This document shows positions 1 to 64,000 of a DNA stretch of 64,000 nucleotides, piece by piece. This DNA comes from Alicyclobacillus sp. (GTDB lineage Bacteria; Bacillota; Bacilli; Alicyclobacillales; Alicyclobacillaceae): the NCBI GenBank assembly GCA_023511295.1, contig JAIMBT010000008.1, forward strand, positions 62,001 to 126,000, in the 5' to 3' direction. The notes beneath the pieces were generated by a model. The model made no database searches. It was not told where the DNA came from and saw only the letters and a program-made list of their open reading frames with translations. The translations under genes and the position numbers were made by a program. Position 1 is the stretch's first letter. Every line of letters starts with the position of its first letter.

Positions 1-2
1 AG

Positions 3-392
3 TCCAATGACCTCGGGAAGATTCAAATCGCCGACGAGGTGATTCAAATCATCGCGGGGCTCGCGGCTGCCGAAGTGGAAGGCGTCGTCGACATGACGGG
101 CAGCTTTGCAGGCGGCTTAACCGAGTCGTTGCTCGGGCGCAAGAACCTGTCCAAGGGCGTGCGCGTCGCGTTCGAGGACGGCGAACGGACTTGTGCCATC
201 AGCCTCTCGCTGGTGCTCGACTTTGGCGTGAATATCCCGGACACCTGCTTGCAGGTACAGGAGCACGTCAAACGGGCTGTGGAGGGCATGACGGGACTGG
301 AAGTGACGGTTGTCAACGTGCATGTCACCGCCGTCCGCTTCCAGGGAGATATCAAGGAACTGTCTGAACCAGACCGCCGTTCGAAGTCCTAG
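3..392 (+). CDS. yqhY: Asp23/Gls24 family envelope stress protein, 5'-truncated (YqhY-like)
   Basis: The reading frame is open from the first bases of the window, so the true start lies upstream; a GTG at 39 is internal to the family's N-terminal motif (SNDLGKIQIADEVI). The visible 129 codons carry the Asp23/Gls24 core (IIAGLAAAEVEGVVDM near the front, then VNVHVTAVRF near the end). Family members are small cytoplasmic proteins that gather at the membrane through an AmaP anchor; B. subtilis YqhY sits between accBC and nusB and is tied to fatty acid synthesis control. Here it is followed by amaP and a DUF2273 gene, so a membrane-bound role is likely. Family call is firm; exact role is inferred from position. 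Confidence 0.9.
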   Translation, partial: SNDLGKIQIADEVIQIIAGLAAAEVEGVVDMTGSFAGGLTESLLGRKNLSKGVRVAFEDGERTCAISLSLVLDFGVNIPDTCLQVQEHVKRAVEGMTGLEVTVVNVHVTAVRFQGDIKELSEPDRRSKS

Positions 393-462
393 CAACCAGC
401 TGCAGTGCCAGCGCGGCCGAGCCGGGCGGGCTCGGCCGGCTCCTGAGCAGGAGGAGTCCGCA

Positions 463-1011
463 TTGAACGTGATTGACAGAGTGTTGATGGTGCTGTTCGC
501 CTTGGCCGGAATAGCGGCCGCGGTGATCCTCTTTCTCATCGGCGTCATGAGCCCTGGCGGTATCGGTCAGACGTTGCTCGCGACGCTCACCGGGTTCCCG
601 GGCGACGTGTACGCCATTGTGATTGGCATCCTCTGGTTCCTGATTGGCCTCCGGTTTCTGTTCTACCGCGTGCGGCGACCGGAGGAAGACCACGTGGTGT
701 TGCAGGGGGAGCATGGAAACATCCGCATCTCCTTCGAGGCCATCCGGCAACTGTCGAACCGGACCGGCAAGGCGGTGCGCGGGGTGCAGGAGTTCGACAC
801 GCGCGTCCGCACGGGGCAGGCGGGCGTTTGGCTGGCGGTGCGCGTGAAGGCACTGGCGGACCTGGACCTGGCGGAGATGAGTCGGCGGCTGCAGTCCGAG
901 ATTAAGGCGTATGTAGAGCAGTCGACGGGCGTGACGGTGGAGCGCATCACCGTCAACATCGCTGAACTCGCAAACACCCCGGCCAAGGCGAACAAAGCGT
1001 GGGTGGACTGA
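463..1011 (+). CDS. amaP: Alkaline shock response membrane anchor protein AmaP
   Basis: A 182-residue protein with a TTG start at 463 preceded by CAGGAGGAG (448-456); an open frame continues further upstream but overlaps the preceding gene and lacks a ribosome site. Two hydrophobic segments lie at about residues 5-30 and 45-66, followed by a soluble domain that resembles Asp23 itself (ending RITVNIAELA). In Staphylococcus, AmaP holds Asp23 at the membrane. Its position between an Asp23/Gls24 gene and a DUF2273 gene, with one base to the next start, supports a co-translated membrane complex. Confidence 0.85.
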   Translation: MNVIDRVLMVLFALAGIAAAVILFLIGVMSPGGIGQTLLATLTGFPGDVYAIVIGILWFLIGLRFLFYRVRRPEEDHVVLQGEHGNIRISFEAIRQLSNRTGKAVRGVQEFDTRVRTGQAGVWLAVRVKALADLDLAEMSRRLQSEIKAYVEQSTGVTVERITVNIAELANTPAKANKAWVD

Positions 1012-1012
1012 G

Positions 1013-1249
1013 ATGTGGGCATGGCTGCGGGAGACAGCGCACCGGATTGCGCGGCTACCTCGCCGATGGCAAGGCGTGTTCGCCGCGGTCTTGGTCTGGC
1101 TGGTGTGGATGATCTGCGGCTTTTGGTCCACACTGCTCCTAGTGGTGCTTGGGACGGCCGGGTATGCGGTCGGCCGGGTGCTTGAAGAGCGGTACGACTG
1201 GAAGACTGTTTTGGAAAAACTCTTTTCAGACCGGTACCGGGACAGTTGA
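1013..1249 (+). CDS. DUF2273 small membrane protein
   Basis: A 78-residue protein whose ATG lies one base after the amaP stop. Two hydrophobic stretches separated by about five residues (FAAVLVWLVWMICGFW and TLLLVVLGTAGYAVG) form a hairpin-like membrane anchor, followed by a short charged tail. DUF2273 proteins are found almost only beside Asp23/AmaP genes, so it probably belongs to the same envelope-stress complex. No catalytic motif is visible and the molecular function is unknown. Confidence 0.8.
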   Translation: MWAWLRETAHRIARLPRRWQGVFAAVLVWLVWMICGFWSTLLLVVLGTAGYAVGRVLEERYDWKTVLEKLFSDRYRDS

Positions 1250-1334
1250 CTTGGCACACGGCGGGCCAAACGGCCTGAGCGGGGCCGTACGGTGAGCCGG
1301 AGGGAAACGCCCGGAAAGGTGGTCGTGGGACAAC

Positions 1335-1766
1335 ATGAAACGCAGAGAGTTGCGCGCCATCGCGCTGCAGGCCATATACCAGGTCGACGTGGGCAAGACG
1401 GACGGCGCTGCCGCGCTGGCGCACGTACTGGCAGACGTCGAGGCACCCGTGAGCGCTCGCGAGGAACAGTTCATTCGGCGCCTTGTGGATGGCACGTGTG
1501 CACTGGCGACAGAACTCGATGAGTTGATTAGCCGGCGCGTTGAGGGATGGAGATTGGACCGCATGGCGCGCGTGGATTTGGCCATTTTGCGCCTGGCTGC
1601 GTTTGAGTTGGCCGCGGAAACGGAAACGGACGTGGCCACCATCGTGAATGAGGCAGTGGAACTGGCGAAGCAGTTCAGCACGGAGGAGTCGGGGCGCTTT
1701 ATCAATGGGGCGCTGTCCCGACTGTTGCCGGAGTTGATAGAGCGACGGAAGCTGCAGTCGGAGTGA
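1335..1766 (+). CDS. nusB: Transcription antitermination factor NusB
   Basis: A 143-residue all-helical NusB protein, the usual family length. The family start MKRRELRAIALQAIYQ and the C-terminal motif IVNEAVELAKQFSTEESGRF are clear. NusB binds boxA RNA together with ribosomal protein S10 and prevents premature termination in rRNA operons. It follows the Gls24 trio as nusB follows yqhY in B. subtilis. AAAGGTGG lies about ten bases before the ATG. folD, the usual next gene, is missing here. Confidence 0.95.
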   Translation: MKRRELRAIALQAIYQVDVGKTDGAAALAHVLADVEAPVSAREEQFIRRLVDGTCALATELDELISRRVEGWRLDRMARVDLAILRLAAFELAAETETDVATIVNEAVELAKQFSTEESGRFINGALSRLLPELIERRKLQSE

Positions 1767-1773
1767 TGACGGT

Positions 1774-2772
1774 TTGGATCTCGTGTTAGGGATGGATACC
1801 AGCAACTATACGACCTCCGTCTGTGCGATGGACGGGGAGACGGGGGCCGTGGTGGCAGAGCACCGCTTGCTGCTGCCTGTGCAACACGGGGAGAGAGGGC
1901 TTCGGCAATCCGACGCACTCTTTTTTCATGTGCAGCGACTTCCGACCGTGGTCGATCACGTCGTTGCGGCGGTGACGCGGCAAGTTCCGGAACGTGGACA
2001 ACTGGCCTGGCGGGCGGTCGGCGCGTCTGTCCGGCCGCGCCCCGCAGCGGCCTCGTACATGCCCGTGTTCACCGCGGGTACGCAGTTCGCGGAGACCTTT
2101 GCCCGCTTGCTCGGCATCCCGATGGTGCGCACGTCTCACCAAGAAGGTCACCTGGCGGCAGCCGACCGGACGCTGGATCTGGACCCGGCCAAGCCGTTTT
2201 TGGCGGTGCACTTGTCGGGCGGGACGTCGGATGTGTTGTGGGCCCAGCGAACCAGTGTGGGCTACCGCATCGTGCAACTCGGCAGCAGTTCCGACTTAAA
2301 CGCGGGCCAGTTCGTCGACCGCGTCGGCGTGGAGATGGGGTTAGGCTTTCCCGCGGGGCCGGCGCTGGAAGCGATGGCGGAAGCCGTTCATCACCAAACG
2401 GTCCTCCGTTTCCCGGCCAGCGTCCGCCGCGCCGACATGAGTTTCTCGGGTCCGTGTACGGCAGCGCTGCGGGCTTTGCGGGCGGGTTGGGCGCGCGAAG
2501 AAGTGGCCGCGGCTGTCTTCGCCTGTGTGGCCAACAGCGTCGTCAAGGCGGTTCAATCAGCCGCGGCGACGCGCCCCGATGCACAGGCCTGCGTCCTCGC
2601 GGGCGGCGTGATGGCGAACCGCTGGTTGCGTGCGCGCATTCTGCATCGGCTGCGCGTTGTGTGCCCGGGTCTCACGGTCCGATTCGCGCCGGTTCGATAC
2701 GCTTCGGACAACGCCGTTGGGGTCGCCGCCATCACCCAGCGCTGGTGGTTGCAGCCGGCCCCTCGATTTTGA
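1774..2772 (+). CDS. TsaD/Kae1-like protein (paralogue of the t6A synthesis ATPase)
   Basis: A 332-residue protein of the COG0533 superfamily, TTG start at 1774 after CGGAGTGA. ASKHA-fold signatures are visible: the N-terminal phosphate loop (LGMDTSNYTTSVC), the metal-binding HxEGH motif (HQEGHLAAA), LSGGTSDVL in place of TsaD's SGGHT, and the late motifs GGVMANRWLR and SDNAVGVAA. Genuine TsaD carries out tRNA t6A modification with TsaB/E and C; the departures suggest a paralogue rather than the essential enzyme, but that is an inference. Some annotations call such proteins O-sialoglycoprotein endopeptidase, a name now considered wrong. It occupies the nusB-xseA interval where folD normally lies. 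Confidence 0.75.
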   Translation: MDLVLGMDTSNYTTSVCAMDGETGAVVAEHRLLLPVQHGERGLRQSDALFFHVQRLPTVVDHVVAAVTRQVPERGQLAWRAVGASVRPRPAAASYMPVFTAGTQFAETFARLLGIPMVRTSHQEGHLAAADRTLDLDPAKPFLAVHLSGGTSDVLWAQRTSVGYRIVQLGSSSDLNAGQFVDRVGVEMGLGFPAGPALEAMAEAVHHQTVLRFPASVRRADMSFSGPCTAALRALRAGWAREEVAAAVFACVANSVVKAVQSAAATRPDAQACVLAGGVMANRWLRARILHRLRVVCPGLTVRFAPVRYASDNAVGVAAITQRWWLQPAPRF

Positions 2773-2797
2773 CCACTATTCAGACAAGCTCTATAAT
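2769..2797 (+). promoter_or_regulatory. Sigma-A type promoter for the ferredoxin-NADP reductase gene
   Basis: TTGACC (2769-2774), a 17-base spacer, and TATAAT (2792-2797) make a near-consensus vegetative promoter. It overlaps the stop codon of the TsaD-like gene and puts a start site near 2803, about 70 bases before the reductase start codon. Confidence 0.8.
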
Positions 2798-2872
2798 GAC
2801 GATAGGTACGTGCCCGGCAACAGGGTGCTCCACGGCCCGTGTTGGGCCAGCCGCTGTAGAGGAGAGATGCGA

Positions 2873-3868
2873 ATGAGTGCCACGCAGCCAGAGGTGTTTG
2901 ACATCATCATCGTCGGCGGTGGACCCACGGGGTTGTTCGCGGCCTTTTATTGTGGGATGCGGGGGGCGTCATGCAAAATCATCGACAGCCTGCCGGAGTT
3001 GGGTGGACAACTGACCACGCTGTACCCGGAAAAGAACATCTACGACGTGGGGGGATTTCCAAAAATCCGGGCCAGAGACCTCGTGGAAAACCTGAAGGAG
3101 CAGGCGTTCCAGTACCACCCGACGGTCTGCCTGAATGAGCGGGCGCAGGGACTCGTCCGCCGCGACGACGGGGTGTTCGAGCTCACCACGGACCAGACCG
3201 TGCACTGCGCGCGAGCCATCATCATCTGCGGCGGTATCGGCATGTTTACTCCGCGTGCCCTGCCGGCGGCAAGTGCTGCCAATTACGAGGGGAAGGGCGT
3301 GTACTACTACATCGACCACCTCGACCACTTCCGAGACAAGCGGGTCGTGGTCGTGGGTGGCGGCGACACGGCGCTCGACTTCGCTCTGATGCTCGAGCCC
3401 GTGGCCACTCAGGTGACGCTCATTCACCGGCGCGACCAGTTCCGCGCGCACGAAGAGAGCGTCCGCCAACTGTTTGAATCGAAGGTGGAAGTCCGGACTT
3501 TCACGGAACTGAAGGATGTACTCGGGGACGGTCAGGTGGAGCGCGTGGAACTCATCCATAACAAGACGAAGGAAGTCACCACCCTGGACGTGGACGCCGT
3601 CGTCAGCGGGCTCGGCTTCTCGGCCTCGCTCGGACCGCTGCACGATTGGGGGCTGACGATTGAGAACAACGAGATTGTCGTGAACACGCGCATGGAGACG
3701 AACATTCCGGGCGTGTACGCGGCAGGTGACATTGTGACCTATCCCGGCAAGGTGAAGCTGATTGCCACCGGTTTCGGCGAAGCGCCGACGGCAGTGAACA
3801 ACGCGAAGACGTTCATCGACCCGACGGCCCGGCTGTTCCCGGGGCACAGCAGCAACCGCAAGGAATAG
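2873..3868 (+). CDS. Ferredoxin--NADP(+) reductase, thioredoxin reductase-like (YumC type)
   Basis: A 331-residue flavoprotein. ATG at 2873 is preferred over the in-frame ATG at 2867 because GAGGAGA ends only a few bases before the latter. The FAD dinucleotide motif is IIVGGGPTGLFAAFY at the start, the NADPH motif VVVGGGDTALDFAL mid-protein, and the C-terminal FAD motif GVYAAGDIVTYPGK. The CxxC pair of thioredoxin reductases is absent, as expected for type 2 ferredoxin reductases of Gram-positive bacteria. It would transfer electrons between NADPH and ferredoxin or flavodoxin. It has its own promoter (2769-2797). Confidence 0.88.
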   Translation: MSATQPEVFDIIIVGGGPTGLFAAFYCGMRGASCKIIDSLPELGGQLTTLYPEKNIYDVGGFPKIRARDLVENLKEQAFQYHPTVCLNERAQGLVRRDDGVFELTTDQTVHCARAIIICGGIGMFTPRALPAASAANYEGKGVYYYIDHLDHFRDKRVVVVGGGDTALDFALMLEPVATQVTLIHRRDQFRAHEESVRQLFESKVEVRTFTELKDVLGDGQVERVELIHNKTKEVTTLDVDAVVSGLGFSASLGPLHDWGLTIENNEIVVNTRMETNIPGVYAAGDIVTYPGKVKLIATGFGEAPTAVNNAKTFIDPTARLFPGHSSNRKE

Positions 3869-3879
3869 GGGGGCATCGC

Positions 3880-5277
3880 GTGCGTGTGGCTGCCGCCGAA
3901 CGTGTGCTCACCGTCACGGAGTTAAACGGCATCGTCCGGCAGGTGCTCGAAGCGGAACCGAGGCTCGCCCGGTGTGTCGTCACGGGAGAGATCTCGAACT
4001 TCAAACACCACAGCAGTGGGCACATGTATTTCACACTGAAGGATGAGCAGAGTCGCGTGCGTGCGGTGATGTTCGCGGGGAGGAACCGGTTGCTTCGGTT
4101 TCGACCGGAGGACGGCATGCGGGTGACGGTCACGGGTTCCGTCAGCGTGTTCGACCGAGACGGGTCGTACCAGTTATATGTCGAGAGTATGCAACCGGAT
4201 GGCGTTGGAGCTCTGTACGTGGCCTATGAACAACTCAAACAGCGGTTGGATGCGGAAGGGCTCTTTTCGGCCGCTCGCAAGCGGGCGCTGCCCGCCTATC
4301 CCCGCCGGGTGGGCGTGGTGACCTCACCGACCGGCGCGGTCATACGCGACATCTGTTCGACGTTGCGTCGGCGCTACCCGCACGTCGAGGTCGTACTCTC
4401 GCCCGCGCAGGTGCAGGGACCGAGCGCCGGTCCCACCATTGTGCGGGGTATCGCGCGCCTGGTCGCGTACGCCCAGACCCACCCGGTCGATGTGGTGATT
4501 GTCGCCCGCGGCGGCGGCTCCATCGAGGAACTGTGGCCGTTTAACGAAGAGGTGGTCGCCCGGGCCATCGCAGCTTGCCCCATCCCCGTCGTGTCGGCCG
4601 TAGGACATGAAACGGACTTTACCATCGCCGACTTTGTCGCTGACGTGCGGGCCGCGACGCCGACGGCGGCGGCGGAACTGGTCGCGCCCAACAGTGGAGA
4701 TGTTCGCCGCGCGCTCACCGAGGCCACGGTTCGCGCCCAAGCGGCCCTGCAACGGAAGTGGACCGAACAAGCGGCGCGGTTGGGCGGGCTCGCGCAGGCA
4801 GCGGTGCTTCGCGAACCAGATCGGCTCGTGCGCATTCGGCGGCAAGCGCTGGACTGGGTGCAGACTCGCTTACAGGAGAACGTGCACCGCCCGCTCCGAC
4901 TCGCAGAACGCGATTGGCGACAAGTACGGCAGCGACTGGAAGCGGCCTCGGTGCAACCGCACGTGTTGAGGGCGCGGGCCGAATTACAACGGCTGGAAGG
5001 AAAGGCCCAACAGGCCGTATCTGTCCATTTGGCTCGCCAATTCGCCGCCTACGACCGGGTGGTCGGGAAATTGGAGGCGCTCAACCCGCTGGCGGTCCTG
5101 CGACGGGGATACAGCGTCGTGTACGCACAGACCGGTGTCGTGGTATCGTCGGTCGCGCAGTTGACGGCCGGGCAGGTCGTCCGGATTCGCCTGCAGGACG
5201 GGGAGCGGACAGCCCGGATTACGGATGAAGGAGAGCGAGACCTTGACGTCGGAATCCAAACGCGACTTGACATTTGA
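3880..5277 (+). CDS. xseA: Exodeoxyribonuclease VII large subunit
   Basis: A 465-residue protein with a GTG start. The N-terminal OB-fold (about residues 8-105; VTGEISNFKHHSSGHMYFTL) is followed by the catalytic domain with motifs VGVVTSPTGAVIRD, ARGGGSIEELWPFN and SAVGHETDFTIAD, then a long helical region that packs small subunits. Exo VII degrades single-stranded DNA to oligonucleotides. xseB follows with overlap, and together they head the isoprenoid genes ispA and dxs as in many Bacilli. Confidence 0.95.
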   Translation: MRVAAAERVLTVTELNGIVRQVLEAEPRLARCVVTGEISNFKHHSSGHMYFTLKDEQSRVRAVMFAGRNRLLRFRPEDGMRVTVTGSVSVFDRDGSYQLYVESMQPDGVGALYVAYEQLKQRLDAEGLFSAARKRALPAYPRRVGVVTSPTGAVIRDICSTLRRRYPHVEVVLSPAQVQGPSAGPTIVRGIARLVAYAQTHPVDVVIVARGGGSIEELWPFNEEVVARAIAACPIPVVSAVGHETDFTIADFVADVRAATPTAAAELVAPNSGDVRRALTEATVRAQAALQRKWTEQAARLGGLAQAAVLREPDRLVRIRRQALDWVQTRLQENVHRPLRLAERDWRQVRQRLEAASVQPHVLRARAELQRLEGKAQQAVSVHLARQFAAYDRVVGKLEALNPLAVLRRGYSVVYAQTGVVVSSVAQLTAGQVVRIRLQDGERTARITDEGERDLDVGIQTRLDI

Positions 5278-5485
5278 AGAGGCCATGCAACAACTGGAGG
5301 AAACTGTCCGGAAACTGGAGTCCGGCGAACTGCCGTTGACGGACTCCATCGCCGCGTACAAGCAGGCCATGACGTTGGTGCAATTCTGCCGGAAACAGCT
5401 GGATGAAGCCGAGTTCCAGATTCAGCAGCTGGTCGAACGGGACGATGTCGTCACCGGTGAGCCGCTCCCGGGGGTTGGGCCATGA
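5243..5485 (+). CDS. xseB: Exodeoxyribonuclease VII small subunit
   Basis: A small coiled-coil protein (about 80 residues) with the family signature LTFEEAMQQLEETVRKLESG and a short second helix. I chose TTG 5243 because AAGGAGAG lies seven bases upstream; an in-frame ATG at 5225 would start inside that ribosome site. Either start overlaps the end of xseA, so translation is probably coupled. The stop overlaps the ispA start by four bases (ATGA). Confidence 0.88.
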   Translation: MTSESKRDLTFEEAMQQLEETVRKLESGELPLTDSIAAYKQAMTLVQFCRKQLDEAEFQIQQLVERDDVVTGEPLPGVGP

Positions 5486-6372
5486 GAGACGTACCGGACG
5501 TTGAGGCGTATCTCGCCAGTCGGCGCGAACTCGTGGATGAGGCCTTGGCACGGGCGTTTCCCAAAGATGCGGAGCCCGGCGTATTGTTCGACGCCATGCA
5601 GTACAGTCTCCTGGGGCCAGGCAAGCGGTTGCGACCGGTCCTGTGCTTGGCTGTTGCAGAGACGTTCGACGTACGACCGGAGGTGGTCGTTCCGGCCGCC
5701 ATCGCGTTGGAAATGGTGCACTGTTACTCCCTCATCCACGATGATCTCCCGGCGATGGACGACGACGACCTTCGGCGTGGCCGCCCGACGAACCATAAAG
5801 TGTACGGCGAAGCGACCGCCCTCCTTGCAGGCGATGGACTGTTGACCCACGCCTTTACGGTCCTGTCGCGTCCGCTCCCAGTGCCGGCGGAGCGGCAGCT
5901 GGCCATGATTCGTGCGCTCGGTGAAGCCGCAGGACCGTTCGGGATGGTGGGTGGCCAGCAGGCAGACCTGTCCGCCGAGGGAACGTCCGGAACGGAATCG
6001 CAACTGGAGTTCATTCATTTGCGCAAGACGGCCAGGTTGTTACAGGCGGCCTGCGTCATGGGCGGTTTGTTTGCAGACTTGCCGGACGCTCACCGGAGCG
6101 CGTTATCGAAGTACGGGGAGCATCTCGGGCTGGCGTTTCAAATGATGGACGACTGGCTCGATGTGACTGCCACCACCGAAGCCTTGGGGAAGACGGCCGG
6201 ACGGGATGCGGCCCTCGACAAGTTCACGTACCCTCGGTTGGTTGGTCTGGATGCGACGTTGGAGCGGGCGAACCGTCACGTCGCGGATGCCTGCAGGCAG
6301 TTGGAACAGCTAGACGTATCGGCCGACATTCTGCACGGGCTCGCGCACTATGTGGTGGCCCGGCGGCATTGA
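5482..6372 (+). CDS. ispA: Geranyl/farnesyl diphosphate synthase (polyprenyl synthetase)
   Basis: A 296-residue trans-isoprenyl diphosphate synthase. The first Asp-rich motif is DDLPAMDDDDLRRG and the second is MMDDWLDVT, with GPGKRLRPVL near the front. It condenses IPP with allylic diphosphates in the cytoplasm, feeding quinones, undecaprenyl and hopanoid-type lipids. It is the last gene before the long RNA-coding stretch; oapA and dxs follow, which links the OLE RNA locus to isoprenoid synthesis. Confidence 0.93.
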   Translation: MRDVPDVEAYLASRRELVDEALARAFPKDAEPGVLFDAMQYSLLGPGKRLRPVLCLAVAETFDVRPEVVVPAAIALEMVHCYSLIHDDLPAMDDDDLRRGRPTNHKVYGEATALLAGDGLLTHAFTVLSRPLPVPAERQLAMIRALGEAAGPFGMVGGQQADLSAEGTSGTESQLEFIHLRKTARLLQAACVMGGLFADLPDAHRSALSKYGEHLGLAFQMMDDWLDVTATTEALGKTAGRDAALDKFTYPRLVGLDATLERANRHVADACRQLEQLDVSADILHGLAHYVVARRH

Positions 6373-6473
6373 TGCGGACTGGGGCCGTTCGCGAAGTTGG
6401 GTGAACGTAGTGGAATTTCCACACATTTTGTCTCCGGCCCGGTGCCGCGAATGCGGAAACGTCCGCGCACATA

Positions 6474-6482
6474 TGGTACAAT
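6474..6482 (+). promoter_or_regulatory. Extended -10 promoter ahead of the OLE RNA
   Basis: TGGTACAAT (TG at 6474-6475, hexamer TACAAT at 6477-6482) fits an extended -10 element. The -35 position (about 6454-6459) has no good hexamer. It would start transcripts near 6489, matching the expected 5' end of the RNA. Read-through from ispA is also possible. Confidence 0.6.
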
Positions 6483-6489
6483 ATACGAT

Positions 6490-7100
6490 GTATGTGGGTG
6501 GCGCAGTATTCTAGTCGACCTCCAATCCGGAAGGCGGGGCTAAAAATCCGCTAAAGGGCACATCGATGAAGTTCCTGGTGTTGGCTTGGGGAGCCCAGCC
6601 CTGGGTTGATACTGGGAGTTAAGGAAGGTGGGCAACGCGCAATGGCATGCGCGAGCTGACCCAGCTTCCGCGGAGGCCCAAGTTCGTGGCCCGCTACGAT
6701 ACGGGGTTATGGCTTGGGGTATGAACCTGCATGCGGAGACCATCTGTGTGCAGCGTAGCCTGCCTTGAGCGGGACTGAAGGATTGCGGGAAACAGGCGGC
6801 GACGCCCAGGCCAGGGCAGACCGCTGGTGCCGCATGAAATCAGCCAACGCAAAAGAGGCTATGGATTGGTGAAGGTCGTCGCGGAAAACGCCTAGACTGT
6901 TCGCCAGAGCGTGGCTCTTTGGGGATTATAGTGTGGACTCAGTGGTAATCCAGTCCGGTCGATGGCAACACGGCCGAGGTGTGCATAAAGGGAAACCGCC
7001 GGCGTGGCGACATGCCGGTGCGCGCTTGGGAAAACCTACTGGACCTAAGCCACAGCGTTTACCCAAAGAGCTGCCACCCTTTCATTTGTTGTCCCGCCCT
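6490..7100 (+). ncRNA. ole: OLE RNA (ornate, large, extremophilic RNA), approximate limits
   Basis: The 743-base interval between ispA and oapA holds no credible gene: open frames in it are short, lack ribosome sites and show no family-like composition. Its size (about 610 nt after the promoter), its position immediately after ispA and immediately before a gene for the OLE-associated membrane protein OapA, and the following dxs match the published arrangement of OLE RNA in Bacillus halodurans and other Firmicutes. Complementary stretches such as GCGGCGACGCCCAGGCC and many purine-rich single-stranded-looking segments fit a structured RNA. OLE forms a membrane ribonucleoprotein with OapA and is linked to tolerance of cold, alcohols and magnesium in B. 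halodurans. I could not fold it; the ends are estimates. Confidence 0.85.
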
Positions 7101-7116
7101 GGGGGTTATCGTACAT

Positions 7117-7701
7117 ATGAAACGAAAATCCGTTCGCGGCGCCCTTCCATTCATTTTCTCCGTCGCCGCGCTCTCCTTTCCCCTCAGTGGTGTGTTTGAC
7201 ACATCCACTATTTTTTTAGGCGAAGTCCCGTGGTTTGTCGGTGCCATTGTCGTCGTCTTCATCGTCATCATCGGAGCTGCGTTTGACATGCTCGGCGTCG
7301 CGGCTGCAGCCGCACGAGAAACACCCTTTCACGCCATGGCGTCGAAGCGCGTATTTGGAGCGAAACGCGCCATCTTCATTGTCCGCAATGCGGAGAAGGT
7401 GTCGAGTCTAGCCAGCGACGTCGTGGGCGACATCGCCGGCGTCCTCAGTGGCGCAGGTGCCCTTGCGGTCGCGGTTCAGTTGAGTGCGGCCATCGGAGCC
7501 CAGGGTTGGATCCACGAGTTTCTGGTCATCCTATTGACGGCGTTTACGACGGCCCTGACGGTTGGGGCGAAAGCAGCGGGCAAAACCTTGGCCATCCATT
7601 CGCCGACCCCTATCGTATTGACCGCTTCTAAGGTACTGGAAACCTTCCTCTTATGGAAACGGCCCCGGACCGCGCGCGGCGCCAAACGTTCCCCCAATTA
7701 A
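7117..7701 (+). CDS. oapA: OLE-associated membrane protein OapA
   Basis: A 194-residue integral membrane protein; ATG 7117 follows GGGGGTTATC in the tail of the RNA region. Hydrophobic segments lie at about residues 9-25, 35-62 (VGAIVVVFIVIIGAAFDMLG), 112-130 and 136-158. Conserved-looking acidic/glycine motifs AAFDMLGVAAAA and SDVVGDIAGVLSG lie in or next to the membrane parts. Length (about 21 kDa), membrane character and location directly after the OLE RNA gene match OapA, which binds OLE RNA as a dimer and brings it to the membrane. Identification rests on this combination of features; no database search was possible. Confidence 0.87.
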   Translation: MKRKSVRGALPFIFSVAALSFPLSGVFDTSTIFLGEVPWFVGAIVVVFIVIIGAAFDMLGVAAAAARETPFHAMASKRVFGAKRAIFIVRNAEKVSSLASDVVGDIAGVLSGAGALAVAVQLSAAIGAQGWIHEFLVILLTAFTTALTVGAKAAGKTLAIHSPTPIVLTASKVLETFLLWKRPRTARGAKRSPN

Positions 7702-7770
7702 GTAGACAACCCCATCGTGTTGCCGGGGGGGCGTCCGGCGGTCGCGAGATGGGCGCCCCGGTCCGCCGGT

Positions 7771-7785
7771 ACGGTATAATACCGT
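7771..7785 (+). promoter_or_regulatory. Perfect 15-bp palindrome over a TATAAT box upstream of dxs
   Basis: ACGGTATAATACCGT is a perfect inverted repeat (7 bp arms around one base) and contains TATAAT at 7775-7780. No good -35 hexamer is seen 16-18 bases upstream. It could be a dxs promoter whose -10 lies within an operator, or a chance palindrome. Confidence 0.45.
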
Positions 7786-7844
7786 TACACAGCAGGGAGG
7801 CCGCACGCCCCGAACGCAACCGGTGCCATCCGACAGCAGGTGCG

Positions 7845-9776
7845 GTGGGTGACCGTCGCGATCGGCGCTGCCGTGTACGTCCAAGAGCGAGGTGTTGCGT
7901 TACGCTGCTCTCATCCATTCAGAATCCCGGCGACCTGCGACGGTTGTCGGAGGCACAACTGGTTCAATTGGCGGCGGAAGTGCGAGCGTTTCTCATCGAG
8001 TCGGTGTCACAGACGGGCGGTCATTTCGGCGCGAACCTGGGCGTTGTCGAGTTGACGATTGCGCTTCACCGCGTGTTCGACAGCCCACGGGATCAGATCG
8101 TCTGGGACGTGGGGCATCAGGCGTACGTTCACAAGATGTTGACCGGTCGCATGCGCGAGTTTGCCTCCCTGCGTAAATGGCGCGGCATGGCCGGCTTTCC
8201 AAAGCGGGGCGAAAGCCCGCACGACGTGTTCGGGGTGGGGCACGCCAGTACGTCCATTTCGGCGGCGCTCGGTATGGCCGTGGCGCGCGACCTTGCGGGA
8301 CAGCACCACCACGTGGTGAGCGTGATCGGCGACGGGGCTCTGACCGGCGGCATGGCGATGGAGGCCCTCAACCACGCAGGTGACGTTGGGAGTGACCTGC
8401 TGGTTATCCTGAACGACAATGAAATGTCCATCTCTGAGAACGTTGGCGCCATGTCCCAGTACTTGACGAGGCTGCGGACAGATCCCGCCTACTCGCGCGC
8501 GAAGGCAGAGCTGGAGTCCGTCTTAAAACGTCTCCCGGGGATTGGGAAGCCGCTGACCAGCACGTTGGAGCGCGTCAAGGACTCGATGCGCCATCTGGTG
8601 GTACCGGGACTGTTGTTTGAAGGGTTCGGATTCAAGTATCTGGGTCCCGTCGACGGGCATGACCTGCCTGCGCTGGTCCATGTGCTGGAAGACGCGAAGC
8701 AGCTTCGGGGGCCCGTGCTGTTACACTGTGTGACCCAAAAGGGCAAGGGTTATGCATCGGCTGAAGCGGCCCCGGACAAGTGGCACGCTTGGCCATCCCC
8801 GGCGAAGACCCCTGGCCCGCCGTCCTACAGCCAGGTCTTCGGCGAGACCATGATAGAACTGGCACGCCAGAACCAGAAAGTGGTTGCGGTCACCCCTGCG
8901 ATGCTGTCGGGGTCCGGACTGACGACGTTCCAAAAGACGTTTCCTCGCCGCACGTTTGATGTCGGCATCGCGGAGCAGCATGCGGCGACCTTCTGTGCGG
9001 GTCTGGCGGCTGCGGGCCTGCGTCCGGTACTGGCAATTTACTCCACGTTTCTACAGCGGGCCTATGACCAAGTCATTCACGACATTTGCATTCAAAACTT
9101 GCCGGTCGTGATTGCGATTGACCGGGCCGGAGTGGTGGGGCCGGACGGCGAAACGCACCAGGGCGCCTTCGACATCGCGTTCCTGCGCACGGTCCCAAAC
9201 ATCGTCATTCTCGCTCCGAAGGACGAGAATGAGATGCGGTTGATGCTGTACACGGCCCTGCAACAGCCTGGCCCTGTGGCCGTTCGGTATCCGCGCGCGG
9301 ACGGGTCAGGCGTGCCCATGGAACCGTTCCGAGAGATCCCGATTGGGACGGCCGAGGTCCTCCGGACGGGGGAGCAATTGGCCATCTGGGCGATTGGGCC
9401 GATGGTGGAGGTCTGTCTGCGGGCGGCGGACATCCTGGCCACGCAACACGGCGTGGAAGCGGCAGTGGTGAATGCGCGGTCGGTGAAACCTCTCGACGAG
9501 TCGCTGTTGCTGGCTCACGCCGAGCGCATGCCCATTCTCACAGTGGAGGAGGGCGCGGTCATGGGCGGATTTGGCTCGGCTGTGATGGAGACGTTAACGG
9601 CCCGCGGGCCGTGCGTGGCGGTGGCGCGGATGGGCCTGCCAGATCGCTTCATCGAGCACGGCACGCGGTCTGAGCAACTGGCCGACGCCGGTCTCACGGA
9701 GGCAGACGTGGTGCGGGTTGCCCTCGCGCTGTTCGAGGAGGCGGAGCCGGCCACCGGGTCGGCGGTGAGGTCGTGA
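7845..9776 (+). CDS. dxs: 1-deoxy-D-xylulose-5-phosphate synthase
   Basis: A thiamine diphosphate enzyme making DXP from pyruvate and glyceraldehyde 3-phosphate, the first MEP-pathway step. Clear motifs: GGHFGANLGVVELT, DVGHQAYVHK, GDGALTGGMAMEALNHAG (diphosphate/Mg site), LGPVDGHD, VGIAEQHAATFCAGLA and DRFIEHG. The start is uncertain. Homologues begin right at LLSSIQNPGDL (7905), but the only in-frame codon there is CTG (7905) or ACG (7902), with GAGGTG ten bases upstream; the nearest conventional start is GTG 7845, used here, which adds about 20 residues unlike the family. ATG 7749 would add more. tlyA overlaps the stop by four bases. Confidence 0.93.
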   Translation: MGDRRDRRCRVRPRARCCVTLLSSIQNPGDLRRLSEAQLVQLAAEVRAFLIESVSQTGGHFGANLGVVELTIALHRVFDSPRDQIVWDVGHQAYVHKMLTGRMREFASLRKWRGMAGFPKRGESPHDVFGVGHASTSISAALGMAVARDLAGQHHHVVSVIGDGALTGGMAMEALNHAGDVGSDLLVILNDNEMSISENVGAMSQYLTRLRTDPAYSRAKAELESVLKRLPGIGKPLTSTLERVKDSMRHLVVPGLLFEGFGFKYLGPVDGHDLPALVHVLEDAKQLRGPVLLHCVTQKGKGYASAEAAPDKWHAWPSPAKTPGPPSYSQVFGETMIELARQNQKVVAVTPAMLSGSGLTTFQKTFPRRTFDVGIAEQHAATFCAGLAAAGLRPVLAIYSTFLQRAYDQVIHDICIQNLPVVIAIDRAGVVGPDGETHQGAFDIAFLRTVPNIVILAPKDENEMRLMLYTALQQPGPVAVRYPRADGSGVPMEPFREIPIGTAEVLRTGEQLAIWAIGPMVEVCLRAADILATQHGVEAAVVNARSVKPLDESLLLAHAERMPILTVEEGAVMGGFGSAVMETLTARGPCVAVARMGLPDRFIEHGTRSEQLADAGLTEADVVRVALALFEEAEPATGSAVRS

Positions 9777-10639
9777 AGCGCGAACGTGACGCACAGACCC
9801 GGAGCGGGGAGAAGCGGCGCATCGATGTGCTTCTCGCAGAACGCGGGCTGTTTCCCAGCCGGGAAGCGGCCCGTCGGGCCGTGATGGCCGGTTTGGTACG
9901 CGTCGATGGTGACCCCGTGGACAAGCCCGGTACGTCTGTGCGGGAGGATGCCGCCATTTCGGTGGAACGTCCCCTGCATCCGTACGTCAGCCGTGGCGGC
10001 CTGAAGTTGAAACGGGCCATCGACGTATTTCAGTTGGATTTCACCGACGCGGTGGTGGTGGACGTCGGCGCATCGACCGGGGGTTTTACCGATTGTGCGC
10101 TGCAGCACGGGGCGCGTCACGTGTTTGCTGTCGATGTTGGGTACGGCCAACTGGCGTGGTCGCTCCGAAATGATCCGCGTGTGACAGTCCTCGAACGGAC
10201 GAATTTTCGACACGTCGACGCGGCCGTGTTTGAACCGCGGCCGGACATTGCGGTGATGGACGTGTCGTTCATCTCGGTCCACCTGCTGTTTCCGAAACTC
10301 CTCGAGGTCTTGACGGTTCCTGCCTGGATTGTGTCGCTCATCAAGCCACAGTTTGAAGCTGGAAGGGCCGACGTAGGGAAGGGTGGCATTGTGCGGGATG
10401 CTGCGGTGCACCGTCGGGTGCTGCGCGAACACGTGGACATGGGCAGCAGGTTGGGGCTGCGGCTGATTGGCGTGACGTATTCACCCGTGACGGGCGGGGA
10501 TGGGAACATTGAGTACCTGGGGGTGTGGCACCGTGAAAGCCGCTCTCAAGGGGCATCCGCTCCGTCCTCCGTTGAACCAAGGGTCGACATTGCACGGGTG
10601 GTGGAGGACGCCTGGTCGAACCTGCGGGTGGCTCCGTAG
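9773..10639 (+). CDS. tlyA: TlyA family rRNA (cytidine-2'-O)-methyltransferase
   Basis: A 288-residue protein with an N-terminal S4 RNA-binding domain (about residues 14-70; RIDVLLAERGLFPSREAARR) and an FtsJ-like methyltransferase domain (VVVDVGASTGGFTDCALQHG as SAM-binding motif I, then IAVMDVSFISV). TlyA methylates 16S and/or 23S rRNA; B. subtilis YqxC lies in the same place after dxs. GTG start, overlapping the dxs stop by four bases. Confidence 0.92.
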   Translation: MKRERDAQTRSGEKRRIDVLLAERGLFPSREAARRAVMAGLVRVDGDPVDKPGTSVREDAAISVERPLHPYVSRGGLKLKRAIDVFQLDFTDAVVVDVGASTGGFTDCALQHGARHVFAVDVGYGQLAWSLRNDPRVTVLERTNFRHVDAAVFEPRPDIAVMDVSFISVHLLFPKLLEVLTVPAWIVSLIKPQFEAGRADVGKGGIVRDAAVHRRVLREHVDMGSRLGLRLIGVTYSPVTGGDGNIEYLGVWHRESRSQGASAPSSVEPRVDIARVVEDAWSNLRVAP

Positions 10640-10789
10640 TTGCGAGCAGGAAGCGGCTCCAAGCAGCCAGATCTCGGTCCGCCGCCCGCGCTGGGCCGGC
10701 GTACCAAGGAATCGCGCGGTCGCTGTGGAATGATCCTCTAACGAGCACAGTTGGCGTTGGCTTGGTGCAACGGGAGGAGATGCCGCACG

Positions 10790-11302
10790 GTGCAATGGCA
10801 GGATGCAATCGCAGTTTTGATTGGGTGCGCGTTGGTATTCCTCGTGGCTCGGTCCATGTTCAGTCAATGGGGCGGCGGGAAAGAGACGCCGATTCGCGGA
10901 AAACTCCGGGCCGCGTCCGAGTGGTTGGAAGAGAACGATTACCGCATCCTGCGCGTCCGTCAACGGGCGGAATGGACAGGGTACTACGACGCGCGGGCGT
11001 TTCGCAAGCAGTTGATTGCAGACTTTATCGTGCGAAAGGGCGCGCGTACCTACGCGGTCAAGGTGATGAACGCACGGGAGCAGGAAGTGAGTGGACAGCG
11101 GATGCGCGACCAGTGGCAGCCGCTCGTTGAGGCCTTTCACGTGAACGGCGTGCTGCACATCGACCTCGACCGCGAACAAGTCCACGAGATTGACTTCAGT
11201 ATCCAGTCGCCGCGGTACGTGGTCTGGCAGAAACTGGCCAACCGCGCGCTGTGGATGTTGCTCGGCGCGCTCGCCGCGTTGTTGTGGCTGCACGGGCGGT
11301 AG
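10790..11302 (+). CDS. Hypothetical protein with N- and C-terminal membrane segments
   Basis: A 170-residue protein; GTG 10790 is chosen because GGGAGGAG (10772-10779) lies ten bases upstream. A hydrophobic segment at about residues 6-20 (AVLIGCALVFLVARS) and another at the C-terminus (LWMLLGALAALLWLHG) flank a soluble domain. The soluble part contains RKQLIADFIVRKGARTYAVKV, which resembles the core strands of restriction-endonuclease-like folds, but the usual ExK pair reads KxM, so catalysis is unlikely. It sits between tlyA and nadK, where B. subtilis has argR/ahrC after its methyltransferase gene. The family is not recognised and the function is unknown. Confidence 0.7.
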   Translation: MQWQDAIAVLIGCALVFLVARSMFSQWGGGKETPIRGKLRAASEWLEENDYRILRVRQRAEWTGYYDARAFRKQLIADFIVRKGARTYAVKVMNAREQEVSGQRMRDQWQPLVEAFHVNGVLHIDLDREQVHEIDFSIQSPRYVVWQKLANRALWMLLGALAALLWLHGR

Positions 11303-11312
11303 GGGGATGGCC

Positions 11313-12149
11313 ATGAGAACCTTTGCAATCTTGGTAAACCCAAACAAACCAGGCGTCCGGGAGATTGCTGCCGCGTTACACCAGAACCTGGCGGCCCAGG
11401 GGATGGCCAGTGTTGAGTGGGACATCGCGTCGCTCGGTACGGATTCACCCGAACGCGTTCGGGATGTGGAGTTGGCGTTTGTACTCGGTGGAGACGGGAC
11501 CCTGTTGGGCGTTGCTCGGGACCTCGCCGAGTGGGATGTGCCGCTGCTCGGCATCAATGTTGGACACTTGGGATTCCTCAGTGAAGCGGACCCGGGTTCG
11601 CTGGTGGACACCGTTCGGCGCGTTCGCGACCGCGCGTACGACCTCGAGCGGCGCATGATGCTGGCGGCGCGCATCTGCCGCAGTGGCTGTGAGGACGTCC
11701 GTCATGTCGCGTTGAACGACATCGGAATCGGCAAAGGGGCGTTGGCCCGGATGGTACAGGTGGACGTCCACGTGGACGGTGTGTTGGCCGACTCGTTCCG
11801 CGGCGACGGCGTCATCGTCTCCACACCGACGGGCTCAACGGCGTACTCACTCAGCTGTGGCGGACCGATTCTCGCTCCACACCTGCAGGTGATGTTGATT
11901 ACGCCAGTCTGCGCCCACTCCTTGGTTTCCCGGCCGTGCGTCGTCGGTGGGGAACAGGTCGTCCAGCTCGTCGTTCGTGCCGCACACCGCGACCTCGGGC
12001 TCACGGTGGACGGTCAGGTCGGCGTCCCCTTGCTTCCCGGTGACGAGGTGGAGATTCGGCGCGCGCCCGTTGCGGCGACCTTGGTGAAATGGCGAGATCG
12101 GCAATTCTTCCAGGTCCTTCGGACGAAGTTGCGGCATGCCAACCAGTGA
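11313..12149 (+). CDS. nadK: NAD(+) kinase
   Basis: A 278-residue ATP-NAD kinase. The start at 11313 has AGGGGG six bases before it; an ATG at 11307 touches that site. Signature motifs are FVLGGDGTLLGVARD (GGDGT, around residue 60), GINVGHLGFLSE and STPTGSTAYSLS. It phosphorylates NAD to NADP in the cytoplasm. Its neighbours tlyA and recN match the conserved Firmicute order, though the ArgR gene usually found between them is missing. Confidence 0.94.
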   Translation: MRTFAILVNPNKPGVREIAAALHQNLAAQGMASVEWDIASLGTDSPERVRDVELAFVLGGDGTLLGVARDLAEWDVPLLGINVGHLGFLSEADPGSLVDTVRRVRDRAYDLERRMMLAARICRSGCEDVRHVALNDIGIGKGALARMVQVDVHVDGVLADSFRGDGVIVSTPTGSTAYSLSCGGPILAPHLQVMLITPVCAHSLVSRPCVVGGEQVVQLVVRAAHRDLGLTVDGQVGVPLLPGDEVEIRRAPVAATLVKWRDRQFFQVLRTKLRHANQ

Positions 12150-12164
12150 GAGAGGGGAATCGAC

Positions 12165-13859
12165 GTGCTGGTGGAGTTATCCATCCAGAACATCGCTTTG
12201 ATTGAGCACCTGCAACTCCAGTTTGGACCCGGCTTTGTCGCGTTAACGGGAGAAACAGGTGCCGGGAAATCGATCATCCTGGACGCCCTCGGGCTCCTGC
12301 TCGGATCCCGCGGGTCGTCGGACGTCATTCGCCACGGAGCGGATCGGGCCCTGGTGGACGGAGTCTTCCGCATCGACAAAGGGCGTGCAGAGGTTCACCG
12401 CATCCTGTCCGAGTGGGGGATAGAACTGGACGAGGGGCAGGTCGTGGTCAGCCGAGAACTGCACACGTCGGGCCGCACGGTCTGCCGGGTCAACGGACGG
12501 ATTGTGACCGTCCAGATGCTGCGCGACCTCGGCAACCACCTGGTCCAGCGACAGGGGCAACACGACTACCAAGGGTTGCTGCGCAGTGAGGACCAGATGC
12601 GGATGCTGGACCGTTTTGCCGGGCATGATCCGCTCGTGGCCCGCGTCGAGTCGCTGTATCACGCGTGGCAGGAGGCACGCCAGACCGTGTCCGAGCTCAC
12701 GCTCGACGAACAGACGCGTTCGCGTGAGCTGGACATGCTGGAGTTTCAGATCCGCGAGATTGAGCAGGCGCAGCTGACACCGGACGAAGAGGAGCCGCTT
12801 CTCGAGGAACGCCGGAAGTTGCAGCACCTCGACCGAATTCTGCAGCACCTTGAGGCTGCGACGAGGGCCCTGGACGGCGCCGGACCGGCGAATGGGGCGG
12901 TCGCAGCCCTCGCCGATGCCCACCGGGAGGTGAGCAGCGCTGCAGCCTACGTCGCTGAGCTGGACGAACACCTGCAGCTCTTGGAAACGGCCCAGGTCCA
13001 CGCCGAGGAAGCCGCGCAGTCCCTTGCCCGCTACATCCACCGGCTCGACGTCAGCCCGGGCCGCTTGGAGGAGATTGAAACCCGTTATGCGCTTATCCGC
13101 AGCCTCGAGCGCAAGTACGGGGCGACCGTGAACGACGTGTTGCAATTCTTGGCGGAGGCGCGTGCACGGCGCGAAGAACTTCTGAACGTCGATACGCGCA
13201 AAGCGGCCGCCGAACAGCGGTTACAAGCGCTCGCGGCGGAACTACAAGGCGCTTGCGAGGCCCTGCATACCAGTCGGGCGCAGGCGGCGGTGGACCTCGC
13301 TGCGCGCATTGAGGCGGTGCTACGCCAACTGGACATCCCGAACGCCTCCTTTGCCATTCGCGTCGAGCGGCGGTCGGAAACCGCAGGGGGCTACGGTCCG
13401 CACGGATTCGACAGCGTTCAATACCTCTTCTCTGCAAACCGCGGCGAGGCCCAGAAGCCACTGAACCGCATCGCGTCCGGCGGCGAACTGTCGCGGACGT
13501 TGCTCGCGCTGAAGTCCGTTCTTTCCGAGGTGGACGAGGTCGATACGCTGGTATTTGACGAGATCGACACGGGCGTGAGCGGATCTGCGGCGGTCCGCAT
13601 CGCGGAGCAACTATCCGCTCTGGCCCGCAACCAGCAGGTGCTGTGTGTCACCCATGCTGCTGCCATCGCGGCGCGTGCCACGGAGCAGTGGGAGGTTCAG
13701 AAGACGGACACCGCCGACGCCACAACGACCACGGCCCGCCGTTTGGACAGAGAGGAGCGCGTGTTGGCGGTGGCTCGTCTGCTCGGGTCGGAAGGGGCGG
13801 ATGACACCGCCGTGGAACACGCACGCGCGCTGCTGCACACGAGCCGGCCCGAGCGTTGA
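12165..13859 (+). CDS. recN: DNA repair protein RecN
   Basis: A 564-residue SMC-like ATPase with a GTG start after GAGAGGGG. Walker A is LTGETGAGKSIILDAL near residue 30, the central third is coiled coil (Glu/Arg/Leu-rich, residues about 165-370), the ABC signature is IASGGELSRTLLALK and Walker B is LVFDEIDTGVSG. RecN gathers broken DNA ends early in double-strand break repair. spoIVB follows after a 219-base gap, as in B. subtilis. Confidence 0.95.
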   Translation: MLVELSIQNIALIEHLQLQFGPGFVALTGETGAGKSIILDALGLLLGSRGSSDVIRHGADRALVDGVFRIDKGRAEVHRILSEWGIELDEGQVVVSRELHTSGRTVCRVNGRIVTVQMLRDLGNHLVQRQGQHDYQGLLRSEDQMRMLDRFAGHDPLVARVESLYHAWQEARQTVSELTLDEQTRSRELDMLEFQIREIEQAQLTPDEEEPLLEERRKLQHLDRILQHLEAATRALDGAGPANGAVAALADAHREVSSAAAYVAELDEHLQLLETAQVHAEEAAQSLARYIHRLDVSPGRLEEIETRYALIRSLERKYGATVNDVLQFLAEARARREELLNVDTRKAAAEQRLQALAAELQGACEALHTSRAQAAVDLAARIEAVLRQLDIPNASFAIRVERRSETAGGYGPHGFDSVQYLFSANRGEAQKPLNRIASGGELSRTLLALKSVLSEVDEVDTLVFDEIDTGVSGSAAVRIAEQLSALARNQQVLCVTHAAAIAARATEQWEVQKTDTADATTTTARRLDREERVLAVARLLGSEGADDTAVEHARALLHTSRPER

Positions 13860-13909
13860 ACCAAGCCCTCCGCTGGCGAACGCCTCCCAGGACTCCCCAT
13901 CCCTGCAGA

Positions 13910-13946
13910 GCCGCCCGCAACCGTTGCACCACCGGTAGCGGGCGGC
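13910..13946 (+). terminator. Hairpin after recN without a T-tract
   Basis: GCCGCCCGC (13910-13918) pairs perfectly with GCGGGCGGC (13938-13946); inner ACCG/CGGT pairs could extend it. No run of T follows, so it may be an RNA-end stabiliser or a factor-assisted stop rather than a classical intrinsic terminator. Confidence 0.5.
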
Positions 13947-14078
13947 GACGGATTTCCAACTGAACCGGACCTTGGCGAGCACACCGTGGCAGCTTTTGAC
14001 CTTGATAATCCTGCTCCAGACGGGCACGTTAGATACGCGAAGAACATTGGGGGTGCCGCGCAGAGGAGGACAGGACAC

Positions 14079-15413
14079 ATGAAGCGAAAGTTTCCCATGC
14101 GATACGGTCGCATCGCATCGGCCATCGGTCTCGCGTTATTGTGTATGAGTCCACCTGTCCAACGCATGGTGCATGGGCCGGAGGAGGTCCGGATTCCGGA
14201 AGGGCAGGCGGTGACGCTCCGCTTTGGGGCCCCCTTTCACCTCGCCGTCGACACGTCCGATGCCCGCGTGGTCCGAGCCCGGGCCACACCTTCTGAAGAT
14301 GGCGACGTGGTGTCCGTTCTCTCCCAAGATGTCGGCGAAGCCACGCTCTCTGCACGCTTGTTTGGGTTCCTTCCATGGAAAGCGATACACGTCAGCGTTG
14401 TACCGCGCGAATCCGTTTACGTCGGGGGTCAGTCCATCGGCGTGGTTCTGCACGCACGCGGACTGATGGTGATTGGATTCCAACGCGTCGGCCGGGAACA
14501 GTCCTCGCCGGCCGCAGAGGCCAATGTCGAAATTGGCGACGTCGTGGAACGGGTCAACGGCGTCGAAGTCCGCAGTGTGGAGCAGCTGCGGTCGTATCTG
14601 AGGGACGCTTCCGGACCGGTACGTCTGTCGCTACGGCACGGTCGCACCCACCGCGTGGTCGAGGTCCGTCCGGTGACCGACCCGCAAGGCAATCGCCACT
14701 TGGGCCTGTTCGTGCGGGAACGAGCCACGGGCGTCGGGACACTGACCTTCTATGATCCGGACCATCACCGGTTTGGCGCATTGGGCCATCTCGTATCGGA
14801 CGCAGACACGGGACAGCCGATTGACGGCACCGGTCCGGTCTACGCGTCGGAAGTCACAGGGTTGGTGAAGGGTGCGCCTGGAAAGCCAGGCGAGAAGCGC
14901 GGCCGGTTCATTCGTTCCGAAGGCGAACTGGGTGAAATTGACGAAAATACGGCGTTTGGCGTGTTTGGTCGAATGGACCGGATGCCCCCTTGGACCCGTG
15001 CCGAGAAGGTGCCGGTCGCCACGCCGGACCAAGTCCACAAGGGCCCCGCGGAGATGTGGACGGTTATGGAAGGGCAGCAGGTGCGTCCGTATCGCGTTGA
15101 GATTGAAAGTTTGGTTCGCCAGGAACACCCAGACACGAAGAGCATGGTGGTCCGAGTGACGGACCCGCGTTTGTTGGGCCGCGCGGGAGGTATCGTGCAA
15201 GGTATGAGTGGAAGCCCACTTGTCCAGGATGGACGCCTCGTCGGGGCGGTCACCCACGTGTTTGTCTCCGACCCAACCCGGGGGTACGGGGTTTACGCCC
15301 TGTGGATGTTGGACGCCTGTAATCACCTGGAGGCTCAATCCACGCTGGCCGAAGACCACATCGCTGCCCTCCAGCCCCGCTACCTGGGACCAGCCCATGC
15401 TGGCGGTGTGTAA
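14079..15413 (+). CDS. spoIVB: SpoIVB peptidase (sporulation signalling serine protease)
   Basis: A 444-residue protein; ATG 14079 follows AGAGGAGGA. A single N-terminal membrane segment (RIASAIGLALLCMSPPV) exports it into the space between forespore and mother cell. A PDZ domain lies at about residues 130-205 (NVEIGDVVERVNGVEV), then the S55 peptidase domain with the catalytic His in FGALGHLVSD (about residue 236) and the nucleophilic Ser in GIVQGMSGSPLVQDG (about residue 377). It cleaves SpoIVFA to release sigma-K processing. The order recN-spoIVB-spo0A is conserved in spore-formers. Confidence 0.94.
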   Translation: MKRKFPMRYGRIASAIGLALLCMSPPVQRMVHGPEEVRIPEGQAVTLRFGAPFHLAVDTSDARVVRARATPSEDGDVVSVLSQDVGEATLSARLFGFLPWKAIHVSVVPRESVYVGGQSIGVVLHARGLMVIGFQRVGREQSSPAAEANVEIGDVVERVNGVEVRSVEQLRSYLRDASGPVRLSLRHGRTHRVVEVRPVTDPQGNRHLGLFVRERATGVGTLTFYDPDHHRFGALGHLVSDADTGQPIDGTGPVYASEVTGLVKGAPGKPGEKRGRFIRSEGELGEIDENTAFGVFGRMDRMPPWTRAEKVPVATPDQVHKGPAEMWTVMEGQQVRPYRVEIESLVRQEHPDTKSMVVRVTDPRLLGRAGGIVQGMSGSPLVQDGRLVGAVTHVFVSDPTRGYGVYALWMLDACNHLEAQSTLAEDHIAALQPRYLGPAHAGGV

Positions 15414-15435
15414 CGCGTTTCCCCGACCAAGCTTC

Positions 15436-15492
15436 GCGTGAACCTGCGCGCGGCGGTGTAGCGCCCGTTGGCCGTCGGTTGCAGGTTCACGC
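15436..15492 (+). repeat. 12-bp perfect inverted repeat between spoIVB and spo0A
   Basis: GCGTGAACCTGC (15436-15447) and GCAGGTTCACGC (15481-15492) are perfect reverse complements separated by 33 bases. There is no T-tract, so this may be a weak terminator of spoIVB or a folded leader element upstream of the Spo0A-box-like sites. Confidence 0.6.
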
Positions 15493-15506
15493 CAGCCCTC
15501 TGCCGA

Positions 15507-15523
15507 TGTCGAAACAAGTCGAA
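15507..15523 (+). promoter_or_regulatory. Two Spo0A-box-like sites upstream of spo0A
   Basis: TGTCGAA (15507-15513) is an exact 0A box (TGNCGAA) and AGTCGAA (15517-15523) has one mismatch; the two start ten bases apart, on the same DNA face. A third near-match, CGTCGAA, is at 15582-15588. Spo0A autoregulation through such boxes is established in B. subtilis; here it is inferred. Confidence 0.6.
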
Positions 15524-15625
15524 TTTCTAATCTTATGGGCGAAAAGTCTTTCATAAGAATTGGCAGGACATCCTCCACGGTCGTCGAAATGTTTGTTCGG
15601 ACTTCTAGTGGGGGGGAATTGTGGC

Positions 15626-16426
15626 GTGTCATTGCTCAAAGTGTTGATTGCGGACGACAACCGAGAGTTCGCGGACCTTCTTAAGGAATATGTTGGGAGC
15701 CAGCCGGATATGGAAGTGTGCGGCGTGGCCTACAACGGCAGCGACGCAGTGGAACTGGTTCGCACGCGGACTCCGGATGTATTGATACTTGACATCATCA
15801 TGCCGGTGCTGGACGGCATCGGTGCGCTGGAGAAACTGAGCGACTTTCCCGGACCAACCCCGAAGGTCATCATGCTCACGGCGTTTGGCCAGGAGATTGT
15901 CACGCGCCGCGCGATGGAACTCGGTGTGTCGTACTTCATCTTGAAACCCTTTGACATGCCGGTGTTGGTCGAGCGCATCCGCCAGGTTACGACAGGGGAG
16001 CCCGTCCTGGCGCCGGTCGCGGCCGCTTTGGCATACACGCAACCTACGGCATCGGCGCGCCGGCTTACGAAGCACGATGTCGACACCGCCATTACGCAAA
16101 TCATTCACGAAATCGGCGTGCCGGCCCATATCAAGGGTTACCATTATCTCCGTGAAGCGATTGGCATCGTGTTCCAAGACGTTGAAATCCTCGGTTCCAT
16201 CACGAAGACCCTTTACCCACGCATCGCCGAACGGTTCAAGACGACACCGAGCCGCGTCGAGCGGGCCATCCGCCACTCCATCGAGGTAGCCTGGGGTCGC
16301 GGCAACATGGATGCGATTCGAAACGTCTTTGGCTACACCGTCAGCGCCTCCAAAACCAAACCGACGAACTCCGAATTTATCGCGATGATTGCCGACAAGC
16401 TGCGCATGGAGCACCGCATCAGCTGA
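15626..16426 (+). CDS. spo0A: Sporulation master regulator Spo0A
   Basis: A 266-residue response regulator. GTG 15626 is chosen with GGGGGG (15611-15616) upstream; a TTG at 15632 is possible. The receiver domain has acidic pair DDN at the front, phospho-acceptor Asp in [13 protein letters not shown] (about residue 55) and Lys in FILKPFDMP. The DNA-binding domain has the Spo0A-specific stretch [12 protein letters not shown] and the recognition region [20 protein letters not shown]. It controls entry into sporulation. Likely autoregulated through the upstream 0A-box-like sites. Confidence 0.97.
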
Positions 16427-16556
16427 CGGCAGCACCTCCCCTCATGGGCCTCCGCGAATCCGTCACCCCTCGGGCGTAGACAGCCCTCTCCGTGCTATCA
16501 TGACGCTAGGTGTCAAGAGGTCCGGGACCTAGCCCGTGGTAGAGGGGGGTGGCGAA

Positions 16557-17516
16557 TTGCGGGCCATCGTCATCGGTTTGGTGTCATCGCTGTTCTTCGC
16601 CGTCACCTTCGTTTTCAACGAGCGGATGAGCCTTGCCGGAGGCAGCTGGATGTGGAGCGCATCGTTGCGGTATCTCTTCATGTTTCCAATCCTGCTCGCC
16701 ATCGTGGCAAGCCGGGGCACGCTCCGGCGCGTGTTTCAGGTGATGCGCGCATCGCCGTGGCGCTGGTGGTTGTGGAGTACCGTCGGATTCGGTTTGTTTT
16801 ACATTCCCCTCTGCATCGCCGCCCAGTTTGCACCGGCCTGGTTGGTGGCGGCGTCGTGGCAGTTCACCATCATCGCAGGAAGCCTGTTGACCCCATGGCT
16901 GCCACAAGCGGACCCAGGCGGCCACCCGCGAGGCAGCGCGATTCCGCTGCGCAGTTTGTCGATGTCTCTCGTCATCTTCGCAGGTATCGTGATGATTGAA
17001 GTTCATCATGCCGGCGGCACACCCGCTCGGGATGTGATGCTCGGGAGTCTCCCCGTGCTCATCGCAGCATTCGCCTACCCCTTGGGCAACCGCCAGATGA
17101 TGGCGGTCTGCCAAAATCAGCTCGGTGCGTTGGAACGCGTGTTTGGCATGACCACGGCGAGTTTGCCGGTCTGGTTGTGTCTGGCCGCCGTCGGCTGGCG
17201 TACGGCGGGATGGCCGAGTACCGGGCAGACGGTGCAAGCAGCGGTGGTCGCCGTTAGCTCCGGGGTGATTGCCACGGTCCTCTTTTTCGCCGCGACCGAT
17301 GCAGCCCGACGTCACAACCAGCTGCTGGCGGCCGTCGAGGCGACCCAGTCGGGAGAGGTCGTGTTCACCCTGCTCCTCGAAATGATCTTTGTGGCCTGGC
17401 GCCTGCCATCTCCGGTTTCGCTCCTCGGGATTGCGCTGGTCGTCGCCGGGATGGTGGGACACAGCATGCGGTCTCGCGGCCAATCCGGTTCATCGAACGG
17501 CGTCAGCCTGTCCTGA
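16557..17516 (+). CDS. DMT-superfamily multidrug resistance efflux transporter-like protein
   Basis: A membrane protein of about 319 residues with roughly ten hydrophobic segments in the EamA/EmrE-like arrangement of two repeats. TTG 16557 has AGAGGGGGG seven bases upstream; an in-frame GTG at 16536 lies before that site. The opening motif VSSLFFAVTFVFNERMSLAGG and the late ATQSGEVVFTLLLEM fit the 'multidrug resistance efflux transporter' branch of DMT proteins. Substrate unknown. TGCTATCAT (16493-16501) looks like an extended -10 promoter. A long hairpin follows the stop. Confidence 0.75.
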   Translation: MRAIVIGLVSSLFFAVTFVFNERMSLAGGSWMWSASLRYLFMFPILLAIVASRGTLRRVFQVMRASPWRWWLWSTVGFGLFYIPLCIAAQFAPAWLVAASWQFTIIAGSLLTPWLPQADPGGHPRGSAIPLRSLSMSLVIFAGIVMIEVHHAGGTPARDVMLGSLPVLIAAFAYPLGNRQMMAVCQNQLGALERVFGMTTASLPVWLCLAAVGWRTAGWPSTGQTVQAAVVAVSSGVIATVLFFAATDAARRHNQLLAAVEATQSGEVVFTLLLEMIFVAWRLPSPVSLLGIALVVAGMVGHSMRSRGQSGSSNGVSLS

Positions 17517-17541
17517 GCGGGTAGGACCTATCCGCCGGTGT

Positions 17542-17582
17542 GACGCGCCAACCACCCGGTGGCAGGCGGCGGTTGGCGCGTC
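17542..17582 (+). terminator. 12-bp-stem hairpin after the transporter gene
   Basis: GACGCGCCAACC (17542-17553) and GGTTGGCGCGTC (17571-17582) form a perfect 12-bp stem with a 17-base loop, 26 bases after the stop codon. No T-tract follows, like other gene-end hairpins in this window. Bases 17583-17834 up to the riboswitch show nothing I can assign beyond an AT-richer stretch near 17695-17735 that may hold the promoter. Confidence 0.55.
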
Positions 17583-17834
17583 CGCAACCGCCGGATGGGT
17601 ACCAAAGGAGCCCACGGCGGCACGCTGTCCCGACAGACGCCCTATCGGCAGAATCCTTCATAAATTTACATCCTCAAGCGACACCCTTCGCAGCGCCTCC
17701 CTCTTATACTTCTAAAAAAGTTGTCATACAAGTCCAACCGGTCCACGTAGACTGCTAGCAAGCTGATGGAGGGCCCGTCCGTACCGGAACCGGCCGCGAG
17801 GAGGTTCTGGTACCCAACCATTCTGGACGTGTAT

Positions 17835-17948
17835 CCAGTTCGCGCCGAATCGAAAGAGCGGGGGATTTCTCTTTGGGGTGAACGAGTCTCGACTCCAGGG
17901 CCACCCTTGGGCCCGAACCCGTCAACTAACCTCGCAGGCGTGCAAGGG
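17835..17948 (+). promoter_or_regulatory. c-di-AMP riboswitch (ydaO/yuaA type)
   Basis: The conserved core of the ydaO aptamer is present: GGGGGA followed by TTGGGGTGAA (17870-17882 region), then CCCGAACCCGTCAACTAACC (17912-17931) and CTCGCAGGCG. The 5' part CGCGCC can pair with GGCGTGC at the 3' end as stem P1. It lies directly upstream of a LysM/lytic transglycosylase gene, the classic target class (cell-wall hydrolases). No terminator hairpin fits between the aptamer and the start codon; the 3' P1 strand abuts the AAGGGGG ribosome site, so control of translation is likely. The fine boundaries are estimates. Confidence 0.87.
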
Positions 17949-17959
17949 GGAAAACTCGC

Positions 17960-18847
17960 ATGAATTGGCATCGTACCTGGGTTTTGTGGCTTTGCAGCGC
18001 ACTCGTCACAGCACTCGTGTACATCGGGATTGGAAAGCCGGCGCACGCGGTCGGGGTGCCGGCGGACGTGTGGCCGGGGTCCGCAGTCAACAGTACGGTG
18101 GTCCGGATGGACGGTACAGAGACTTCGGCCCGCCCGACGGAAGACCTCGTACGATTCAGCGACAGACGTTTGGCCGGACGGGAATCGGTGCTCACAACCG
18201 CCTGGCAAGTCGATCCGGTCCTGCGGGTTCACCCCACGGCAGATCACGAAAATCGGCTGCAGCGCGTGGCCTATCGGGTTCGGCCGGGCGACACGTTGTG
18301 GGACATCGCGGTCCGCTTCCAGACGTCCGTCGCGCGGCTGATGGCCGACAATCACCTGACCCAAACGGTCATCTATCCGGGCGAGCGACTGGCCGTCCTG
18401 CGCAGTCCGGTGCAGTCCGCCACTCCCCCGCAGAACACCGTCCACCTCGAAGTGATCTCCGCGGGCGTTCGAACGCCCCTTGGTATCCCCAAGCAGTTGA
18501 TTCCCGTGTACAAAGCAGCTGGAGCGAAGTACGGTATCCCATGGACCGTCTTGGCGGCTATCCATAAGAACGAGACCAATTTCGCCACCGGTCCCATCGT
18601 CAGTTCGGCGGGGGCGGAAGGGCCGATGCAGTTCATGCCCTCCACCTTCGCGCGTTTTGGTGTCACGGCACCCGGACGTCACGGAAGGCCGGACATCAAC
18701 AACGTCTACGACGCCATTTACAGTGCCGCACACCTGCTGGCGGCAGAGGGATACGCCGAGCACCCGTGGGCTGCGCTGTACATGTACAACCATTCGGCGG
18801 CGTACGTGCAGCAGGTCGAGAATTGGGCCGAGCGGTATGCGTTGTAA
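17960..18847 (+). CDS. LysM-domain lytic transglycosylase (secreted cell-wall hydrolase)
   Basis: A 295-residue exported protein. The signal peptide runs to about residue 30 (WVLWLCSALVTALVYIGIG, then AHA). A LysM peptidoglycan-binding domain lies at about residues 100-148 (YRVRPGDTLWDIAVRFQT) and a C-terminal SLT domain at about 175-290 with the catalytic Glu in AAIHKNETNF and the motifs GAEGPMQFMPSTF and AALYMYNHS. It would cleave glycan strands. ATG follows AAGGGGG, next to the c-di-AMP riboswitch, which probably represses it at high c-di-AMP. Confidence 0.9.
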   Translation: MNWHRTWVLWLCSALVTALVYIGIGKPAHAVGVPADVWPGSAVNSTVVRMDGTETSARPTEDLVRFSDRRLAGRESVLTTAWQVDPVLRVHPTADHENRLQRVAYRVRPGDTLWDIAVRFQTSVARLMADNHLTQTVIYPGERLAVLRSPVQSATPPQNTVHLEVISAGVRTPLGIPKQLIPVYKAAGAKYGIPWTVLAAIHKNETNFATGPIVSSAGAEGPMQFMPSTFARFGVTAPGRHGRPDINNVYDAIYSAAHLLAAEGYAEHPWAALYMYNHSAAYVQQVENWAERYAL

Positions 18848-18931
18848 CTCGGTCACCGTTGTCTTAGCGGTGGATTCTAGCGCTCGTTTGTCCTTCATAT
18901 AGTGGGAAGAGGACAGCCAGAAAAGCGTGGG

Positions 18932-19378
18932 ATGAAGATGTGGTGGCAACGACGCTCTGGCCGCAACCGGGACATGACGGCGCAACTCGCTACACTCAAC
19001 GAACGTCTCCAGGAGCTGGCGCAGCAGCTGGCGGAACGCCCGATTCAAGTAACGGTCGAACGGGTTCACGTCGACCGAGCCAACTTGGAGCGACTGGTGT
19101 TCCAGTTGGAACGGCTGGACATCCAGGAACTGAGCGGATCGCTCAACCTCGGGAACAATTTCACACAACCGGCGCTGCAGCAGGCGCGCTTTGGGGCTGG
19201 ACGGCGTCTGCCGGTTCCATTTTCTTCGGCCGGACACCCAGATGCGCCGCAGGACACGGACTCCGGTAGCCCTGGTGCATCCGCCGACAGGTGTCGGCCG
19301 GACGCGGGCGGGTTGGACCAGGCGCTCGTGTCGACGAGTCGCGGATTTTCTGTCCGGTTCTCGGAGAGGGGAGGTTGA
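18932..19378 (+). CDS. GerPC-like spore germination protein (short)
   Basis: A 148-residue protein if ATG 18932 is used (an upstream in-frame GTG at 18902 adds ten residues). An N-terminal coiled-coil stretch (LNERLQELAQQLAER) is followed by VERVHVDRANLERLVFQL and LSGSLNLGNNF, which resemble GerPC's pattern (a 'LxGTLNIG' motif after a coiled coil). The C-terminal third is low-complexity, Gly/Ser/Asp-rich. It is followed four bases later by a GerPA/PF-family gene, which strengthens the call. The gerP genes affect coat permeability to germinants. Expression from a mother-cell promoter (CATATAG at 18895) is possible but weak. Confidence 0.55.
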   Translation: MKMWWQRRSGRNRDMTAQLATLNERLQELAQQLAERPIQVTVERVHVDRANLERLVFQLERLDIQELSGSLNLGNNFTQPALQQARFGAGRRLPVPFSSAGHPDAPQDTDSGSPGASADRCRPDAGGLDQALVSTSRGFSVRFSERGG

Positions 19379-19381
19379 CGC

Positions 19382-19702
19382 ATGCGACACGCTTGGTCGC
19401 CCGTGTTCGCGATTGGGACGCTGCACATCGGTCATGTGGAGAGCGCGTCCTGCATCAACTTCGGCAACAACTGGGCCTCGGATTTTCGCAGTTATAAGAA
19501 GCACAATCAGGGATTTGGGAACGTGACGGGAGATCGCAACGCCATCGACGGCCTGCGCGCGGTCCTGAACGACCCGGACAACTGCGACCTGGTTGGTGCG
19601 GGAGAAGTGGCGCTTCCGGAATGGGTGTCGGAGTTTCTGGGTGAACAAGGCGAGACCGAGACCGAGAACAAAGCGCAGCCGGTTGGCGACCAACCTCTGT
19701 AG
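19382..19702 (+). CDS. GerPA/GerPF-family spore germination protein
   Basis: A 106-residue protein, ATG after GAGAGGGGAGG. The middle has the family pattern INFGNNW followed by a small-residue/Ser/Lys stretch and GNVTGDRN, comparable with GerPA's 'INFGDxF...GSGSxNTGD'. Unusually, it has an acidic C-terminal extension (EFLGEQGETETENKAQ). It lies between a GerPC-like gene and another small coat-type gene. Family call is by pattern only. Confidence 0.6.
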   Translation: MRHAWSPVFAIGTLHIGHVESASCINFGNNWASDFRSYKKHNQGFGNVTGDRNAIDGLRAVLNDPDNCDLVGAGEVALPEWVSEFLGEQGETETENKAQPVGDQPL

Positions 19703-19720
19703 GACGGGGAGAGACGCTGC

Positions 19721-19984
19721 ATGCAATTTTTGTACCGTTCCATTCGCGTGGATCAGGTGGACGGCGAGAGCCGTCTGAGTGTTGGCTGCAACCTGGTACA
19801 GGGCGTGCGGGCAACCGCGAAGGAGAACGAGGCCTTGGGACGCGTCGCTGGCCGCGAGAATCGGTTGACCCACAGCGCCGCTTGGGTGTTCGATATGGAC
19901 CAAGTGGATGGGCCGACGTTGCGCCGGCCAGGATGGGGTGTTGGAGGAATCGGGAATGGCGGAAAAGGGGCGGGACAACAGTAA
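19721..19984 (+). CDS. Small protein, possibly GerPE-like
   Basis: An 87-residue protein, ATG after ACGGGGAGAG. It contains two related phrases, RSIRVDQVDGESRLSVGCN and VFDMDQVDG, separated by a region with ALGRVAGRE; this repeats-plus-'IGD' style resembles GerPE. The C-terminus is Gly-rich. Position in a run of gerP-like genes supports a spore-coat role, but the similarity is weak. The next gene (Hsp20) starts inside its last codons. Confidence 0.45.
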   Translation: MQFLYRSIRVDQVDGESRLSVGCNLVQGVRATAKENEALGRVAGRENRLTHSAAWVFDMDQVDGPTLRRPGWGVGGIGNGGKGAGQQ

Positions 19985-20450
19985 CCCGTTTGATATCCTG
20001 AAGAATCTCGGCGACATGAAAGACATGAAAAAACTGCTCGGAGAGGACTTCTTTCGCAACCTACCGTTCCCGCAGTGGCAACAGGTTCAAGAAGATGGGA
20101 CGGCTGAATCCGATCCGTTCCCACGCGTGGACGTTCTCGACCGCGGAGATGAAGTGATGGTCGTCCTGGAGGTGCCCGGTATCTCCTCCGCCAATGAAAT
20201 TGCGCTCGCCGTCGGCCCCAAAGAGATTTACGTCCGCGGCGTGATTGCGCCCATCTCCAGTCGAGACGGAGACGTGTATCTGTCCGAACGGTTCCATGGT
20301 CCGTTTGAGCGCGAGATTGAGCTTCCGGTCCGCGTTGAAGAGTCCGACCCAAAGGCGTCCTACAGCCGCGGTCTGCTCACGGTCCGGCTGAAGAAGCGAT
20401 CGTTGGTCGAACCGACGGGCAACCATGCGGTGCCCATCTCGTTTGACTGA
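19956..20450 (+). CDS. Small heat shock protein, Hsp20/alpha-crystallin family
   Basis: A 164-residue protein, ATG 19956 with TTGGAGGAAT upstream, overlapping the previous gene by 29 bases. The alpha-crystallin domain covers about residues 55-150: PRVDVLDRGDEVMVVLEVPG at its start, ERFHGPFEREIELPV and SYSRGLLTVRLKK at its end (the usual 'GxLxI' strand). A short N-terminal arm is rich in Lys/Asp. Could be a spore-associated chaperone (CotM/CotP-like), given gerP-type neighbours. Confidence 0.85.
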   Translation: MAEKGRDNSNPFDILKNLGDMKDMKKLLGEDFFRNLPFPQWQQVQEDGTAESDPFPRVDVLDRGDEVMVVLEVPGISSANEIALAVGPKEIYVRGVIAPISSRDGDVYLSERFHGPFEREIELPVRVEESDPKASYSRGLLTVRLKKRSLVEPTGNHAVPISFD

Positions 20451-20468
20451 CAAAAAGGCGGCGCGTCC

Positions 20469-21227
20469 TCAGTCAGCCGGTTCCGCTTCCGCGGACGCGG
20501 TGGGGCAGATGGCTCGCAGCGGGCACTCCTTACACTTCGGACGTTGACTCAGGCATACCCGGCTCCCGAGGCGGTCCAGCAAGGCGTGAAACTGGTTGAA
20601 CAACTGGGCGTCCCTCGGGAGGCGCGCCATCACCCAAGTCCGCAGCGACTCGTACGGCATGGGGCCGTCGATGAGCCCGAGCCGCGTCAAGATGCGCTGG
20701 GTATAGGCGTCGACGACGAAGGACGGGTGTCCGGCACCGTACAGCACAATGTCGTCGGCCGTTTCTCGGCCGATTCCGCGTATTCCGAGCAGTTCTGCCC
20801 GCAGCGGCTCCAGTGGTTGCCGCAGCATGTCCGCCAACGACCCTCCGTGGTGCAGAGCGAGGTGGTCGGCGAAGGACAGCAGGCGCTCCGCCTTGCGGTT
20901 GAAGAAGCGGGTCGGGACAATGTGGCGGGCGATGGCCTCGCGGCCCGCGGCACGCATGGCCGTGAAGCTGAGCAGGCCTGCCTGCGCCAGGTTCTGCAAG
21001 GCCCGTTGCGTGTTTTTCCACGACACGTCTTGGACCAAGATGGCGCCAATCACCATCTCCTCCTGACTATCCGCCGGCCACCAGTGCAAATCTCCGTAAG
21101 CGTCCTCGAGCATACGGTACACGGCCTGCAGGCGGGTGCGCTCGACGGGACCGGGTTGCCCGTACGGCCCGCGCTTGACGCGCACGCCCCTCAGCGGCTC
21201 CTCTCGGAGACGGGTTTTCCGTTCCAC
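20469..21227 (-). CDS. HhH-GPD DNA glycosylase with 4Fe-4S cluster (endonuclease III relative)
   Basis: A 252-residue protein, GTG start after AAGGAGGAAG on the minus strand. It has the HhH motif LLGIRGIGRETADDIVLYG, catalytic Asp in FVVDAYTQRI, and a C-terminal Cys cluster CLSQRPKCKECPLRAIC (C-x6-C-x2-C-x5-C). Endonuclease III has Lys in 'GVGRKTA'; here it is Glu (GIGRETAD), so it should lack the lyase Lys and act as a simple glycosylase, as in MagIII/MJ1434-type enzymes that remove alkylated bases. Substrate is inferred. It lies between two hsp20 genes, opposite in direction. Confidence 0.82.
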   Translation of the reverse strand: MERKTRLREEPLRGVRVKRGPYGQPGPVERTRLQAVYRMLEDAYGDLHWWPADSQEEMVIGAILVQDVSWKNTQRALQNLAQAGLLSFTAMRAAGREAIARHIVPTRFFNRKAERLLSFADHLALHHGGSLADMLRQPLEPLRAELLGIRGIGRETADDIVLYGAGHPSFVVDAYTQRILTRLGLIDGPMPYESLRTWVMARLPRDAQLFNQFHALLDRLGSRVCLSQRPKCKECPLRAICPTASAEAEPAD

Positions 21228-21378
21228 GCGCTTCCTCCTTCCATCCTGGGTCTGGTTCTCATTCTACCGCAGTGGCCGCCTGCGTGCGGCCCCATCCCGG
21301 CAATTGGGCGGCCGTTCGCAGGAAGGATGCGTAGACTGGTTCCAGACGGAAAACCACGTTCAGGTGGAGGGGCGTCCG

Positions 21379-21930
21379 ATGAGTAGCCAATCGGGAGACC
21401 TGTGGAACTACTTGCAACAGATGCACCGTCAATGGGGGTCCTGGTTGCAGTCGGCGTCCGGGACGCAAACGGAAGCCAGTCGTCCAGACGGTGGGTTTCC
21501 ATTCGCGTCGTTTGGCGCCGTGGATCGGTTTCCGCAGGAGTGGAGCCGCTTTTTGCCAGGGGTATTCGGTGGGGGCGGTGCCGAATCCGGTCCAATCCCC
21601 ATGGACTTGTACGAAACCGACCGGGACGTCGTCGTGGTGCTCGAATTGCCGGGGTTGCGGTCCGCGGCGGACGCGTCGCTGAATCTGACGCGAAGCGAAC
21701 TGTACGTGCGCGCCACCATTCCGCGCCTCGACACTGGCTCAGGCCGAATGCACGTGACCGAACGAAAGGCGGGCGCGGTCGAGCGCACCATTTCGCTTCC
21801 AGTTGCCGTCCGAACGACCGGAACGCGGGCGCGCTACGCCGCCGGATTGCTCGAAGTGCGGATGCAGAAGGAGCAGCGTGATCCGACAGCCCATCGTGCG
21901 GAGGTTCCGATTCAATTCGGACGGCTATGA
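21379..21930 (+). CDS. Second Hsp20-family protein
   Basis: A 183-residue protein, ATG 21379 after GGTGGAGGGG. An N-terminal region rich in Gln/Ser/Trp (DLWNYLQQMHRQWGSWLQ) is followed by an alpha-crystallin-like domain from about residue 75 (PMDLYETDRDVVVVLELPGL) to about 170 (RYAAGLLEVRMQK). It is divergent from the Hsp20 at 19956. Its stop overlaps the stop of the minus-strand GH18 gene by six bases. Spore-related role is a guess from its neighbours. Confidence 0.75.
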   Translation: MSSQSGDLWNYLQQMHRQWGSWLQSASGTQTEASRPDGGFPFASFGAVDRFPQEWSRFLPGVFGGGGAESGPIPMDLYETDRDVVVVLELPGLRSAADASLNLTRSELYVRATIPRLDTGSGRMHVTERKAGAVERTISLPVAVRTTGTRARYAAGLLEVRMQKEQRDPTAHRAEVPIQFGRL

Positions 21931-23262
21931 CAGGATCTGCGTCAGCCCGTTCAACAGCGTGTGCCACGTCGCTGCGTCGGATAGGTTCAGGGACCACACG
22001 GCGACCCCAGCCAAATTATCTTGATTCACGAGCTGCAACTTCCGCAGAACGGTCTGCGACGTCTCATACCAGACTTCCTCGTAGCCATCCGGCTTCGCGT
22101 ACGTGGCGTACGCGACCCCCAGGTTGTCGTCCCAGCGGATGGTCGCTTGATGAGCTGTCAGAATCGATTGGATGTTGCTGTCCGGGACCGCTTCGTCGCT
22201 CACGCTGCCATCGCGGTGGACGTACCAGAAACGTGTGTAAAATGGCATGCCGAGGACCAACTTGGTCGCGGGGACGCCGGTGTCGAGCAGGTCCTCGACC
22301 GATTGCGTCACCCAGGGGAGGTCTGCTTCCGGCCCCGGTGTTTGGTCGCCTCCCCAGTGTTCGTCGTAAGCCATGAGTACCACGAAGTCCGCGTAGGCAG
22401 ACAGGGCTGCGTGGAAGTAGGCCGACTCGTCGCGCAAAAACGCGATGTCCGGGGCGACGTCCACCGAGATGACGAGGTGAGCGGATACGGCTGCTGCATG
22501 GAGTTCCTTCATCAGCGCAGTGAAGCCAGCTCGGTCCCCCGCGCTGACCGCTTCAAAGTCGACGTTGATGCCGTCGAGCTGATTCGCCTGTGCCAGTTGA
22601 ATCAGCTGCGCCACCAAATGGTGCCGGGACGCCGCGCGACTGAGGACCTGGTGGGTCAAGGTCGGGTTGAACTGGTTGTCGACGAGTGCCCAAACGTCGA
22701 TGTGGTGCGCGTGCGCCCACTGCACCACGGCCGGTCGGATATCGCTGTGCACCGACCCGTCTGGGGAGGCCAGGCTGAGCCAGAGCGGGCTGACCGCCGT
22801 CAGCCCCGGGTTATCCTCCATCATCTGAATTTCCGCAGCGTCCGTGTTGTCGGGCAGCCAGCCGAGGACCACCTTGGACGAGCCGGACGGTTCATCCGCC
22901 AATGTCTGAAACAGACTGCCCTGGGCGTCGTTGCCGGTGGTTCCGGACGATGCAGACGGCAGCAGCTGTCCCAGCAACATCGCAATGGGGTTGAGCAACC
23001 CCCCGGCTGGAGGTTGCGTGCTCAGGGCGAGGGGGGCGAGGGTGGGGTCCTCCCCCTGTGATGCGTGACTGTAGCGGTCGGTTCCGACGAGCTCCGAGAC
23101 GGTGACGCGGCCGAGTTGCGCAGCCTCCGTCTGGGCCAGCCAGTTCCAGGATGCCCCTCCCGCGAGGTACGCCGCCATCGCAAAGCATCCCGCACACACC
23201 ACCAGCAATCCCATCCACGCCCGTGTCCACCGAGTCTGCAAGGGTGCTCTCGTCGACTTCAT
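21925..23262 (-). CDS. Glycoside hydrolase family 18 protein, secreted or membrane-anchored
   Basis: A 445-residue protein with an N-terminal hydrophobic segment (WMGLLVVCAGCFAMAAYLAGG). After a linker of about 100 residues, the GH18 barrel starts near 'VVLGWLPDN'; the catalytic DxxDxDxE signature reads LDGINVDFEAV, and LVLGMPFYTRFW and AGVAVWSLNLSD complete it. In spore-formers such proteins (YaaH/SleL, YdhD type) trim cortex or cell-wall glycans; no LysM domain is seen here. Exact substrate unknown. Confidence 0.85.
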   Translation of the reverse strand: MKSTRAPLQTRWTRAWMGLLVVCAGCFAMAAYLAGGASWNWLAQTEAAQLGRVTVSELVGTDRYSHASQGEDPTLAPLALSTQPPAGGLLNPIAMLLGQLLPSASSGTTGNDAQGSLFQTLADEPSGSSKVVLGWLPDNTDAAEIQMMEDNPGLTAVSPLWLSLASPDGSVHSDIRPAVVQWAHAHHIDVWALVDNQFNPTLTHQVLSRAASRHHLVAQLIQLAQANQLDGINVDFEAVSAGDRAGFTALMKELHAAAVSAHLVISVDVAPDIAFLRDESAYFHAALSAYADFVVLMAYDEHWGGDQTPGPEADLPWVTQSVEDLLDTGVPATKLVLGMPFYTRFWYVHRDGSVSDEAVPDSNIQSILTAHQATIRWDDNLGVAYATYAKPDGYEEVWYETSQTVLRKLQLVNQDNLAGVAVWSLNLSDAATWHTLLNGLTQILS

Positions 23263-23363
23263 TCTCCCGCCTCCTCGTTGTCCCAGTCTATGAATCGAGG
23301 TGGTAGTTTAGAAGGACGCAGACAGGCACGGGACGTGCGGGATGCGGAACTTCCGACCGGTCG

Positions 23364-23392
23364 TTGGATTCCGGCCGGAATTTGCGTATGAT
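23364..23392 (+). promoter_or_regulatory. Sigma-A-like promoter with a 14-bp palindrome in its spacer
   Basis: TTGGAT (23364-23369), 17 bases, TATGAT (23387-23392). Within it ATTCCGGCCGGAAT (23368-23381) is a perfect palindrome, well placed for a repressor operator controlling the following MBL-fold gene. Confidence 0.6.
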
Positions 23393-23457
23393 AAAAGAGT
23401 TGATACAGCGCTTCCACAGAGCCGCAACAAACTCGAACAGAAGAGGAAGGTGGTCGC

Positions 23458-24459
23458 ATGCCCGCGCTTTCCAGCAGCTGCTTGACCATCCATCGAATTG
23501 AACTGCCCACCCCGTTTCCTGTTGGCACGGTGAACGTGTACCTGTTGGAGGCTGGGCATCAACGCGTGCTCATCGACTGCGGCTTGAAGTACCCGCCCGC
23601 CCAGCGCGCGCTGGACGCCGGGTTGGCCGAACGGGGCCTCACGCTTCGCGACATCACAGCGCTGGTGCTGACCCATGGGCATGTAGATCACGTCGGTTGG
23701 GCGGCAGGGGTTCAGTCGGCGGGCGCGACCGTCTATGCGCCGCCTGGCGTCGACACCTGGCTCAATCCGTCCGGTCCGTGGGAGGCGTACCGAGCCGCCT
23801 TTTACACGACGCTCTACCGAAAACTCGGTGCGCCGAACGATGCCATCGAACAGGCGATGCGGACGTTTCAGTTTTACCAAACGTGCAACGACCGGTCGGT
23901 CGTCGACGTCGTCCTCTCGTATGGAGCGCCGTTGCCCATTTTGCCGAACTTCCAGGTGTTGCACGTACCTGGCCACGCCCAGCACGCCCTGGCACTGTGG
24001 GATGCGGAACAGGGGGTGTTGTTTGGCGGAGACCAAGTGCTCGCCCACATTTCCAGCAACCCCTTGATTGAACCGGTGATGACGGCGGAACGCGGCGAAG
24101 ACGCCGAGCGGACGCAGAGTCTGCTGCAGTACCGGGAGAGCTTGCGGTTCCTTCGCAGCCTTCCCATCCGAACGGTATACCCAGGACACGGGGCCCCTTT
24201 TCACGACGTCGCGGATTGCATCGACGGATTTCTGGCGGGGCAGGAACGGCGGCGGGAAAAGTTCTGCCAGCTGTTGTCCCGGCGGCCCGCGACGGCGTAC
24301 GAGCTTGCCGTGACGTACTTTGCCAGACACCGCGAACAGGTGTCGTTGATCTTATCGGAAACACTGGGATACTTGGATTGGCTCCGTGAAGAGGGGAGAG
24401 CCGTGTGCGAGGACGACGGCGGCGTCTGGGTCTGGAGAGCGGTCGCCGCCGACCAATGA
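23458..24459 (+). CDS. MBL-fold metallo-hydrolase
   Basis: A 333-residue metallo-beta-lactamase-fold protein. Metal ligands: HGHVDHVGW (HxHxDH), His in LHVPGHAQHALAL, Asp in LFGGDQVLAH and His in VYPGHGAPFH. A C-terminal helical domain of about 80 residues (RREKFCQLLSRRPATAYEL...) resembles the winged-helix tail of the glyoxalase II/LACTB2-like subfamily. Hydrolyses an ester or thioester; the substrate is unknown. Its promoter contains a palindrome. Confidence 0.85.
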   Translation: MPALSSSCLTIHRIELPTPFPVGTVNVYLLEAGHQRVLIDCGLKYPPAQRALDAGLAERGLTLRDITALVLTHGHVDHVGWAAGVQSAGATVYAPPGVDTWLNPSGPWEAYRAAFYTTLYRKLGAPNDAIEQAMRTFQFYQTCNDRSVVDVVLSYGAPLPILPNFQVLHVPGHAQHALALWDAEQGVLFGGDQVLAHISSNPLIEPVMTAERGEDAERTQSLLQYRESLRFLRSLPIRTVYPGHGAPFHDVADCIDGFLAGQERRREKFCQLLSRRPATAYELAVTYFARHREQVSLILSETLGYLDWLREEGRAVCEDDGGVWVWRAVAADQ

Positions 24460-24556
24460 CCGAACTTCTCACTGCGAGCGCTGGAAAGTGCAAGCTGAAA
24501 GGTGGCGCGATGCACCCCCGTGCCGCCTCCGCCAGGAGGGGGAAGAGGCTGTCCAC

Positions 24557-25228
24557 TCATTCTGGATTCGGCTGCCACGTCACTTCACCGTCTGCGAAAT
24601 GCTCTTTCTTCCAAATTGGCACTTCGCGCTTCAATCGGTCGATGAGGAGTCGCGCGACGGTGAACGCATCGGCGCGGTGGGGGGCTGCAGCCGCGCAGAT
24701 GACGGCGATGTCGGCCGGGATTAGATGGCCCACCCGGTGCCACTGCAAGGTTGCCACACCCGGGAACTGCGCGGAGATTTCCTCCGCCAGGCGTCGCATC
24801 TGCTTCTCCGCCATCGGAGCGTACGCTTCGTAGGACAGGTGGGTGGTCTGTTTGTCGCCTGTCCACTCGCGAACGGTGCCGCAGAACAACACCACCCCGC
24901 CGCAACGCGCGTCGACAAGGGTCTGGTAGGCCTCTGCGACGTCGAGCGGGTCTGTCGAGATGCGAATCGATGGGGCGGGTCCCGCCCCGCCCCCGACGGG
25001 GGGAATCAGGGCGATTTCGTCGTCCGGGTGGACAAGGTCGTCCGCTTTTGCGTACGCTTGATTCAGCGCGACGAGTGCACTCCGAATGTCGTCCGCCGCA
25101 TCTGGGAAACGCTCGAGGAGGGCGTGCTGCAACTCCGCGACGGTGAGCTCCGGCGCGTCCAGCGGCAGGGACAGGCTGCGCGTTTCGAAGCGCTCCGCCA
25201 GTCCTGCAAACAGGCGTACCACAAACAT
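24557..25228 (-). CDS. MoaD-MoaE fusion (molybdopterin synthase, both subunits)
   Basis: A 223-residue protein joining a MoaD-like ubiquitin-fold (residues 1-80, ending LIPPVGGGAG) to a full MoaE domain (residues 85-223; VVLFCGTVREWTGD, EAYAPMAEKQMRRLAEEI, HRVGHLIPADIAV, VPIWKKEHFADG). Molybdopterin synthase inserts two sulfurs, using MoaD with a C-terminal Gly-Gly thiocarboxylate. Here the Gly-Gly is internal, so the fusion would need processing or a separate MoaD to work. The start ATG follows GGAGGAATGTGA on the minus strand. It is divergent from moaC. Confidence 0.88.
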   Translation of the reverse strand: MFVVRLFAGLAERFETRSLSLPLDAPELTVAELQHALLERFPDAADDIRSALVALNQAYAKADDLVHPDDEIALIPPVGGGAGPAPSIRISTDPLDVAEAYQTLVDARCGGVVLFCGTVREWTGDKQTTHLSYEAYAPMAEKQMRRLAEEISAQFPGVATLQWHRVGHLIPADIAVICAAAAPHRADAFTVARLLIDRLKREVPIWKKEHFADGEVTWQPNPE

Positions 25229-25270
25229 TCACATTCCTCCGTTATGGCCAGGTGTCTTGCAGTCCGTTCC

Positions 25271-25293
25271 GACGACCGGCGGCGCCGGTCGTC
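25271..25293. repeat. 10-bp perfect hairpin between moaDE and moaC
   Basis: GACGACCGGC (25271-25280) and GCCGGTCGTC (25284-25293) with a 3-base loop lie in the 87-base divergent interval, just before the moaC ribosome site (CAGGAGG at 25303-25309). It could be an operator for both genes or a leader hairpin. Confidence 0.5.
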
Positions 25294-25315
25294 CGACGTT
25301 ATCAGGAGGTGCCCA

Positions 25316-25825
25316 ATGACAGACCGAGAGAACGGCCTCACCCACTTTGACGAGGCGGGTCGCCCCGTCATGGTCGACGTCTCCAACAAGCCGGAGACGG
25401 CGCGGGTCGCTGTCGCGGAAGCACTCGTCCGCATGCGGGCCGAAACGCGGCAGCGCATCGAAGCGGAGGCCATCGCGAAGGGCGACGTCCGCGCGGTGAG
25501 CGAGTTAGCCGGCATCATGGCGGCTAAGCGAACGTCAGAGTTGATCCCGCTGTGTCATCCCTTGCCCTTGAGCAGTGTTCACGTACAAACCGAGTGGGTG
25601 GACGACGCGCCGCCGGGACCGGCCTTCGCAGACAGCCGGCTTCGCATCGTCGCGACCGTCAAGACCACCTATCGCACGGGCGTCGAGATGGAGGCCCTGA
25701 CGGCCTGCAGCATCGCTGCGCTCACGGTGTACGACATGTGCAAAGCCGTCGACCGCAACATGTCGATTGAATCCGTCCGCCTCATCCACAAATCGGGCGG
25801 AAAGAGTGGCACCTTCGACGCTTAA
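25316..25825 (+). CDS. moaC: Cyclic pyranopterin monophosphate synthase
   Basis: A 169-residue protein, ATG 25316 after CAGGAGG; the frame is open far upstream but that part lies over the opposite gene. Motifs: LTHFDEAGRPVMVDVSNKP at the front, AAKRTSELIPLCHPLPLSSV (substrate-binding) and MEALTACSIAALTVYDMCKA (active site Asp-Met-Cys-Lys). It makes cPMP from the MoaA product. Ends four bases over the opposite DUF2627 gene. Confidence 0.95.
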   Translation: MTDRENGLTHFDEAGRPVMVDVSNKPETARVAVAEALVRMRAETRQRIEAEAIAKGDVRAVSELAGIMAAKRTSELIPLCHPLPLSSVHVQTEWVDDAPPGPAFADSRLRIVATVKTTYRTGVEMEALTACSIAALTVYDMCKAVDRNMSIESVRLIHKSGGKSGTFDA

Positions 25826-26154
25826 CGCGATTCATCGGCCGCCCGCGGGTCACAAGGCCCGGACCTGCCCGGTTCGCGCCTTGGGCCGGCGGCCCTGGGC
25901 GGGATCCGCTTGACCGGCCGTCCGCGCCAGCCTTCCCGCTTCAACTTCCCGCGCTTCTGATCTCGATAATACACAAACCCACCGAGGAAGGCCGTGCATA
26001 GAAACGCGAGCAGGAGTCCTGCCACGCTGAGCCACGCGTCGACCGCGCGTCCGTACGCCAACCAGTCGACGAGGTGGATGCGAACCAGGTTGAGCCCCTC
26101 GCCTGCGAGGAGAAACACCCCAATCACGATGGACCACGCGACGGCGTTGCGCAC
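25822..26154 (-). CDS. DUF2627 membrane protein (YqzF-like)
   Basis: A 110-residue protein. GTG 26154 is chosen because AAGGAG (complement of 26164-26169) lies nine bases upstream; ATG at 26187 or 26199 is possible. Two hydrophobic segments ([19 protein letters not shown] and [19 protein letters not shown]) are followed by [16 protein letters not shown], matching DUF2627's 'GGFILHRDRKRNK' end. An Arg/Pro-rich tail follows. In B. subtilis yqzF is the neighbour of bkdR, as here. Function unknown. Confidence 0.7.
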
Positions 26155-26344
26155 GGGAACCGACTCCTTCCACGGGTCTACCCGCATGATACCATACATG
26201 TCCTGCGGGCGGTTCCACCTGGGGCGGTGGAAAGGCTGGCCATCCCGTTTCGCGGTCCATTCGGTACAATGGATACGATGGGCGACGGCGGCACCCCCAC
26301 CGTTCAGGTGGGTGGATCCGCCGATAGACCTAGGAGGCGTTGCG

Positions 26345-28105
26345 ATGGATGTGGTGATTGTCGGGGCGGGTGTCGGTGGACGTAAACTGTTAGAAGCGCT
26401 GGTGGACCACCCGGAGGTGACGGTTCGCTGCGTGATGGACGCCGAGCCGGAAGCGCCGGGGATGCAGTTGGCTCGGGAACGCGGCATTCCTGTCGCCACA
26501 GACTACCGCAGCGTGCTCGCTCACCCCGCAGCTACACCGTTCGACCTCATCCTGGAAGCGACTGGACAACCGGCAATCTACGCGGAGCTGGAGCGGTTCG
26601 CTGCCGCCGCCGGCGCTTCGGTGATCTCTGGGACCGCCCTGCGCTTCTTCATGCTGCTGTTGGAGGATAAGCTTCAGCTCATCGACGCGTTGCAGGCCGA
26701 GCAGAAGCTGGCGACGGAGGTGATGAACCTGCGAGAGGTCCAGACATTGCTCGAGGCCATCATCCAATCCACCCAGGACGCAATCTCGGTGGTCGACGCG
26801 GAGGGGCGCGGCATCCTCATCAATCCTGCCTACACGCGGCTGACCGGCCTTCGGCCAGAACAGGTCATCGGCAAGCCGGCGGACGTGGACATCGCGGAAG
26901 GGGAAAGCATGCACCTACGCGTCATCCGCACGCAAAAACCGGTCCGAAACATCCCGCTGAAGGTCGGACCGGCGAAGCGGGAGGTCCTCGTCGACGTCGC
27001 ACCTATCCTCGTCGGCGGCGAGCTGAAGGGAAGTGTCGGCGTCATCCACGATGTGTCGGAGATCAAGCGTTTGACGGACGAACTGCGACGCGCCAATCAC
27101 CTCATCCGCTCCGTGCAGGCGAAATACACCTTTGAGGATATCATTGGCCACAGTCCGGCCATGCTCCTCGCCAAGGAGCAGGCGCTGCGCGCTGCGCAGA
27201 CCCCAGCCACCGTGCTCCTGCGCGGAGAATCCGGAACCGGCAAGGAGCTGTTTGCCCACGCCATTCACCACGAAAGCGACCGTTCCGGCCATCCCTTCAT
27301 CCGGGTCAACTGCGCGGCCCTATCGGAATCCCTGTTGGAGAGTGAATTGTTTGGCTATGAAGAAGGCGCCTTCACCGGGGCCCGCCGAGGCGGTCGAGCC
27401 GGACTGTTCGAGGAAGCTTCCGGGGGCACGCTGTTTCTCGACGAGATCGGCGAAATGACCCCGGCCACCCAGGCCAAACTGCTTCGCGCGCTGCAAGAAC
27501 AGGAGATTGTCCGCGTCGGCGGAACGCGCCCCATCTCCGTCGACGTCCGCCTGATTGCCGCGACCCACGTCCATCTCGAGCAGTCCGTGGCGAAAGGGCT
27601 GTTTCGCGAGGACCTGTACTACCGCCTGAATGTCTTGCCGATTCTGATTCCGCCCCTGCGCTACCGAAGGGAAGACATCGAAGAGATCTCCCGCTATATC
27701 CTCTATCGCCACAATCAAACCTATGGGCGAAACGTCGAACGCCTGGCGCCCGCGACGGTGGCAGCGCTTCAGGCGTACGATTGGCCGGGCAACGTGCGGG
27801 AACTGGAGAATGTGATTGGCCGCGCGATGATTCACATGGCCTACCACGAGACCGTCATGGAGGCCCACCATCTGCCGTCGCTGCAGCGGATGGACGCCGG
27901 TGCGAACGCCCGCGTCCCGGACGCTTGGCTGGGATGGGGACAGTCGCGGTTGCCGCTTCAGGAGATCATGCGGCGATTGGAGCGAGCGGTGATCTTGCAG
28001 ACCTTGGAACAAACGGACGGCAACAAGACGGAAGCAGCGCGGCGACTGGGCATCTCGCTCCGGAGCCTGTATTATAAACTGAGCGAAGTGAGCGACACGC
28101 CTTGA
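26345..28105 (+). CDS. bkdR: Sigma-54-dependent transcriptional activator, BkdR-like
   Basis: A 586-residue protein, ATG 26345 after TAGGAGG. It has an N-terminal Rossmann-like domain (about residues 1-105; [17 protein letters not shown]), a PAS domain (about 130-240; [20 protein letters not shown]), an AAA+ domain with Walker [15 protein letters not shown] (about residue 293), the sigma-54 contact loop [12 protein letters not shown] (about 340) and Walker B FLDEIGE, then a Fis-type helix-turn-helix at the C-terminus ([19 protein letters not shown]). It probably activates the sigma-54 promoter just downstream (28346-28360). The N-terminal domain may sense a metabolite or NAD(P). Confidence 0.92.
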
Positions 28106-28167
28106 CAGTCGAATGCCCGGCACGCTACGATGCCGAGGGAGTTTGAAAACGCTTGCTTGCAACAAAA

Positions 28168-28192
28168 TGCACAGTGTGCAAAGAATTGCACA
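28168..28192. promoter_or_regulatory. Overlapping dyads, candidate activator binding site
   Basis: TGCACAGTGTGCA (28168-28180) is a perfect palindrome, and TGTGCAAAGAATTGCACA (28175-28192) is a second perfect inverted repeat that shares TGTGCA. They lie about 170 bases upstream of the sigma-54 promoter, a usual enhancer distance, so they are candidate sites for the BkdR-like activator. Confidence 0.6.
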
Positions 28193-28286
28193 ACGACCCG
28201 GGCGGCTGGTACCCGGACCGCAAGGAGGCTGTCTTCCGCAGGGCCCATTCCAGCGAGGGAAGCGGCGAGATCCGCCAGTCCGCAGC

Positions 28287-28322
28287 CGTGCATCGAGACG
28301 TGCATCGAGCCGTGCATCGGAA
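28287..28322. repeat. Three tandem 12-bp repeats upstream of the sigma-54 promoter
   Basis: CGTGCATCGAGA, CGTGCATCGAGC and CGTGCATCGGAA follow one another without gaps. The core TGCATCG is shared. The array ends about 24 bases before the -24 element. It may be a second regulator site (repressor or activator half sites). The 28106-28426 interval contains no gene. Confidence 0.65.
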
Positions 28323-28345
28323 TGAGGAATCGGATTTGCACTTGG

Positions 28346-28360
28346 TGGCACAATTCTTGC
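28346..28360 (+). promoter_or_regulatory. Sigma-54 (-24/-12) promoter of the branched-chain amino acid operon
   Basis: TGGCAC (28346-28351), five bases, TTGC (28357-28360): an exact match to the consensus TGGCAC-N5-TTGC. Transcription would start near 28372, 55 bases before the leucine dehydrogenase start. The preceding gene is a sigma-54 activator, which fits. Confidence 0.9.
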
Positions 28361-28426
28361 TAGATTCTTTGATTGGGCGAACCAACACCGATTTCGGTCG
28401 GTAGAGAGACGCGAGGAGGAACCCAC

Positions 28427-29497
28427 ATGGACTTGTTTGGCTACCTGGAGAAGTACGACTACGAACAAGTGGTTTTTTGTCACGATGAGGCCGCCGGCCT
28501 CCGTGCCATCATCGCCATTCACGACACGACGCTTGGACCCGCGCTCGGCGGTTGCCGCATGTGGACCTACGCCTCGGAAGACGACGCGATTCTCGACGCG
28601 CTGCGACTGGCCCGCGGCATGACGTACAAGGCAGCAGCGGCTGGATTAAACCTTGGGGGCGGCAAGACCGTCGTGATTGGCGACCCCAAGAAGGACAAGA
28701 GTGAAGCGCTGTTCCGAGCGCTGGGTCGGTACATCCAGAGCCTCGGCGGCCGTTACATTACAGCGGAAGATGTGGGGACGACGGTTCAGGACATGGACCT
28801 CATCCATATGGAAACCCGGTTTGTGACCGGCGTTTCGAACGCGTACGGCTCTGGCGGCAACCCGAGCCCGATGACGGCCCTCGGCGTCTTTCGCGGCATC
28901 CAGGCCTCGGCGAAAGTGGCGTTGGGGAGCGACGACCTGGCCGGGCGCCGGGTCGCCGTCCAAGGCTTGGGCAGCGTCGGCTATGCAGTCGCTCGCTACC
29001 TCCGGGAGGCCGGGGCACAACTGGTCGTGACCGACATCAACGAGGACGCCTTGCGGCGCGCCCGTGAGGAGCTGGGTGCGACCGTGGTGGCACCGGGCGA
29101 TATCTTCAGTCAGGACGTCGACATCTTCGCTCCGTGTGCGCTCGGTGCGGTCATCAACGACGACACCATCGACCGCCTGCGGTGCAAAGTCGTCGCGGGG
29201 TCCGCGAACAACCAGCTGGCGGAGGACTGGCACGGGGATATCCTGCACCAGCGTGGCATTCTGTACGCGCCGGACTACGTCATCAACGCCGGCGGGCTCA
29301 TCAACGTGGCGGACGAGTTGGAGGGGTACAACGCCGAGCGCGCGAAGGGCAAGGTGGAGGGGATCTACCAAATTATGCTGGACCTCTACCGCATTGCGGA
29401 GACGCAGCGCATCCCGACCTACCAGGCTGCAGATCACCTCGCGGAAGCGCGCATCGCGAAGCTGAAGCAGGTTCGAAGCACGTACGTCCAACATTGA
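28427..29497 (+). CDS. bcd: Leucine dehydrogenase (Leu/Val/Ile deaminating)
   Basis: A 356-residue NAD-dependent amino acid dehydrogenase, ATG after CGAGGAGGA. The catalytic Lys is in [22 protein letters not shown] binds the substrate, and [18 protein letters not shown] is the NAD-binding loop. It converts Leu, Val and Ile to 2-oxo acids, supplying the dehydrogenase complex encoded downstream. First gene after the sigma-54 promoter. Confidence 0.95.
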
Positions 29498-29572
29498 CCG
29501 AGTCGTCCGGCGAGCGGGAATCGGAAGAGCGTGTGAGACGCCGTCTGCGGCGCGAGAGGGTGGAGATGTCGA

Positions 29573-31000
29573 GTGCCGGAAACAACGTATGATGTCGTCG
29601 TCATTGGCGGCGGCACGGGTGGCTACGTGGCGGCCATCCGCGCCGCACAACTCGGGATGAAAGCGGCGGTCGTCGAGCGCGACAAGCTGGGGGGCACGTG
29701 TCTGCACCGCGGCTGCATCCCCAGCAAGGCGCTGCTGCGCACGGCCGAGGTGTTCGCAACGGCCCGCGCGGCGGGAGAGTTTGGTGTCCGTGTGGAGGAG
29801 CCGAAACTGGATCTGGCTCAAGCGATGGCGCGCAAACAGAAGGTGGTCGACCAACTTCACCAAGGCGTGCAGTTCCTGATGAAGAAACACCAGATTGACG
29901 TATACCAGGGAACCGGACGCGTGATGGGCCCGTCCATCTTCTCGCCGCAGGCCGGGGCCGTGATGGTCGATTACGGAGCGGGTGAGACGCAGATCTTGTC
30001 GCCGCGGTTCACCTTGTTGGCAACCGGATCGCGCCCAAAACCACTTCCCGGACTTCCGTTTGACGGCAAGCGGGTGTTGTCCAGCGACGATGCCCTCGAG
30101 CTCGAGCACCTGCCGGCGTCCGCGCTCATTGTCGGTGCCGGGGCCATCGGCGTCGAGTGGGCGTCGCTGTTGTCAGATCTCGGGGTGGACGTCACGCTGG
30201 TGGAGTTCTTACCAACAGTTCTGCCGCAAGAGGACGCCGACGTATCGGCCGAAGTCCTGCGTCTCTTGAAGAAGCGCCGGGTTCGCGTCTTGACCGCAGC
30301 GCGCGTGTTGCCCGAGACGTATGAAGCGACCGACGACGGCCTGCGGATTGTCGTCGAGCAGGCGGACCGGCAGGAACCTCTGGCCGCCGCCTGCATGTTG
30401 GTGGCGGTGGGACGAGCACCCGTGGTCGACGACCTGGGGCTCGAGGCGACGGAAATCCAGGTCGAGCGCGGGACGGTACAGGTGGACGCAGACTACCGGA
30501 CGGCGGAGTCGAACATCTTCGCCATTGGCGATGTCATTGGCGGCCTGCAACTGGCGCACGTGGCGGCCCACGAAGGCATCCACGCCGTGGAAGTGATGGC
30601 TGGCCGCCGACCTGCGCCCATCGACTACGCGCGCATCCCGCGCTGCACGTACGCGCGGCCGGAAGTTGCCAGCGTTGGCTTGACCGAGGCCGCGGCCGTC
30701 GAACAGGGATACCGGGTGAAAACCGGGAAATTCAACTTCCGCGCCAACGGCAAGGCGCTGGTGTACGGCGAACCCGACGGCTTCGTCAAAGTGGTCGCAG
30801 ACGCGGACTCGGACGACGTGCTCGGCGTCCACCTGGTGGGACCGCACGTGACCAATCTGGTGTCCGAGGCGGGATTGGCCCTCGTGTTGAATGCGACGCC
30901 TTGGGAGATTGGGGGAGCCATTCACCCGCACCCGACACTTTCCGAAGCCATCGGCGAGGCCGCGTTGGCCGTCGACGGCTTGGCCATCCACGGCGCGTAA
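29573..31000 (+). CDS. lpdV: Dihydrolipoyl dehydrogenase (E3)
   Basis: A 475-residue flavoprotein, GTG 29573 with GGAG nine bases before. Motifs: VVVIGGGTGGYVAAIRAAQ (FAD), redox disulfide GGTCLHRGCIPSKALL, IVGAGAIGVEWASLL (NAD), NIFAIGDVIGG, and the C-terminal HPHPTLSEAIGEA catalytic His-Glu pair. It reoxidises the lipoyl groups of the branched-chain 2-oxo acid dehydrogenase encoded next. The first Cys motif has His (CLHRGC), as in LpdV of Bacillus. Confidence 0.95.
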   Translation: MPETTYDVVVIGGGTGGYVAAIRAAQLGMKAAVVERDKLGGTCLHRGCIPSKALLRTAEVFATARAAGEFGVRVEEPKLDLAQAMARKQKVVDQLHQGVQFLMKKHQIDVYQGTGRVMGPSIFSPQAGAVMVDYGAGETQILSPRFTLLATGSRPKPLPGLPFDGKRVLSSDDALELEHLPASALIVGAGAIGVEWASLLSDLGVDVTLVEFLPTVLPQEDADVSAEVLRLLKKRRVRVLTAARVLPETYEATDDGLRIVVEQADRQEPLAAACMLVAVGRAPVVDDLGLEATEIQVERGTVQVDADYRTAESNIFAIGDVIGGLQLAHVAAHEGIHAVEVMAGRRPAPIDYARIPRCTYARPEVASVGLTEAAAVEQGYRVKTGKFNFRANGKALVYGEPDGFVKVVADADSDDVLGVHLVGPHVTNLVSEAGLALVLNATPWEIGGAIHPHPTLSEAIGEAALAVDGLAIHGA

Positions 31001-31090
31001 GGGCTGCAAGAGAGGTGCCGGATGTCAGACTGGGCGTGGGGACGGCCCGCGGCCCGCAGATCATCCCGAAACACACGAGGAGGCATTGAT

Positions 31091-32104
31091 GTGACGACAC
31101 CGAAACACCGGCAGGTCGGTCTGACGGACCAGCAGGTGGTCGATATGTACCGATACATGCTGCTCGCCCGCACGGTCGACGAGCGGATGTGGCTGCTGAA
31201 CCGCGCGGGGAAGATCCCGTTTGTCATCTCCTGCCAAGGGCAGGAGGGGGCGCAGGCGGGGGCCGGTTTCGCACTGGATCCCAGCCGCGACTACATCGCC
31301 CCGTACTACCGCGACCTGTGCTTGGTCCTCATCTACGGTCATACGGCGCGGACGGAGCTGCTCTCGGCCTTCGGCAAGCCGGAGGACCCCAACAGCGGCG
31401 GTCGGCAGATGCCGGGTCATTTCGGTGACCGGCGCCGGCGTATCATCACCGGATCGAGCCCGGTCGGAACCCAGATCCCGCACGCCGTCGGGGCGGCGCT
31501 GGCAGCCCGCATGCGGGGCGAGGACTTCGTGAGCTACGTGTCCTTCGGCGAGGGGACGAGCAACCAAGGAGACTTTCACGAAGCCGCGAATTTCGCGGGC
31601 ATCCACAAACTGCCAGTCATCTTCTTCTGCGAAAACAACCAGTACGCCATTTCGGTCCCGACCCAGAAGCAACTCGGCTGCGCGAACGTCGCGGACCGCG
31701 CCGCGGGGTACGGGTTTGAAGGCGTGGTGGTCGACGGGATGGATCCGCTCGAGGTCTACCGCGTGATGCGGGCGGCGGTGGAGAAGGCGCGATCGGGTGG
31801 CGGGCCGACGCTCGTCGAAGCGAAGACCTACCGTTTGGTGCCGCACTCCAGTGACGACGATGACCGCACCTACCGGAGCCGGGAAGAGGTCGAGGAAGCT
31901 CGCAGAGGGGATTCCCTGGTGCGGATGCGCAGCTATCTGTTGGCAGAGGGGTTGCTGGACGACGCTGCAGAGGCATCCATGAAACAGGCCATCCTGGACG
32001 AGGTGAACGAAGCCACCGCGTACGCCGAGGCAGCACCGCACGCGGCGCCGGAGACCCTGCTTCAACACGTCTACGCAGAGGGAGGTGGCGGGCCGTGGCA
32101 GTAA
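31091..32104 (+). CDS. bkdAA: Branched-chain 2-oxo acid dehydrogenase E1 alpha
   Basis: A 337-residue thiamine diphosphate-dependent E1 alpha subunit; GTG 31091 follows CGAGGAGG. Motifs: GKIPFVISCQGQEG at the front, FGEGTSNQGDFHEAANFAG and FCENNQYAISVP (diphosphate/Mg site), and YRLVPHSSDDDD. Forms an alpha2beta2 tetramer with the next gene product. The stop overlaps the bkdAB start by ten bases. Confidence 0.95.
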   Translation: MTTPKHRQVGLTDQQVVDMYRYMLLARTVDERMWLLNRAGKIPFVISCQGQEGAQAGAGFALDPSRDYIAPYYRDLCLVLIYGHTARTELLSAFGKPEDPNSGGRQMPGHFGDRRRRIITGSSPVGTQIPHAVGAALAARMRGEDFVSYVSFGEGTSNQGDFHEAANFAGIHKLPVIFFCENNQYAISVPTQKQLGCANVADRAAGYGFEGVVVDGMDPLEVYRVMRAAVEKARSGGGPTLVEAKTYRLVPHSSDDDDRTYRSREEVEEARRGDSLVRMRSYLLAEGLLDDAAEASMKQAILDEVNEATAYAEAAPHAAPETLLQHVYAEGGGGPWQ

Positions 32105-33078
32105 AGCAGTACATCGAGGCCATCCGGGATGCGCTCTTTGAAGAGATGCGGCGGGATGAGCGGGTGTTCGTGTTGGGCGAAGACGTCGGTGTGCGCGGCG
32201 GGGTGTTTCGCGTGACGGACGGGCTGTACGCCGAGTTCGGGGAGTACCGAGCACTCGACTTCCCGCTCACCGAGTCAGCGATTGTCGGGGTCGCGATTGG
32301 AGCGGCCGCGGCGGGGATGGTGCCGATTGCCGAGATTCAGTTCGCCGACTTCATCATGCCGGCGGTGAACCAGATCATTTCGGAAGCGGCGAAGTTCCAC
32401 TACCGTTCGAACGGAGACTGGAACTGCCCAATTGTGATTCGGGCTCCGTACGGGGGCGGCATCCACGGTGCCCTGTACCACTCACAGTCGGTGGAAGCGC
32501 TGTTCACGCACGTACCAGGCCTGAAGATTGTCACGCCTGCCACGCCGTACGACGCGAAAGGATTGCTGAAGGCCGCCATTCGCGACCCGGACCCGGTGTT
32601 GTTTTTCGAGCACAAGAAACTGTACCGCTCCATCAAGGCGGAGGTGCCCGAGGGAGACTACACGGTTCCGATTGGGCGCGCAGCAGTCGTCCGGGAAGGA
32701 ACGGACCTCACGGTCATCTCGTACGGGTACACCTTGCATCTCGCCCTGGAAGCCGCCGGCGAGTTGGCGAAACAAGGATTCGAGGCGGAGGTACTCGATC
32801 TGCGGACCCTGCGCCCACTCGACGAGTCGGCGATTCTCGCCGCCGCTCGGAAGACCGGCAAGGTGTTGATTGTGCACGAGGACAACAAGGTGTGCGGGGT
32901 TGGCGCGGAGGTCTCTGCGATGATTGCGGAGCACGCCCTGTTCGACCTCGACGCGCCGATCCGCCGGCTGGCCGGGCCGGAGGTGCCCGCGATGCCGTTT
33001 TCGCCGACGCTCGAGAAGGCGTACATGTTGACCGCGCAAAAGGTCTACGACGCGATGCTGGAGCTTGCGCGGTTCTGA
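32095..33078 (+). CDS. bkdAB: Branched-chain 2-oxo acid dehydrogenase E1 beta
   Basis: A 327-residue E1 beta subunit with GTG start. Motifs: VFVLGEDVGVRGGVFRVT, FPLTESAIVGVAIGAA, EIQFADFIMPAVNQI, and the transketolase C-terminal domain with LDLRTLRPLD and LIVHEDNK. Overlap with bkdAA points to coupled translation. Confidence 0.95.
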   Translation: MAVKQYIEAIRDALFEEMRRDERVFVLGEDVGVRGGVFRVTDGLYAEFGEYRALDFPLTESAIVGVAIGAAAAGMVPIAEIQFADFIMPAVNQIISEAAKFHYRSNGDWNCPIVIRAPYGGGIHGALYHSQSVEALFTHVPGLKIVTPATPYDAKGLLKAAIRDPDPVLFFEHKKLYRSIKAEVPEGDYTVPIGRAAVVREGTDLTVISYGYTLHLALEAAGELAKQGFEAEVLDLRTLRPLDESAILAAARKTGKVLIVHEDNKVCGVGAEVSAMIAEHALFDLDAPIRRLAGPEVPAMPFSPTLEKAYMLTAQKVYDAMLELARF

Positions 33079-33168
33079 GGAGCCGTGCGCAGGCGGCAGA
33101 GCCCTGGGCGGATTCTTCATCAGTGGACCGGTTGTGAGATGCGCGTTGCGGAAGAGGGAGTGTGAGCG

Positions 33169-34479
33169 ATGCCGGACGTAAAGATGCCGCAGCTTGGCGA
33201 GAGTGTGACGGAAGGTACGATTGGCCGCTGGCTGAAATCGGTCGGTGACACCGTGGCGAAGTACGAACCGATTGCCGAAGTCGTGACCGACAAGGTGACC
33301 GCTGAAATTCCATCCGACTTCGACGGGGTGATGGAAGCGCTGCTGGTGGAGGAGGGCGCCACCGTTCAGGTGGGGACCGTCATCTGCCGGATTGCCACCG
33401 AAGCGGACAGCGCTGGAGACGAAGGCGCGGCGCCGCCGAGACGGGAGGCGCAGTCGGAGAACCCGGCAGTCGGCGCTGCTGCCAAGGAGGAACCGAATGG
33501 CCGCACCGGGCGGTCCGGGCGCTTTTCTCCCGCCGTCCTGCGGCTAGCGGAAGAACACGGCGTGGACTTGGCGCGGGTGGAAGGGACCGGGGAAGGCGGG
33601 CGCATCACGCGAAAGGACGTATTGCGCTACGTGGAGCAAGCCGGGCAGCAGCCACAGTCGCAGGCAAGCGAACCGCCGGTCGCGGACGACCGGTCTCGGC
33701 GTGTCGAGAGTGGCCGCGCGCCGGCCCACGATGCGCCACCCGTGGAGGCAGACCGAGGGGCGGCGCCGGCGCCAGCGGACGACGAGGTCTGGATAGAGCC
33801 TTCCCCCATCCGCAAGACGATTGCCCGTCGGATGGTGGAGAGCAAGCACAATGCACCGCACGCCTGGACCATGGTGGAGGCGGATGTATCGGGATTGGTG
33901 ACGCTGCGCAACCGTGTGAAGGCCGACTTCAAGCGGCGCGAGGGCATTGACCTGACGTTCCTGCCGTTCTTCATCAAGGCGGTGGTCGAAGGGCTGAAGC
34001 GGTATCCGATGCTCAACGCTTCGTGGGTCGACGACAAGATTGTGCAGAAGCGGGCTATCCACATCTCCATCGCGGTAGCGACCGACGACGCGTTGGTGGT
34101 GCCGGTCATCCACCACGCGGACCGGTTGAGCATCGCTGGACTCGCCCACGCCGTGAACGAATTGGCGGCCAAGGCGAGGTCCGGCCGGTTGACCGTTGCG
34201 GACATGCAGGGCGGGACGTTCACCGTCAACAACACCGGTGCATTCGGCTCCATCCTGTCGCAACCGATCTTGAACGCGCCGCAAGCGGCCATCCTTTCGG
34301 TCGAATCCATTGTGAAGCGTCCGGTGGTGGTCGAGGGGGACGCGATTGCGGTGCGCAGTATGGTCAACCTCTGCCTGTCGCTCGACCACCGCGTTCTCGA
34401 CGGGTGGTTGGCGGGCTCCTTCTTGAAGGCGGTACGGCAACGCCTCGAGACGTTCGGTGAGGACACGGCCATCTATTGA
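33169..34479 (+). CDS. bkdB: Branched-chain 2-oxo acid dehydrogenase E2 (lipoyl acyltransferase)
   Basis: A 436-residue E2. A lipoyl domain at residues 1-80 with the lipoylated Lys in EVVTDKVTAEIPSD; a Pro/Ala-rich linker; a peripheral-subunit-binding domain (about 120-160; FSPAVLRLAEEHGVDLARVE); and a catalytic acyltransferase core with SLDHRVLDGWLAGSF carrying the active His. It transfers the branched acyl group to CoA. lipA and lipB follow after 189 bases and would make its cofactor. Confidence 0.95.
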   Translation: MPDVKMPQLGESVTEGTIGRWLKSVGDTVAKYEPIAEVVTDKVTAEIPSDFDGVMEALLVEEGATVQVGTVICRIATEADSAGDEGAAPPRREAQSENPAVGAAAKEEPNGRTGRSGRFSPAVLRLAEEHGVDLARVEGTGEGGRITRKDVLRYVEQAGQQPQSQASEPPVADDRSRRVESGRAPAHDAPPVEADRGAAPAPADDEVWIEPSPIRKTIARRMVESKHNAPHAWTMVEADVSGLVTLRNRVKADFKRREGIDLTFLPFFIKAVVEGLKRYPMLNASWVDDKIVQKRAIHISIAVATDDALVVPVIHHADRLSIAGLAHAVNELAAKARSGRLTVADMQGGTFTVNNTGAFGSILSQPILNAPQAAILSVESIVKRPVVVEGDAIAVRSMVNLCLSLDHRVLDGWLAGSFLKAVRQRLETFGEDTAIY

Positions 34480-34530
34480 GTCGGCGACAGCCCTCGCGAT
34501 ACCGTGCGACGGGGCGCGATCCCTCTCCCC

Positions 34531-34559
34531 AAAAGGATGGTCCAAGCGGCCATCCTTTG
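34531..34559 (+). terminator. Hairpin between bkdB and lipA
   Basis: AAAGGATGG (34532-34540) pairs with CCATCCTTT (34550-34558). No immediate T-run; GCTTCTGTC follows. It may terminate or attenuate the bkd transcript before lipA. Confidence 0.55.
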
Positions 34560-34668
34560 CTTCTGTCGACGGTTGTTTTACACTAAGACGTGACGAGGGC
34601 CGTTTGGGTCCTGCGGTTCACGGACGGTCTCCACCGTCTGGGCGCGGGTCGGGAAAGGACGATGCACC

Positions 34669-35676
34669 ATGGTAGAATCCAAGCTGTTGGAAAAGCAGCG
34701 GGCGAAAGAGCAAAAGATGCGGGAAATGGCAGCGAATCGGCCGGAGTGGCTGAAGGTACAGATCAAGACCGGTCCGAACTTCAAGGACCTCAAGGAGATC
34801 ATGCGCGGCAAGTCACTGCACACCGTGTGCGAGGAGGCGCGCTGTCCGAACATCTACGAGTGCTGGGAGCACCGGACGGCGACGTTCATGATTCTCGGAG
34901 ATGTGTGCACGCGCGCGTGTCGATTCTGCGCCGTGACGAGCGGGCGCCCGAGTCACCTCGATTGGGCGGAGCCAAAACGCGTGGCGGACGCGGTCGTCGA
35001 CATGGGCCTGCAGCACGTCGTCGTGACCAGCGTCGCACGCGATGACCTGGCAGACGGTGGCGCGAGCGTGTTCGCAGCGACCATCCGGGCCATTCGCGAA
35101 GCGGTCCCGAGCTGCGGCGTGGAGGTCCTGATTCCCGACTTCATGGGGAACTGGGAAGCGCTGCGGACCGTGCTCGACGCGTCGCCGGATATCCTCAACC
35201 ACAACATCGAGACCGTTCGACGACTGTCGGACCGCGTACGGTCCAAGGCGAAGTACGACCGGACGCTGGAACTGCTCCGCCGTTCCAAGGAGATGCGCCC
35301 GGATATCCGCACCAAGTGCAGCATCATGGTCGGTCTCGGCGAGACCGAGGCGGAAGTGTTGGAGACGATGGACGACCTGCGCGCGGTGGGTGTCGACATC
35401 CTCACCATCGGCCAGTACCTGCAGCCGACGAAGAAGCACCTGGTCGTCGAGCGCTTCTACACGCCGACGGAGTTTTTGCGGCTCCGCGGGGAAGGGCTCA
35501 AGCGCGGCTTCGCACACGTCGAGTCCGGGCCGATGGTGCGCAGTTCCTACCACGCGCACGAACAGGTCCAGCGGGCGAACGGCCTGCCACTGCAGTCCCT
35601 GCCCGCGGAAGCAAGGCAGCACCTCCTCGCGAGCGAGTCCCGGCCGCGTGTCCTCCAGGAGGGGGATGGACAGTGA
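34669..35676 (+). CDS. lipA: Lipoyl synthase
   Basis: A 335-residue radical SAM enzyme. Auxiliary cluster Cys residues are in [13 protein letters not shown] and the radical SAM triad is [27 protein letters not shown] and [10 protein letters not shown] (Ser ligand RSSYHA) close the family pattern. It inserts two sulfurs into octanoyl groups on lipoyl domains. Overlaps lipB by four bases (GTGA). Confidence 0.96.
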
Positions 35677-36404
35677 GCGAAGGGCGCAGGGAGCTGTCGG
35701 GCGGCACGGCGCTGCAGTGGACGGGTCTCGGGCGTATGGACTACCGAAGCGCGGTCGCCCGCATGGACGAGCGGGCCGACGAGTTGTTGGCAGGCCATGA
35801 CGACCGCCAGACGGTGTTCACCGTCGAGCATCCGCCCACCATCACCATCGGCAAAAACGGAACCGCAGACCACGTGGTGGCGCCGGCCGAGGTTCTGGCC
35901 CGGCGGGGCTTTCAAGTGTACGAGGTGGACCGCGGCGGCGATGTGACGTATCACGGGCCCGGACAACTGGTGGTCTACCCGGTGCTGCACCTGTCGCCGT
36001 GGGGGAACGACGTCGGCCGCTACGTCCGTATGTTGGAAGAGACGGTCATCGTGGCGCTCGCAGACGTCGGCATCGCGGGCTCGCGCATCGAGGGACTGCC
36101 CGGCGTCTGGGTCGGGACGGACAAGGTCTGCGCCATCGGCGCGCGGGTGCGGCGGCGCAAGACCGGAGAGTTTGTGACCAGTCACGGCCTGGCGCTGAAC
36201 GTGCACACCGACCTGTCGCACTTTCAAACCATCATTCCGTGCGGCATTGCGGACAAGGGCGTCACGTCGGTCGAGCGCCTGCTCGGCCAGGAGGCGTCGC
36301 TGGCCGAATGGGAAGGCCGACTTCGCACTGCGTTTACGCAGATCTTCGACATGCCGGCGGTGGACGCGGGCGTCGTCGCCGAACAGGGAGGTGAGGCGTC
36401 GTGA
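35673..36404 (+). CDS. lipB: Octanoyl-[carrier protein]:protein octanoyltransferase
   Basis: A 243-residue LipB; GTG 35673 overlaps the lipA stop. Motifs: [45 protein letters not shown] and the catalytic Cys in [13 protein letters not shown]. It moves octanoate from acyl carrier protein to lipoyl domains. Many Bacilli use LipM/LipL instead, so a LipB-type enzyme together with LipA beside bkd genes is notable. Confidence 0.95.
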
Positions 36405-36502
36405 GCCAGTTGGCCAGTGCAGGGACGTGGATTGCCGCGATTCTCGTGGTGCTGATGGGCGCCATGTGGGTTGCCGGCAGCATCGTCGGACGTCATCGCT
36501 GA
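36401..36502 (+). CDS. 33-residue single-span membrane protein
   Basis: A short ORF that overlaps the lipB stop by four bases (GTGA), with GGGAGGTGAGG in front. The predicted peptide has one hydrophobic helix ([18 protein letters not shown]) and a basic end (GRHR). Translational coupling and a good ribosome site argue that it is made. No known family. Confidence 0.5.
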
Positions 36503-36575
36503 ACAGACGCGCGACCGACGCGCTGCGCGGCCGTGCAGCCGCGAGCGGCGGGGCTCGGGGAGGGACCGGATCGAC

Positions 36576-38234
36576 ATGTCGTTGCAAGATGCATATCGGG
36601 CGTGGCAGGACAAGACGGAAGCTGCGCTGGCGAAACGGCCGGAGCGCAAGGAAGCGTTTCACAACCACTCGGACATCCCCATCTCCCGCCTCTACACCCC
36701 GGCGGATGGCATCCAGTCCGAGGAAGCATATCTGCAGAAACTGGGGTTCCCGGGCGAGTATCCGTATACCCGCGGCATTCAACCGACGATGTACCGCGGG
36801 CGGTACTGGACGATGCGGCAGTACGCGGGGTATGGCTCGGCGGAGGAGACGAATGCGCGGTTCCGCTACCTGTTGGAGCAAGGCCAGACCGGTCTCAGTA
36901 CGGCGTTTGACCTGCCGACGCAAATCGGGTATGACGCGGACGACCCGTTCGCACGCGGAGAAGTCGGAAAGGTCGGCGTCTCCATCTCCTCGCGTCTCGA
37001 CATGGAGACGCTGCTCGAGAGGATTCCGCTCGACCAGGTGAGCACGTCGATGACCATCAACGCGCCGGCTTCCGTGCTGTTGGCAATGTATTTGGTTGTG
37101 GCCGAGCAACAGGGTGTGCCGTGGGACAAAGTGTCGGGGACGATTCAGAACGACATCCTGAAGGAGTACGTGGCCCGCGGCACGTACATCTTCCCGCCGA
37201 AGCCGTCGATGCGGCTGGTGACGGACGTGTTTGATTTCTGTGCGCGGGAAGTGCCGCTCTGGAATACCATCTCCATCAGCGGGTACCACATCCGCGAAGC
37301 GGGATCGACAGCGGTGCAAGAGCTCGCGTTCACGCTGGCGAACGCCATGGCCTACGTGCAAGCGGCTGTGGATGCGGGGCTTGCGGTGGACGACTTCGCG
37401 CCGCGACTGTCGTTTTTCTTCAATGCACACAACGACTTCTTCGAGGAAATCGCGAAGTTTCGCGCGGCGCGGCGGATGTGGTCGAAGATCATGCGCGAAC
37501 GCTTCGGCGCAAAGAACCCCCGCTCGTGGCAGCTTCGATTCCATACGCAGACGGCAGGAAGCACGCTGACGGCGCAACAGCCGGACAACAACGTCGTGCG
37601 CGTCACGGTTCAGGCGATGGCGGCCGTCCTCGGCGGGACGCAGAGTCTGCACACGAACAGCCGCGACGAAGCGCTCGCGCTGCCGACCGAAGCGTCTGCT
37701 CGGCTGGCGCTGCGGACGCAACAGATCTTGGCGTACGAGAGTGGCCTGACAGACACCATTGATCCGCTGGCCGGCAGCTACTACGTCGAGCACCTCACCG
37801 ACGAGGTGGAGGCGCGGGCTTGGCAATACATCGACCACATCGACCAGATGGGCGGCGCGGTCACCGCGATTGAGCAGGGATATATGCAGCAGGAGATCCA
37901 CCAAGCGGCGTACGACACCCAGGTGGCGATTGAGCGCGGCGAGCAGGTCGTCGTCGGCGTCAACAAGTTTCAGATGGAGGAGCAGGAACGCCCCGAAATC
38001 CTCCGGGTTGATCCGGCACTGGGCCGCAAACAGGCTGAACGGCTTGCAAAGCTGCGCGCGGAGCGCCCGGCGGAGGCGCACGCGGCGGCGCTGACCGCAT
38101 TGCGCCAAGCGGCGGAGGGCACGGCGAACCTCATGCCGTACCTGGTTGACGCCGTGCGCAAGTACGCGACCATCGGCGAGATCTGCAATGTGCTGCGGGA
38201 CGTGTTTGGCGAGTACCACCCCAACCTGTTTTAG
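36576..38234 (+). CDS. mcmA: Methylmalonyl-CoA mutase, catalytic subunit without B12 domain
   Basis: A 552-residue TIM-barrel subunit, ATG 36576. Motifs: [51 protein letters not shown] and [15 protein letters not shown]. The Tyr of RQYAG and the Arg of PSMRL correspond to MCM's carboxylate-handling residues (isobutyryl-CoA mutase has Phe and Gln there), so methylmalonyl-CoA is the likely substrate. The B12-binding part is encoded by the next gene, as in archaeal and some Bacillus systems. Confidence 0.88.
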
Positions 38235-38251
38235 AAAGGAGCTTGACATCG

Positions 38252-39103
38252 GTGACACAGCCAATCCGGGTATTGGTCGCCAAGCCGGGTCTCGACGGGC
38301 ATGACCGGGGCGCCTTGGTGATTGCCCAAGGACTGCGGGATCAGGGCATGGAAGTGATCTACACCGGGCTGCGCCAGACTCCGGAGCAAATTGCCAACAC
38401 GGCGGTGCAGGAGGATGTGGCCTGCGTCGGGCTCTCCAGCCTCTCCGGCGCTCACTTGGAATTGTTTCCGGAGGTGGTGCGGCAGTTGCGGGCGCGCGGC
38501 GCAGAGGACATCCTCGTCGTCGGCGGTGGCGTGATACCCGACGAGGACATCCCAGCGCTGCAGGCGGCGGGAATTGCCCATGTCTTCACGCCGGGAACGC
38601 GGATTGAGGACGTCGCCGCCTTCATCCGAGCGCACGTGCACAACCACCTTCCGGCTGAGCACGCGGTACCCGGCGTGCTCCAGATTGACCACATCGGTAT
38701 CGCCGTGCACAGTCTTGCATCCGCTTTGCCGATGTACACCCAACTGCTTGGTCTGACCGTCTACCACGAAGAGGTGATTGCGGACCAGCAGGTGCGGACG
38801 GCGTTCCTGCGCGTGGGCGAAACCGACCTGGAACTGCTTGAACCGACGGACGGCTCGGGGCCGATTGCGCAGTTTTTGCAGCGGCGCGGGCCCGGCATTC
38901 ACCACATTGCGTACGCGGTTGCGGACATCGAAGCAAGTCTGCGGGCGGCCCGTGCTGCCGGGTACCGTTTGATTGACGAAGCGCCTCGGCCTGGCGGACA
39001 CGGCAAGCAGATTGCCTTCCTGCACCCGAAGGATACGGGTGGCGTCTTGGTGGAGTTCTGCCAACGCGGAGTCGGGGCAGCCGAGGAGGGAGCCGTCGAA
39101 TGA
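38252..39103 (+). CDS. Fusion: mutase B12-binding subunit plus methylmalonyl-CoA epimerase
   Basis: A 283-residue protein; GTG 38252 has AAGGAG ten bases before (a TTG at 38243 is too close to it). Residues 1-135 are the cobalamin-binding domain: [20 protein letters not shown] (the DxHxxG axial-ligand motif), [12 protein letters not shown] and [12 protein letters not shown]. Residues about 145-283 are a VOC-fold epimerase: [50 protein letters not shown] and GVLVEF, with the metal-binding His/Glu. The epimerase converts (2S)- to (2R)-methylmalonyl-CoA for the mutase. Such fusion is uncommon, and joins consecutive steps of the pathway. Confidence 0.9.
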
Positions 39104-40644
39104 TGGAGGACAAGGTGTACGAGCTCCAGGACCGGCGGCGAAAGGTGGAGTTGGGCGGCGGTGACAAGCGCATCCTGCAGCAGCACGAGCGCGGCAAGGG
39201 GACCGCTCGGGAGCGGATCGACTACCTCCTCGACGACGGGTCGTTCCGCGAGTTGAACCCGTTTTCCGCCACCCGTGCGCCGTACTTTGGCATGGATGAG
39301 GTGGACGCGCCGGGCGAAGGCGTGGTCACCGGATACGGGACCATCGATGGTCGCACCGTGTTCGTCTTCGCGCAAGATTTCACTGTGTTCGGCGGTGCGC
39401 TGGGTGAAGTTCACGCCCAGAAGATTGCGAAGGTCATGGACCTCGCAGCGAAGACGGGCGCGCCCATCATCGGCCTGAACGATTCGGGCGGTGCGCGGAT
39501 TCAGGAAGGCGTGGTATCGCTGGATGGGTACGGACACGTCTTCTACCGCAATTCCATCTACTCGGGTGTCGTGCCGCAGATCTCGGTGATCATGGGACCG
39601 TGTGCGGGCGGTGCGGTGTATTCTCCGGCCATCACAGATTTCATCTTCATGGTCGAAGGCACCAGCCAGATGTTCATCACGGGCCCAAAGGTGATTGAAA
39701 CGGTCACGGGGGAGCAGATCACCAGCGAGGCGTTGGGCGGCGCCAAGGTCCAGGAAGGCACGAGCGGTGTCGCACACTTCACGGGGCCGACCGAAGAGGC
39801 CGTGTTGGACGAGGTCCGCCGGCTGCTCCGCTTCTTGCCGCAGAGCTGCCAGGAGCAACCGCCGCAGGTGGCGTTTCACGGGAGACTGACACCCGATGAA
39901 GCCATGCTCGACCTGGTGCCGGAGGACGGGACCAAGGTGTACGACGTGAAGGACGTCATCGTGCGCCTGCTCGACGATGGCGATTTCCTCGAGGTCCAGC
40001 CGCTGTTCGCACGCAACGCGGTGGTGGGGTTCGGGCGCGTGGAGGGCCGGACCGTCGGCGTTGTGGCGAACCAGCCGAAGTTCATGGCCGGCGGTCTCGA
40101 CATCGACAGTTCGGACAAGATTGCGCGTTTCATTAGATTTTGTGACGCGTTCAACATCCCGCTCATCACGCTCGAGGACGTCACCGGCTTCATCCCAGGC
40201 GTGAAGCAGGAGCACGGCGGTATCATCCGCCACGGCGCGAAGATCCTCTACGCCTACTCGGAGGCAACGGTGCCGAAGATCACGGTGATCTTGCGCAAGG
40301 CCTACGGCGGGGCGTATGTCGCCCTGAACAGCAAGGCCATCGGGGCGGATCTGGTGTTCGCGTGGCCGGCCAGCGAGATAGCGGTGATGGGGCCAGAGGG
40401 CGCAGCGAACATCATCTACGCCCGAGAGATTGCGCAGAGTCCAGACCCGACGGCGCTGCGGGCCGCGAAGATTGCCGAGTACCGCGAGCGGTTCGCGAAC
40501 CCGTACATAGCGGCCGCAGCCGGGATGGTGGACGACGTGATAGATCCGCGCGAGACGCGCATCAAGGTTGCGGAGGGCCTGCGCATGCTGCGCGGGAAAC
40601 AAGAGGCGCGGCCGGCGAAGAAACACGGCAACATTCCGCTGTGA
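39100..40644 (+). CDS. Acyl-CoA (propionyl-CoA) carboxylase beta subunit
   Basis: A 514-residue carboxyltransferase of the PccB/MmdA family. ATG 39100 overlaps the previous stop. Motifs: [49 protein letters not shown] and [18 protein letters not shown]. It either carboxylates propionyl-CoA with a biotin carboxylase partner (not in the window) or acts as a methylmalonyl-CoA decarboxylase subunit. Neighbours favour the first. GTGA overlap with the next gene. Confidence 0.9.
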
Positions 40645-41783
40645 GGGAGGCGGCGACGTCGGAATTCCCATCGATTGAAGCGCTGTTTCTGGAATTGGTC
40701 CAGATACCGAGCCATTCCCTCCACGAAGGAGCGATGGCGAAGCGCTGTCGGGCGTTGCTCGAACAACTTGGCTGCACCGTCCAGGTGGACGACGCGGGCG
40801 CGGGCCTCGGCGGCGAGACAGGGAACGTGATTGCGCGGTTTCCAGGGGATGAGGCGGAAGACCCGGTGTTACTCACCGCGCACATGGATACGGTGCCGCC
40901 AGGCGAAGGCGTCCGTCCGGTGGTGGATCCCGATGGGACCGTGCACGGGGATGGGACAACGGTCCTCGGCGCGGACGACAAGGCGGGCGTGACGGCGATT
41001 CTGGCCGCCCTCAACCAGTTGCGGATGAAAGGGACACCGCATCCGCCGGTGGAGGTCGTCTTGACCATCGCCGAGGAGATGGGCTTGCAAGGTTCCCGGG
41101 CGCTGGACGTCCAACAGCTGCGGTCTCGGACCGGCCTGTGCCTGGATGCGGGCGGACCCGTCGGGAGCTTCGTCGTGGCCGGACCGACGCAGGTCCGGTG
41201 GAACGCAGAGTTCGTCGGACGCGCCGCTCACGCAGGTGTATCCCCAGAGCGTGGCGTGAGCGCCATCAAGATGGCGGCGGCTGCAGTCGCGAAGATGCCC
41301 CACGGGCGTATCAGCCCGCATACCACCGTCAACATCGGCAGTTTTGTGGGGGAAGGGCCGACGAATGTCGTCCGAGATCGGGTGACCCTCGTCGGCGAAG
41401 CCAGAGGGCTGGAGTCGAATGAGTTGGCGGACGTCCTCCGCGAGATTGAGAGCGGGTTCCGCGTGACTGCGGAGCGTTTGGGTGGGCAGGTCTCGTTTCA
41501 CGCACGGACCGCGTACGAGCGCTTTCACTTTCCGGCGGACCATCCCCTGCGACAGCGCGTGGCGGCCGCGGCAGAGGCTGTGGGCTTCGTGCCGCAGGCC
41601 GTGCACAGCGGCGGCGGAAGCGACGCAAGCATCTTCACGCAGCGCGGCATCCCGACCATCAACCTCGGCGTGGGGTACGTCGACATTCATTCGACCCAGG
41701 AGCGGATCCAACTCGCGGACATCGAACGGCTGACCGCGTGGGTCGTCGCATGTTTAAGCCGTTCGCCTCAGGCGTCAGGGTGA
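40641..41783 (+). CDS. M20-family peptidase (PepT-like)
   Basis: A 380-residue metallopeptidase; GTG 40641 overlaps the carboxylase stop (GTGA). Zinc ligand and catalytic motifs: LLTAHMDTVPPGEG, VLGADDKAGVTAIL, LTIAEEMGLQGS, GRAAHAGVSPERG (dimerisation domain), and VHSGGGSDASIF. The family removes N-terminal residues from tri- or dipeptides or deacylates amino acids. Being in the branched-chain amino acid run, it may feed amino acids into this pathway. Confidence 0.87.
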   Translation: MREAATSEFPSIEALFLELVQIPSHSLHEGAMAKRCRALLEQLGCTVQVDDAGAGLGGETGNVIARFPGDEAEDPVLLTAHMDTVPPGEGVRPVVDPDGTVHGDGTTVLGADDKAGVTAILAALNQLRMKGTPHPPVEVVLTIAEEMGLQGSRALDVQQLRSRTGLCLDAGGPVGSFVVAGPTQVRWNAEFVGRAAHAGVSPERGVSAIKMAAAAVAKMPHGRISPHTTVNIGSFVGEGPTNVVRDRVTLVGEARGLESNELADVLREIESGFRVTAERLGGQVSFHARTAYERFHFPADHPLRQRVAAAAEAVGFVPQAVHSGGGSDASIFTQRGIPTINLGVGYVDIHSTQERIQLADIERLTAWVVACLSRSPQASG

Positions 41784-41844
41784 CCCGGTTGCGTCATCCG
41801 GCGCCTCACGCCGCATGCCGTATCGGGCCAAGTCACATACTACT

Positions 41845-41858
41845 TCCCGAATTCGGGA
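41845..41858. repeat. 14-bp palindrome covering the ribosome site of the permease gene
   Basis: TCCCGAATTCGGGA is a perfect palindrome whose right arm overlaps GGGAGG, the ribosome site of the next gene (start 41868). It could be a repressor operator or an RNA hairpin that hides the ribosome site. Confidence 0.5.
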
Positions 41859-41867
41859 GGTGGTTCT

Positions 41868-43298
41868 ATGGCGGACACCAAGAGCCGGGGTGCGTTTGGA
41901 CTTCGAACCCCGCAGGCGGTCGGGGAGAGGGCCTCAGAACACAAGGGACGCACGCTGACCGTACCAGGGTTGACCCTCATCGGCATCGGGGGCATCATCG
42001 GGGCGGGGTTCTTCCTCGGCTCCGGTTTGCCCATCCACATGGCGGGTCCCGGGGTGTTGGTGGCCTACCTGCTCGGGGCGCTCATCACGGCGCAGGTCGT
42101 CGGGGCGTTGACATCCATGGCGGTACAGCATCCGGCCTCTGGCGCGTATCAAGAGTATCCGGCCAAGTACCTGGGACGATTCGCCGGGTACATGCAGGGC
42201 TGGACCTACTACCTCACGAGCCTCCTGACCATCGCCAGCGAAGCGGTTGCGATGGCTGTGTTTGTGCAGCTGTGGCTGCCCAATTGGCCGAGCCTGCTCC
42301 TCGCCGGCTTATTCGCGGCGGTTATCGTCGTGGTGAACGCCTTCGGCGTGCGCAGCTTTGAGCGGATTGAGAGCATCATGAGCGTCGTCAAGATTGGCGC
42401 GTTGGTCGGATTTATCGTGTACGGGGTGGTCATGCTGTGGTCGTTGCGCGCGGGCGGGCCGCACGCAGCGTTTCCGGCCACCCATGGGCTTCCCACTTCG
42501 TTTCTGCCGAACGGGTGGGGTGGCGTGCTGCAGAGCATGGTCGTGGTGATCTTCGCGTACGCAGGGATTGGCGTGTTCGCATCCGTCACCTCTGAGATGA
42601 AGAACCCGCGCGACATCGACCGGGCTGCCATTTGGACGGTGGTGGCGCTGGCGGTGATGTACATCGCGTCCGTCGGGTTCGTGCTGTGGCTGGTCCCCTG
42701 GCAGTCCATCTCGACCCATGCGAGCCCGTTCGTCGCGGCGCTTCGGGCGAGTGGTGCCACGGTGTTCGCCACGGTGTTCAACGCCGCCATCTTGGTAGCG
42801 GCCTTCAGCGTGATGGCGGGAGCCTTGTACTCCGCAAACCAGGTCCTTATCTCCCTCGGAGCATCGCGCGATGCTCCGCGGCAGGTGGTGCCAAGCCGCC
42901 ATCACCGGACACCGTGGGTGGCGCTCGGCGCCAGTACGGTCCTGATTGCGGCGTTCCTCATCCTGTCGACGTTGCTTCCGGCCAATGTCTACAGCTTTCT
43001 CGTCAGCGCGTCCAGTTACTTCACGTTCTTCAACTGGCTGATGTTGGCCTTCTCGTTCTTAAAGTGGCGAAAACAGCCAGGTGCCGGGCCGCGGTTCGTC
43101 TCCAAGCTGGCGTTCGGCCAGCCTGTGTCGACTTGGGTGGCGATTGTCCTGCTCATCGGGCTGGCGGGGTATTCGGTCGTGCAGCCAGATCAGCGGGTCG
43201 GATTTTACGCGGCGGTCGGTATCGGGGCACTGCTCGCCGCCTTGTACTTCTTGGTGGCGAGGCGCCGGGCCGAGCCGCACCGCAGAGAGGATTTTTAA
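41868..43298 (+). CDS. Amino acid permease (APC family)
   Basis: A 476-residue transporter with about 12 hydrophobic segments. The first has the family signature LIGIGGIIGAGFFLGSG, and the motif VFNAAILVAAFSVMAGALY lies in TM8. It most resembles GABA/amino acid permeases of Bacillus. It follows the BCAA catabolic genes and may import a substrate for them; specificity is unknown. Confidence 0.85.
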   Translation: MADTKSRGAFGLRTPQAVGERASEHKGRTLTVPGLTLIGIGGIIGAGFFLGSGLPIHMAGPGVLVAYLLGALITAQVVGALTSMAVQHPASGAYQEYPAKYLGRFAGYMQGWTYYLTSLLTIASEAVAMAVFVQLWLPNWPSLLLAGLFAAVIVVVNAFGVRSFERIESIMSVVKIGALVGFIVYGVVMLWSLRAGGPHAAFPATHGLPTSFLPNGWGGVLQSMVVVIFAYAGIGVFASVTSEMKNPRDIDRAAIWTVVALAVMYIASVGFVLWLVPWQSISTHASPFVAALRASGATVFATVFNAAILVAAFSVMAGALYSANQVLISLGASRDAPRQVVPSRHHRTPWVALGASTVLIAAFLILSTLLPANVYSFLVSASSYFTFFNWLMLAFSFLKWRKQPGAGPRFVSKLAFGQPVSTWVAIVLLIGLAGYSVVQPDQRVGFYAAVGIGALLAALYFLVARRRAEPHRREDF

Positions 43299-43299
43299 C

Positions 43300-43875
43300 G
43301 TGACAGAAGCGAACCAGAAACTTGTCGAAACCAAGCAGGGCGCGCGCCGCGTCTACGACGGGGGCATCATTCGCGTCGAGCAGTGGCAGGTGATTCTGCC
43401 GAACGGCCGACCGGCCTCGCGCGACGTCGTCCTCCACCCCGGGGCGGTGGCCGTCCTTGCAGAACCAACTCCGGACGAGCTGCTGTTGGTGCGCCAGTAC
43501 CGGACGGCCCCGGGCACGGTGCTGTACGAAATACCCGCCGGGAAGTTGGACGCCGGCGAATCTCCAGAAGCGTGTGCAGCCCGTGAATTGGCGGAAGAGA
43601 CGGGGTATCAAGCGGCCCGTCTGCGCAGACTCTACGAATTCTACACGAGTCCCGGTTTCTCCGACGAGAAGATCTTCCTGTTTCACGCGACCCAGTTGCA
43701 ACCGGGGCGTGTGCACCTCGATGAGGACGAATTCGTCACTGTTGAGGTTTGCCGGAAGGCGCACGTCCGGCGCTTGATGGAGGCGGGCTGTATCCAGGAC
43801 GCCAAGACCCTCGTCGCGCTGCTCTGGTGGCTCGGTGGTGGACCGGCGTCGGAAGGCGGACGTCTCCATGTCTGA
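43300..43875 (+). CDS. nudF: NUDIX hydrolase, ADP-ribose pyrophosphatase
   Basis: A 191-residue protein; GTG 43300 is one base after the permease stop. The Nudix box is GKLDAGESPEACAARELAEE followed by TGY, and TSPGFSDEKIFLFHA is typical of ADP-ribose pyrophosphatases. It hydrolyses ADP-ribose. nudF precedes the EndoQ/YqxK, spoIIM block as in B. subtilis. Confidence 0.9.
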   Translation: MTEANQKLVETKQGARRVYDGGIIRVEQWQVILPNGRPASRDVVLHPGAVAVLAEPTPDELLLVRQYRTAPGTVLYEIPAGKLDAGESPEACAARELAEETGYQAARLRRLYEFYTSPGFSDEKIFLFHATQLQPGRVHLDEDEFVTVEVCRKAHVRRLMEAGCIQDAKTLVALLWWLGGGPASEGGRLHV

Positions 43876-45049
43876 GGCCAAGCGTTACTTTGGGGATTTT
43901 CACATCCACGTCGGACGCTCGGCGGGACGGCCCGTCAAAATGGCCGCGGCTCCGTCGTTGACGCTGTCCGCCCTCGTGGATCACGCACGCGTGGAAAAAG
44001 GGCTCGACGTGGTGACCGTGATTGACGGGACGTGTACCCATGTCCTGGCCGAGCTCCAGGCGTGGCAGTCGGCAGGGCGGTTGGTCCCGCATGCCGGCGG
44101 CGGGTTGCTGTGCGAGAACGGATTACTGCTGATTCCCGGGGCGGAGGTCGAAGTTGCGGGTCCGTACGGGGGCGCCGCGCATTTCGGCTGTTGGTTTCCC
44201 ACGTTGGAGGCGGCGGCAGCCTTCCACGATTGGCTGGCGGGTGTGCAGAAGAACCCCAGCCTGTCCTCCCAACGCGCGTCTGTGACGGCACGTGCGTTGC
44301 AGGAATCCGTCGGGGCCTTCGGCGGTTTGTTCATCGTCCACCACGCGTTCACCCCGCACAAGGGGCTGTACGGCAACTGTGTCGCGCGGATGGACGAGAT
44401 GGTCGATCCGTCGAAGGTCGATGCCTTGGAACTGGGGCTGTCTGCCGACACCGATATGGCGGACTGTGTGAGCGAACTGGCAGAGCTGCCGTTTCTCAGC
44501 GACTCCGACGCCCATTCCCTCGCCAAAATCGCCCGTGAGTACAATGAACTGCAGTTGACCGAGGTCAGTTTTCGCGGCGTTCGGTGGGCGCTGACCGGTT
44601 CTGGCGAGAACCGGATGGTGGCAAACTACGGCTTACATCCGGCCTTGGGCAAGTACCACCGAACCCGCTGCAGGGTGTGTTCACGCGAACTCTCACCCGG
44701 TGCCGCTGCGTGCATTTGCGGCAGCACGAAGGTGACGCTCGGCGTGTGGGACCGTCTGATGGAAATCCGCGACCGAACCCAGCCGCACCATCCGCCGGGC
44801 CGCCCACCATACGTCCATCAGGTGCCGTTGGAGTTCATACCCGGACTGGGTCCGCGCGCCATGCGCCGGTTGCTCGACGCGTTCGGCACGGAGATGGCGG
44901 TCCTGCATGCGGCATCCCTGTCCGAGCTGCAGTCGGTTGTCGGCCCTGACTTGGCAGACCGGATTGACCGCGCCAGAACCGGTCGAGTCGCCTTTGAGAC
45001 GGGTGGTGGTGGCACGTACGGTCGCTTGAACTTTCTTCCCTCGGTCTAA
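43868..45049 (+). CDS. Endonuclease Q family protein (YqxK)
   Basis: A 393-residue PHP-domain protein. Metal-binding motifs: DFHIHVGRSAG at the start, LIPGAEVEV, FIVHHAFTPH, and LSDSDAHSLAKIA. A zinc ribbon CRVCSRELSPGAAACICG (Cys pairs) is followed by a HhH-like C-terminal part (FIPGLGPRAMRRLLDAFG). Archaeal and Thermococcus EndoQ cuts DNA 5' of deaminated bases; the B. subtilis homologue is YqxK. Overlaps the nudF end by eight bases. Length and motifs fit. Confidence 0.88.
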   Translation: MSEAKRYFGDFHIHVGRSAGRPVKMAAAPSLTLSALVDHARVEKGLDVVTVIDGTCTHVLAELQAWQSAGRLVPHAGGGLLCENGLLLIPGAEVEVAGPYGGAAHFGCWFPTLEAAAAFHDWLAGVQKNPSLSSQRASVTARALQESVGAFGGLFIVHHAFTPHKGLYGNCVARMDEMVDPSKVDALELGLSADTDMADCVSELAELPFLSDSDAHSLAKIAREYNELQLTEVSFRGVRWALTGSGENRMVANYGLHPALGKYHRTRCRVCSRELSPGAAACICGSTKVTLGVWDRLMEIRDRTQPHHPPGRPPYVHQVPLEFIPGLGPRAMRRLLDAFGTEMAVLHAASLSELQSVVGPDLADRIDRARTGRVAFETGGGGTYGRLNFLPSV

Positions 45050-45107
45050 GCGGGAGCCTGTCCGCATACAAGTTGTAACAAGCCTTGGCGGACGGGGGGA
45101 GTTTGCG

Positions 45108-45767
45108 GTGCGGCTCGCGTTGGCTGGCGAGGTAGGGCGCATGTTTGGATATGCTCGGACGTCGTTTGTGACGTGGCGGCGGGAGACGACGGGGACCATG
45201 TCCTTCTTGGCCGGTGTGACCCTGTGCGGGTTGCTGTTTGGCGGCGTGGTCGCGGGTCAGCTCAACGCCTCGACAGCGGCCGTTTTGAATCAAGCGATGC
45301 AGCACTTCATTGCAGCCGTCCAGCACCACGATTTGCAGTCTGCACCGACCATCTGGTGGAGTCGCGCCTTTGCGGAGGCAGGTCTGTTCGGCGTGGTCTG
45401 GCTGAGCGGGCTATCGTTGCTCGGGTTGCCGGTCGTCGTGGTGACACTGTTTCTCCGCGCGTTTTGCGTCGGATTCTCGGTCGCCTATTCCGTGTTGACG
45501 TTTGGCTGGCACGGTTTCCTCATCGCCAGTCTGGTCATTTTTGCACATCAGGTGCTTGCCCTCGCAGGTCTGCTCGGCGCCGGGACGCTGGCGGTGCGGC
45601 TGTCCGGCTCGATTTTCCGGCGGTCGCTCGACATGAGTGCGATGCCGCGCGTCCTGGTGCGCTATACCGCCTGCGTCTGTCTGTGTCTGTGCCTGGCCTC
45701 GCTCGGGGCGGCCCTGCAGGTGTTCGCGGCACCACCTGTCCTCGGGGCGTTACTTCCACCCAGTTGA
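45108..45767 (+). CDS. spoIIM: Stage II sporulation protein M
   Basis: A 219-residue membrane protein with about five hydrophobic segments; GTG 45108 with GACGGGGGGAG upstream. Extended segments include FLAGVTLCGLLFGGVVAGQL and LIASLVIFAHQVLALAGLLG. SpoIIM, with SpoIID and SpoIIP, drives cell-wall remodelling during engulfment. Position after yqxK agrees with the known order. Confidence 0.9.
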   Translation: MRLALAGEVGRMFGYARTSFVTWRRETTGTMSFLAGVTLCGLLFGGVVAGQLNASTAAVLNQAMQHFIAAVQHHDLQSAPTIWWSRAFAEAGLFGVVWLSGLSLLGLPVVVVTLFLRAFCVGFSVAYSVLTFGWHGFLIASLVIFAHQVLALAGLLGAGTLAVRLSGSIFRRSLDMSAMPRVLVRYTACVCLCLCLASLGAALQVFAAPPVLGALLPPS

Positions 45768-45810
45768 CGGGAGGCCACGATGTGAATCCCGATGACGAGG
45801 AGGGAATCCC

Positions 45811-46146
45811 ATGGCGCGCAAGTTTACAGACGTCAACGAGCCGTTCACATGCGTTCACTGCGGCACGCACGTGATGCCCTCCAAGCGCTCCTGCCGAAAT
45901 CACTGCCCGACCTGCTTGTACTCGGTTCACCTCGACGTCAACCCGGGGGACCGGCTCGCCGACTGCGGCGGGCTGATGGCGCCGGTCCGGGTGGAATACA
46001 ACCCTCGCAAGGGATACCAGATTGTCCACAGATGTCAGGTCTGCGGACATGAGCAGCGGAACATCGCCGCGTTGGATGATCCCGTTCAGCCCGATTCAAT
46101 GGAAGCGGTATTAGAGCTGATGCGACAGGGGGGCGGGACGCCATGA
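45811..46146 (+). CDS. RNHCP-domain zinc protein
   Basis: A 111-residue protein with two Cys pairs in FTCVHCGTHVMPS and SCRNHCPTCLYSVH, then CQVCGHEQRN. The RNHCP signature (CRNHCPTCL) names the family. Function is not known; the Cys pattern predicts zinc binding. It occupies the place of fur between spoIIM and yqzK in B. subtilis. Its stop overlaps the next start (ATGA). Confidence 0.8.
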   Translation: MARKFTDVNEPFTCVHCGTHVMPSKRSCRNHCPTCLYSVHLDVNPGDRLADCGGLMAPVRVEYNPRKGYQIVHRCQVCGHEQRNIAALDDPVQPDSMEAVLELMRQGGGTP

Positions 46147-46490
46147 GGCCTGCACCCCGTTCGTCGGAACCAGCGGCTCAGTTCCTTCGCGTCATGCGCC
46201 TGGTTGTGTTGTGGCTGGCAGCGTCCATCCTGCTCTTTGCGGTGCAGGCGCTGGCCACGCAAGGACTACACACCCGGCGATACGCAACGCCGTCCGCCCC
46301 GTTTGAATCGGTCCTGTCGCCGAGTGCAGCGGCGAATGGGGGTGGGACGGCCGCGTCCGCCCGGTTGGGAACGGATGCGGCACGGGGCGCCAAGGCGCCC
46401 GTCGGTGCGCAGATCCGCGTCTGGCTCGCGGACGCTGGTCGGTTGTACCAACAGATTCTGTCGGTGTGGTGGTACAGTGGCGGGTCGTGA
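46143..46490 (+). CDS. Membrane protein, possibly YqzK/DUF4227-like
   Basis: A 115-residue protein with one N-terminal hydrophobic segment (LVVLWLAASILLFAVQALA), a low-complexity Ala/Ser/Gly middle and an aromatic end (RLYQQILSVWWYSGG). B. subtilis yqzK at this position encodes a DUF4227 protein with the same layout (an N-terminal membrane segment and a C-terminal 'FYWYGE'). The match is by pattern and position only. Confidence 0.6.
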   Translation: MRPAPRSSEPAAQFLRVMRLVVLWLAASILLFAVQALATQGLHTRRYATPSAPFESVLSPSAAANGGGTAASARLGTDAARGAKAPVGAQIRVWLADAGRLYQQILSVWWYSGGS

Positions 46491-46614
46491 GATGGACCGG
46501 CATGCGGGCGCAGGTGGAAACCTTGGCAGGAGAATGTCGAACGGTGTGGAATATCTCCGACGTGTTGGCCTGTCAACGGACCAGCGCCGGACATCCGATT
46601 GAAGGGGTACGTGC

Positions 46615-47496
46615 ATGGACGATCGAATCGATGCCTTTGTCGAGTACCTAGCAGTGGAGCGCGGACTGTCACAGAACACGCTCGAATCGTACCGTCGGGA
46701 CCTGGAAGGTTTCCTCCGTTTTCTCGGCGAGGGTGCAGCGCAGGCGGAGGTTCGGCGCCGGGATATTCTTGCATACCTGGGCCATCTTCGCCAGCTTGGC
46801 CGAGCGAACACCACGGTGTCGCGCAACCTGGCGAGTATTCGTTCGTTCTATCACTTTCTGCTACGAGAAGAATACATCGGGACAGATCCCACGGTGAACG
46901 TGGAGACGCCGAAGGTGGAGAAGCGGCTGCCCAAAGTGCTGACCGTGCACGAGGTGGAGCGCCTTCTCGCTGCGCCTGACTCGTCCACGGCGACGGGCTG
47001 TCGCGACCGCGCGATGCTCGAACTCCTGTACGGGACGGGCATCCGCGTGACAGAGTTGGTCTCGATTCAGTTGGATGACGTGAACCTCGGGGCAGGGTTT
47101 CTGCGCTGCTTTGGGAAGGGCGGCAAGGAGCGCATCATTCCCTTCGGAGAGGTCGCAAACCACGCGCTGACGGTGTACATCGAACACGGTCGACCGAGCT
47201 TGCAGCGAAACGAGGCGACACGCGCCCTGTTTTTAAACCACCTCGGCGCGCAGATGTCGCGTCAAGGCTTCTGGAAGATATTAAAAAAACACGCGGCGGC
47301 TGCGGAGATTGTGAAGGACATCACGCCGCACACCCTTCGCCACTCGTTCGCAACGCACCTGTTGGAGCGCGGTGCGGACCTTCGAGCTGTACAGGAAATG
47401 TTGGGCCATGCGGACATCTCGACGACCCAAATCTACACCCACCTAACCCGTGCGCGACTCAAGGAAGCGTACGCGGCGGCGCACCCCCGGGCTTAG
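46615..47496 (+). CDS. xerD: Tyrosine recombinase XerD
   Basis: A 293-residue recombinase; ATG after GAAGGGG. N-terminal SAM-like domain (VEYLAVERGLSQNTLESYRR) and a catalytic domain with Arg in LYGTGIRVTEL, His-x-x-Arg in ITPHTLRHSFATHLLERG and the Tyr nucleophile in GHADISTTQIYTHL. It resolves chromosome dimers at dif. Location before deoB matches B. subtilis ripX/xerD. Confidence 0.94.
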   Translation: MDDRIDAFVEYLAVERGLSQNTLESYRRDLEGFLRFLGEGAAQAEVRRRDILAYLGHLRQLGRANTTVSRNLASIRSFYHFLLREEYIGTDPTVNVETPKVEKRLPKVLTVHEVERLLAAPDSSTATGCRDRAMLELLYGTGIRVTELVSIQLDDVNLGAGFLRCFGKGGKERIIPFGEVANHALTVYIEHGRPSLQRNEATRALFLNHLGAQMSRQGFWKILKKHAAAAEIVKDITPHTLRHSFATHLLERGADLRAVQEMLGHADISTTQIYTHLTRARLKEAYAAAHPRA

Positions 47497-47638
47497 GGGC
47501 GGATGCGGGCCGCGAGGTGACGGTACAGGCGGATGCATGAATCGGTGGTGAACCAACCACCTTAGCCCTTGAGAGGATGTCGTCCCCGATGGACCGCACA
47601 GCGGACGCGCGGCCCACGAGGCGAAGGAGGTTCCATAC

Positions 47639-48811
47639 GTGTCTCGTCGTCGTTGGATATGGATTGTCTTGGACAGCGTCGGCATCGGGGCTGCGCCGGA
47701 TGCGGACCGATACGGAGCGGCAGACGCCGACAGCAACACACTGCAGCATATCGCCGCGGCGACCGGTGGGCTAACGGTCCCGAACTTGGCGCGCCTCGGA
47801 TTGGGACGTATCGACACCATCCCGGGTGTCCCGACCGATGCGGTCGTCGGGGCGTACGGGCGCATGCGCGAACAGTCCTTCGGAAAGGACACGACGAACG
47901 GACACTGGGAGTTCGTCGGGGTCGTTCTGGACCGCCCCCTGCCGGTGTATCCCGACGGTTTCCCTGCACGCATCATTGAGCCATTCGAGGCCTACGTGGG
48001 CAAACCGGTCCTGTGCAACAAACCGGCCTCGGGAACCGTCGTGATTGAGGAATTCGGGCCGTTGCACGAAGCGACCGGCCGCCCCATCGTCTATACGTCC
48101 GCCGACAGCGTGTTTCAGGTGGCGGCGCATGAAGAGGTTGTCCCACTGGAGCAACTGTACGACTGGTGCCGCTACGCTCGAAAGCTGCTCGACGGACCAG
48201 ACGCAGTTGGGCGGGTGATTGCTCGTCCCTTTGTCGGCAAGCCAGGGGCGTATCGGAGGACCGGAGGGCGTCAAGACTTTTCGTTGTCGTTCGGCGACAC
48301 CGTATTGAATCACCTCCAGGCGGCGGGGATTCCGGTCTGTGGGATTGGAAAGATTCACGACATCTACGGTGGCGCAGGCATCACCCGTGCGGTACATACG
48401 GAAGGCAACGAAGATGGCATGAATCGCGTGGTTGAAGCGATGGACCAACAGGAGGAAGGCCTCATTTACGCCAATCTCGTCGACTTTGACGCGCTCTACG
48501 GACACCGAAATGATCCCAAGGGATTCGCTGCCGCGGTGGAGGCGTTCGACCGGCGTCTGCCGGAAGTCACGGGGCGCATGCGGGCAGGAGACATCCTCTG
48601 CATCACGGCGGACCATGGATGTGACCCGACCGTTCCTGGGACGGACCATACGCGGGAGTACGTGCCCTTGTTGCTGTGGAGTCCCGAGATGACCGGGGCC
48701 ATCGACCTCGGGGAGCGGGAGACCTTCGCGGATGTGGGCGCGACGCTCGCGGAGTACTTCGGCGTGCCGGGTACGGGGATGGGGACCAGCATGCTGGCGC
48801 AACTGCGTTGA
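47639..48811 (+). CDS. deoB: Phosphopentomutase
   Basis: A 390-residue metalloenzyme, GTG start. Alkaline-phosphatase-like motifs: VLDSVGIGAAPDADRYG, GKDTTNGHWEFVG, ADHGCDPTVPGTDHTREY. It interconverts ribose/deoxyribose 1- and 5-phosphate. In B. subtilis drm is followed by pupG; here a DUF1540 gene follows, and no purine nucleoside phosphorylase is visible. Confidence 0.95.
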   Translation: MSRRRWIWIVLDSVGIGAAPDADRYGAADADSNTLQHIAAATGGLTVPNLARLGLGRIDTIPGVPTDAVVGAYGRMREQSFGKDTTNGHWEFVGVVLDRPLPVYPDGFPARIIEPFEAYVGKPVLCNKPASGTVVIEEFGPLHEATGRPIVYTSADSVFQVAAHEEVVPLEQLYDWCRYARKLLDGPDAVGRVIARPFVGKPGAYRRTGGRQDFSLSFGDTVLNHLQAAGIPVCGIGKIHDIYGGAGITRAVHTEGNEDGMNRVVEAMDQQEEGLIYANLVDFDALYGHRNDPKGFAAAVEAFDRRLPEVTGRMRAGDILCITADHGCDPTVPGTDHTREYVPLLLWSPEMTGAIDLGERETFADVGATLAEYFGVPGTGMGTSMLAQLR

Positions 48812-48893
48812 CCTGCGCCTGGCAACCTTGCCGGAAAGCTGCTGACATCACCGCGCCTCGCCTGACACATGCTGAGTGTGGAGGTGGTGGGCG

Positions 48894-49085
48894 ATGCCGA
48901 AGGGTGTCCGCTGCAAGGTGGAGGAATGCGTATTTCACGATGAAGGCGACGGTTGCACGGCCCAGTCCATCGAAGTTCGGACCAACGGCAACGACATCGT
49001 CGGTACCCCGCGCGGTACGATGTGTGCGACGTTCCAATTTCACCATGTGAGAGGTGCCCAGAGAGATCCTGTCCATTCCTCCTAA
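48894..49085 (+). CDS. DUF1540 Cys-rich protein
   Basis: A 63-residue protein; ATG after GGAGGTGGTG. The Cys pattern RCKVEECVFHDEGDGCTA with a later CATF is that of DUF1540, a small metal-binding family common in spore-formers. Function unknown. A strong terminator lies just after it. Confidence 0.75.
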   Translation: MPKGVRCKVEECVFHDEGDGCTAQSIEVRTNGNDIVGTPRGTMCATFQFHHVRGAQRDPVHSS

Positions 49086-49094
49086 TTCGTTTCG

Positions 49095-49121
49095 GCGCCG
49101 GCAGAGCCGGCGCTTTTGTTT
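49095..49121 (+). terminator. Rho-independent terminator
   Basis: GCGCCGGC, loop AGA, GCCGGCGC then TTTTGTTT: a perfect 8-bp GC stem with a T-tract. It ends the deoB/DUF1540 transcript before dacF. Confidence 0.9.
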
Positions 49122-49217
49122 CGTCCAGGCGACCAGCCGTGATAGAAGCGTCAGCGGACGCGCACACTACGGGCAACGATGTCGGTGATTGTCAGCGACT
49201 GAAAGGAGATGTTGTCC

Positions 49218-50477
49218 ATGCGTGTTCCGTTGGTGTTTTCCGCCGTGCTGGCGCTTCCCTTGCTGTCCCAGGGGCCGTCTGCGGTCGCGGCGACGCTGCC
49301 CCAGACGAACGTCCAGCAACCGGCGGTTCCAACCGTCCTTCCCAACGTTGAATTTCGCGTTCGCTCCGACGCTGGGGTGGATGGATTGAGTCTGGCGCAG
49401 CATTTGGCTCCAGAAGCCAAAGCCGCCGTGGTGATGGATTTTACCACCGGGAAGGTTTTGTTCGAAAAGGATGCGCATGAGCGTTTGCCGATTGCGAGTG
49501 TAACCAAGGTGATGACGCTGTTGTTGGTCATGGAGGCTATCGACAGCGGGAAGCTGCACCTGCAAGATCGCATCAAGGCCAGCGAACACGCGTCGAGCAT
49601 GGGCGGTTCGCAAATTTTCCTCGAACCGGGCGAGTCGATGACCACCGCAGACCTTCTGAAGGGGATTGCGATGGCGTCCGCGAACGACGCGTGTGTGGCA
49701 CTCGCAGAACACCTCGCTGGCAGTGAAGCCGCGTTTGTGGACCAGATGAATCAGCGGGCAAGGGCCCTGGGTCTGAAGGACACCCACTTCGTGAACACGA
49801 ACGGTTTGCCGGCGGCAAACCACTACAGTTCCGCCTACGACGTCGCCATCCTATCCCGCGAGCTTTTGAAACATCCGCAGATTACACAGTTCACATCGAA
49901 GTACAGCGACTACCTGCGACAGGATTCCGACCATCCGTTCTGGCTGGTGAACACGAACAAGCTGGTGCGCTTCTATCCTGGTCTCGACGGCCTGAAGACC
50001 GGCTACACGGCCGATGCGAAATACTGCCTGTCAGCGACGGCAAAGCGGGACGGATTCCGCGTCATCACCGTCGTGCTCGGGGAACCGAAGGCAACCGTCC
50101 GCAATCGCGAAGTGAGCGAGCTGTTCAACTGGGCATTCGCGGAATACCAGTCGAAGCTGCTCTATCCAAAGGGCGCCCTGGTGCAAGAATTGGAGGTCCC
50201 GCACGGTACACCGGAAAAGATCCACGTTCTGACGGCAGATCAGGTCGGCGTGATTGCGCGCAAAGGAGAGAAGGCCGATTACCGTACGGAGCTGGAATTG
50301 GACAACGTATCCGCGCCTCTTGCGAAAGGTCAGGTGGTCGGAAAAATGCGGGTGAAACAGGGGGAAGAGGTGGTGGCTGAAGTACCCCTCGTCGCCGGCG
50401 AAGATGTGAAGAAGGCCGGGTTCCTGACCGGCCTGGGACGAACGGTCCGAGGTCTCATCACGTTCGGGAAATCGTAA
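49218..50477 (+). CDS. dacF: D-alanyl-D-alanine carboxypeptidase DacF-like
   Basis: A 419-residue low-molecular-weight penicillin-binding protein; ATG 49218 has AAAGGAG nine bases upstream (ATG 49209 abuts it). A signal peptide at residues 1-24. Catalytic motifs: SXXK in IASVTKVMTL, SxN in MASANDACVAL, KTG in GLKTGYTADAK. A C-terminal beta domain follows. It trims peptidoglycan pentapeptides. In B. subtilis dacF precedes spoIIA and is forespore-expressed. Confidence 0.93.
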   Translation: MRVPLVFSAVLALPLLSQGPSAVAATLPQTNVQQPAVPTVLPNVEFRVRSDAGVDGLSLAQHLAPEAKAAVVMDFTTGKVLFEKDAHERLPIASVTKVMTLLLVMEAIDSGKLHLQDRIKASEHASSMGGSQIFLEPGESMTTADLLKGIAMASANDACVALAEHLAGSEAAFVDQMNQRARALGLKDTHFVNTNGLPAANHYSSAYDVAILSRELLKHPQITQFTSKYSDYLRQDSDHPFWLVNTNKLVRFYPGLDGLKTGYTADAKYCLSATAKRDGFRVITVVLGEPKATVRNREVSELFNWAFAEYQSKLLYPKGALVQELEVPHGTPEKIHVLTADQVGVIARKGEKADYRTELELDNVSAPLAKGQVVGKMRVKQGEEVVAEVPLVAGEDVKKAGFLTGLGRTVRGLITFGKS

Positions 50478-50505
50478 TCGGCAAGCGGCGGACTGCCGGG
50501 GCTGG

Positions 50506-51855
50506 TCAGAGCGTGAGCGGCTCTCCAGCCCCTTCCGACCGAGGCGGATCCATGGCGAGAGACCGGGCGAAGGCCTGTGCGCAGGCGACGAGTTCATCGG
50601 TCCGCCCGAGTTGCAGGAGGGCTTGTTGCAGGACGGAGAGTAGCTCCGCGTGGACGTTCAACGCTTCTGGTTCGATGGCGCTTTCGCCGAGGTTTCCCAA
50701 GGCCCGACGGGCCAATTTCGCAGCGACTTCCGTTGCACCCGATGCCAACTTCGCTTTGGCCAACACGCTCGCCGCGTGCAGTTCGACGAGCTTTGTACCA
50801 GCGAGCGAGAGCGCTTGCTCGGCATCCGTGAGCGCGTCCTGCACGCGGCCCAACGCGAGACGTGCCGTGGCGCGTTCGGCCAGGACGTTCGCGAACAGGT
50901 TCGGACGGACAACCAGGTCCGTGTCCGACTCCAACAGCTCGTTGAAGTAATCGAGGGCAGCAGCCGGCTGACCGGAACGGTTCAGGATGATGCCGTAGTT
51001 GATTTTGCACTGGTACATCCCGCGTGGGTTCCGAACAAACTGGTACATCCGTTCGGCGTCGCTGTTAAATTTGTACGCCAATTCGTAACTTCCGGTCCGC
51101 AAGTAGACGTTCGCCATGCCGTGCCAGATCATGGCCAGGTCGAGCCACGCTTCGTACCGCTCCGCTGCTTCCACCGCTTTTTCCAGGTAGAGCAGCGCCA
51201 CATTGTCGTGCTTCAAGATGTAGCAAATCCGCCCGAGGTGGTAGTAGAGCTTGACAGACAGCGGCAAATCGAGATCTGGAAACCTCGACAGGACGCCCGC
51301 CCCGCGTTGCCAGTACATCCGCGCCAAGTTCGGCTGCCCAGCCCGGCGATACATGTTTCCGATGCTGTAGTAGCCTTGTACGGCGACCGTACCCTCACCG
51401 CGCTCCAGGGCCGAGAACACGAGTTGCTCGTACACGTTGGCGGCTTGTTCCAATTGTCCCAGGTGTTCGTAACACGTCGCCAGTTCGCTGTACAACACTT
51501 CGTCGCGATACACGGGCCGAACATGTGGAAGGGAGGCCTCGATGAGCGGCAAGGCTGCAGCGTAATCGCCTCGTTCCATCAAGGCTCGGCCCCGTCGATA
51601 CGTCTGCAGGTGCTCACTCCGTACCGACAAACCCTCGGCGAAGTACTCCGGTGAAACCCCGAGGCGCTTCGCAAGGTCTTTCAGTAACGCGGCGGATGGA
51701 GCCACCTTCCCGGATTCAATCTGGCTGATCATGCTGGGGGTCACAAGGCCCCGACCCAATTGGGCTTGTGTCATCCGCCGGCGCTTTCGCAAGATGCGCA
51801 GGCGATCGCCGAGGGACAGTTCGTCCGATTCGTATACGGCGATATCTTCCGGCAT
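50506..51855 (-). CDS. XRE-family regulator with tetratricopeptide repeats
   Basis: A 449-residue protein on the opposite strand to dacF and spoIIA. ATG 51855 has GGGAGAGGG upstream. The HTH lies at residues 12-70 (LRILRKRRRMTQAQLGRGLV, MISQIESGKVAPS). The rest holds about eight to nine TPR-like helical hairpins (ALPLIEASL, YYSIGNMYRRAGQPNLARMY, MIWHGMANVYLRTGS, AALDYFNELLE). The layout is that of Rap/PlcR/ScoC-like peptide-responsive or TPR-sensor regulators. Its target is not known, but it lies next to the sporulation sigma-F operon. Confidence 0.85.
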   Translation of the reverse strand: MPEDIAVYESDELSLGDRLRILRKRRRMTQAQLGRGLVTPSMISQIESGKVAPSAALLKDLAKRLGVSPEYFAEGLSVRSEHLQTYRRGRALMERGDYAAALPLIEASLPHVRPVYRDEVLYSELATCYEHLGQLEQAANVYEQLVFSALERGEGTVAVQGYYSIGNMYRRAGQPNLARMYWQRGAGVLSRFPDLDLPLSVKLYYHLGRICYILKHDNVALLYLEKAVEAAERYEAWLDLAMIWHGMANVYLRTGSYELAYKFNSDAERMYQFVRNPRGMYQCKINYGIILNRSGQPAAALDYFNELLESDTDLVVRPNLFANVLAERATARLALGRVQDALTDAEQALSLAGTKLVELHAASVLAKAKLASGATEVAAKLARRALGNLGESAIEPEALNVHAELLSVLQQALLQLGRTDELVACAQAFARSLAMDPPRSEGAGEPLTL

Positions 51856-51999
51856 ATCATCCCTCTCCCAACTTGATCCCGATACGGATGGGACCGTTCC
51901 ACGGAGTTTTCCTGTACATCCGCAGTCTACCACAAGTCCCAGGCGGTGCACAGGTGGTCTCCTTCACGCGGCGCGAGCGTGGATGGAACGTCTGCGGAT

Positions 52000-52018
52000 T
52001 TCGTCTAGTTTTGTCGTC
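52000..52018 (+). promoter_or_regulatory. Weak Spo0A-box-like sites before spoIIA
   Basis: TTCGTCT (52000-52006; reverse AGACGAA) has one mismatch to TGNCGAA, and TGTCGTC (52012-52018) has two. They sit just upstream of the sigma-H promoter, where B. subtilis has 0A boxes. Weak matches. Confidence 0.35.
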
Positions 52019-52022
52019 GGGC

Positions 52023-52047
52023 AGGAAATGCCGATATGAGGCGGAAT
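52023..52047 (+). promoter_or_regulatory. Sigma-H promoter of the spoIIA operon
   Basis: AGGAAAT (52023-52029), 14 bases, GAAT (52044-52047), an exact match to the sigma-H consensus AGGANNT-N14-GAAT, 57 bases before the SpoIIAA start. The B. subtilis spoIIA operon is also sigma-H driven. Confidence 0.75.
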
Positions 52048-52103
52048 TTCGAAGGTGGCGCCGCTTCGCGCCGAGCGTGTACGGAGAAAGGAGCGTCTTT
52101 CCT

Positions 52104-52448
52104 GTGGCGATTGAACGAGACGTCGTCGGTGGTGTCCTGGTGGTTCGGCTGGGCGGGGAACTGGATCATCACGCCGTCGAAACCCTGCGCGACGAGATTG
52201 AACAAAGCTTGGAGGAGACACGCTGTCGGGGTCTCGTCCTGTCGTTTCAAGGGATCGATTTCATGGACAGCTCGGGTCTTGGGCTGATTCTCGGCCGTTA
52301 CCGCAGCGTTTCGGCGCGAGGGGGAAAAATGGCCCTGTGCAAGGTCAACCCCAACCTGCGCAAGATCTTCGAGCTGTCTGGAATCTACAAGATTGTCCCC
52401 GTTTTGGACGACGAACTGTCCGCCTTGCGAATGGTGAAGGAGGCGTAG
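52104..52448 (+). CDS. spoIIAA: Anti-sigma F factor antagonist SpoIIAA
   Basis: A 114-residue STAS-domain protein; GTG 52104 with AAAGGAG 11 bases upstream (an in-frame GTG at 52077 is possible). The phosphorylation site Ser is in GIDFMDSSGLGLILGRYR. It frees sigma-F from SpoIIAB. First gene of spoIIA, 3 bases before spoIIAB. Confidence 0.93.
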   Translation: MAIERDVVGGVLVVRLGGELDHHAVETLRDEIEQSLEETRCRGLVLSFQGIDFMDSSGLGLILGRYRSVSARGGKMALCKVNPNLRKIFELSGIYKIVPVLDDELSALRMVKEA

Positions 52449-52451
52449 ACG

Positions 52452-52913
52452 ATGGAATACGTGGGTCATTCCGTCCTGCAGAAGAACTATATGTACCTTT
52501 CGTTCCCCAGTCGTTCCGAGAACGAGTCGCTCGCCCGCGTCGCGGTCGCGGCGTTTGCGACGGCTTTGGACCCGACGTTGGAACAACTGACCGAGTTGAA
52601 GACGGCGGTGTCGGAAGCGGTCACCAACGCCATCATCCACGGTTACGAAGGGCAGGAAGGGGAAGTCCGCTTGCGCTGCGCGATTGAAGGGGGCGCGGTG
52701 GAAGTCGTGGTGGAAGACGACGGTGTCGGCATTGCGGACCTCGAGCAGGCGCGCCAACCAATGTACACCTCGCGGCCGGAGCTTGAACGATCCGGTATGG
52801 GGCTCACCATCATGGAAAACTTTGTCGATGCGTTGTGGATCGACTCCGTTCCGGGTCAGGGCACCTGTGTCCGTATGCGCAAGGTGATTCAACCTGATCC
52901 GGTCAGCCAGTAG
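52452..52913 (+). CDS. spoIIAB: Anti-sigma F factor / serine kinase SpoIIAB
   Basis: A 153-residue GHKL-fold kinase. ATP-binding motifs: [15 protein letters not shown] (N box), [15 protein letters not shown] (G1) and [16 protein letters not shown] (G2). It phosphorylates SpoIIAA and holds sigma-F inactive. Confidence 0.96.
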
Positions 52914-52927
52914 CGGGAGTGGCGGCG

Positions 52928-53677
52928 ATGGACCACGCGAAGGACACAGAGGCGCGAAAGTACTCTGACGACGAGATCCGGCAGCTCATCCGCGACAGCC
53001 AGGCCGGGCAGACCGCGGCCCGCGATGCGCTGGTGTTGGCCAATCAGCGCCTGGTGTGGGCCGTCGTGCAACGCTTTCTCGGGCGAGGCTATGACCCTGA
53101 GGACCTGTTTCAAATCGGGTGCATTGGTCTCATGAAGGCCATCGACAAGTTTGATCTCGCGTTCGACGTGAAGTTTTCCACGTATGCGGTTCCGATGATC
53201 ATCGGCGAGATTCAACGGTTTCTCCGCGACGACAGCACGGTGAAGGTGAGCCGGAGCCTGAAAGAGACGGCCAAACACATTCGCCATGCGCGCGACGAGT
53301 TGGCGAAAAGGCTCGGTCGCCAGCCGCGCATCCACGAAATTGCCGAGGAACTGGGCATCGAACCTTCGGAAGTCGTATTCGCTCAGGAGGCCCTCCGCGC
53401 GCCGGCGTCGATTCACGAAACCGTCTACGAGAATGACGGCGACCCCATCTACTTGATGGACCAGATTGCTGAAGAGGAAAACGTCGGCTGGTTCGACAAG
53501 ATTGCGCTGCACGAGATCTTGAACAAACTGCCGGAACGCGAGCGACTGATTGTCTACCTGCGCTTCTTCAAAGATAAGACGCAATCAGATGTTGCCCGAG
53601 TGCTCGGGATTTCGCAGGTGCAGGTATCGCGCCTGGAGAAACGAATCCTGCAGACGATTCGAGACGAGTTAACGTGA
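52928..53677 (+). CDS. sigF: RNA polymerase sigma factor SigF
   Basis: A 249-residue group 3 sigma factor; ATG 52928 preferred (GGGAG nine bases ahead) over GTG 52919. Regions 2 (NQRLVWAVVQRFLGRGYDPE, EDLFQIGCIGLMKAID), 3 and 4 (LIVYLRFFKDKTQSDVARVL) are complete. First forespore-specific sigma factor. Confidence 0.96.
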   Translation: MDHAKDTEARKYSDDEIRQLIRDSQAGQTAARDALVLANQRLVWAVVQRFLGRGYDPEDLFQIGCIGLMKAIDKFDLAFDVKFSTYAVPMIIGEIQRFLRDDSTVKVSRSLKETAKHIRHARDELAKRLGRQPRIHEIAEELGIEPSEVVFAQEALRAPASIHETVYENDGDPIYLMDQIAEEENVGWFDKIALHEILNKLPERERLIVYLRFFKDKTQSDVARVLGISQVQVSRLEKRILQTIRDELT

Positions 53678-53702
53678 CAAGGGTGAGACGGGTCCCGCAG
53701 GT

Positions 53703-53731
53703 GCGGCCGGAGGAGCGGCCGCGCCTTTTTT
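53703..53731 (+). terminator. Rho-independent terminator after sigF
   Basis: GCGGCCG (53703-53709) pairs with CGGCCGC (53716-53722), followed by GCCTTTTTT. It separates the spoIIA operon from the spoVA genes. Confidence 0.85.
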
Positions 53732-53785
53732 CGCATTGGGGCTCCCGTTGGTGGACACACTAACCAGCGGCAAGGAGGGGGCACC

Positions 53786-54244
53786 ATGAAAGCAGCGAGT
53801 CGAGACGACAGGGTGACGTACCAACAGTTGGTTGACCGCAATCGGCCAGCGCGCCCCGTGGTCGCGAACACCATTCGAGCGTTCGTCGTCGGCGGGGGGA
53901 TCTGTGTCATCGGTCAAGTTGTACAGACCGTGTTCGTGCGCTTTGGGCACTTCAGCCAAACGGACGCGGCCAACCCGACGGTCGCGGTGATGATCTTCCT
54001 GTCGGTCCTGTTCACGTCACTTGGAGTCTATGACCGGTTTGCACAGTGGGCGGGAGCAGGATCCGCTGTACCTGTCACCGGGTTTGCCAACACCATGGCC
54101 GCAGCCGCCATCGAACACCGCAGTGAAGGCTGGGTGGCTGGCATCGGCGGCAACATGTTCAAGTTGGCCGGACCCGTCATCGTCTACGGCGTCGTCAGTG
54201 CATTTGTCGTCGCCATCGTCCGCTTCGCACTGACTCATCTCTGA
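53786..54244 (+). CDS. spoVAC: Stage V sporulation protein AC
   Basis: A 152-residue membrane protein; ATG after AAGGAGGGGG. Hydrophobic segments: FVVGGGICVIGQVVQTVF, VAVMIFLSVLFTSLGVYD, and a third at the C-terminus (VIVYGVVSAFVVAIVRFAL). Family phrase AGAGSAVPVTGFANTMAAA is clear. SpoVA channel part that moves dipicolinate in and out of spores. Confidence 0.93.
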   Translation: MKAASRDDRVTYQQLVDRNRPARPVVANTIRAFVVGGGICVIGQVVQTVFVRFGHFSQTDAANPTVAVMIFLSVLFTSLGVYDRFAQWAGAGSAVPVTGFANTMAAAAIEHRSEGWVAGIGGNMFKLAGPVIVYGVVSAFVVAIVRFALTHL

Positions 54245-54323
54245 TGGCGCTGGGGCTGCGCGTGAGAACCTGCGACTTGGGTCGGCAGGAGCATCCAGCA
54301 TGAAGGGAAGAGGAGGGACGGAG

Positions 54324-55346
54324 ATGCCGAAGGTCGGTCGTCAAACCTGGGTTTTTCCGAGTGCGCCGGGCGTGATTGCCACCGGTACCGTGGCCGGGAA
54401 AGTGGAGAGCGAAGGACCGCTCGGCGCGTGCTTTGACGTGCAGATCACCGAAGCTGGCATGCAGGGTCCGTCCTGGGAGAAAGACGAACAGGCGCTGTTC
54501 TATCGGGCCGCAGAGACGGCGCTTCGCAAGGCCAACCTCCGGCCGCAGGACCTAGATCTCGTGATTGGCGGAGATCTGAACGCCCAATTGACAGGGTTTT
54601 ACTACGGTCTCCGAGAGATTGCGGCCCCGAAACTCGGCGTGTACAGCGCTTGTTCCACGTTCACAGAGTCCGTGGCAGTGGCGGCGCTGGCGCTGGAGGC
54701 GGGGTTCGCGGAACGGGTTCTGATTGGCGCCTGCAGCCACAACTCCAGTGCAGAGCGCCAGTTTCGCTTCCCGACGGAGTACGGCGTTCAGAAACCGGCG
54801 ACCGCGCAGCGCACGGTGACCGGCGCAGGCGCTGCCGTGCTCTCACAAGAGGTTGCGCCGGTTGTGGTTACGGCGGCTACGATTGGTGAAGTTGTGGATT
54901 ACGGCATCACGGACGCCTGGGAGTATGGGGCTGCGATGGCGCCAGCTGCAGCGCACACGATTGGCGCCCACCTGACGGACACCGGCCGGTCACTGGCCGA
55001 TTTCGACTGCATCGCGACGGGCGATCTCGGCCGTATGGGGCATGCGCTCCTGCGGGACCTACTGGGGCAGGCCGGTCACGACCCAGGGGAATGCCTGACC
55101 GATTGTGGTCTCCTCATCTTCCGGCCGGACCAACCCGAGGTGATGGCCGGCGGCAGCGGCGCTGCGTGTTCTGCGCTGGTAACGCTGGGGCACCTGTTGG
55201 AACAGTTGAAAAACGGGAGTTGGCAGCGGATTTTGGTCTGTGCCACGGGCGCGCTGTTGTCACAGGTGATGTCTCAGCAGAAGGAGACCATCCCGTCCAT
55301 CTCACACGCAATCGTCTTTGAACGCAGGGAGGTCAACCATGCATGA
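54324..55346 (+). CDS. spoVAD: Stage V sporulation protein AD
   Basis: A 340-residue thiolase-fold protein; ATG 54324 after AGGAGGGACGG (ATG 54300 is less likely). Cys in LGVYSACSTFTESVA, DVQITEAG, and CIATGDLGRMGHALL. Binds dipicolinic acid. Overlaps the next gene by four bases. Confidence 0.94.
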   Translation: MPKVGRQTWVFPSAPGVIATGTVAGKVESEGPLGACFDVQITEAGMQGPSWEKDEQALFYRAAETALRKANLRPQDLDLVIGGDLNAQLTGFYYGLREIAAPKLGVYSACSTFTESVAVAALALEAGFAERVLIGACSHNSSAERQFRFPTEYGVQKPATAQRTVTGAGAAVLSQEVAPVVVTAATIGEVVDYGITDAWEYGAAMAPAAAHTIGAHLTDTGRSLADFDCIATGDLGRMGHALLRDLLGQAGHDPGECLTDCGLLIFRPDQPEVMAGGSGAACSALVTLGHLLEQLKNGSWQRILVCATGALLSQVMSQQKETIPSISHAIVFERREVNHA

Positions 55347-55702
55347 GCTGGACCATCTTCATCTGGGCCTTCTTGGTCGGCGGTGCCATTTGCGCCGTCG
55401 GTCAGTTGATCATGGATATCGGAAAACTCCCGCCGGGCAACGTGATGGTCATCCTGGTGGTGGCCGGGGCCATCCTGGACGGGTTGGGGTGGTATGATCC
55501 GCTCGTCCGCTTCGCTGGTGCGGGCGCTTCGGTGCCGATTACGAGTTTCGGGAACGCGTTGGTCCACGGCGCCTTGGCAGAGGCCAGTCGGCACGGCTGG
55601 ATTGGCCTCATCACCGGCATCTTTGAGGTGACCAGCGCTGGGGTGTCGGCGGCCATCATCTTCGCCTTCCTCGCCTCGCTGGTCGCTCGCCCGAAAGGCT
55701 GA
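55343..55702 (+). CDS. spoVAEB: Stage V sporulation protein AE (SpoVAEb)
   Basis: A 119-residue membrane protein related to SpoVAC, with three or four hydrophobic segments (WTIFIWAFLVGGAICAVGQL; MVILVVAGAILDGLGWYD; GVSAAIIFAFLASL) and the phrase AGAGASVPITSFGNALVHGA. ATGA overlap with spoVAD. Confidence 0.92.
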   Translation: MSWTIFIWAFLVGGAICAVGQLIMDIGKLPPGNVMVILVVAGAILDGLGWYDPLVRFAGAGASVPITSFGNALVHGALAEASRHGWIGLITGIFEVTSAGVSAAIIFAFLASLVARPKG

Positions 55703-56298
55703 TGGGGAAAAAGCGCGTGATCTTGGTGACCGACGGCGACACGTTGGCACGGCGCGCGCTGGAGATGGCGGCGAAGCGGCTTCACCTTCGCGTCATCTCT
55801 CGGACCGCGGGCAATCCGACGCGGTTGTCGGGGACGGAGATTGTCCGTTATGTCAAGCAGACACCGTACGACCCTGTGTTGGTGATGTTTGACGACAACG
55901 GGGACCTGCACCAGGCGGGCGGGGAAGAGGCGTTGCGCGTCCTGTGTTCGCATCCAGACATCGAAGTGATTGGGGCGCTGGCCGTTGCGTCCAACACGTC
56001 ATCTGTCCAGGGCGTCGGGGTGGACTTCTCCATCGACGCGAGCGGACAGCGCGTGGAAACCGGCGTCGACAAGCTGGGTCGGCCCATCCCACGCTTTCTC
56101 GTCTTCGGCGATACGGTGGACGCGCTGCGGGACTTGGACCTGCCCGTGATTGTCGGGATTGGCGACATCGGCAAGATGCACGGCGCAGACGCACCCGAAC
56201 GGGCTGCGCCGGTGACGACGGCCGCGATTGCCGCCATCCTCGATGCGTACGAACGGGCGCACCGCAGAACGCACGGCGGCCCGGGCAACCGCGGGTGA
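55702..56298 (+). CDS. spoVAEA: SpoVAEa (soluble SpoVA component)
   Basis: A 198-residue soluble protein; ATG shares one base with the preceding stop. Motifs: KKRVILVTDGDTLARRALEM, VMFDDNGD, and VIVGIGDIGKMHGADAPERA, typical of SpoVAEa. The protein is found in the spore germination machinery. No spoVAA, spoVAB or spoVAF in this stretch. Confidence 0.9.
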   Translation: MGKKRVILVTDGDTLARRALEMAAKRLHLRVISRTAGNPTRLSGTEIVRYVKQTPYDPVLVMFDDNGDLHQAGGEEALRVLCSHPDIEVIGALAVASNTSSVQGVGVDFSIDASGQRVETGVDKLGRPIPRFLVFGDTVDALRDLDLPVIVGIGDIGKMHGADAPERAAPVTTAAIAAILDAYERAHRRTHGGPGNRG

Positions 56299-56344
56299 TG
56301 CTGCATACACTGCTGGCAAGTCCCGAGAGAGGAGTGCGTTCCCG

Positions 56345-56479
56345 ATGATGAGCGTGTTGTTGTTTCTGCCGCGCTTGTTTCGGTACTTTGGCATGTTTCA
56401 AACGGTGCTGGGCTTTGTCCGCCCGCTGTGGCCGCAGCTCTCCCGCATCTGGCGGCGACCGCTCCCGTCTGCTGCCTGA
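56345..56479 (+). CDS. Small hydrophobic protein, 44 residues
   Basis: ATG 56345 (or 56348) after GAGAGGAG. The N-terminal half is hydrophobic/aromatic (VLLFLPRLFRYFGMFQTVLG), the end is basic (RIWRRPLPSAA). No known family. It lies 46 bases after spoVAEa and could be a small spore membrane protein. Moderate ribosome site. Confidence 0.4.
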   Translation: MMSVLLFLPRLFRYFGMFQTVLGFVRPLWPQLSRIWRRPLPSAA

Positions 56480-56620
56480 CACCTCCGGCCCGGCACGGGT
56501 TTGACGCCCGTGCCGTCCGTCGGCAGGAATTGGGCGGAAACGCGCTCTGTTTCGCTTCTCCATCTCCCCGGAACTCGCCCATCCCAGCCTCGTCCCGTCC
56601 CCGGCACCATTCCAGTTGTG

Positions 56621-56629
56621 TGCTATAAT
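56621..56629 (+). promoter_or_regulatory. Extended -10 promoter before the site-2 protease gene
   Basis: TGCTATAAT (TG-n-TATAAT), expected start near 56636, 44 bases before the M50 gene. No strong -35. The rest of the 56480-56680 gap shows nothing else. Confidence 0.65.
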
Positions 56630-56679
56630 GAACCCACCACACGAGCCCGGCTGTTCAGAGGGGCAGGGGAGTTGCCGCG

Positions 56680-57318
56680 TTGTTTCAGAATGTCCTGGAC
56701 CCATCGTTTATCTTTCGTCTCATTGCGATTTTGGTCGGGTTGGTGTTGCACGAGTTTGCCCACGCGTTGGCGGCCGATTGGTTGGGGGACCGCACGGCTC
56801 GGCTGGCGGGGCGCGTCACGCTGAATCCGCTCGCCCATCTGGACCCCCTCGGTCTCATCATGATCTTGTTCGCGCCCATCGGCTGGGCCAAGCCGACACC
56901 GGTTGATCCTGGTCGTCTGCGCCACCCGCGGTCTGGCGCCGCGCTGGTCGCCCTGGCGGGGCCGGTCATGAACCTCCTCGTGGCGCTGGTCGGACTGTTG
57001 GTTCTGGTCAATGGGTTCCCAGCTCCCGTATCCCTCGTCGGCTTCTTGCCACAGGCACTGTGGTGGCTGGTGAGTGTCAACGCGTATCTGTTCATCTTCA
57101 ACCTGATTCCCATCCCGCCACTCGACGGCGGGCATATCCTGAGCAACCTGTTGCCGTACCGCGCGGAGCGACGCTACCGGGTCCTCGAGGCGTATGGACC
57201 CTTTCTTTTGCTTTTGCTGGTCCTCATCCCGCCCATTCGAAACCACGTTCTGTACCCGCTGCTCAACGGTACGCTGGCGGTGCTGTTACACCTGTTCGGT
57301 ATGCGCGGGGTCTGGTAG
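56680..57318 (+). CDS. Site-2 protease family zinc metallopeptidase (M50)
   Basis: A 212-residue membrane protein with TTG start. Zinc motif HEFAHALAADWLGD in the first TM segment and NLIPIPPLDGGHIL as the second site (Asp ligand). Related to YwhC/YdjM type peptidases. Starts a run with scpA and scpB. Confidence 0.9.
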   Translation: MFQNVLDPSFIFRLIAILVGLVLHEFAHALAADWLGDRTARLAGRVTLNPLAHLDPLGLIMILFAPIGWAKPTPVDPGRLRHPRSGAALVALAGPVMNLLVALVGLLVLVNGFPAPVSLVGFLPQALWWLVSVNAYLFIFNLIPIPPLDGGHILSNLLPYRAERRYRVLEAYGPFLLLLLVLIPPIRNHVLYPLLNGTLAVLLHLFGMRGVW

Positions 57319-57336
57319 CCGAGGAGGAGATCGCCT

Positions 57337-58068
57337 GTGGCGTATGAGGTGGTGTTGGAACAGTTCACCGGTCCGCTGGATCTCTTGTTACACCTCATCC
57401 GAAGGCAGGAGATCAACATCCACGACATTCCCATGGCCCTCATTACGGAACAGTTCATGGACTACCTCCGTGCGATGGAGGAACTGTCGTTGGAGGTGAC
57501 GAGTGAGTTTCTCGTCATGGCGGCCACCCTGTTGGCCATCAAGAGTCGCATGCTGCTGCCTCGGCGAAACCGCGAGCAGCCAGACGGAGAAGTCGCCGCG
57601 GAAGACCCCCGCGAGGAGCTGGTGCGGCAGTTGGTGGAGTACCAACGGGCTAAGTGGGCGGCCGGCGCCTTGAAATCGCGCGTCCAACTGCAGAGTCTCG
57701 TGTATACGCGGCCCCCTGCCGACCTGCGTCCGTATCGCCCGTCCGGCCCGCCGGTCACCGAGGTTTCGATGTGGGAGATGGTGGACGCCTTTCGGCGATT
57801 GCTGCTGCGCTTGCCGAAGGAGCCGAGGGTCGCTGAGATCAAAGGACAGGTCATCGCGGTCGAAGACCGAATGGAACTCGTGCAGACGCGGTTGCGCGCG
57901 TGGGGTCGGACAACGTTTACCACCTTGTTGCAGGGCGCCCGCACGCGCGCGGAACTGGTTGCGACGTTTCTGGCCGTGTTGGAACTGATGAAACTTCGCG
58001 TCATCCGATGCAGTCAAGCCGCGCCGTTCGCGGAGATTGAGATTGTGATGGAGGAGGCGCCGACGTGA
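57337..58068 (+). CDS. scpA: Segregation and condensation protein A
   Basis: A 243-residue kleisin; GTG after CGAGGAGGAG. N-terminal motif FTGPLDLLLHLIRRQEINI and a C-terminal winged helix (VATFLAVLELMKLRVIRC). Partner of Smc and ScpB. The start overlaps nothing, but its stop overlaps scpB by four bases. Confidence 0.95.
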   Translation: MAYEVVLEQFTGPLDLLLHLIRRQEINIHDIPMALITEQFMDYLRAMEELSLEVTSEFLVMAATLLAIKSRMLLPRRNREQPDGEVAAEDPREELVRQLVEYQRAKWAAGALKSRVQLQSLVYTRPPADLRPYRPSGPPVTEVSMWEMVDAFRRLLLRLPKEPRVAEIKGQVIAVEDRMELVQTRLRAWGRTTFTTLLQGARTRAELVATFLAVLELMKLRVIRCSQAAPFAEIEIVMEEAPT

Positions 58069-58634
58069 TTGTCTCGCTGCTCGGGCCACTGGAGGCGTTG
58101 TTGTTCGCCGCAGGAAGTGAGGGGATTGCCACGGACGAGCTGGCCCGCCTGCTGGATGTGCCGGTGGCTGAGGTACGGTCTCTCTGTGCGCAGCTCAAAC
58201 AGACCTACGAAGACCGGGGGAGCGGGATTGACCTCGTGGAACTCGCCGGAGCTTGGCAGCTGGTGACACGGCCGGAACACGCTCCGTACCTCCGTCGCCT
58301 CGCAACCGCACCGAGCAATCCGGGGCTTAGTCAGGCCGCCCTTGAAGTGTTGGCCATTGTCGCCTACCGGCAGCCCATCAGCCGCGCCCAGGTGGAGGAG
58401 GTGCGCGGTGTCCAATCGGACAGCGTGCTGCAGACCTTGCTCCACCGGCAGTTGGTATGCGAAGTGGGCCGCATGGAGGCACCCGGTCGCCCCATCCTGT
58501 ACGGGACCACGCCGCTGTTCCTGCAGGTCTTCGGACTGCGCAGCCTAGAGGATTTGCCACCCTTGCCGGAGGTGGACGTCTCCGAGGACGACCTCTCGCT
58601 GTTTCACATCGCACCGTCCGTCCCCCGAGACTAG
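58065..58634 (+). CDS. scpB: Segregation and condensation protein B
   Basis: A 189-residue protein with two winged helices; ALLFAAGSEGIATDELARLL and VLAIVAYRQPISRAQVEEVR are typical. GTG start in a GTGA overlap. Works with Smc-ScpA in chromosome segregation. Confidence 0.95.
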   Translation: MIVSLLGPLEALLFAAGSEGIATDELARLLDVPVAEVRSLCAQLKQTYEDRGSGIDLVELAGAWQLVTRPEHAPYLRRLATAPSNPGLSQAALEVLAIVAYRQPISRAQVEEVRGVQSDSVLQTLLHRQLVCEVGRMEAPGRPILYGTTPLFLQVFGLRSLEDLPPLPEVDVSEDDLSLFHIAPSVPRD

Positions 58635-58717
58635 CGCCATTCCGCCGTCAGCCGTGCATGATCTTCCCTCATCCGGGAACGATACAGCCGTCTGGAAGCT
58701 GAAGGTGGGAACGCCGC

Positions 58718-59425
58718 GTGATCTCGACATCCCTCATCCTCCTTGCGATTGCGCTCATCATCACCGGTCTGTTCTGTTCCAACATCCAGTTTGAGGCGAA
58801 GGTGCTGCAGCAGCAGGACCAAGTGGATGCGCAGGTCCGTGTTCAGGCTCTCTGGGGCATCGTCCGCTTCCACCGCTCGTTGCGCCAGCTGAACACCGTA
58901 CCGACCCGGGAGGGCCTCGCGGTGGAGTCCGTGACGGGCCGAGACCCAACCCGCGCCACAGACCGCGCGTCCAGCGTCCACGCGTTCACGGCGCAGGAAC
59001 TGTGGCACATCGTCCGGCACTTCGGGGCGTACCGCGCGTTGGCTCGCCGCTGCTGGCGTCCGCTTCGCGCGACCTTGGCCCGCGTGCGCGTGCCGACGCT
59101 GGAGGTTCGCGTCGAGCTGGGTACGGGGGACGCTGTGTCCACGGGTTGCTTGGTCGGTGCGGCGTGGGGCGTTCTCGGCATCGTGCTCGGCGGCCTGGAA
59201 GCGTTGGTGCGGCTCCAAACCCCGCCGCGACTGATGGTTCACCCGGAGTTTCGCGCGCCGACACTGCGCCTCGAGGGACGCTGTATAGGCCGCCTCCGGC
59301 TCGGATACGCTATCCTCGGAGCGATGCAGCTGTTCGTCACGTGGCACAGAAGCCGCAGGGACCTTGGCATCGAAACCCGGCAAGGCGAGGAGGACGAAGC
59401 ATGGAGCACCCCATCCAAGGGCTGA
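58718..59425 (+). CDS. DUF2953 protein (YtfI-like)
   Basis: A 235-residue protein with GTG start after GAAGGTGGGA. N-terminal hydrophobic segment (ILLAIALIITGLFCS), a domain ending GRLRLGYAILGAMQLFV. DUF2953 proteins are usually encoded just before gerW/ytfJ, as here; overlaps it by 25 bases. Probably spore-related; molecular function unknown. Confidence 0.8.
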   Translation: MISTSLILLAIALIITGLFCSNIQFEAKVLQQQDQVDAQVRVQALWGIVRFHRSLRQLNTVPTREGLAVESVTGRDPTRATDRASSVHAFTAQELWHIVRHFGAYRALARRCWRPLRATLARVRVPTLEVRVELGTGDAVSTGCLVGAAWGVLGIVLGGLEALVRLQTPPRLMVHPEFRAPTLRLEGRCIGRLRLGYAILGAMQLFVTWHRSRRDLGIETRQGEEDEAWSTPSKG

Positions 59426-59838
59426 TGAAGACGGCCATGGAGAACATCCGCGAAATGGTCGACGTGAACACCATCATCGGCGATCCGGTGGAGACGCCGG
59501 ACGGGACCGTCATTCTACCCGTGTCGCGCGTCGGATTTGGGTTTGCAGCGGGTGGGTCGGAGTTCGAGGGGCAGGGCTTAAAGAACAGCGCCCCGTCGGC
59601 AACAGACGGTCAGCACCCGTTCGGCGGCGGCTCGGGCGGCGGTGTGTCGATCATTCCCATCGGATTTCTCATTGTCAAAGGTGAGAACGTCCGCCTGCTC
59701 TCGACGGATAACCAGAACCAGTTGTACGACCGGTTGATTGACATGGCCCCACAGGTCGTGGAAAAAATCCAGTCGATGTTCAAGTCGGGGGCGGCGAAGC
59801 CGCCAGAGCCCGTGCCGACTGCGCACAGTCAGATGTAG
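59401..59838 (+). CDS. ytfJ: Sporulation protein GerW/YtfJ family
   Basis: A 145-residue protein; ATG after GGCGAGGAGGA. Motif MENIREMVDVNTIIGDPVET, VILPVSRVGFGFAAGGSEF and a Gly-rich segment GGGSGGGVSIIPIGFLIV. The B. subtilis homologue (GerW) is needed for L-alanine germination. Family call is firm. Confidence 0.92.
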   Translation: MEHPIQGLMKTAMENIREMVDVNTIIGDPVETPDGTVILPVSRVGFGFAAGGSEFEGQGLKNSAPSATDGQHPFGGGSGGGVSIIPIGFLIVKGENVRLLSTDNQNQLYDRLIDMAPQVVEKIQSMFKSGAAKPPEPVPTAHSQM

Positions 59839-59943
59839 GAGGGCCGCGGCGAATCCATCTCGCGCTGGACAACCAGTCGTAATTCTGTCCAAGCTGGCAT
59901 ACCCATGAAACAGACCTGAAACTCTGTTCCTGGGGGTGCCGGC

Positions 59944-60531
59944 TTGATTGATCTTATTTGGCTGTTGCTGTTCGTGTCCGGACTCGTCACGGCTGCCCTC
60001 ACGGGCAAGATTGGCGCGGTGTCCCAAGCGGTACTGGGCGGTGCCGCCTCCGGCGTCGAGCTGGCCATCGGCCTCATCAGCGTGATCGCGTTCTGGCTCG
60101 GCATCATGAACATCGCGGAGAAGGCCGGCTTGGTCCAGGTGCTCGCGCGGTTGCTGAAGCCGGTCGGCCGCTTTCTGTACCCGTCGGTACCGGAAGACCA
60201 CCCCGCGATGGGGAGCATTCTCGCCAACATGAGCGCCAACATCCTCGGCCTCGGCAACGCGGCCACGCCGCTCGGACTCAAGGCGATGCAGGAACTGCAG
60301 ACGCTGAACGAAGACAAAGAAACGGCGAGTGACGCCATGTGCACCTTGCTCGCCATCAATACGGCGAGCATCTGCCTGATTCCGACGACCGTGATCGCCG
60401 TGCGCATGCAGTACGGATCGGCGCATCCAACCTCCATCGTCGGTACGACGTTTGTCGCGACCGCGATTGGCACGGCTGCGGCCATCATCTTGGACCGGCT
60501 GTTTCGTCGCCTGTCGAAACGGAGGCGATAG
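59944..60531 (+). CDS. spmA: Spore maturation protein A
   Basis: A 195-residue membrane protein with TTG start after CTGGGGG. Motifs: GIMNIAEKAGLVQVLARLLK, MSANILGLGNAATPLGLKAM, LLAINTASICLIPTTVIAVR. Nucleoside recognition (Gate) domain. With SpmB needed for spore core dehydration. dacB, which precedes spmA in B. subtilis, is absent. Confidence 0.92.
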   Translation: MIDLIWLLLFVSGLVTAALTGKIGAVSQAVLGGAASGVELAIGLISVIAFWLGIMNIAEKAGLVQVLARLLKPVGRFLYPSVPEDHPAMGSILANMSANILGLGNAATPLGLKAMQELQTLNEDKETASDAMCTLLAINTASICLIPTTVIAVRMQYGSAHPTSIVGTTFVATAIGTAAAIILDRLFRRLSKRRR

Positions 60532-60533
60532 CG

Positions 60534-61082
60534 GTGCAAGCGTTCATTACGGCTGTCTCGGAGTGGATGTTGCCACTGCTCATCGCAGGCATCCTGGTGG
60601 CGGGTCTCGTCCGCAAGGTGCCGATCTACAACACGTTTGTCGACGGCGCGAAAAGCGGGTTCGGCACGTCCATCCGCCTGATTCCCCACCTGGTGGCCAT
60701 GATGGTGGCGGTTCAGGTGTTTCGCGCGTCCGGAGCGATGGACCTTCTGATGCAAGGGCTGTCGCCGGTGCTTCACTGGTTGCACATCCCGCCAGAGGTC
60801 GCGCCGATGGGGCTGCTCCGGCCCATCACGAACATGGGGTCACTCGCGCTGATGGCGGATATCTTCAAAGTGCACGGACCAGATTCCTGGATTGGCCAGC
60901 TCGCTTCCACCATGCAGGCAGCCAGTGACACAACGCTCTACGTCGTCACCGTGTACTTTGGCAGTGTCGGGATTCGCAAGATGCGGTACGCCCTGAAAGT
61001 CGGCCTGCTGGCCGATTTAGCGAGCGTGCTCGGCAGTCTCGTCGCCGTCTATCTCCTGCTCGGGCCGATGCCGCATGCGTAG
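60534..61082 (+). CDS. spmB: Spore maturation protein B
   Basis: A 182-residue membrane protein; GTG 60534 after GGAGGCG, two bases after spmA. Gate-domain motifs: LVRKVPIYNTFVDGAKSGF, LIPHLVAMMVAVQVFRASG, AASDTTLYVVTVYFGSVGI. Pairs with SpmA. Confidence 0.93.
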   Translation: MQAFITAVSEWMLPLLIAGILVAGLVRKVPIYNTFVDGAKSGFGTSIRLIPHLVAMMVAVQVFRASGAMDLLMQGLSPVLHWLHIPPEVAPMGLLRPITNMGSLALMADIFKVHGPDSWIGQLASTMQAASDTTLYVVTVYFGSVGIRKMRYALKVGLLADLASVLGSLVAVYLLLGPMPHA

Positions 61083-61175
61083 ATGCACCGATTTGCGCGC
61101 TGGGCGATGCGAATGCTGACGAGTAGGCTATAATAGGGTAGAGATTTGGAACGCGATTCCTGAGGGAGATAGGAT

Positions 61176-61994
61176 ATGCCGGAACGGCTGCAGAAGGTGC
61201 TGGCGCGGGCTGGGATTGCTTCACGCCGCAAGAGTGAGGAATTAATCATCAGTGGTCGAGTGACGGTCGACCACCAGGTCGTGCAAGCGTTGGGTACGAC
61301 GGTCGACCCATCACGTCAGGTCATCCATGTGGACGGCAAACCAATCGCAGCGCAAGATGTCACGTGCGTGTTGTTGCACAAGCCGGTCGCGTACGTGACG
61401 ACAACACATGACCCAGAAGGCCGACGCACGGTCATGGACCTCGTCTCGGGTCTCGATGTACGGCTGTACCCCGTCGGGCGCTTGGACTACGACTCGAGCG
61501 GCCTGTTGTTGCTGACCAACGACGGTGCCCTCACAGAGCGGTTGCTGCACCCGCGGTATCACGTGGAGAAGACGTACCGGGTCACGGTGGTGGGCATGCC
61601 GGAGGCGTCCGCGTTGAAACGGCTGCAGCAAGGCATTGAACTGGACGACGGCGTCACGGCACCGGCGCAAGTGGTCGTCCTCCGGCATCACCCCAAAGAG
61701 TCCGTGCTCGAAGTGACCATCCACGAGGGACGGAATCGCCAAATCCGACGGATGTTCGAAGCCATCGGCAACCCAGTGAAGCGGCTCAAACGTATCCGCT
61801 TCGGTCCGCTGACCATCGACCGGCTGGCCTCTGGACATTGGCGACCGCTGCGGCCGGAGGAATGGGTTGCGCTGTATGCGGCGGTGGACCTCACGCCGCC
61901 GGAGTCGGCGGTCCGACCTGTGAAGCTGGGGTCGAACCAGCGGCACGGAACAGCGAGGAATCGGAGGGCTCCGATGGAGCGCCGGAAACGGTAG
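61176..61994 (+). CDS. rluB: Pseudouridine synthase RluB-like
   Basis: A 272-residue protein with an S4 domain (ERLQKVLARAGIASRRKSEE) and the catalytic Asp in YPVGRLDYDSSGLLLLTNDG; NRQIRRMFEAIGNPVKRLKR follows. It modifies 23S rRNA. TATAAT at 61129-61134 is a possible promoter with weak -35. A C-terminal Arg-rich tail extends beyond the core. Order spmB-rluB is as in B. subtilis. Confidence 0.92.
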   Translation: MPERLQKVLARAGIASRRKSEELIISGRVTVDHQVVQALGTTVDPSRQVIHVDGKPIAAQDVTCVLLHKPVAYVTTTHDPEGRRTVMDLVSGLDVRLYPVGRLDYDSSGLLLLTNDGALTERLLHPRYHVEKTYRVTVVGMPEASALKRLQQGIELDDGVTAPAQVVVLRHHPKESVLEVTIHEGRNRQIRRMFEAIGNPVKRLKRIRFGPLTIDRLASGHWRPLRPEEWVALYAAVDLTPPESAVRPVKLGSNQRHGTARNRRAPMERRKR

Positions 61995-62001
61995 ATCTGC
62001 C

Positions 62002-62027
62002 AAGCGGCACGCGACTGCGTGCCGCTT
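62002..62027 (+). terminator. 11-bp-stem hairpin after rluB
   Basis: AAGCGGCACGC (62002-62012), loop GACT, GCGTGCCGCTT (62017-62027). Perfect stem without a T-tract. It may limit read-through from rluB to resD. Confidence 0.55.
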
Positions 62028-62091
62028 CACTGCGGGCGTCAGCCAGCGGATCGGCAGATGTCCGATGCGTAGGGAAGGGAGCGAGGACGAG

Positions 62092-62799
62092 ATGGAACAG
62101 CAGCCGCACGTGTTGGTCGTCGACGACGAAGAGCGGATTCGGCGTTTGGTGCGCATGTACCTGGAACGCAGCGGATTCGAAGTGGACGAGGCTGCGGATG
62201 GGAGCGAAGCGCTCAGTATGGCGATGTCCAAACCTTACGCGCTGCTCATCCTGGACCTGATGCTGCCGGGCATGGACGGACGCGACGTCTGCGCCGAGGT
62301 TCGCAAGCACTCGGACGTCCCCATCATCATGCTCACCGCAGCCGGGGACGAAGCGCAACGCATTCACGGCTTTGAAATCGGCGCCGACGACTATGTGGTG
62401 AAACCGTTCAGCCCGCGGGAACTGGTGATGCGCGCAAAGGCGCTGTTGCGCCGTGCGTCGGAGTCGCCACGGCCCCATCCCGGCGTAGATCAGCTGATCA
62501 CGTTTCCGGGCCTGGTGGTGCACCTGGACGCTCGTCGGGTCGAAGTGGAGGACGTGGAGATCAATCTGACCCCGAAGGAGTTTGATCTGCTCGTCTACAT
62601 GGCCCAGCGCCCGGACAAGGTCTTCACGCGGGAGGAACTGTTGCGCGACGTCTGGAACTACCAATTTTACGGAGATCAACGAACGGTCGATACCCACATC
62701 AAGCGCCTTCGAGAGAAACTCGGCCAAGTGTCGGAGCGTGTGAGTCAGTACATTGGCACGGTCTGGGGCGTGGGCTATCGGTTTGAGGTCACGTCGTGA
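62092..62799 (+). CDS. resD: Response regulator ResD
   Basis: A 235-residue OmpR/PhoB-family regulator; ATG 62092 with GCGAGG upstream (ATG 62065 is another option). Receiver: VLVVDDEERIRRLVRMYLER, phospho-Asp in LLILDLMLPGMDG, Lys in YVVKPFSPRE. Winged helix: LTPKEFDLLVYMAQRPDKVF, VGYRFEV. Very close in pattern to B. subtilis ResD, which controls respiration under low oxygen. The resABC genes for cytochrome c maturation are not between rluB and resD here. Confidence 0.9.
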   Translation: MEQQPHVLVVDDEERIRRLVRMYLERSGFEVDEAADGSEALSMAMSKPYALLILDLMLPGMDGRDVCAEVRKHSDVPIIMLTAAGDEAQRIHGFEIGADDYVVKPFSPRELVMRAKALLRRASESPRPHPGVDQLITFPGLVVHLDARRVEVEDVEINLTPKEFDLLVYMAQRPDKVFTREELLRDVWNYQFYGDQRTVDTHIKRLREKLGQVSERVSQYIGTVWGVGYRFEVTS

Positions 62800-64000
62800 T
62801 TCGCAACAGTATCGTCGCGAAGTTGTGGCTGACCATCGTCGGCATGGTCTGCGTCGTGCTGTTGTTGTTATCGCTACTTCTGCAGCAGTTTCTGGACAAC
62901 TTCGTCTTTGAACAACAGACCAAGGAAATGACGCGCTTGGCTGCCAGCATTGCGACCCTGATTCGGCAGAATACCGACCTGGCCCGGGCAGAGGCGGTCG
63001 CCCTGCAGCTGGCGAAGGTCTCGGGAAACGCACACATATCGATGGCGATCCCGCTCGCTACCAACGCACATCTGGGGCGCATCTATCAGAGCTTGCCGGC
63101 TGCAGAACAGGCACAATTGCGACAAGGGCAACCGGTGGCCGTGCGTGGAGGCGTGATGGGCCACGATACGTTGGCCGTTTTCGAGTCCGTTCGGCCCGCG
63201 TACGCAAATGGGATGGGCTTGATTGTCGTCACCCAACCGGAAAGCGTGTTGGACGATCCCATGACCCGCATGCGCAACCTCATCGTGTTTGCGACGGCGT
63301 TGGGCATTCTGCTGACGACGGGGCTTGCGTTTGTGGTGTCGAAAAATTTGTCCCGGCCGCTGGTCCAGATGAACAGGGCGGCAGAACAGATGGCGAAAGG
63401 AAACTTTCGTCAGCGGGTGGAGGTCGTCACCACGGATGAGGTCGGCCGCTTGGGCCGAACGTTCAACCAGCTCGCGGGTGAGTTGCAACAGACCATCGCG
63501 GCGCTGTCCGTCGAAAAGGACCAGTTGAGCAGTATCCTCTCCTCGCTGGTCGACGGCGTGGTCGCTGCCGATTTGCGGGGCCGCATCCGCCTCATGAATC
63601 CGCCAGCTCGTAAACGCCTGCAGGCACTGCGAGAGCTGACGCACGACGACGATGGACCGGTGGAGACGCTCCCCAGCGGCCTGATGTCGATGCTCGCCAC
63701 CGTGGTCGACTTGAACCAGACACAGGTGCGTCAGATGACCTGGCAGGGACGCGTGATTCATGCGACGATGACCCCACTCTACGAATCGGATGGAACAACG
63801 GTTCGCGGCGTGGTGTGCGTGTTTCGAGATATCACGGAAGAGCAGAAGTTGGACCGCCTCCGCAAGGACTTCATCGCCAACGTGTCGCACGAGCTGCGCA
63901 CGCCACTGAGTATGATGCAGGGGTACGCCGAAGCGCTGTTGGACGAATTCGGCGACGACCCAGAGCAGCGCCGGGAATTGACGGGCATCATCCACGACGA
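62796..64000 (+). CDS. resE: Sensor histidine kinase ResE, 3'-truncated by the window edge
   Basis: GTG 62796 overlaps the resD stop by four bases. Visible parts: TM1 (LWLTIVGMVCVVLLLLSLLL), an extracellular sensor of about 140 residues, TM2 (NLIVFATALGILLTTGLAFV), a HAMP domain (SRPLVQMNRAAEQMAKGNF), a PAS domain and the start of the kinase with H-box FIANVSHELRTPLSMMQGY. The catalytic ATPase part lies beyond the window. Confidence 0.9.
   Translation, partial: MIRNSIVAKLWLTIVGMVCVVLLLLSLLLQQFLDNFVFEQQTKEMTRLAASIATLIRQNTDLARAEAVALQLAKVSGNAHISMAIPLATNAHLGRIYQSLPAAEQAQLRQGQPVAVRGGVMGHDTLAVFESVRPAYANGMGLIVVTQPESVLDDPMTRMRNLIVFATALGILLTTGLAFVVSKNLSRPLVQMNRAAEQMAKGNFRQRVEVVTTDEVGRLGRTFNQLAGELQQTIAALSVEKDQLSSILSSLVDGVVAADLRGRIRLMNPPARKRLQALRELTHDDDGPVETLPSGLMSMLATVVDLNQTQVRQMTWQGRVIHATMTPLYESDGTTVRGVVCVFRDITEEQKLDRLRKDFIANVSHELRTPLSMMQGYAEALLDEFGDDPEQRRELTGIIHD

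Follow-up and report, generated by a model that had tools for sequence, protein, structure and literature searches.

Background

The OLE RNA has been found in 2,822 genomes of Bacillota in a GTDB-wide survey (PMC11332333). Work on Halalkalibacterium halodurans, together with cryo-EM of clostridial complexes, has described an abundant RNA which forms dimers, is kept at the membrane through dimers of the protein OapA, is folded with the proteins OapB and OapC, and aids the cell in coping with stress and divalent metals. The H. halodurans cluster has been reported as one polycistronic RNA (PMC12265935).

Several parts of the RNA have been assigned a role. An A-rich loop in P4 takes part in dimer contact (PMC12286853, PMC12265935), and a palindrome in L9.3 forms a kissing-loop dimer contact (PMC12286853). 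P2 has been described as belonging to the OapA site, and an anti-Shine-Dalgarno mimic in P6 of the H. halodurans RNA as the site of bS21 (PMC12054373), while OapB contacts P12.2/P13 (PMC9723947). Twelve base pairs are given as typical of P3 and P3.1, an arm proposed to cross the membrane, and the cryo-EM models were interpreted as P3 passing through the membrane with domain 2 on the far side (PMC12265935). RNAs named 'variant 1' are often without the P13 loop (PMC11332333).

For OapA, a DxxxD motif has been called distinctive and the loss of a proline relative to CNNM proteins has been published (PMC11332333); mutation of the DxxxD motif yields the PM1 protein (PMC9723947). Bacteria with OLE are described as being without a CNNM/MpfA-type exporter, and both this anticorrelation and its exceptions are published (PMC11332333). 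In the CNNM protein MtCorB, Glu111 binds Mg2+; a pi-helical turn contains this residue together with Ile112 and Pro114, and all three are unchanged from archaea to humans (PMC8242095).

Among the papers covered by our search none named OLE with Alicyclobacillus; an earlier mention is possible in the OLE papers of 2006, 2011 and 2012. The occurrence of OLE in both the largely acid-loving Alicyclobacillaceae and in alkaliphiles leaves the membrane-spanning proposal of 2025 open to a direct test, as any part of the RNA outside the cell would be exposed to a widely different pH in each.

Identification of the OLE RNA and its locus

We analysed a stretch of 64,000 nucleotides from a member of the Alicyclobacillaceae, here called the window. 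An earlier note, made from the sequence alone, had proposed a full OLE locus (OLE RNA plus OapA), and named as checks a search with the OLE covariance model and a comparison of the adjoining membrane protein with OapA; lack of both similarities, or translation of the region, would speak against it. Both checks were positive, and neither similarity was lacking. The genes of the locus are as follows.

5482..6372, + strand: ispA (farnesyl diphosphate synthase), upstream neighbour; NF045485, 342.9 bits
6482..7093, + strand: OLE RNA gene (ole); RF01071, 509.6 bits, E 1.5e-146, whole model 1-616
7117..7701, + strand: oapA, membrane protein of 194 amino acids; 60-76% identical to the OLE-adjacent protein of family relatives
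7902..9776, + strand: dxs, downstream neighbour; TIGR00204, 828.8 bits; start codon probably ACG 7902 (or CTG 7905)

The covariance model was matched end to end, far above its curated cut-off of 50 bits, and this was the sole Rfam match with E<=1 between positions 5400 and 8200. None of 14 control genomes gave a match to RF01071. When the whole window was scanned with all Rfam families, two matches exceeded the cut-off, OLE and a c-di-AMP riboswitch (17833-17955, RF00379, 82 bits). That the gap between ispA and oapA is an OLE RNA locus with OapA can be regarded as practically certain. The possibility that the gap is coding was rejected: Pfam gave no match for the one open reading frame scanned inside it (6933-7199), and the sequence forms the base pairs of an RNA. 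The RNA is of the full-length type and does not belong to variant 1 or 2, P7, P8 and the end of P13 being kept: no long stretch of the model is absent, and the P13 loop is present and conserved. Mature OLE RNA probably spans from about 6489 to about 7080-7093.

The gene order is ispA-ole-oapA-dxs, so that OLE adjoins both oapA and isoprenoid genes, and the placing of dxs after the membrane protein gene in the earlier note was confirmed. The gene-free stretch which it had given as 743 bases is real; with ispA ending at 6372 and the ATG of oapA at 7117, the gap (6373-7116) has a length of 744 bases. The open frame of oapA extends 5' as far as GTG 6979, which falls within the OLE RNA. We place the start at ATG 7117 instead, because M1 and K2 are invariant in a protein alignment of 12 OapA sequences.

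Regarding dxs, the codon aligned with the ACG at 7902-7904 is an ATG, TTG or GTG start in 45 of 46 outgroup genes, and the same position is ACG in 22 of 29 distinct family sequences, approximately 7-8 bases 3' of a GAGGTG/GGGGTG ribosome site. The nearest canonical in-frame start upstream in the window is a GTG 20 codons away. From these alignments ACG may be a conserved start codon; the alternatives would be CTG/TTG in the following codon or, for some species, a GTG further 5'. Further downstream, an open reading frame of 183 amino acids (10751-11302) between tlyA and nadK has no significant family match. In Pusillibacter nadK is followed by argR, which in the window's genome lies on another contig.

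Distribution in the Alicyclobacillaceae

The description of the organism in the earlier note as Alicyclobacillus-like was correct, since the window's family, the Alicyclobacillaceae, includes the Alicyclobacillus species; no other member of its genus was among the genomes compared. OLE was found in 40 of 41 Alicyclobacillaceae genomes. In the 41st genome (G026), 104 bases separate oapA from the end of its contig of 11,004 bases, and the final 74 bases of the OLE 3' end could still be matched there. A true loss was therefore rejected for this genome, as the contig ends inside OLE. Thus, a complete OLE-OapA locus is the rule in the family, and the window copy is an ordinary member of a known RNA family. 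None of these findings is at odds with the GTDB-wide survey (PMC11332333). The expectation of the earlier note that every further lineage contributes covariation data is reasonable, but the gain is modest.

Two loci outside the family deserve mention. A 504-kb record of Pusillibacter faecalis labelled as a conjugative plasmid carries OLE (L045, 3127-3791, 399.8 bits) along with oapA, dxs, tlyA, nadK and argR, and may be a second chromosome because it carries such genes. In Caenibacillus caldisaponilyticus oapA is present twice, in one case adjoining OLE and in the other on another contig (L081, 2995-3570; L139). The copy on the contig without OLE is 63% identical to the window OapA, above the other non-family OapA proteins sampled. 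We considered it as an orphan oapA without OLE and rejected this, as the genome does contain OLE, with the other oapA beside it.

Secondary structure of the RNA

The Rfam structure of OLE provides 158 pairs which can be mapped on the window, and omits the helices joining both ends and both domains. These helices, P1, P2, P3 and P3.1, were sought in the window sequence outside the RF01071 annotation and comprise 27 pairs in total. Their names were inferred from the text of PMC12265935, which describes the published model. The elements of the window RNA are listed below.

6496..6502, + strand: P1 5' strand GGGUGGC, pairs with the 3' strand GCCACCC at 7073..7079
6504..6514, + strand: P2 5' strand CAGU-AUU-CUAG, pairs with CUAG-ACUG at 6892-6899
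6516-6520, + strand: P3 CGACC, pairs with GGUCG at 6874-6878
6522-6528, + strand: P3.1 CCAAUCC, pairs with GGAUUGG at 6863-6869
6529..6862, + strand: domain 1 (P4 to P9), Rfam structure
6540..6547, + strand: P4 loop CUAAAAAU, A-rich dimer contact, conserved at 90% or more in family and outgroups
6809..6812, + strand: L9.3 palindrome GGCC, by sequence
6879..7079, + strand: domain 2, 3' part (P10 to P15 and the 3' strands of P2 and P1)
6964..6969, + strand: P12.2 loop GGCAAC (mostly GGnGAC in the family)
7006..7011, + strand: P13 loop GGCGAC, OapB site, present and conserved

P1 is paired in 39/39 family rows, a G-C pair being replaced by A-U in two rows and a C-G pair by U-A in one, and more pair types are seen in 55 outgroup rows. 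P2 is paired in nearly every row and gives no test of covariation, because it is almost invariant. P3 and P3.1 (5' strands 6516..6528) together form 12 pairs, with many compensatory changes and nearly fixed lengths.

Over 39 family RNAs, 99.5% of the cells of the four added helices were paired and 11 of the 27 pairs were compensated; in a control where the partners were slid by one or two bases, 29-40% were paired and 2 compensated. The 158 Rfam pairs, which cover both domains, were 91.0% paired in the same 39 RNAs with 63 compensated, and the corresponding control, slid by 1 or 2, gave 39-44% paired and 24-34 compensated. The 55 outgroup OLE RNAs gave similar results for pairing and compensation. 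P1, P3 and P3.1 constitute an independent test of the OLE fold, because they are absent from the covariance model used for detection.

Both dimer-contact elements that were checked, the A-rich P4 loop and the L9.3 palindrome, are present in the window OLE. A CCUCC anti-Shine-Dalgarno mimic on the 3' strand of P6 (6655-6673), where strand and helix are our interpretation of the text of PMC12054373, is missing in the window, in 39/39 family RNAs and in 54 of 55 outgroup RNAs.

A probable promoter of ole

Upstream of the RNA the following element was found, at exactly the coordinates proposed in the earlier note.

6474..6482, + strand: extended -10 TGG-TACAAT of ole, by sequence; transcript start expected near 6489

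In 39 family loci, T-R-T-G-N-TATAMT is the sole conserved feature of a stretch upstream of OLE that otherwise cannot be aligned; the window departs from the family TATAAT with TACAAT. At the corresponding position, the pattern TGnTAnnnT was present in 39/39 family loci (shuffled sequences: mean 3.1, maximum 8) and in 55/55 outgroup loci (mean 8.8, maximum 16), and the stricter TGnTATAnT in 38/39 and 45/55, respectively. The motif mostly lies 18-27 bases 5' of the conserved AGUAUUCUAG, and further away in some family members.

No promoter was detected 5' of ole by a sigma-70 scan that demands both hexamers, since a -35 element is absent there. A TTGNN-like -35 at a distance of 17-18 bases was seen in 30/55 outgroup loci, against only 1/39 family loci. 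Judged from the conservation of the -10 element in family and outgroup loci relative to shuffled sequences, ole very probably has its own transcription start.

OapA and its relation to the CNNM family

The protein beside OLE had been described as having 194 residues and four membrane spans. The length agrees with the open reading frame at 7117-7701, and the AlphaFold2 model (mean pLDDT 83.6) shows four long helices, as would be expected of four spans. Its assignment to OapA is borne out by the identity to family relatives, the DxxxD motif and a CNNM-like fold. The window OapA is 36% identical to the protein beside OLE in Pusillibacter. Across 33 OapA proteins from family and outgroups, no variation is seen at D101 and D105 (of DxxxD), K152, G155 or K156.

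Sequence searches place the protein at a distance from characterised families: the Pfam score against CNNM (PF01595) is 18.8 bits, below the cut-off of 28.4, and neither the NCBIfam models nor the sequences of solved structures gave a match. At the level of the predicted structure, the model matches the membrane domain of MtCorB (7m1t) with Z 14.6 and rmsd 2.2 over 130 residues, and that of TpCorC too, and the first unrelated row has Z 7.9 and rmsd 11.8. Foldseek gave weak E-values for the model (best 0.012). The predicted match to CorB repeats the published OapA-CorB comparison in a new lineage.

When OapA was aligned by hhalign and MAFFT, K152, G155 and K156 fell on the Glu, Pro and Lys of the GE-x-x-PK motif of MpfA; hhalign of OapA with three MpfA sequences gave a probability of 0.7% and was used only alongside the other alignments. 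Counting back from where the structural match ends (OapA 176 / MtCorB 135) puts K152 at residue 111, i.e. in the same register, where the fold of OapA is predicted and the comparison tool returns aligned ranges, not residue pairs. In this remote alignment OapA does not carry the GE-x-x-PK motif of a CNNM protein, having K152 and G155 instead of Glu and Pro. The Mg2+-ligating Glu of CNNM proteins would accordingly correspond to an invariant Lys in OapA, a change which we did not find described in the text consulted. If the alignment is right, it is unlikely that OapA carries Mg2+ in the manner of CNNM proteins, because the ligating Glu aligns with this Lys. The residue is a single position to mutate when asking whether OapA transports metal.

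The other components of the complex are encoded elsewhere in the genome. OapB (E 1.2e-18 with OapB of PDB 7k9b) lies between adk and infA, and OapC (E 3.8e-19 with the YbxF-type protein of PDB 3v7e) between rpoC and rpsL, and a gene for bS21 is present (PF01165, 74.1 bits). A search for a CNNM/MpfA-type Mg2+ exporter in the window's own genome gave no CNNM match. A full CNNM-CBS protein was found in 5/41 family genomes, one in each, and all five also carry OLE. The exclusion between OLE and CNNM is thus not strict, and these genomes fit the published anticorrelation and its exceptions.

Membrane topology and alternative explanations

Many Alicyclobacillaceae are acidophiles, and the acidophily of the window's organism is taken from its family. 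We compared 39 Alicyclobacillaceae RNAs with 15 loci from presumed alkaliphiles, 13 of them chosen by name (Alkalicoccus, Alkalihalobacterium, Evansella, Alteribacter, Natronobacillus etc., two being from the same species) and the remaining two, Bacillus MAGs (L118, L122), added by judgement; the growth pH of both groups is general knowledge of the taxa. Columns at least 97% identical over 94 OLE RNAs make up 43.0% of domain 2 versus 37.7% of domain 1. Among columns fixed in both groups, the base is the same in 99/100 for domain 2 and 143/146 for domain 1. An exposed domain would meet acid in one group and alkali in the other, yet domain 2 is conserved like domain 1, which argues for a cytoplasmic domain 2. 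This is an argument and not a proof, as the cell wall may buffer.

The 12 pairs of P3 and P3.1, nearly kept in length in the family while their sequence varies freely, resemble a fixed-length spacer, and this, as well as the cryo-EM interpretation, favours an integral membrane RNA in which P3 crosses the bilayer and domain 2 is outside the cell (PMC12265935). We nevertheless consider such an arrangement unlikely, in view of the conservation of domain 2, with a single column fixed differently between Alicyclobacillaceae and alkaliphiles, and of OapB, which binds domain 2, is encoded inside a ribosomal-protein cluster and has no obvious signal peptide by eye. It is very improbable that the gap is only a long, riboswitch-like, cis-acting leader of oapA-dxs rather than a free RNA. 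The gap does immediately precede oapA and dxs, and between the OLE end and the oapA start no terminator-like site was found; however, P1 closes the molecule end to end, one of the two Caenibacillus oapA genes is not preceded by OLE, and mature OLE exists as an abundant RNA of its own in H. halodurans (PMC12265935). Finally, OLE could be a ribozyme, a c-di-AMP synthase having been speculated upon, with OapA merely as an anchor. Size and conservation of OLE are like those of large ribozymes (PMC11332333), and the c-di-AMP riboswitch 11 kb downstream in the window is weak circumstantial evidence at most, whereas no catalysis by OLE is reported in the literature covered, and OapA almost always accompanies OLE and resembles a transporter domain. 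We rate a ribozyme as quite unlikely.

The best explanation, and in our judgement a reasonably probable one, is that the ole-oapA locus encodes a membrane-held RNA-protein device in which the whole RNA is cytoplasmic. By analogy with the H. halodurans and clostridial RNAs, the window OLE would be abundant, would dimerise and be anchored at the membrane by OapA dimers, and would fold with the help of OapB and OapC and contribute to tolerance of stress and divalent metals.

For the working of this membrane-held device we propose that OapA may form the membrane part of a CNNM-like machine where the OLE RNA replaces the CBS and CorC domains of MpfA, an idea put forward in PMC11332333. The fold of the RNA, lying entirely on the cytoplasmic side, would report the ion or energy status to OapA, which could either use another arrangement of charges (D101, D105, K152) or sense and gate rather than transport. 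We hold the mechanism as such, with OLE in place of the CBS/CorC domains and OapA as an altered CNNM fold, only tentatively, at somewhat less than even confidence. Its most specific form is rather doubtful: OLE as the regulatory half and OapA, with Lys for Glu, as a protein half that would sense or gate without CNNM-type export of Mg2+, the RNA being wholly intracellular.

Comparison with known systems

What the analysis adds beyond known OLE loci is modest, and consists of the conserved -10 promoter, for which a prior description in the OLE papers of 2006-2012 is possible, the Glu/Lys alignment and the conservation of domain 2.

In comparison with MpfA, CorB and CorC (PF01595), OapA shares the fold of the membrane domain according to the predicted model. 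It differs in being without the CBS and CorC domains, and in having Lys and Gly aligned with the Glu and Pro of GE-x-x-PK. Compared with known OapA proteins, gene position, length, the DxxxD motif and the absence of the CNNM proline are the same; the window OapA is 38-48% identical to the outgroup OapA proteins sampled, and this sequence divergence is the only difference.

The OLE RNA itself is higher in G+C than the outgroup OLE RNAs sampled, like the whole Alicyclobacillaceae family. With the OLE of H. halodurans and Clostridium acetobutylicum it shares all model positions, P1-P3.1, the A-rich P4 loop, the GGCC of L9.3, the P13 loop for OapB and the position by oapA and dxs, and it differs from them in the P12.2 loop, which is GGCAAC, and in a -10 element reading TACAAT instead of TATAAT.
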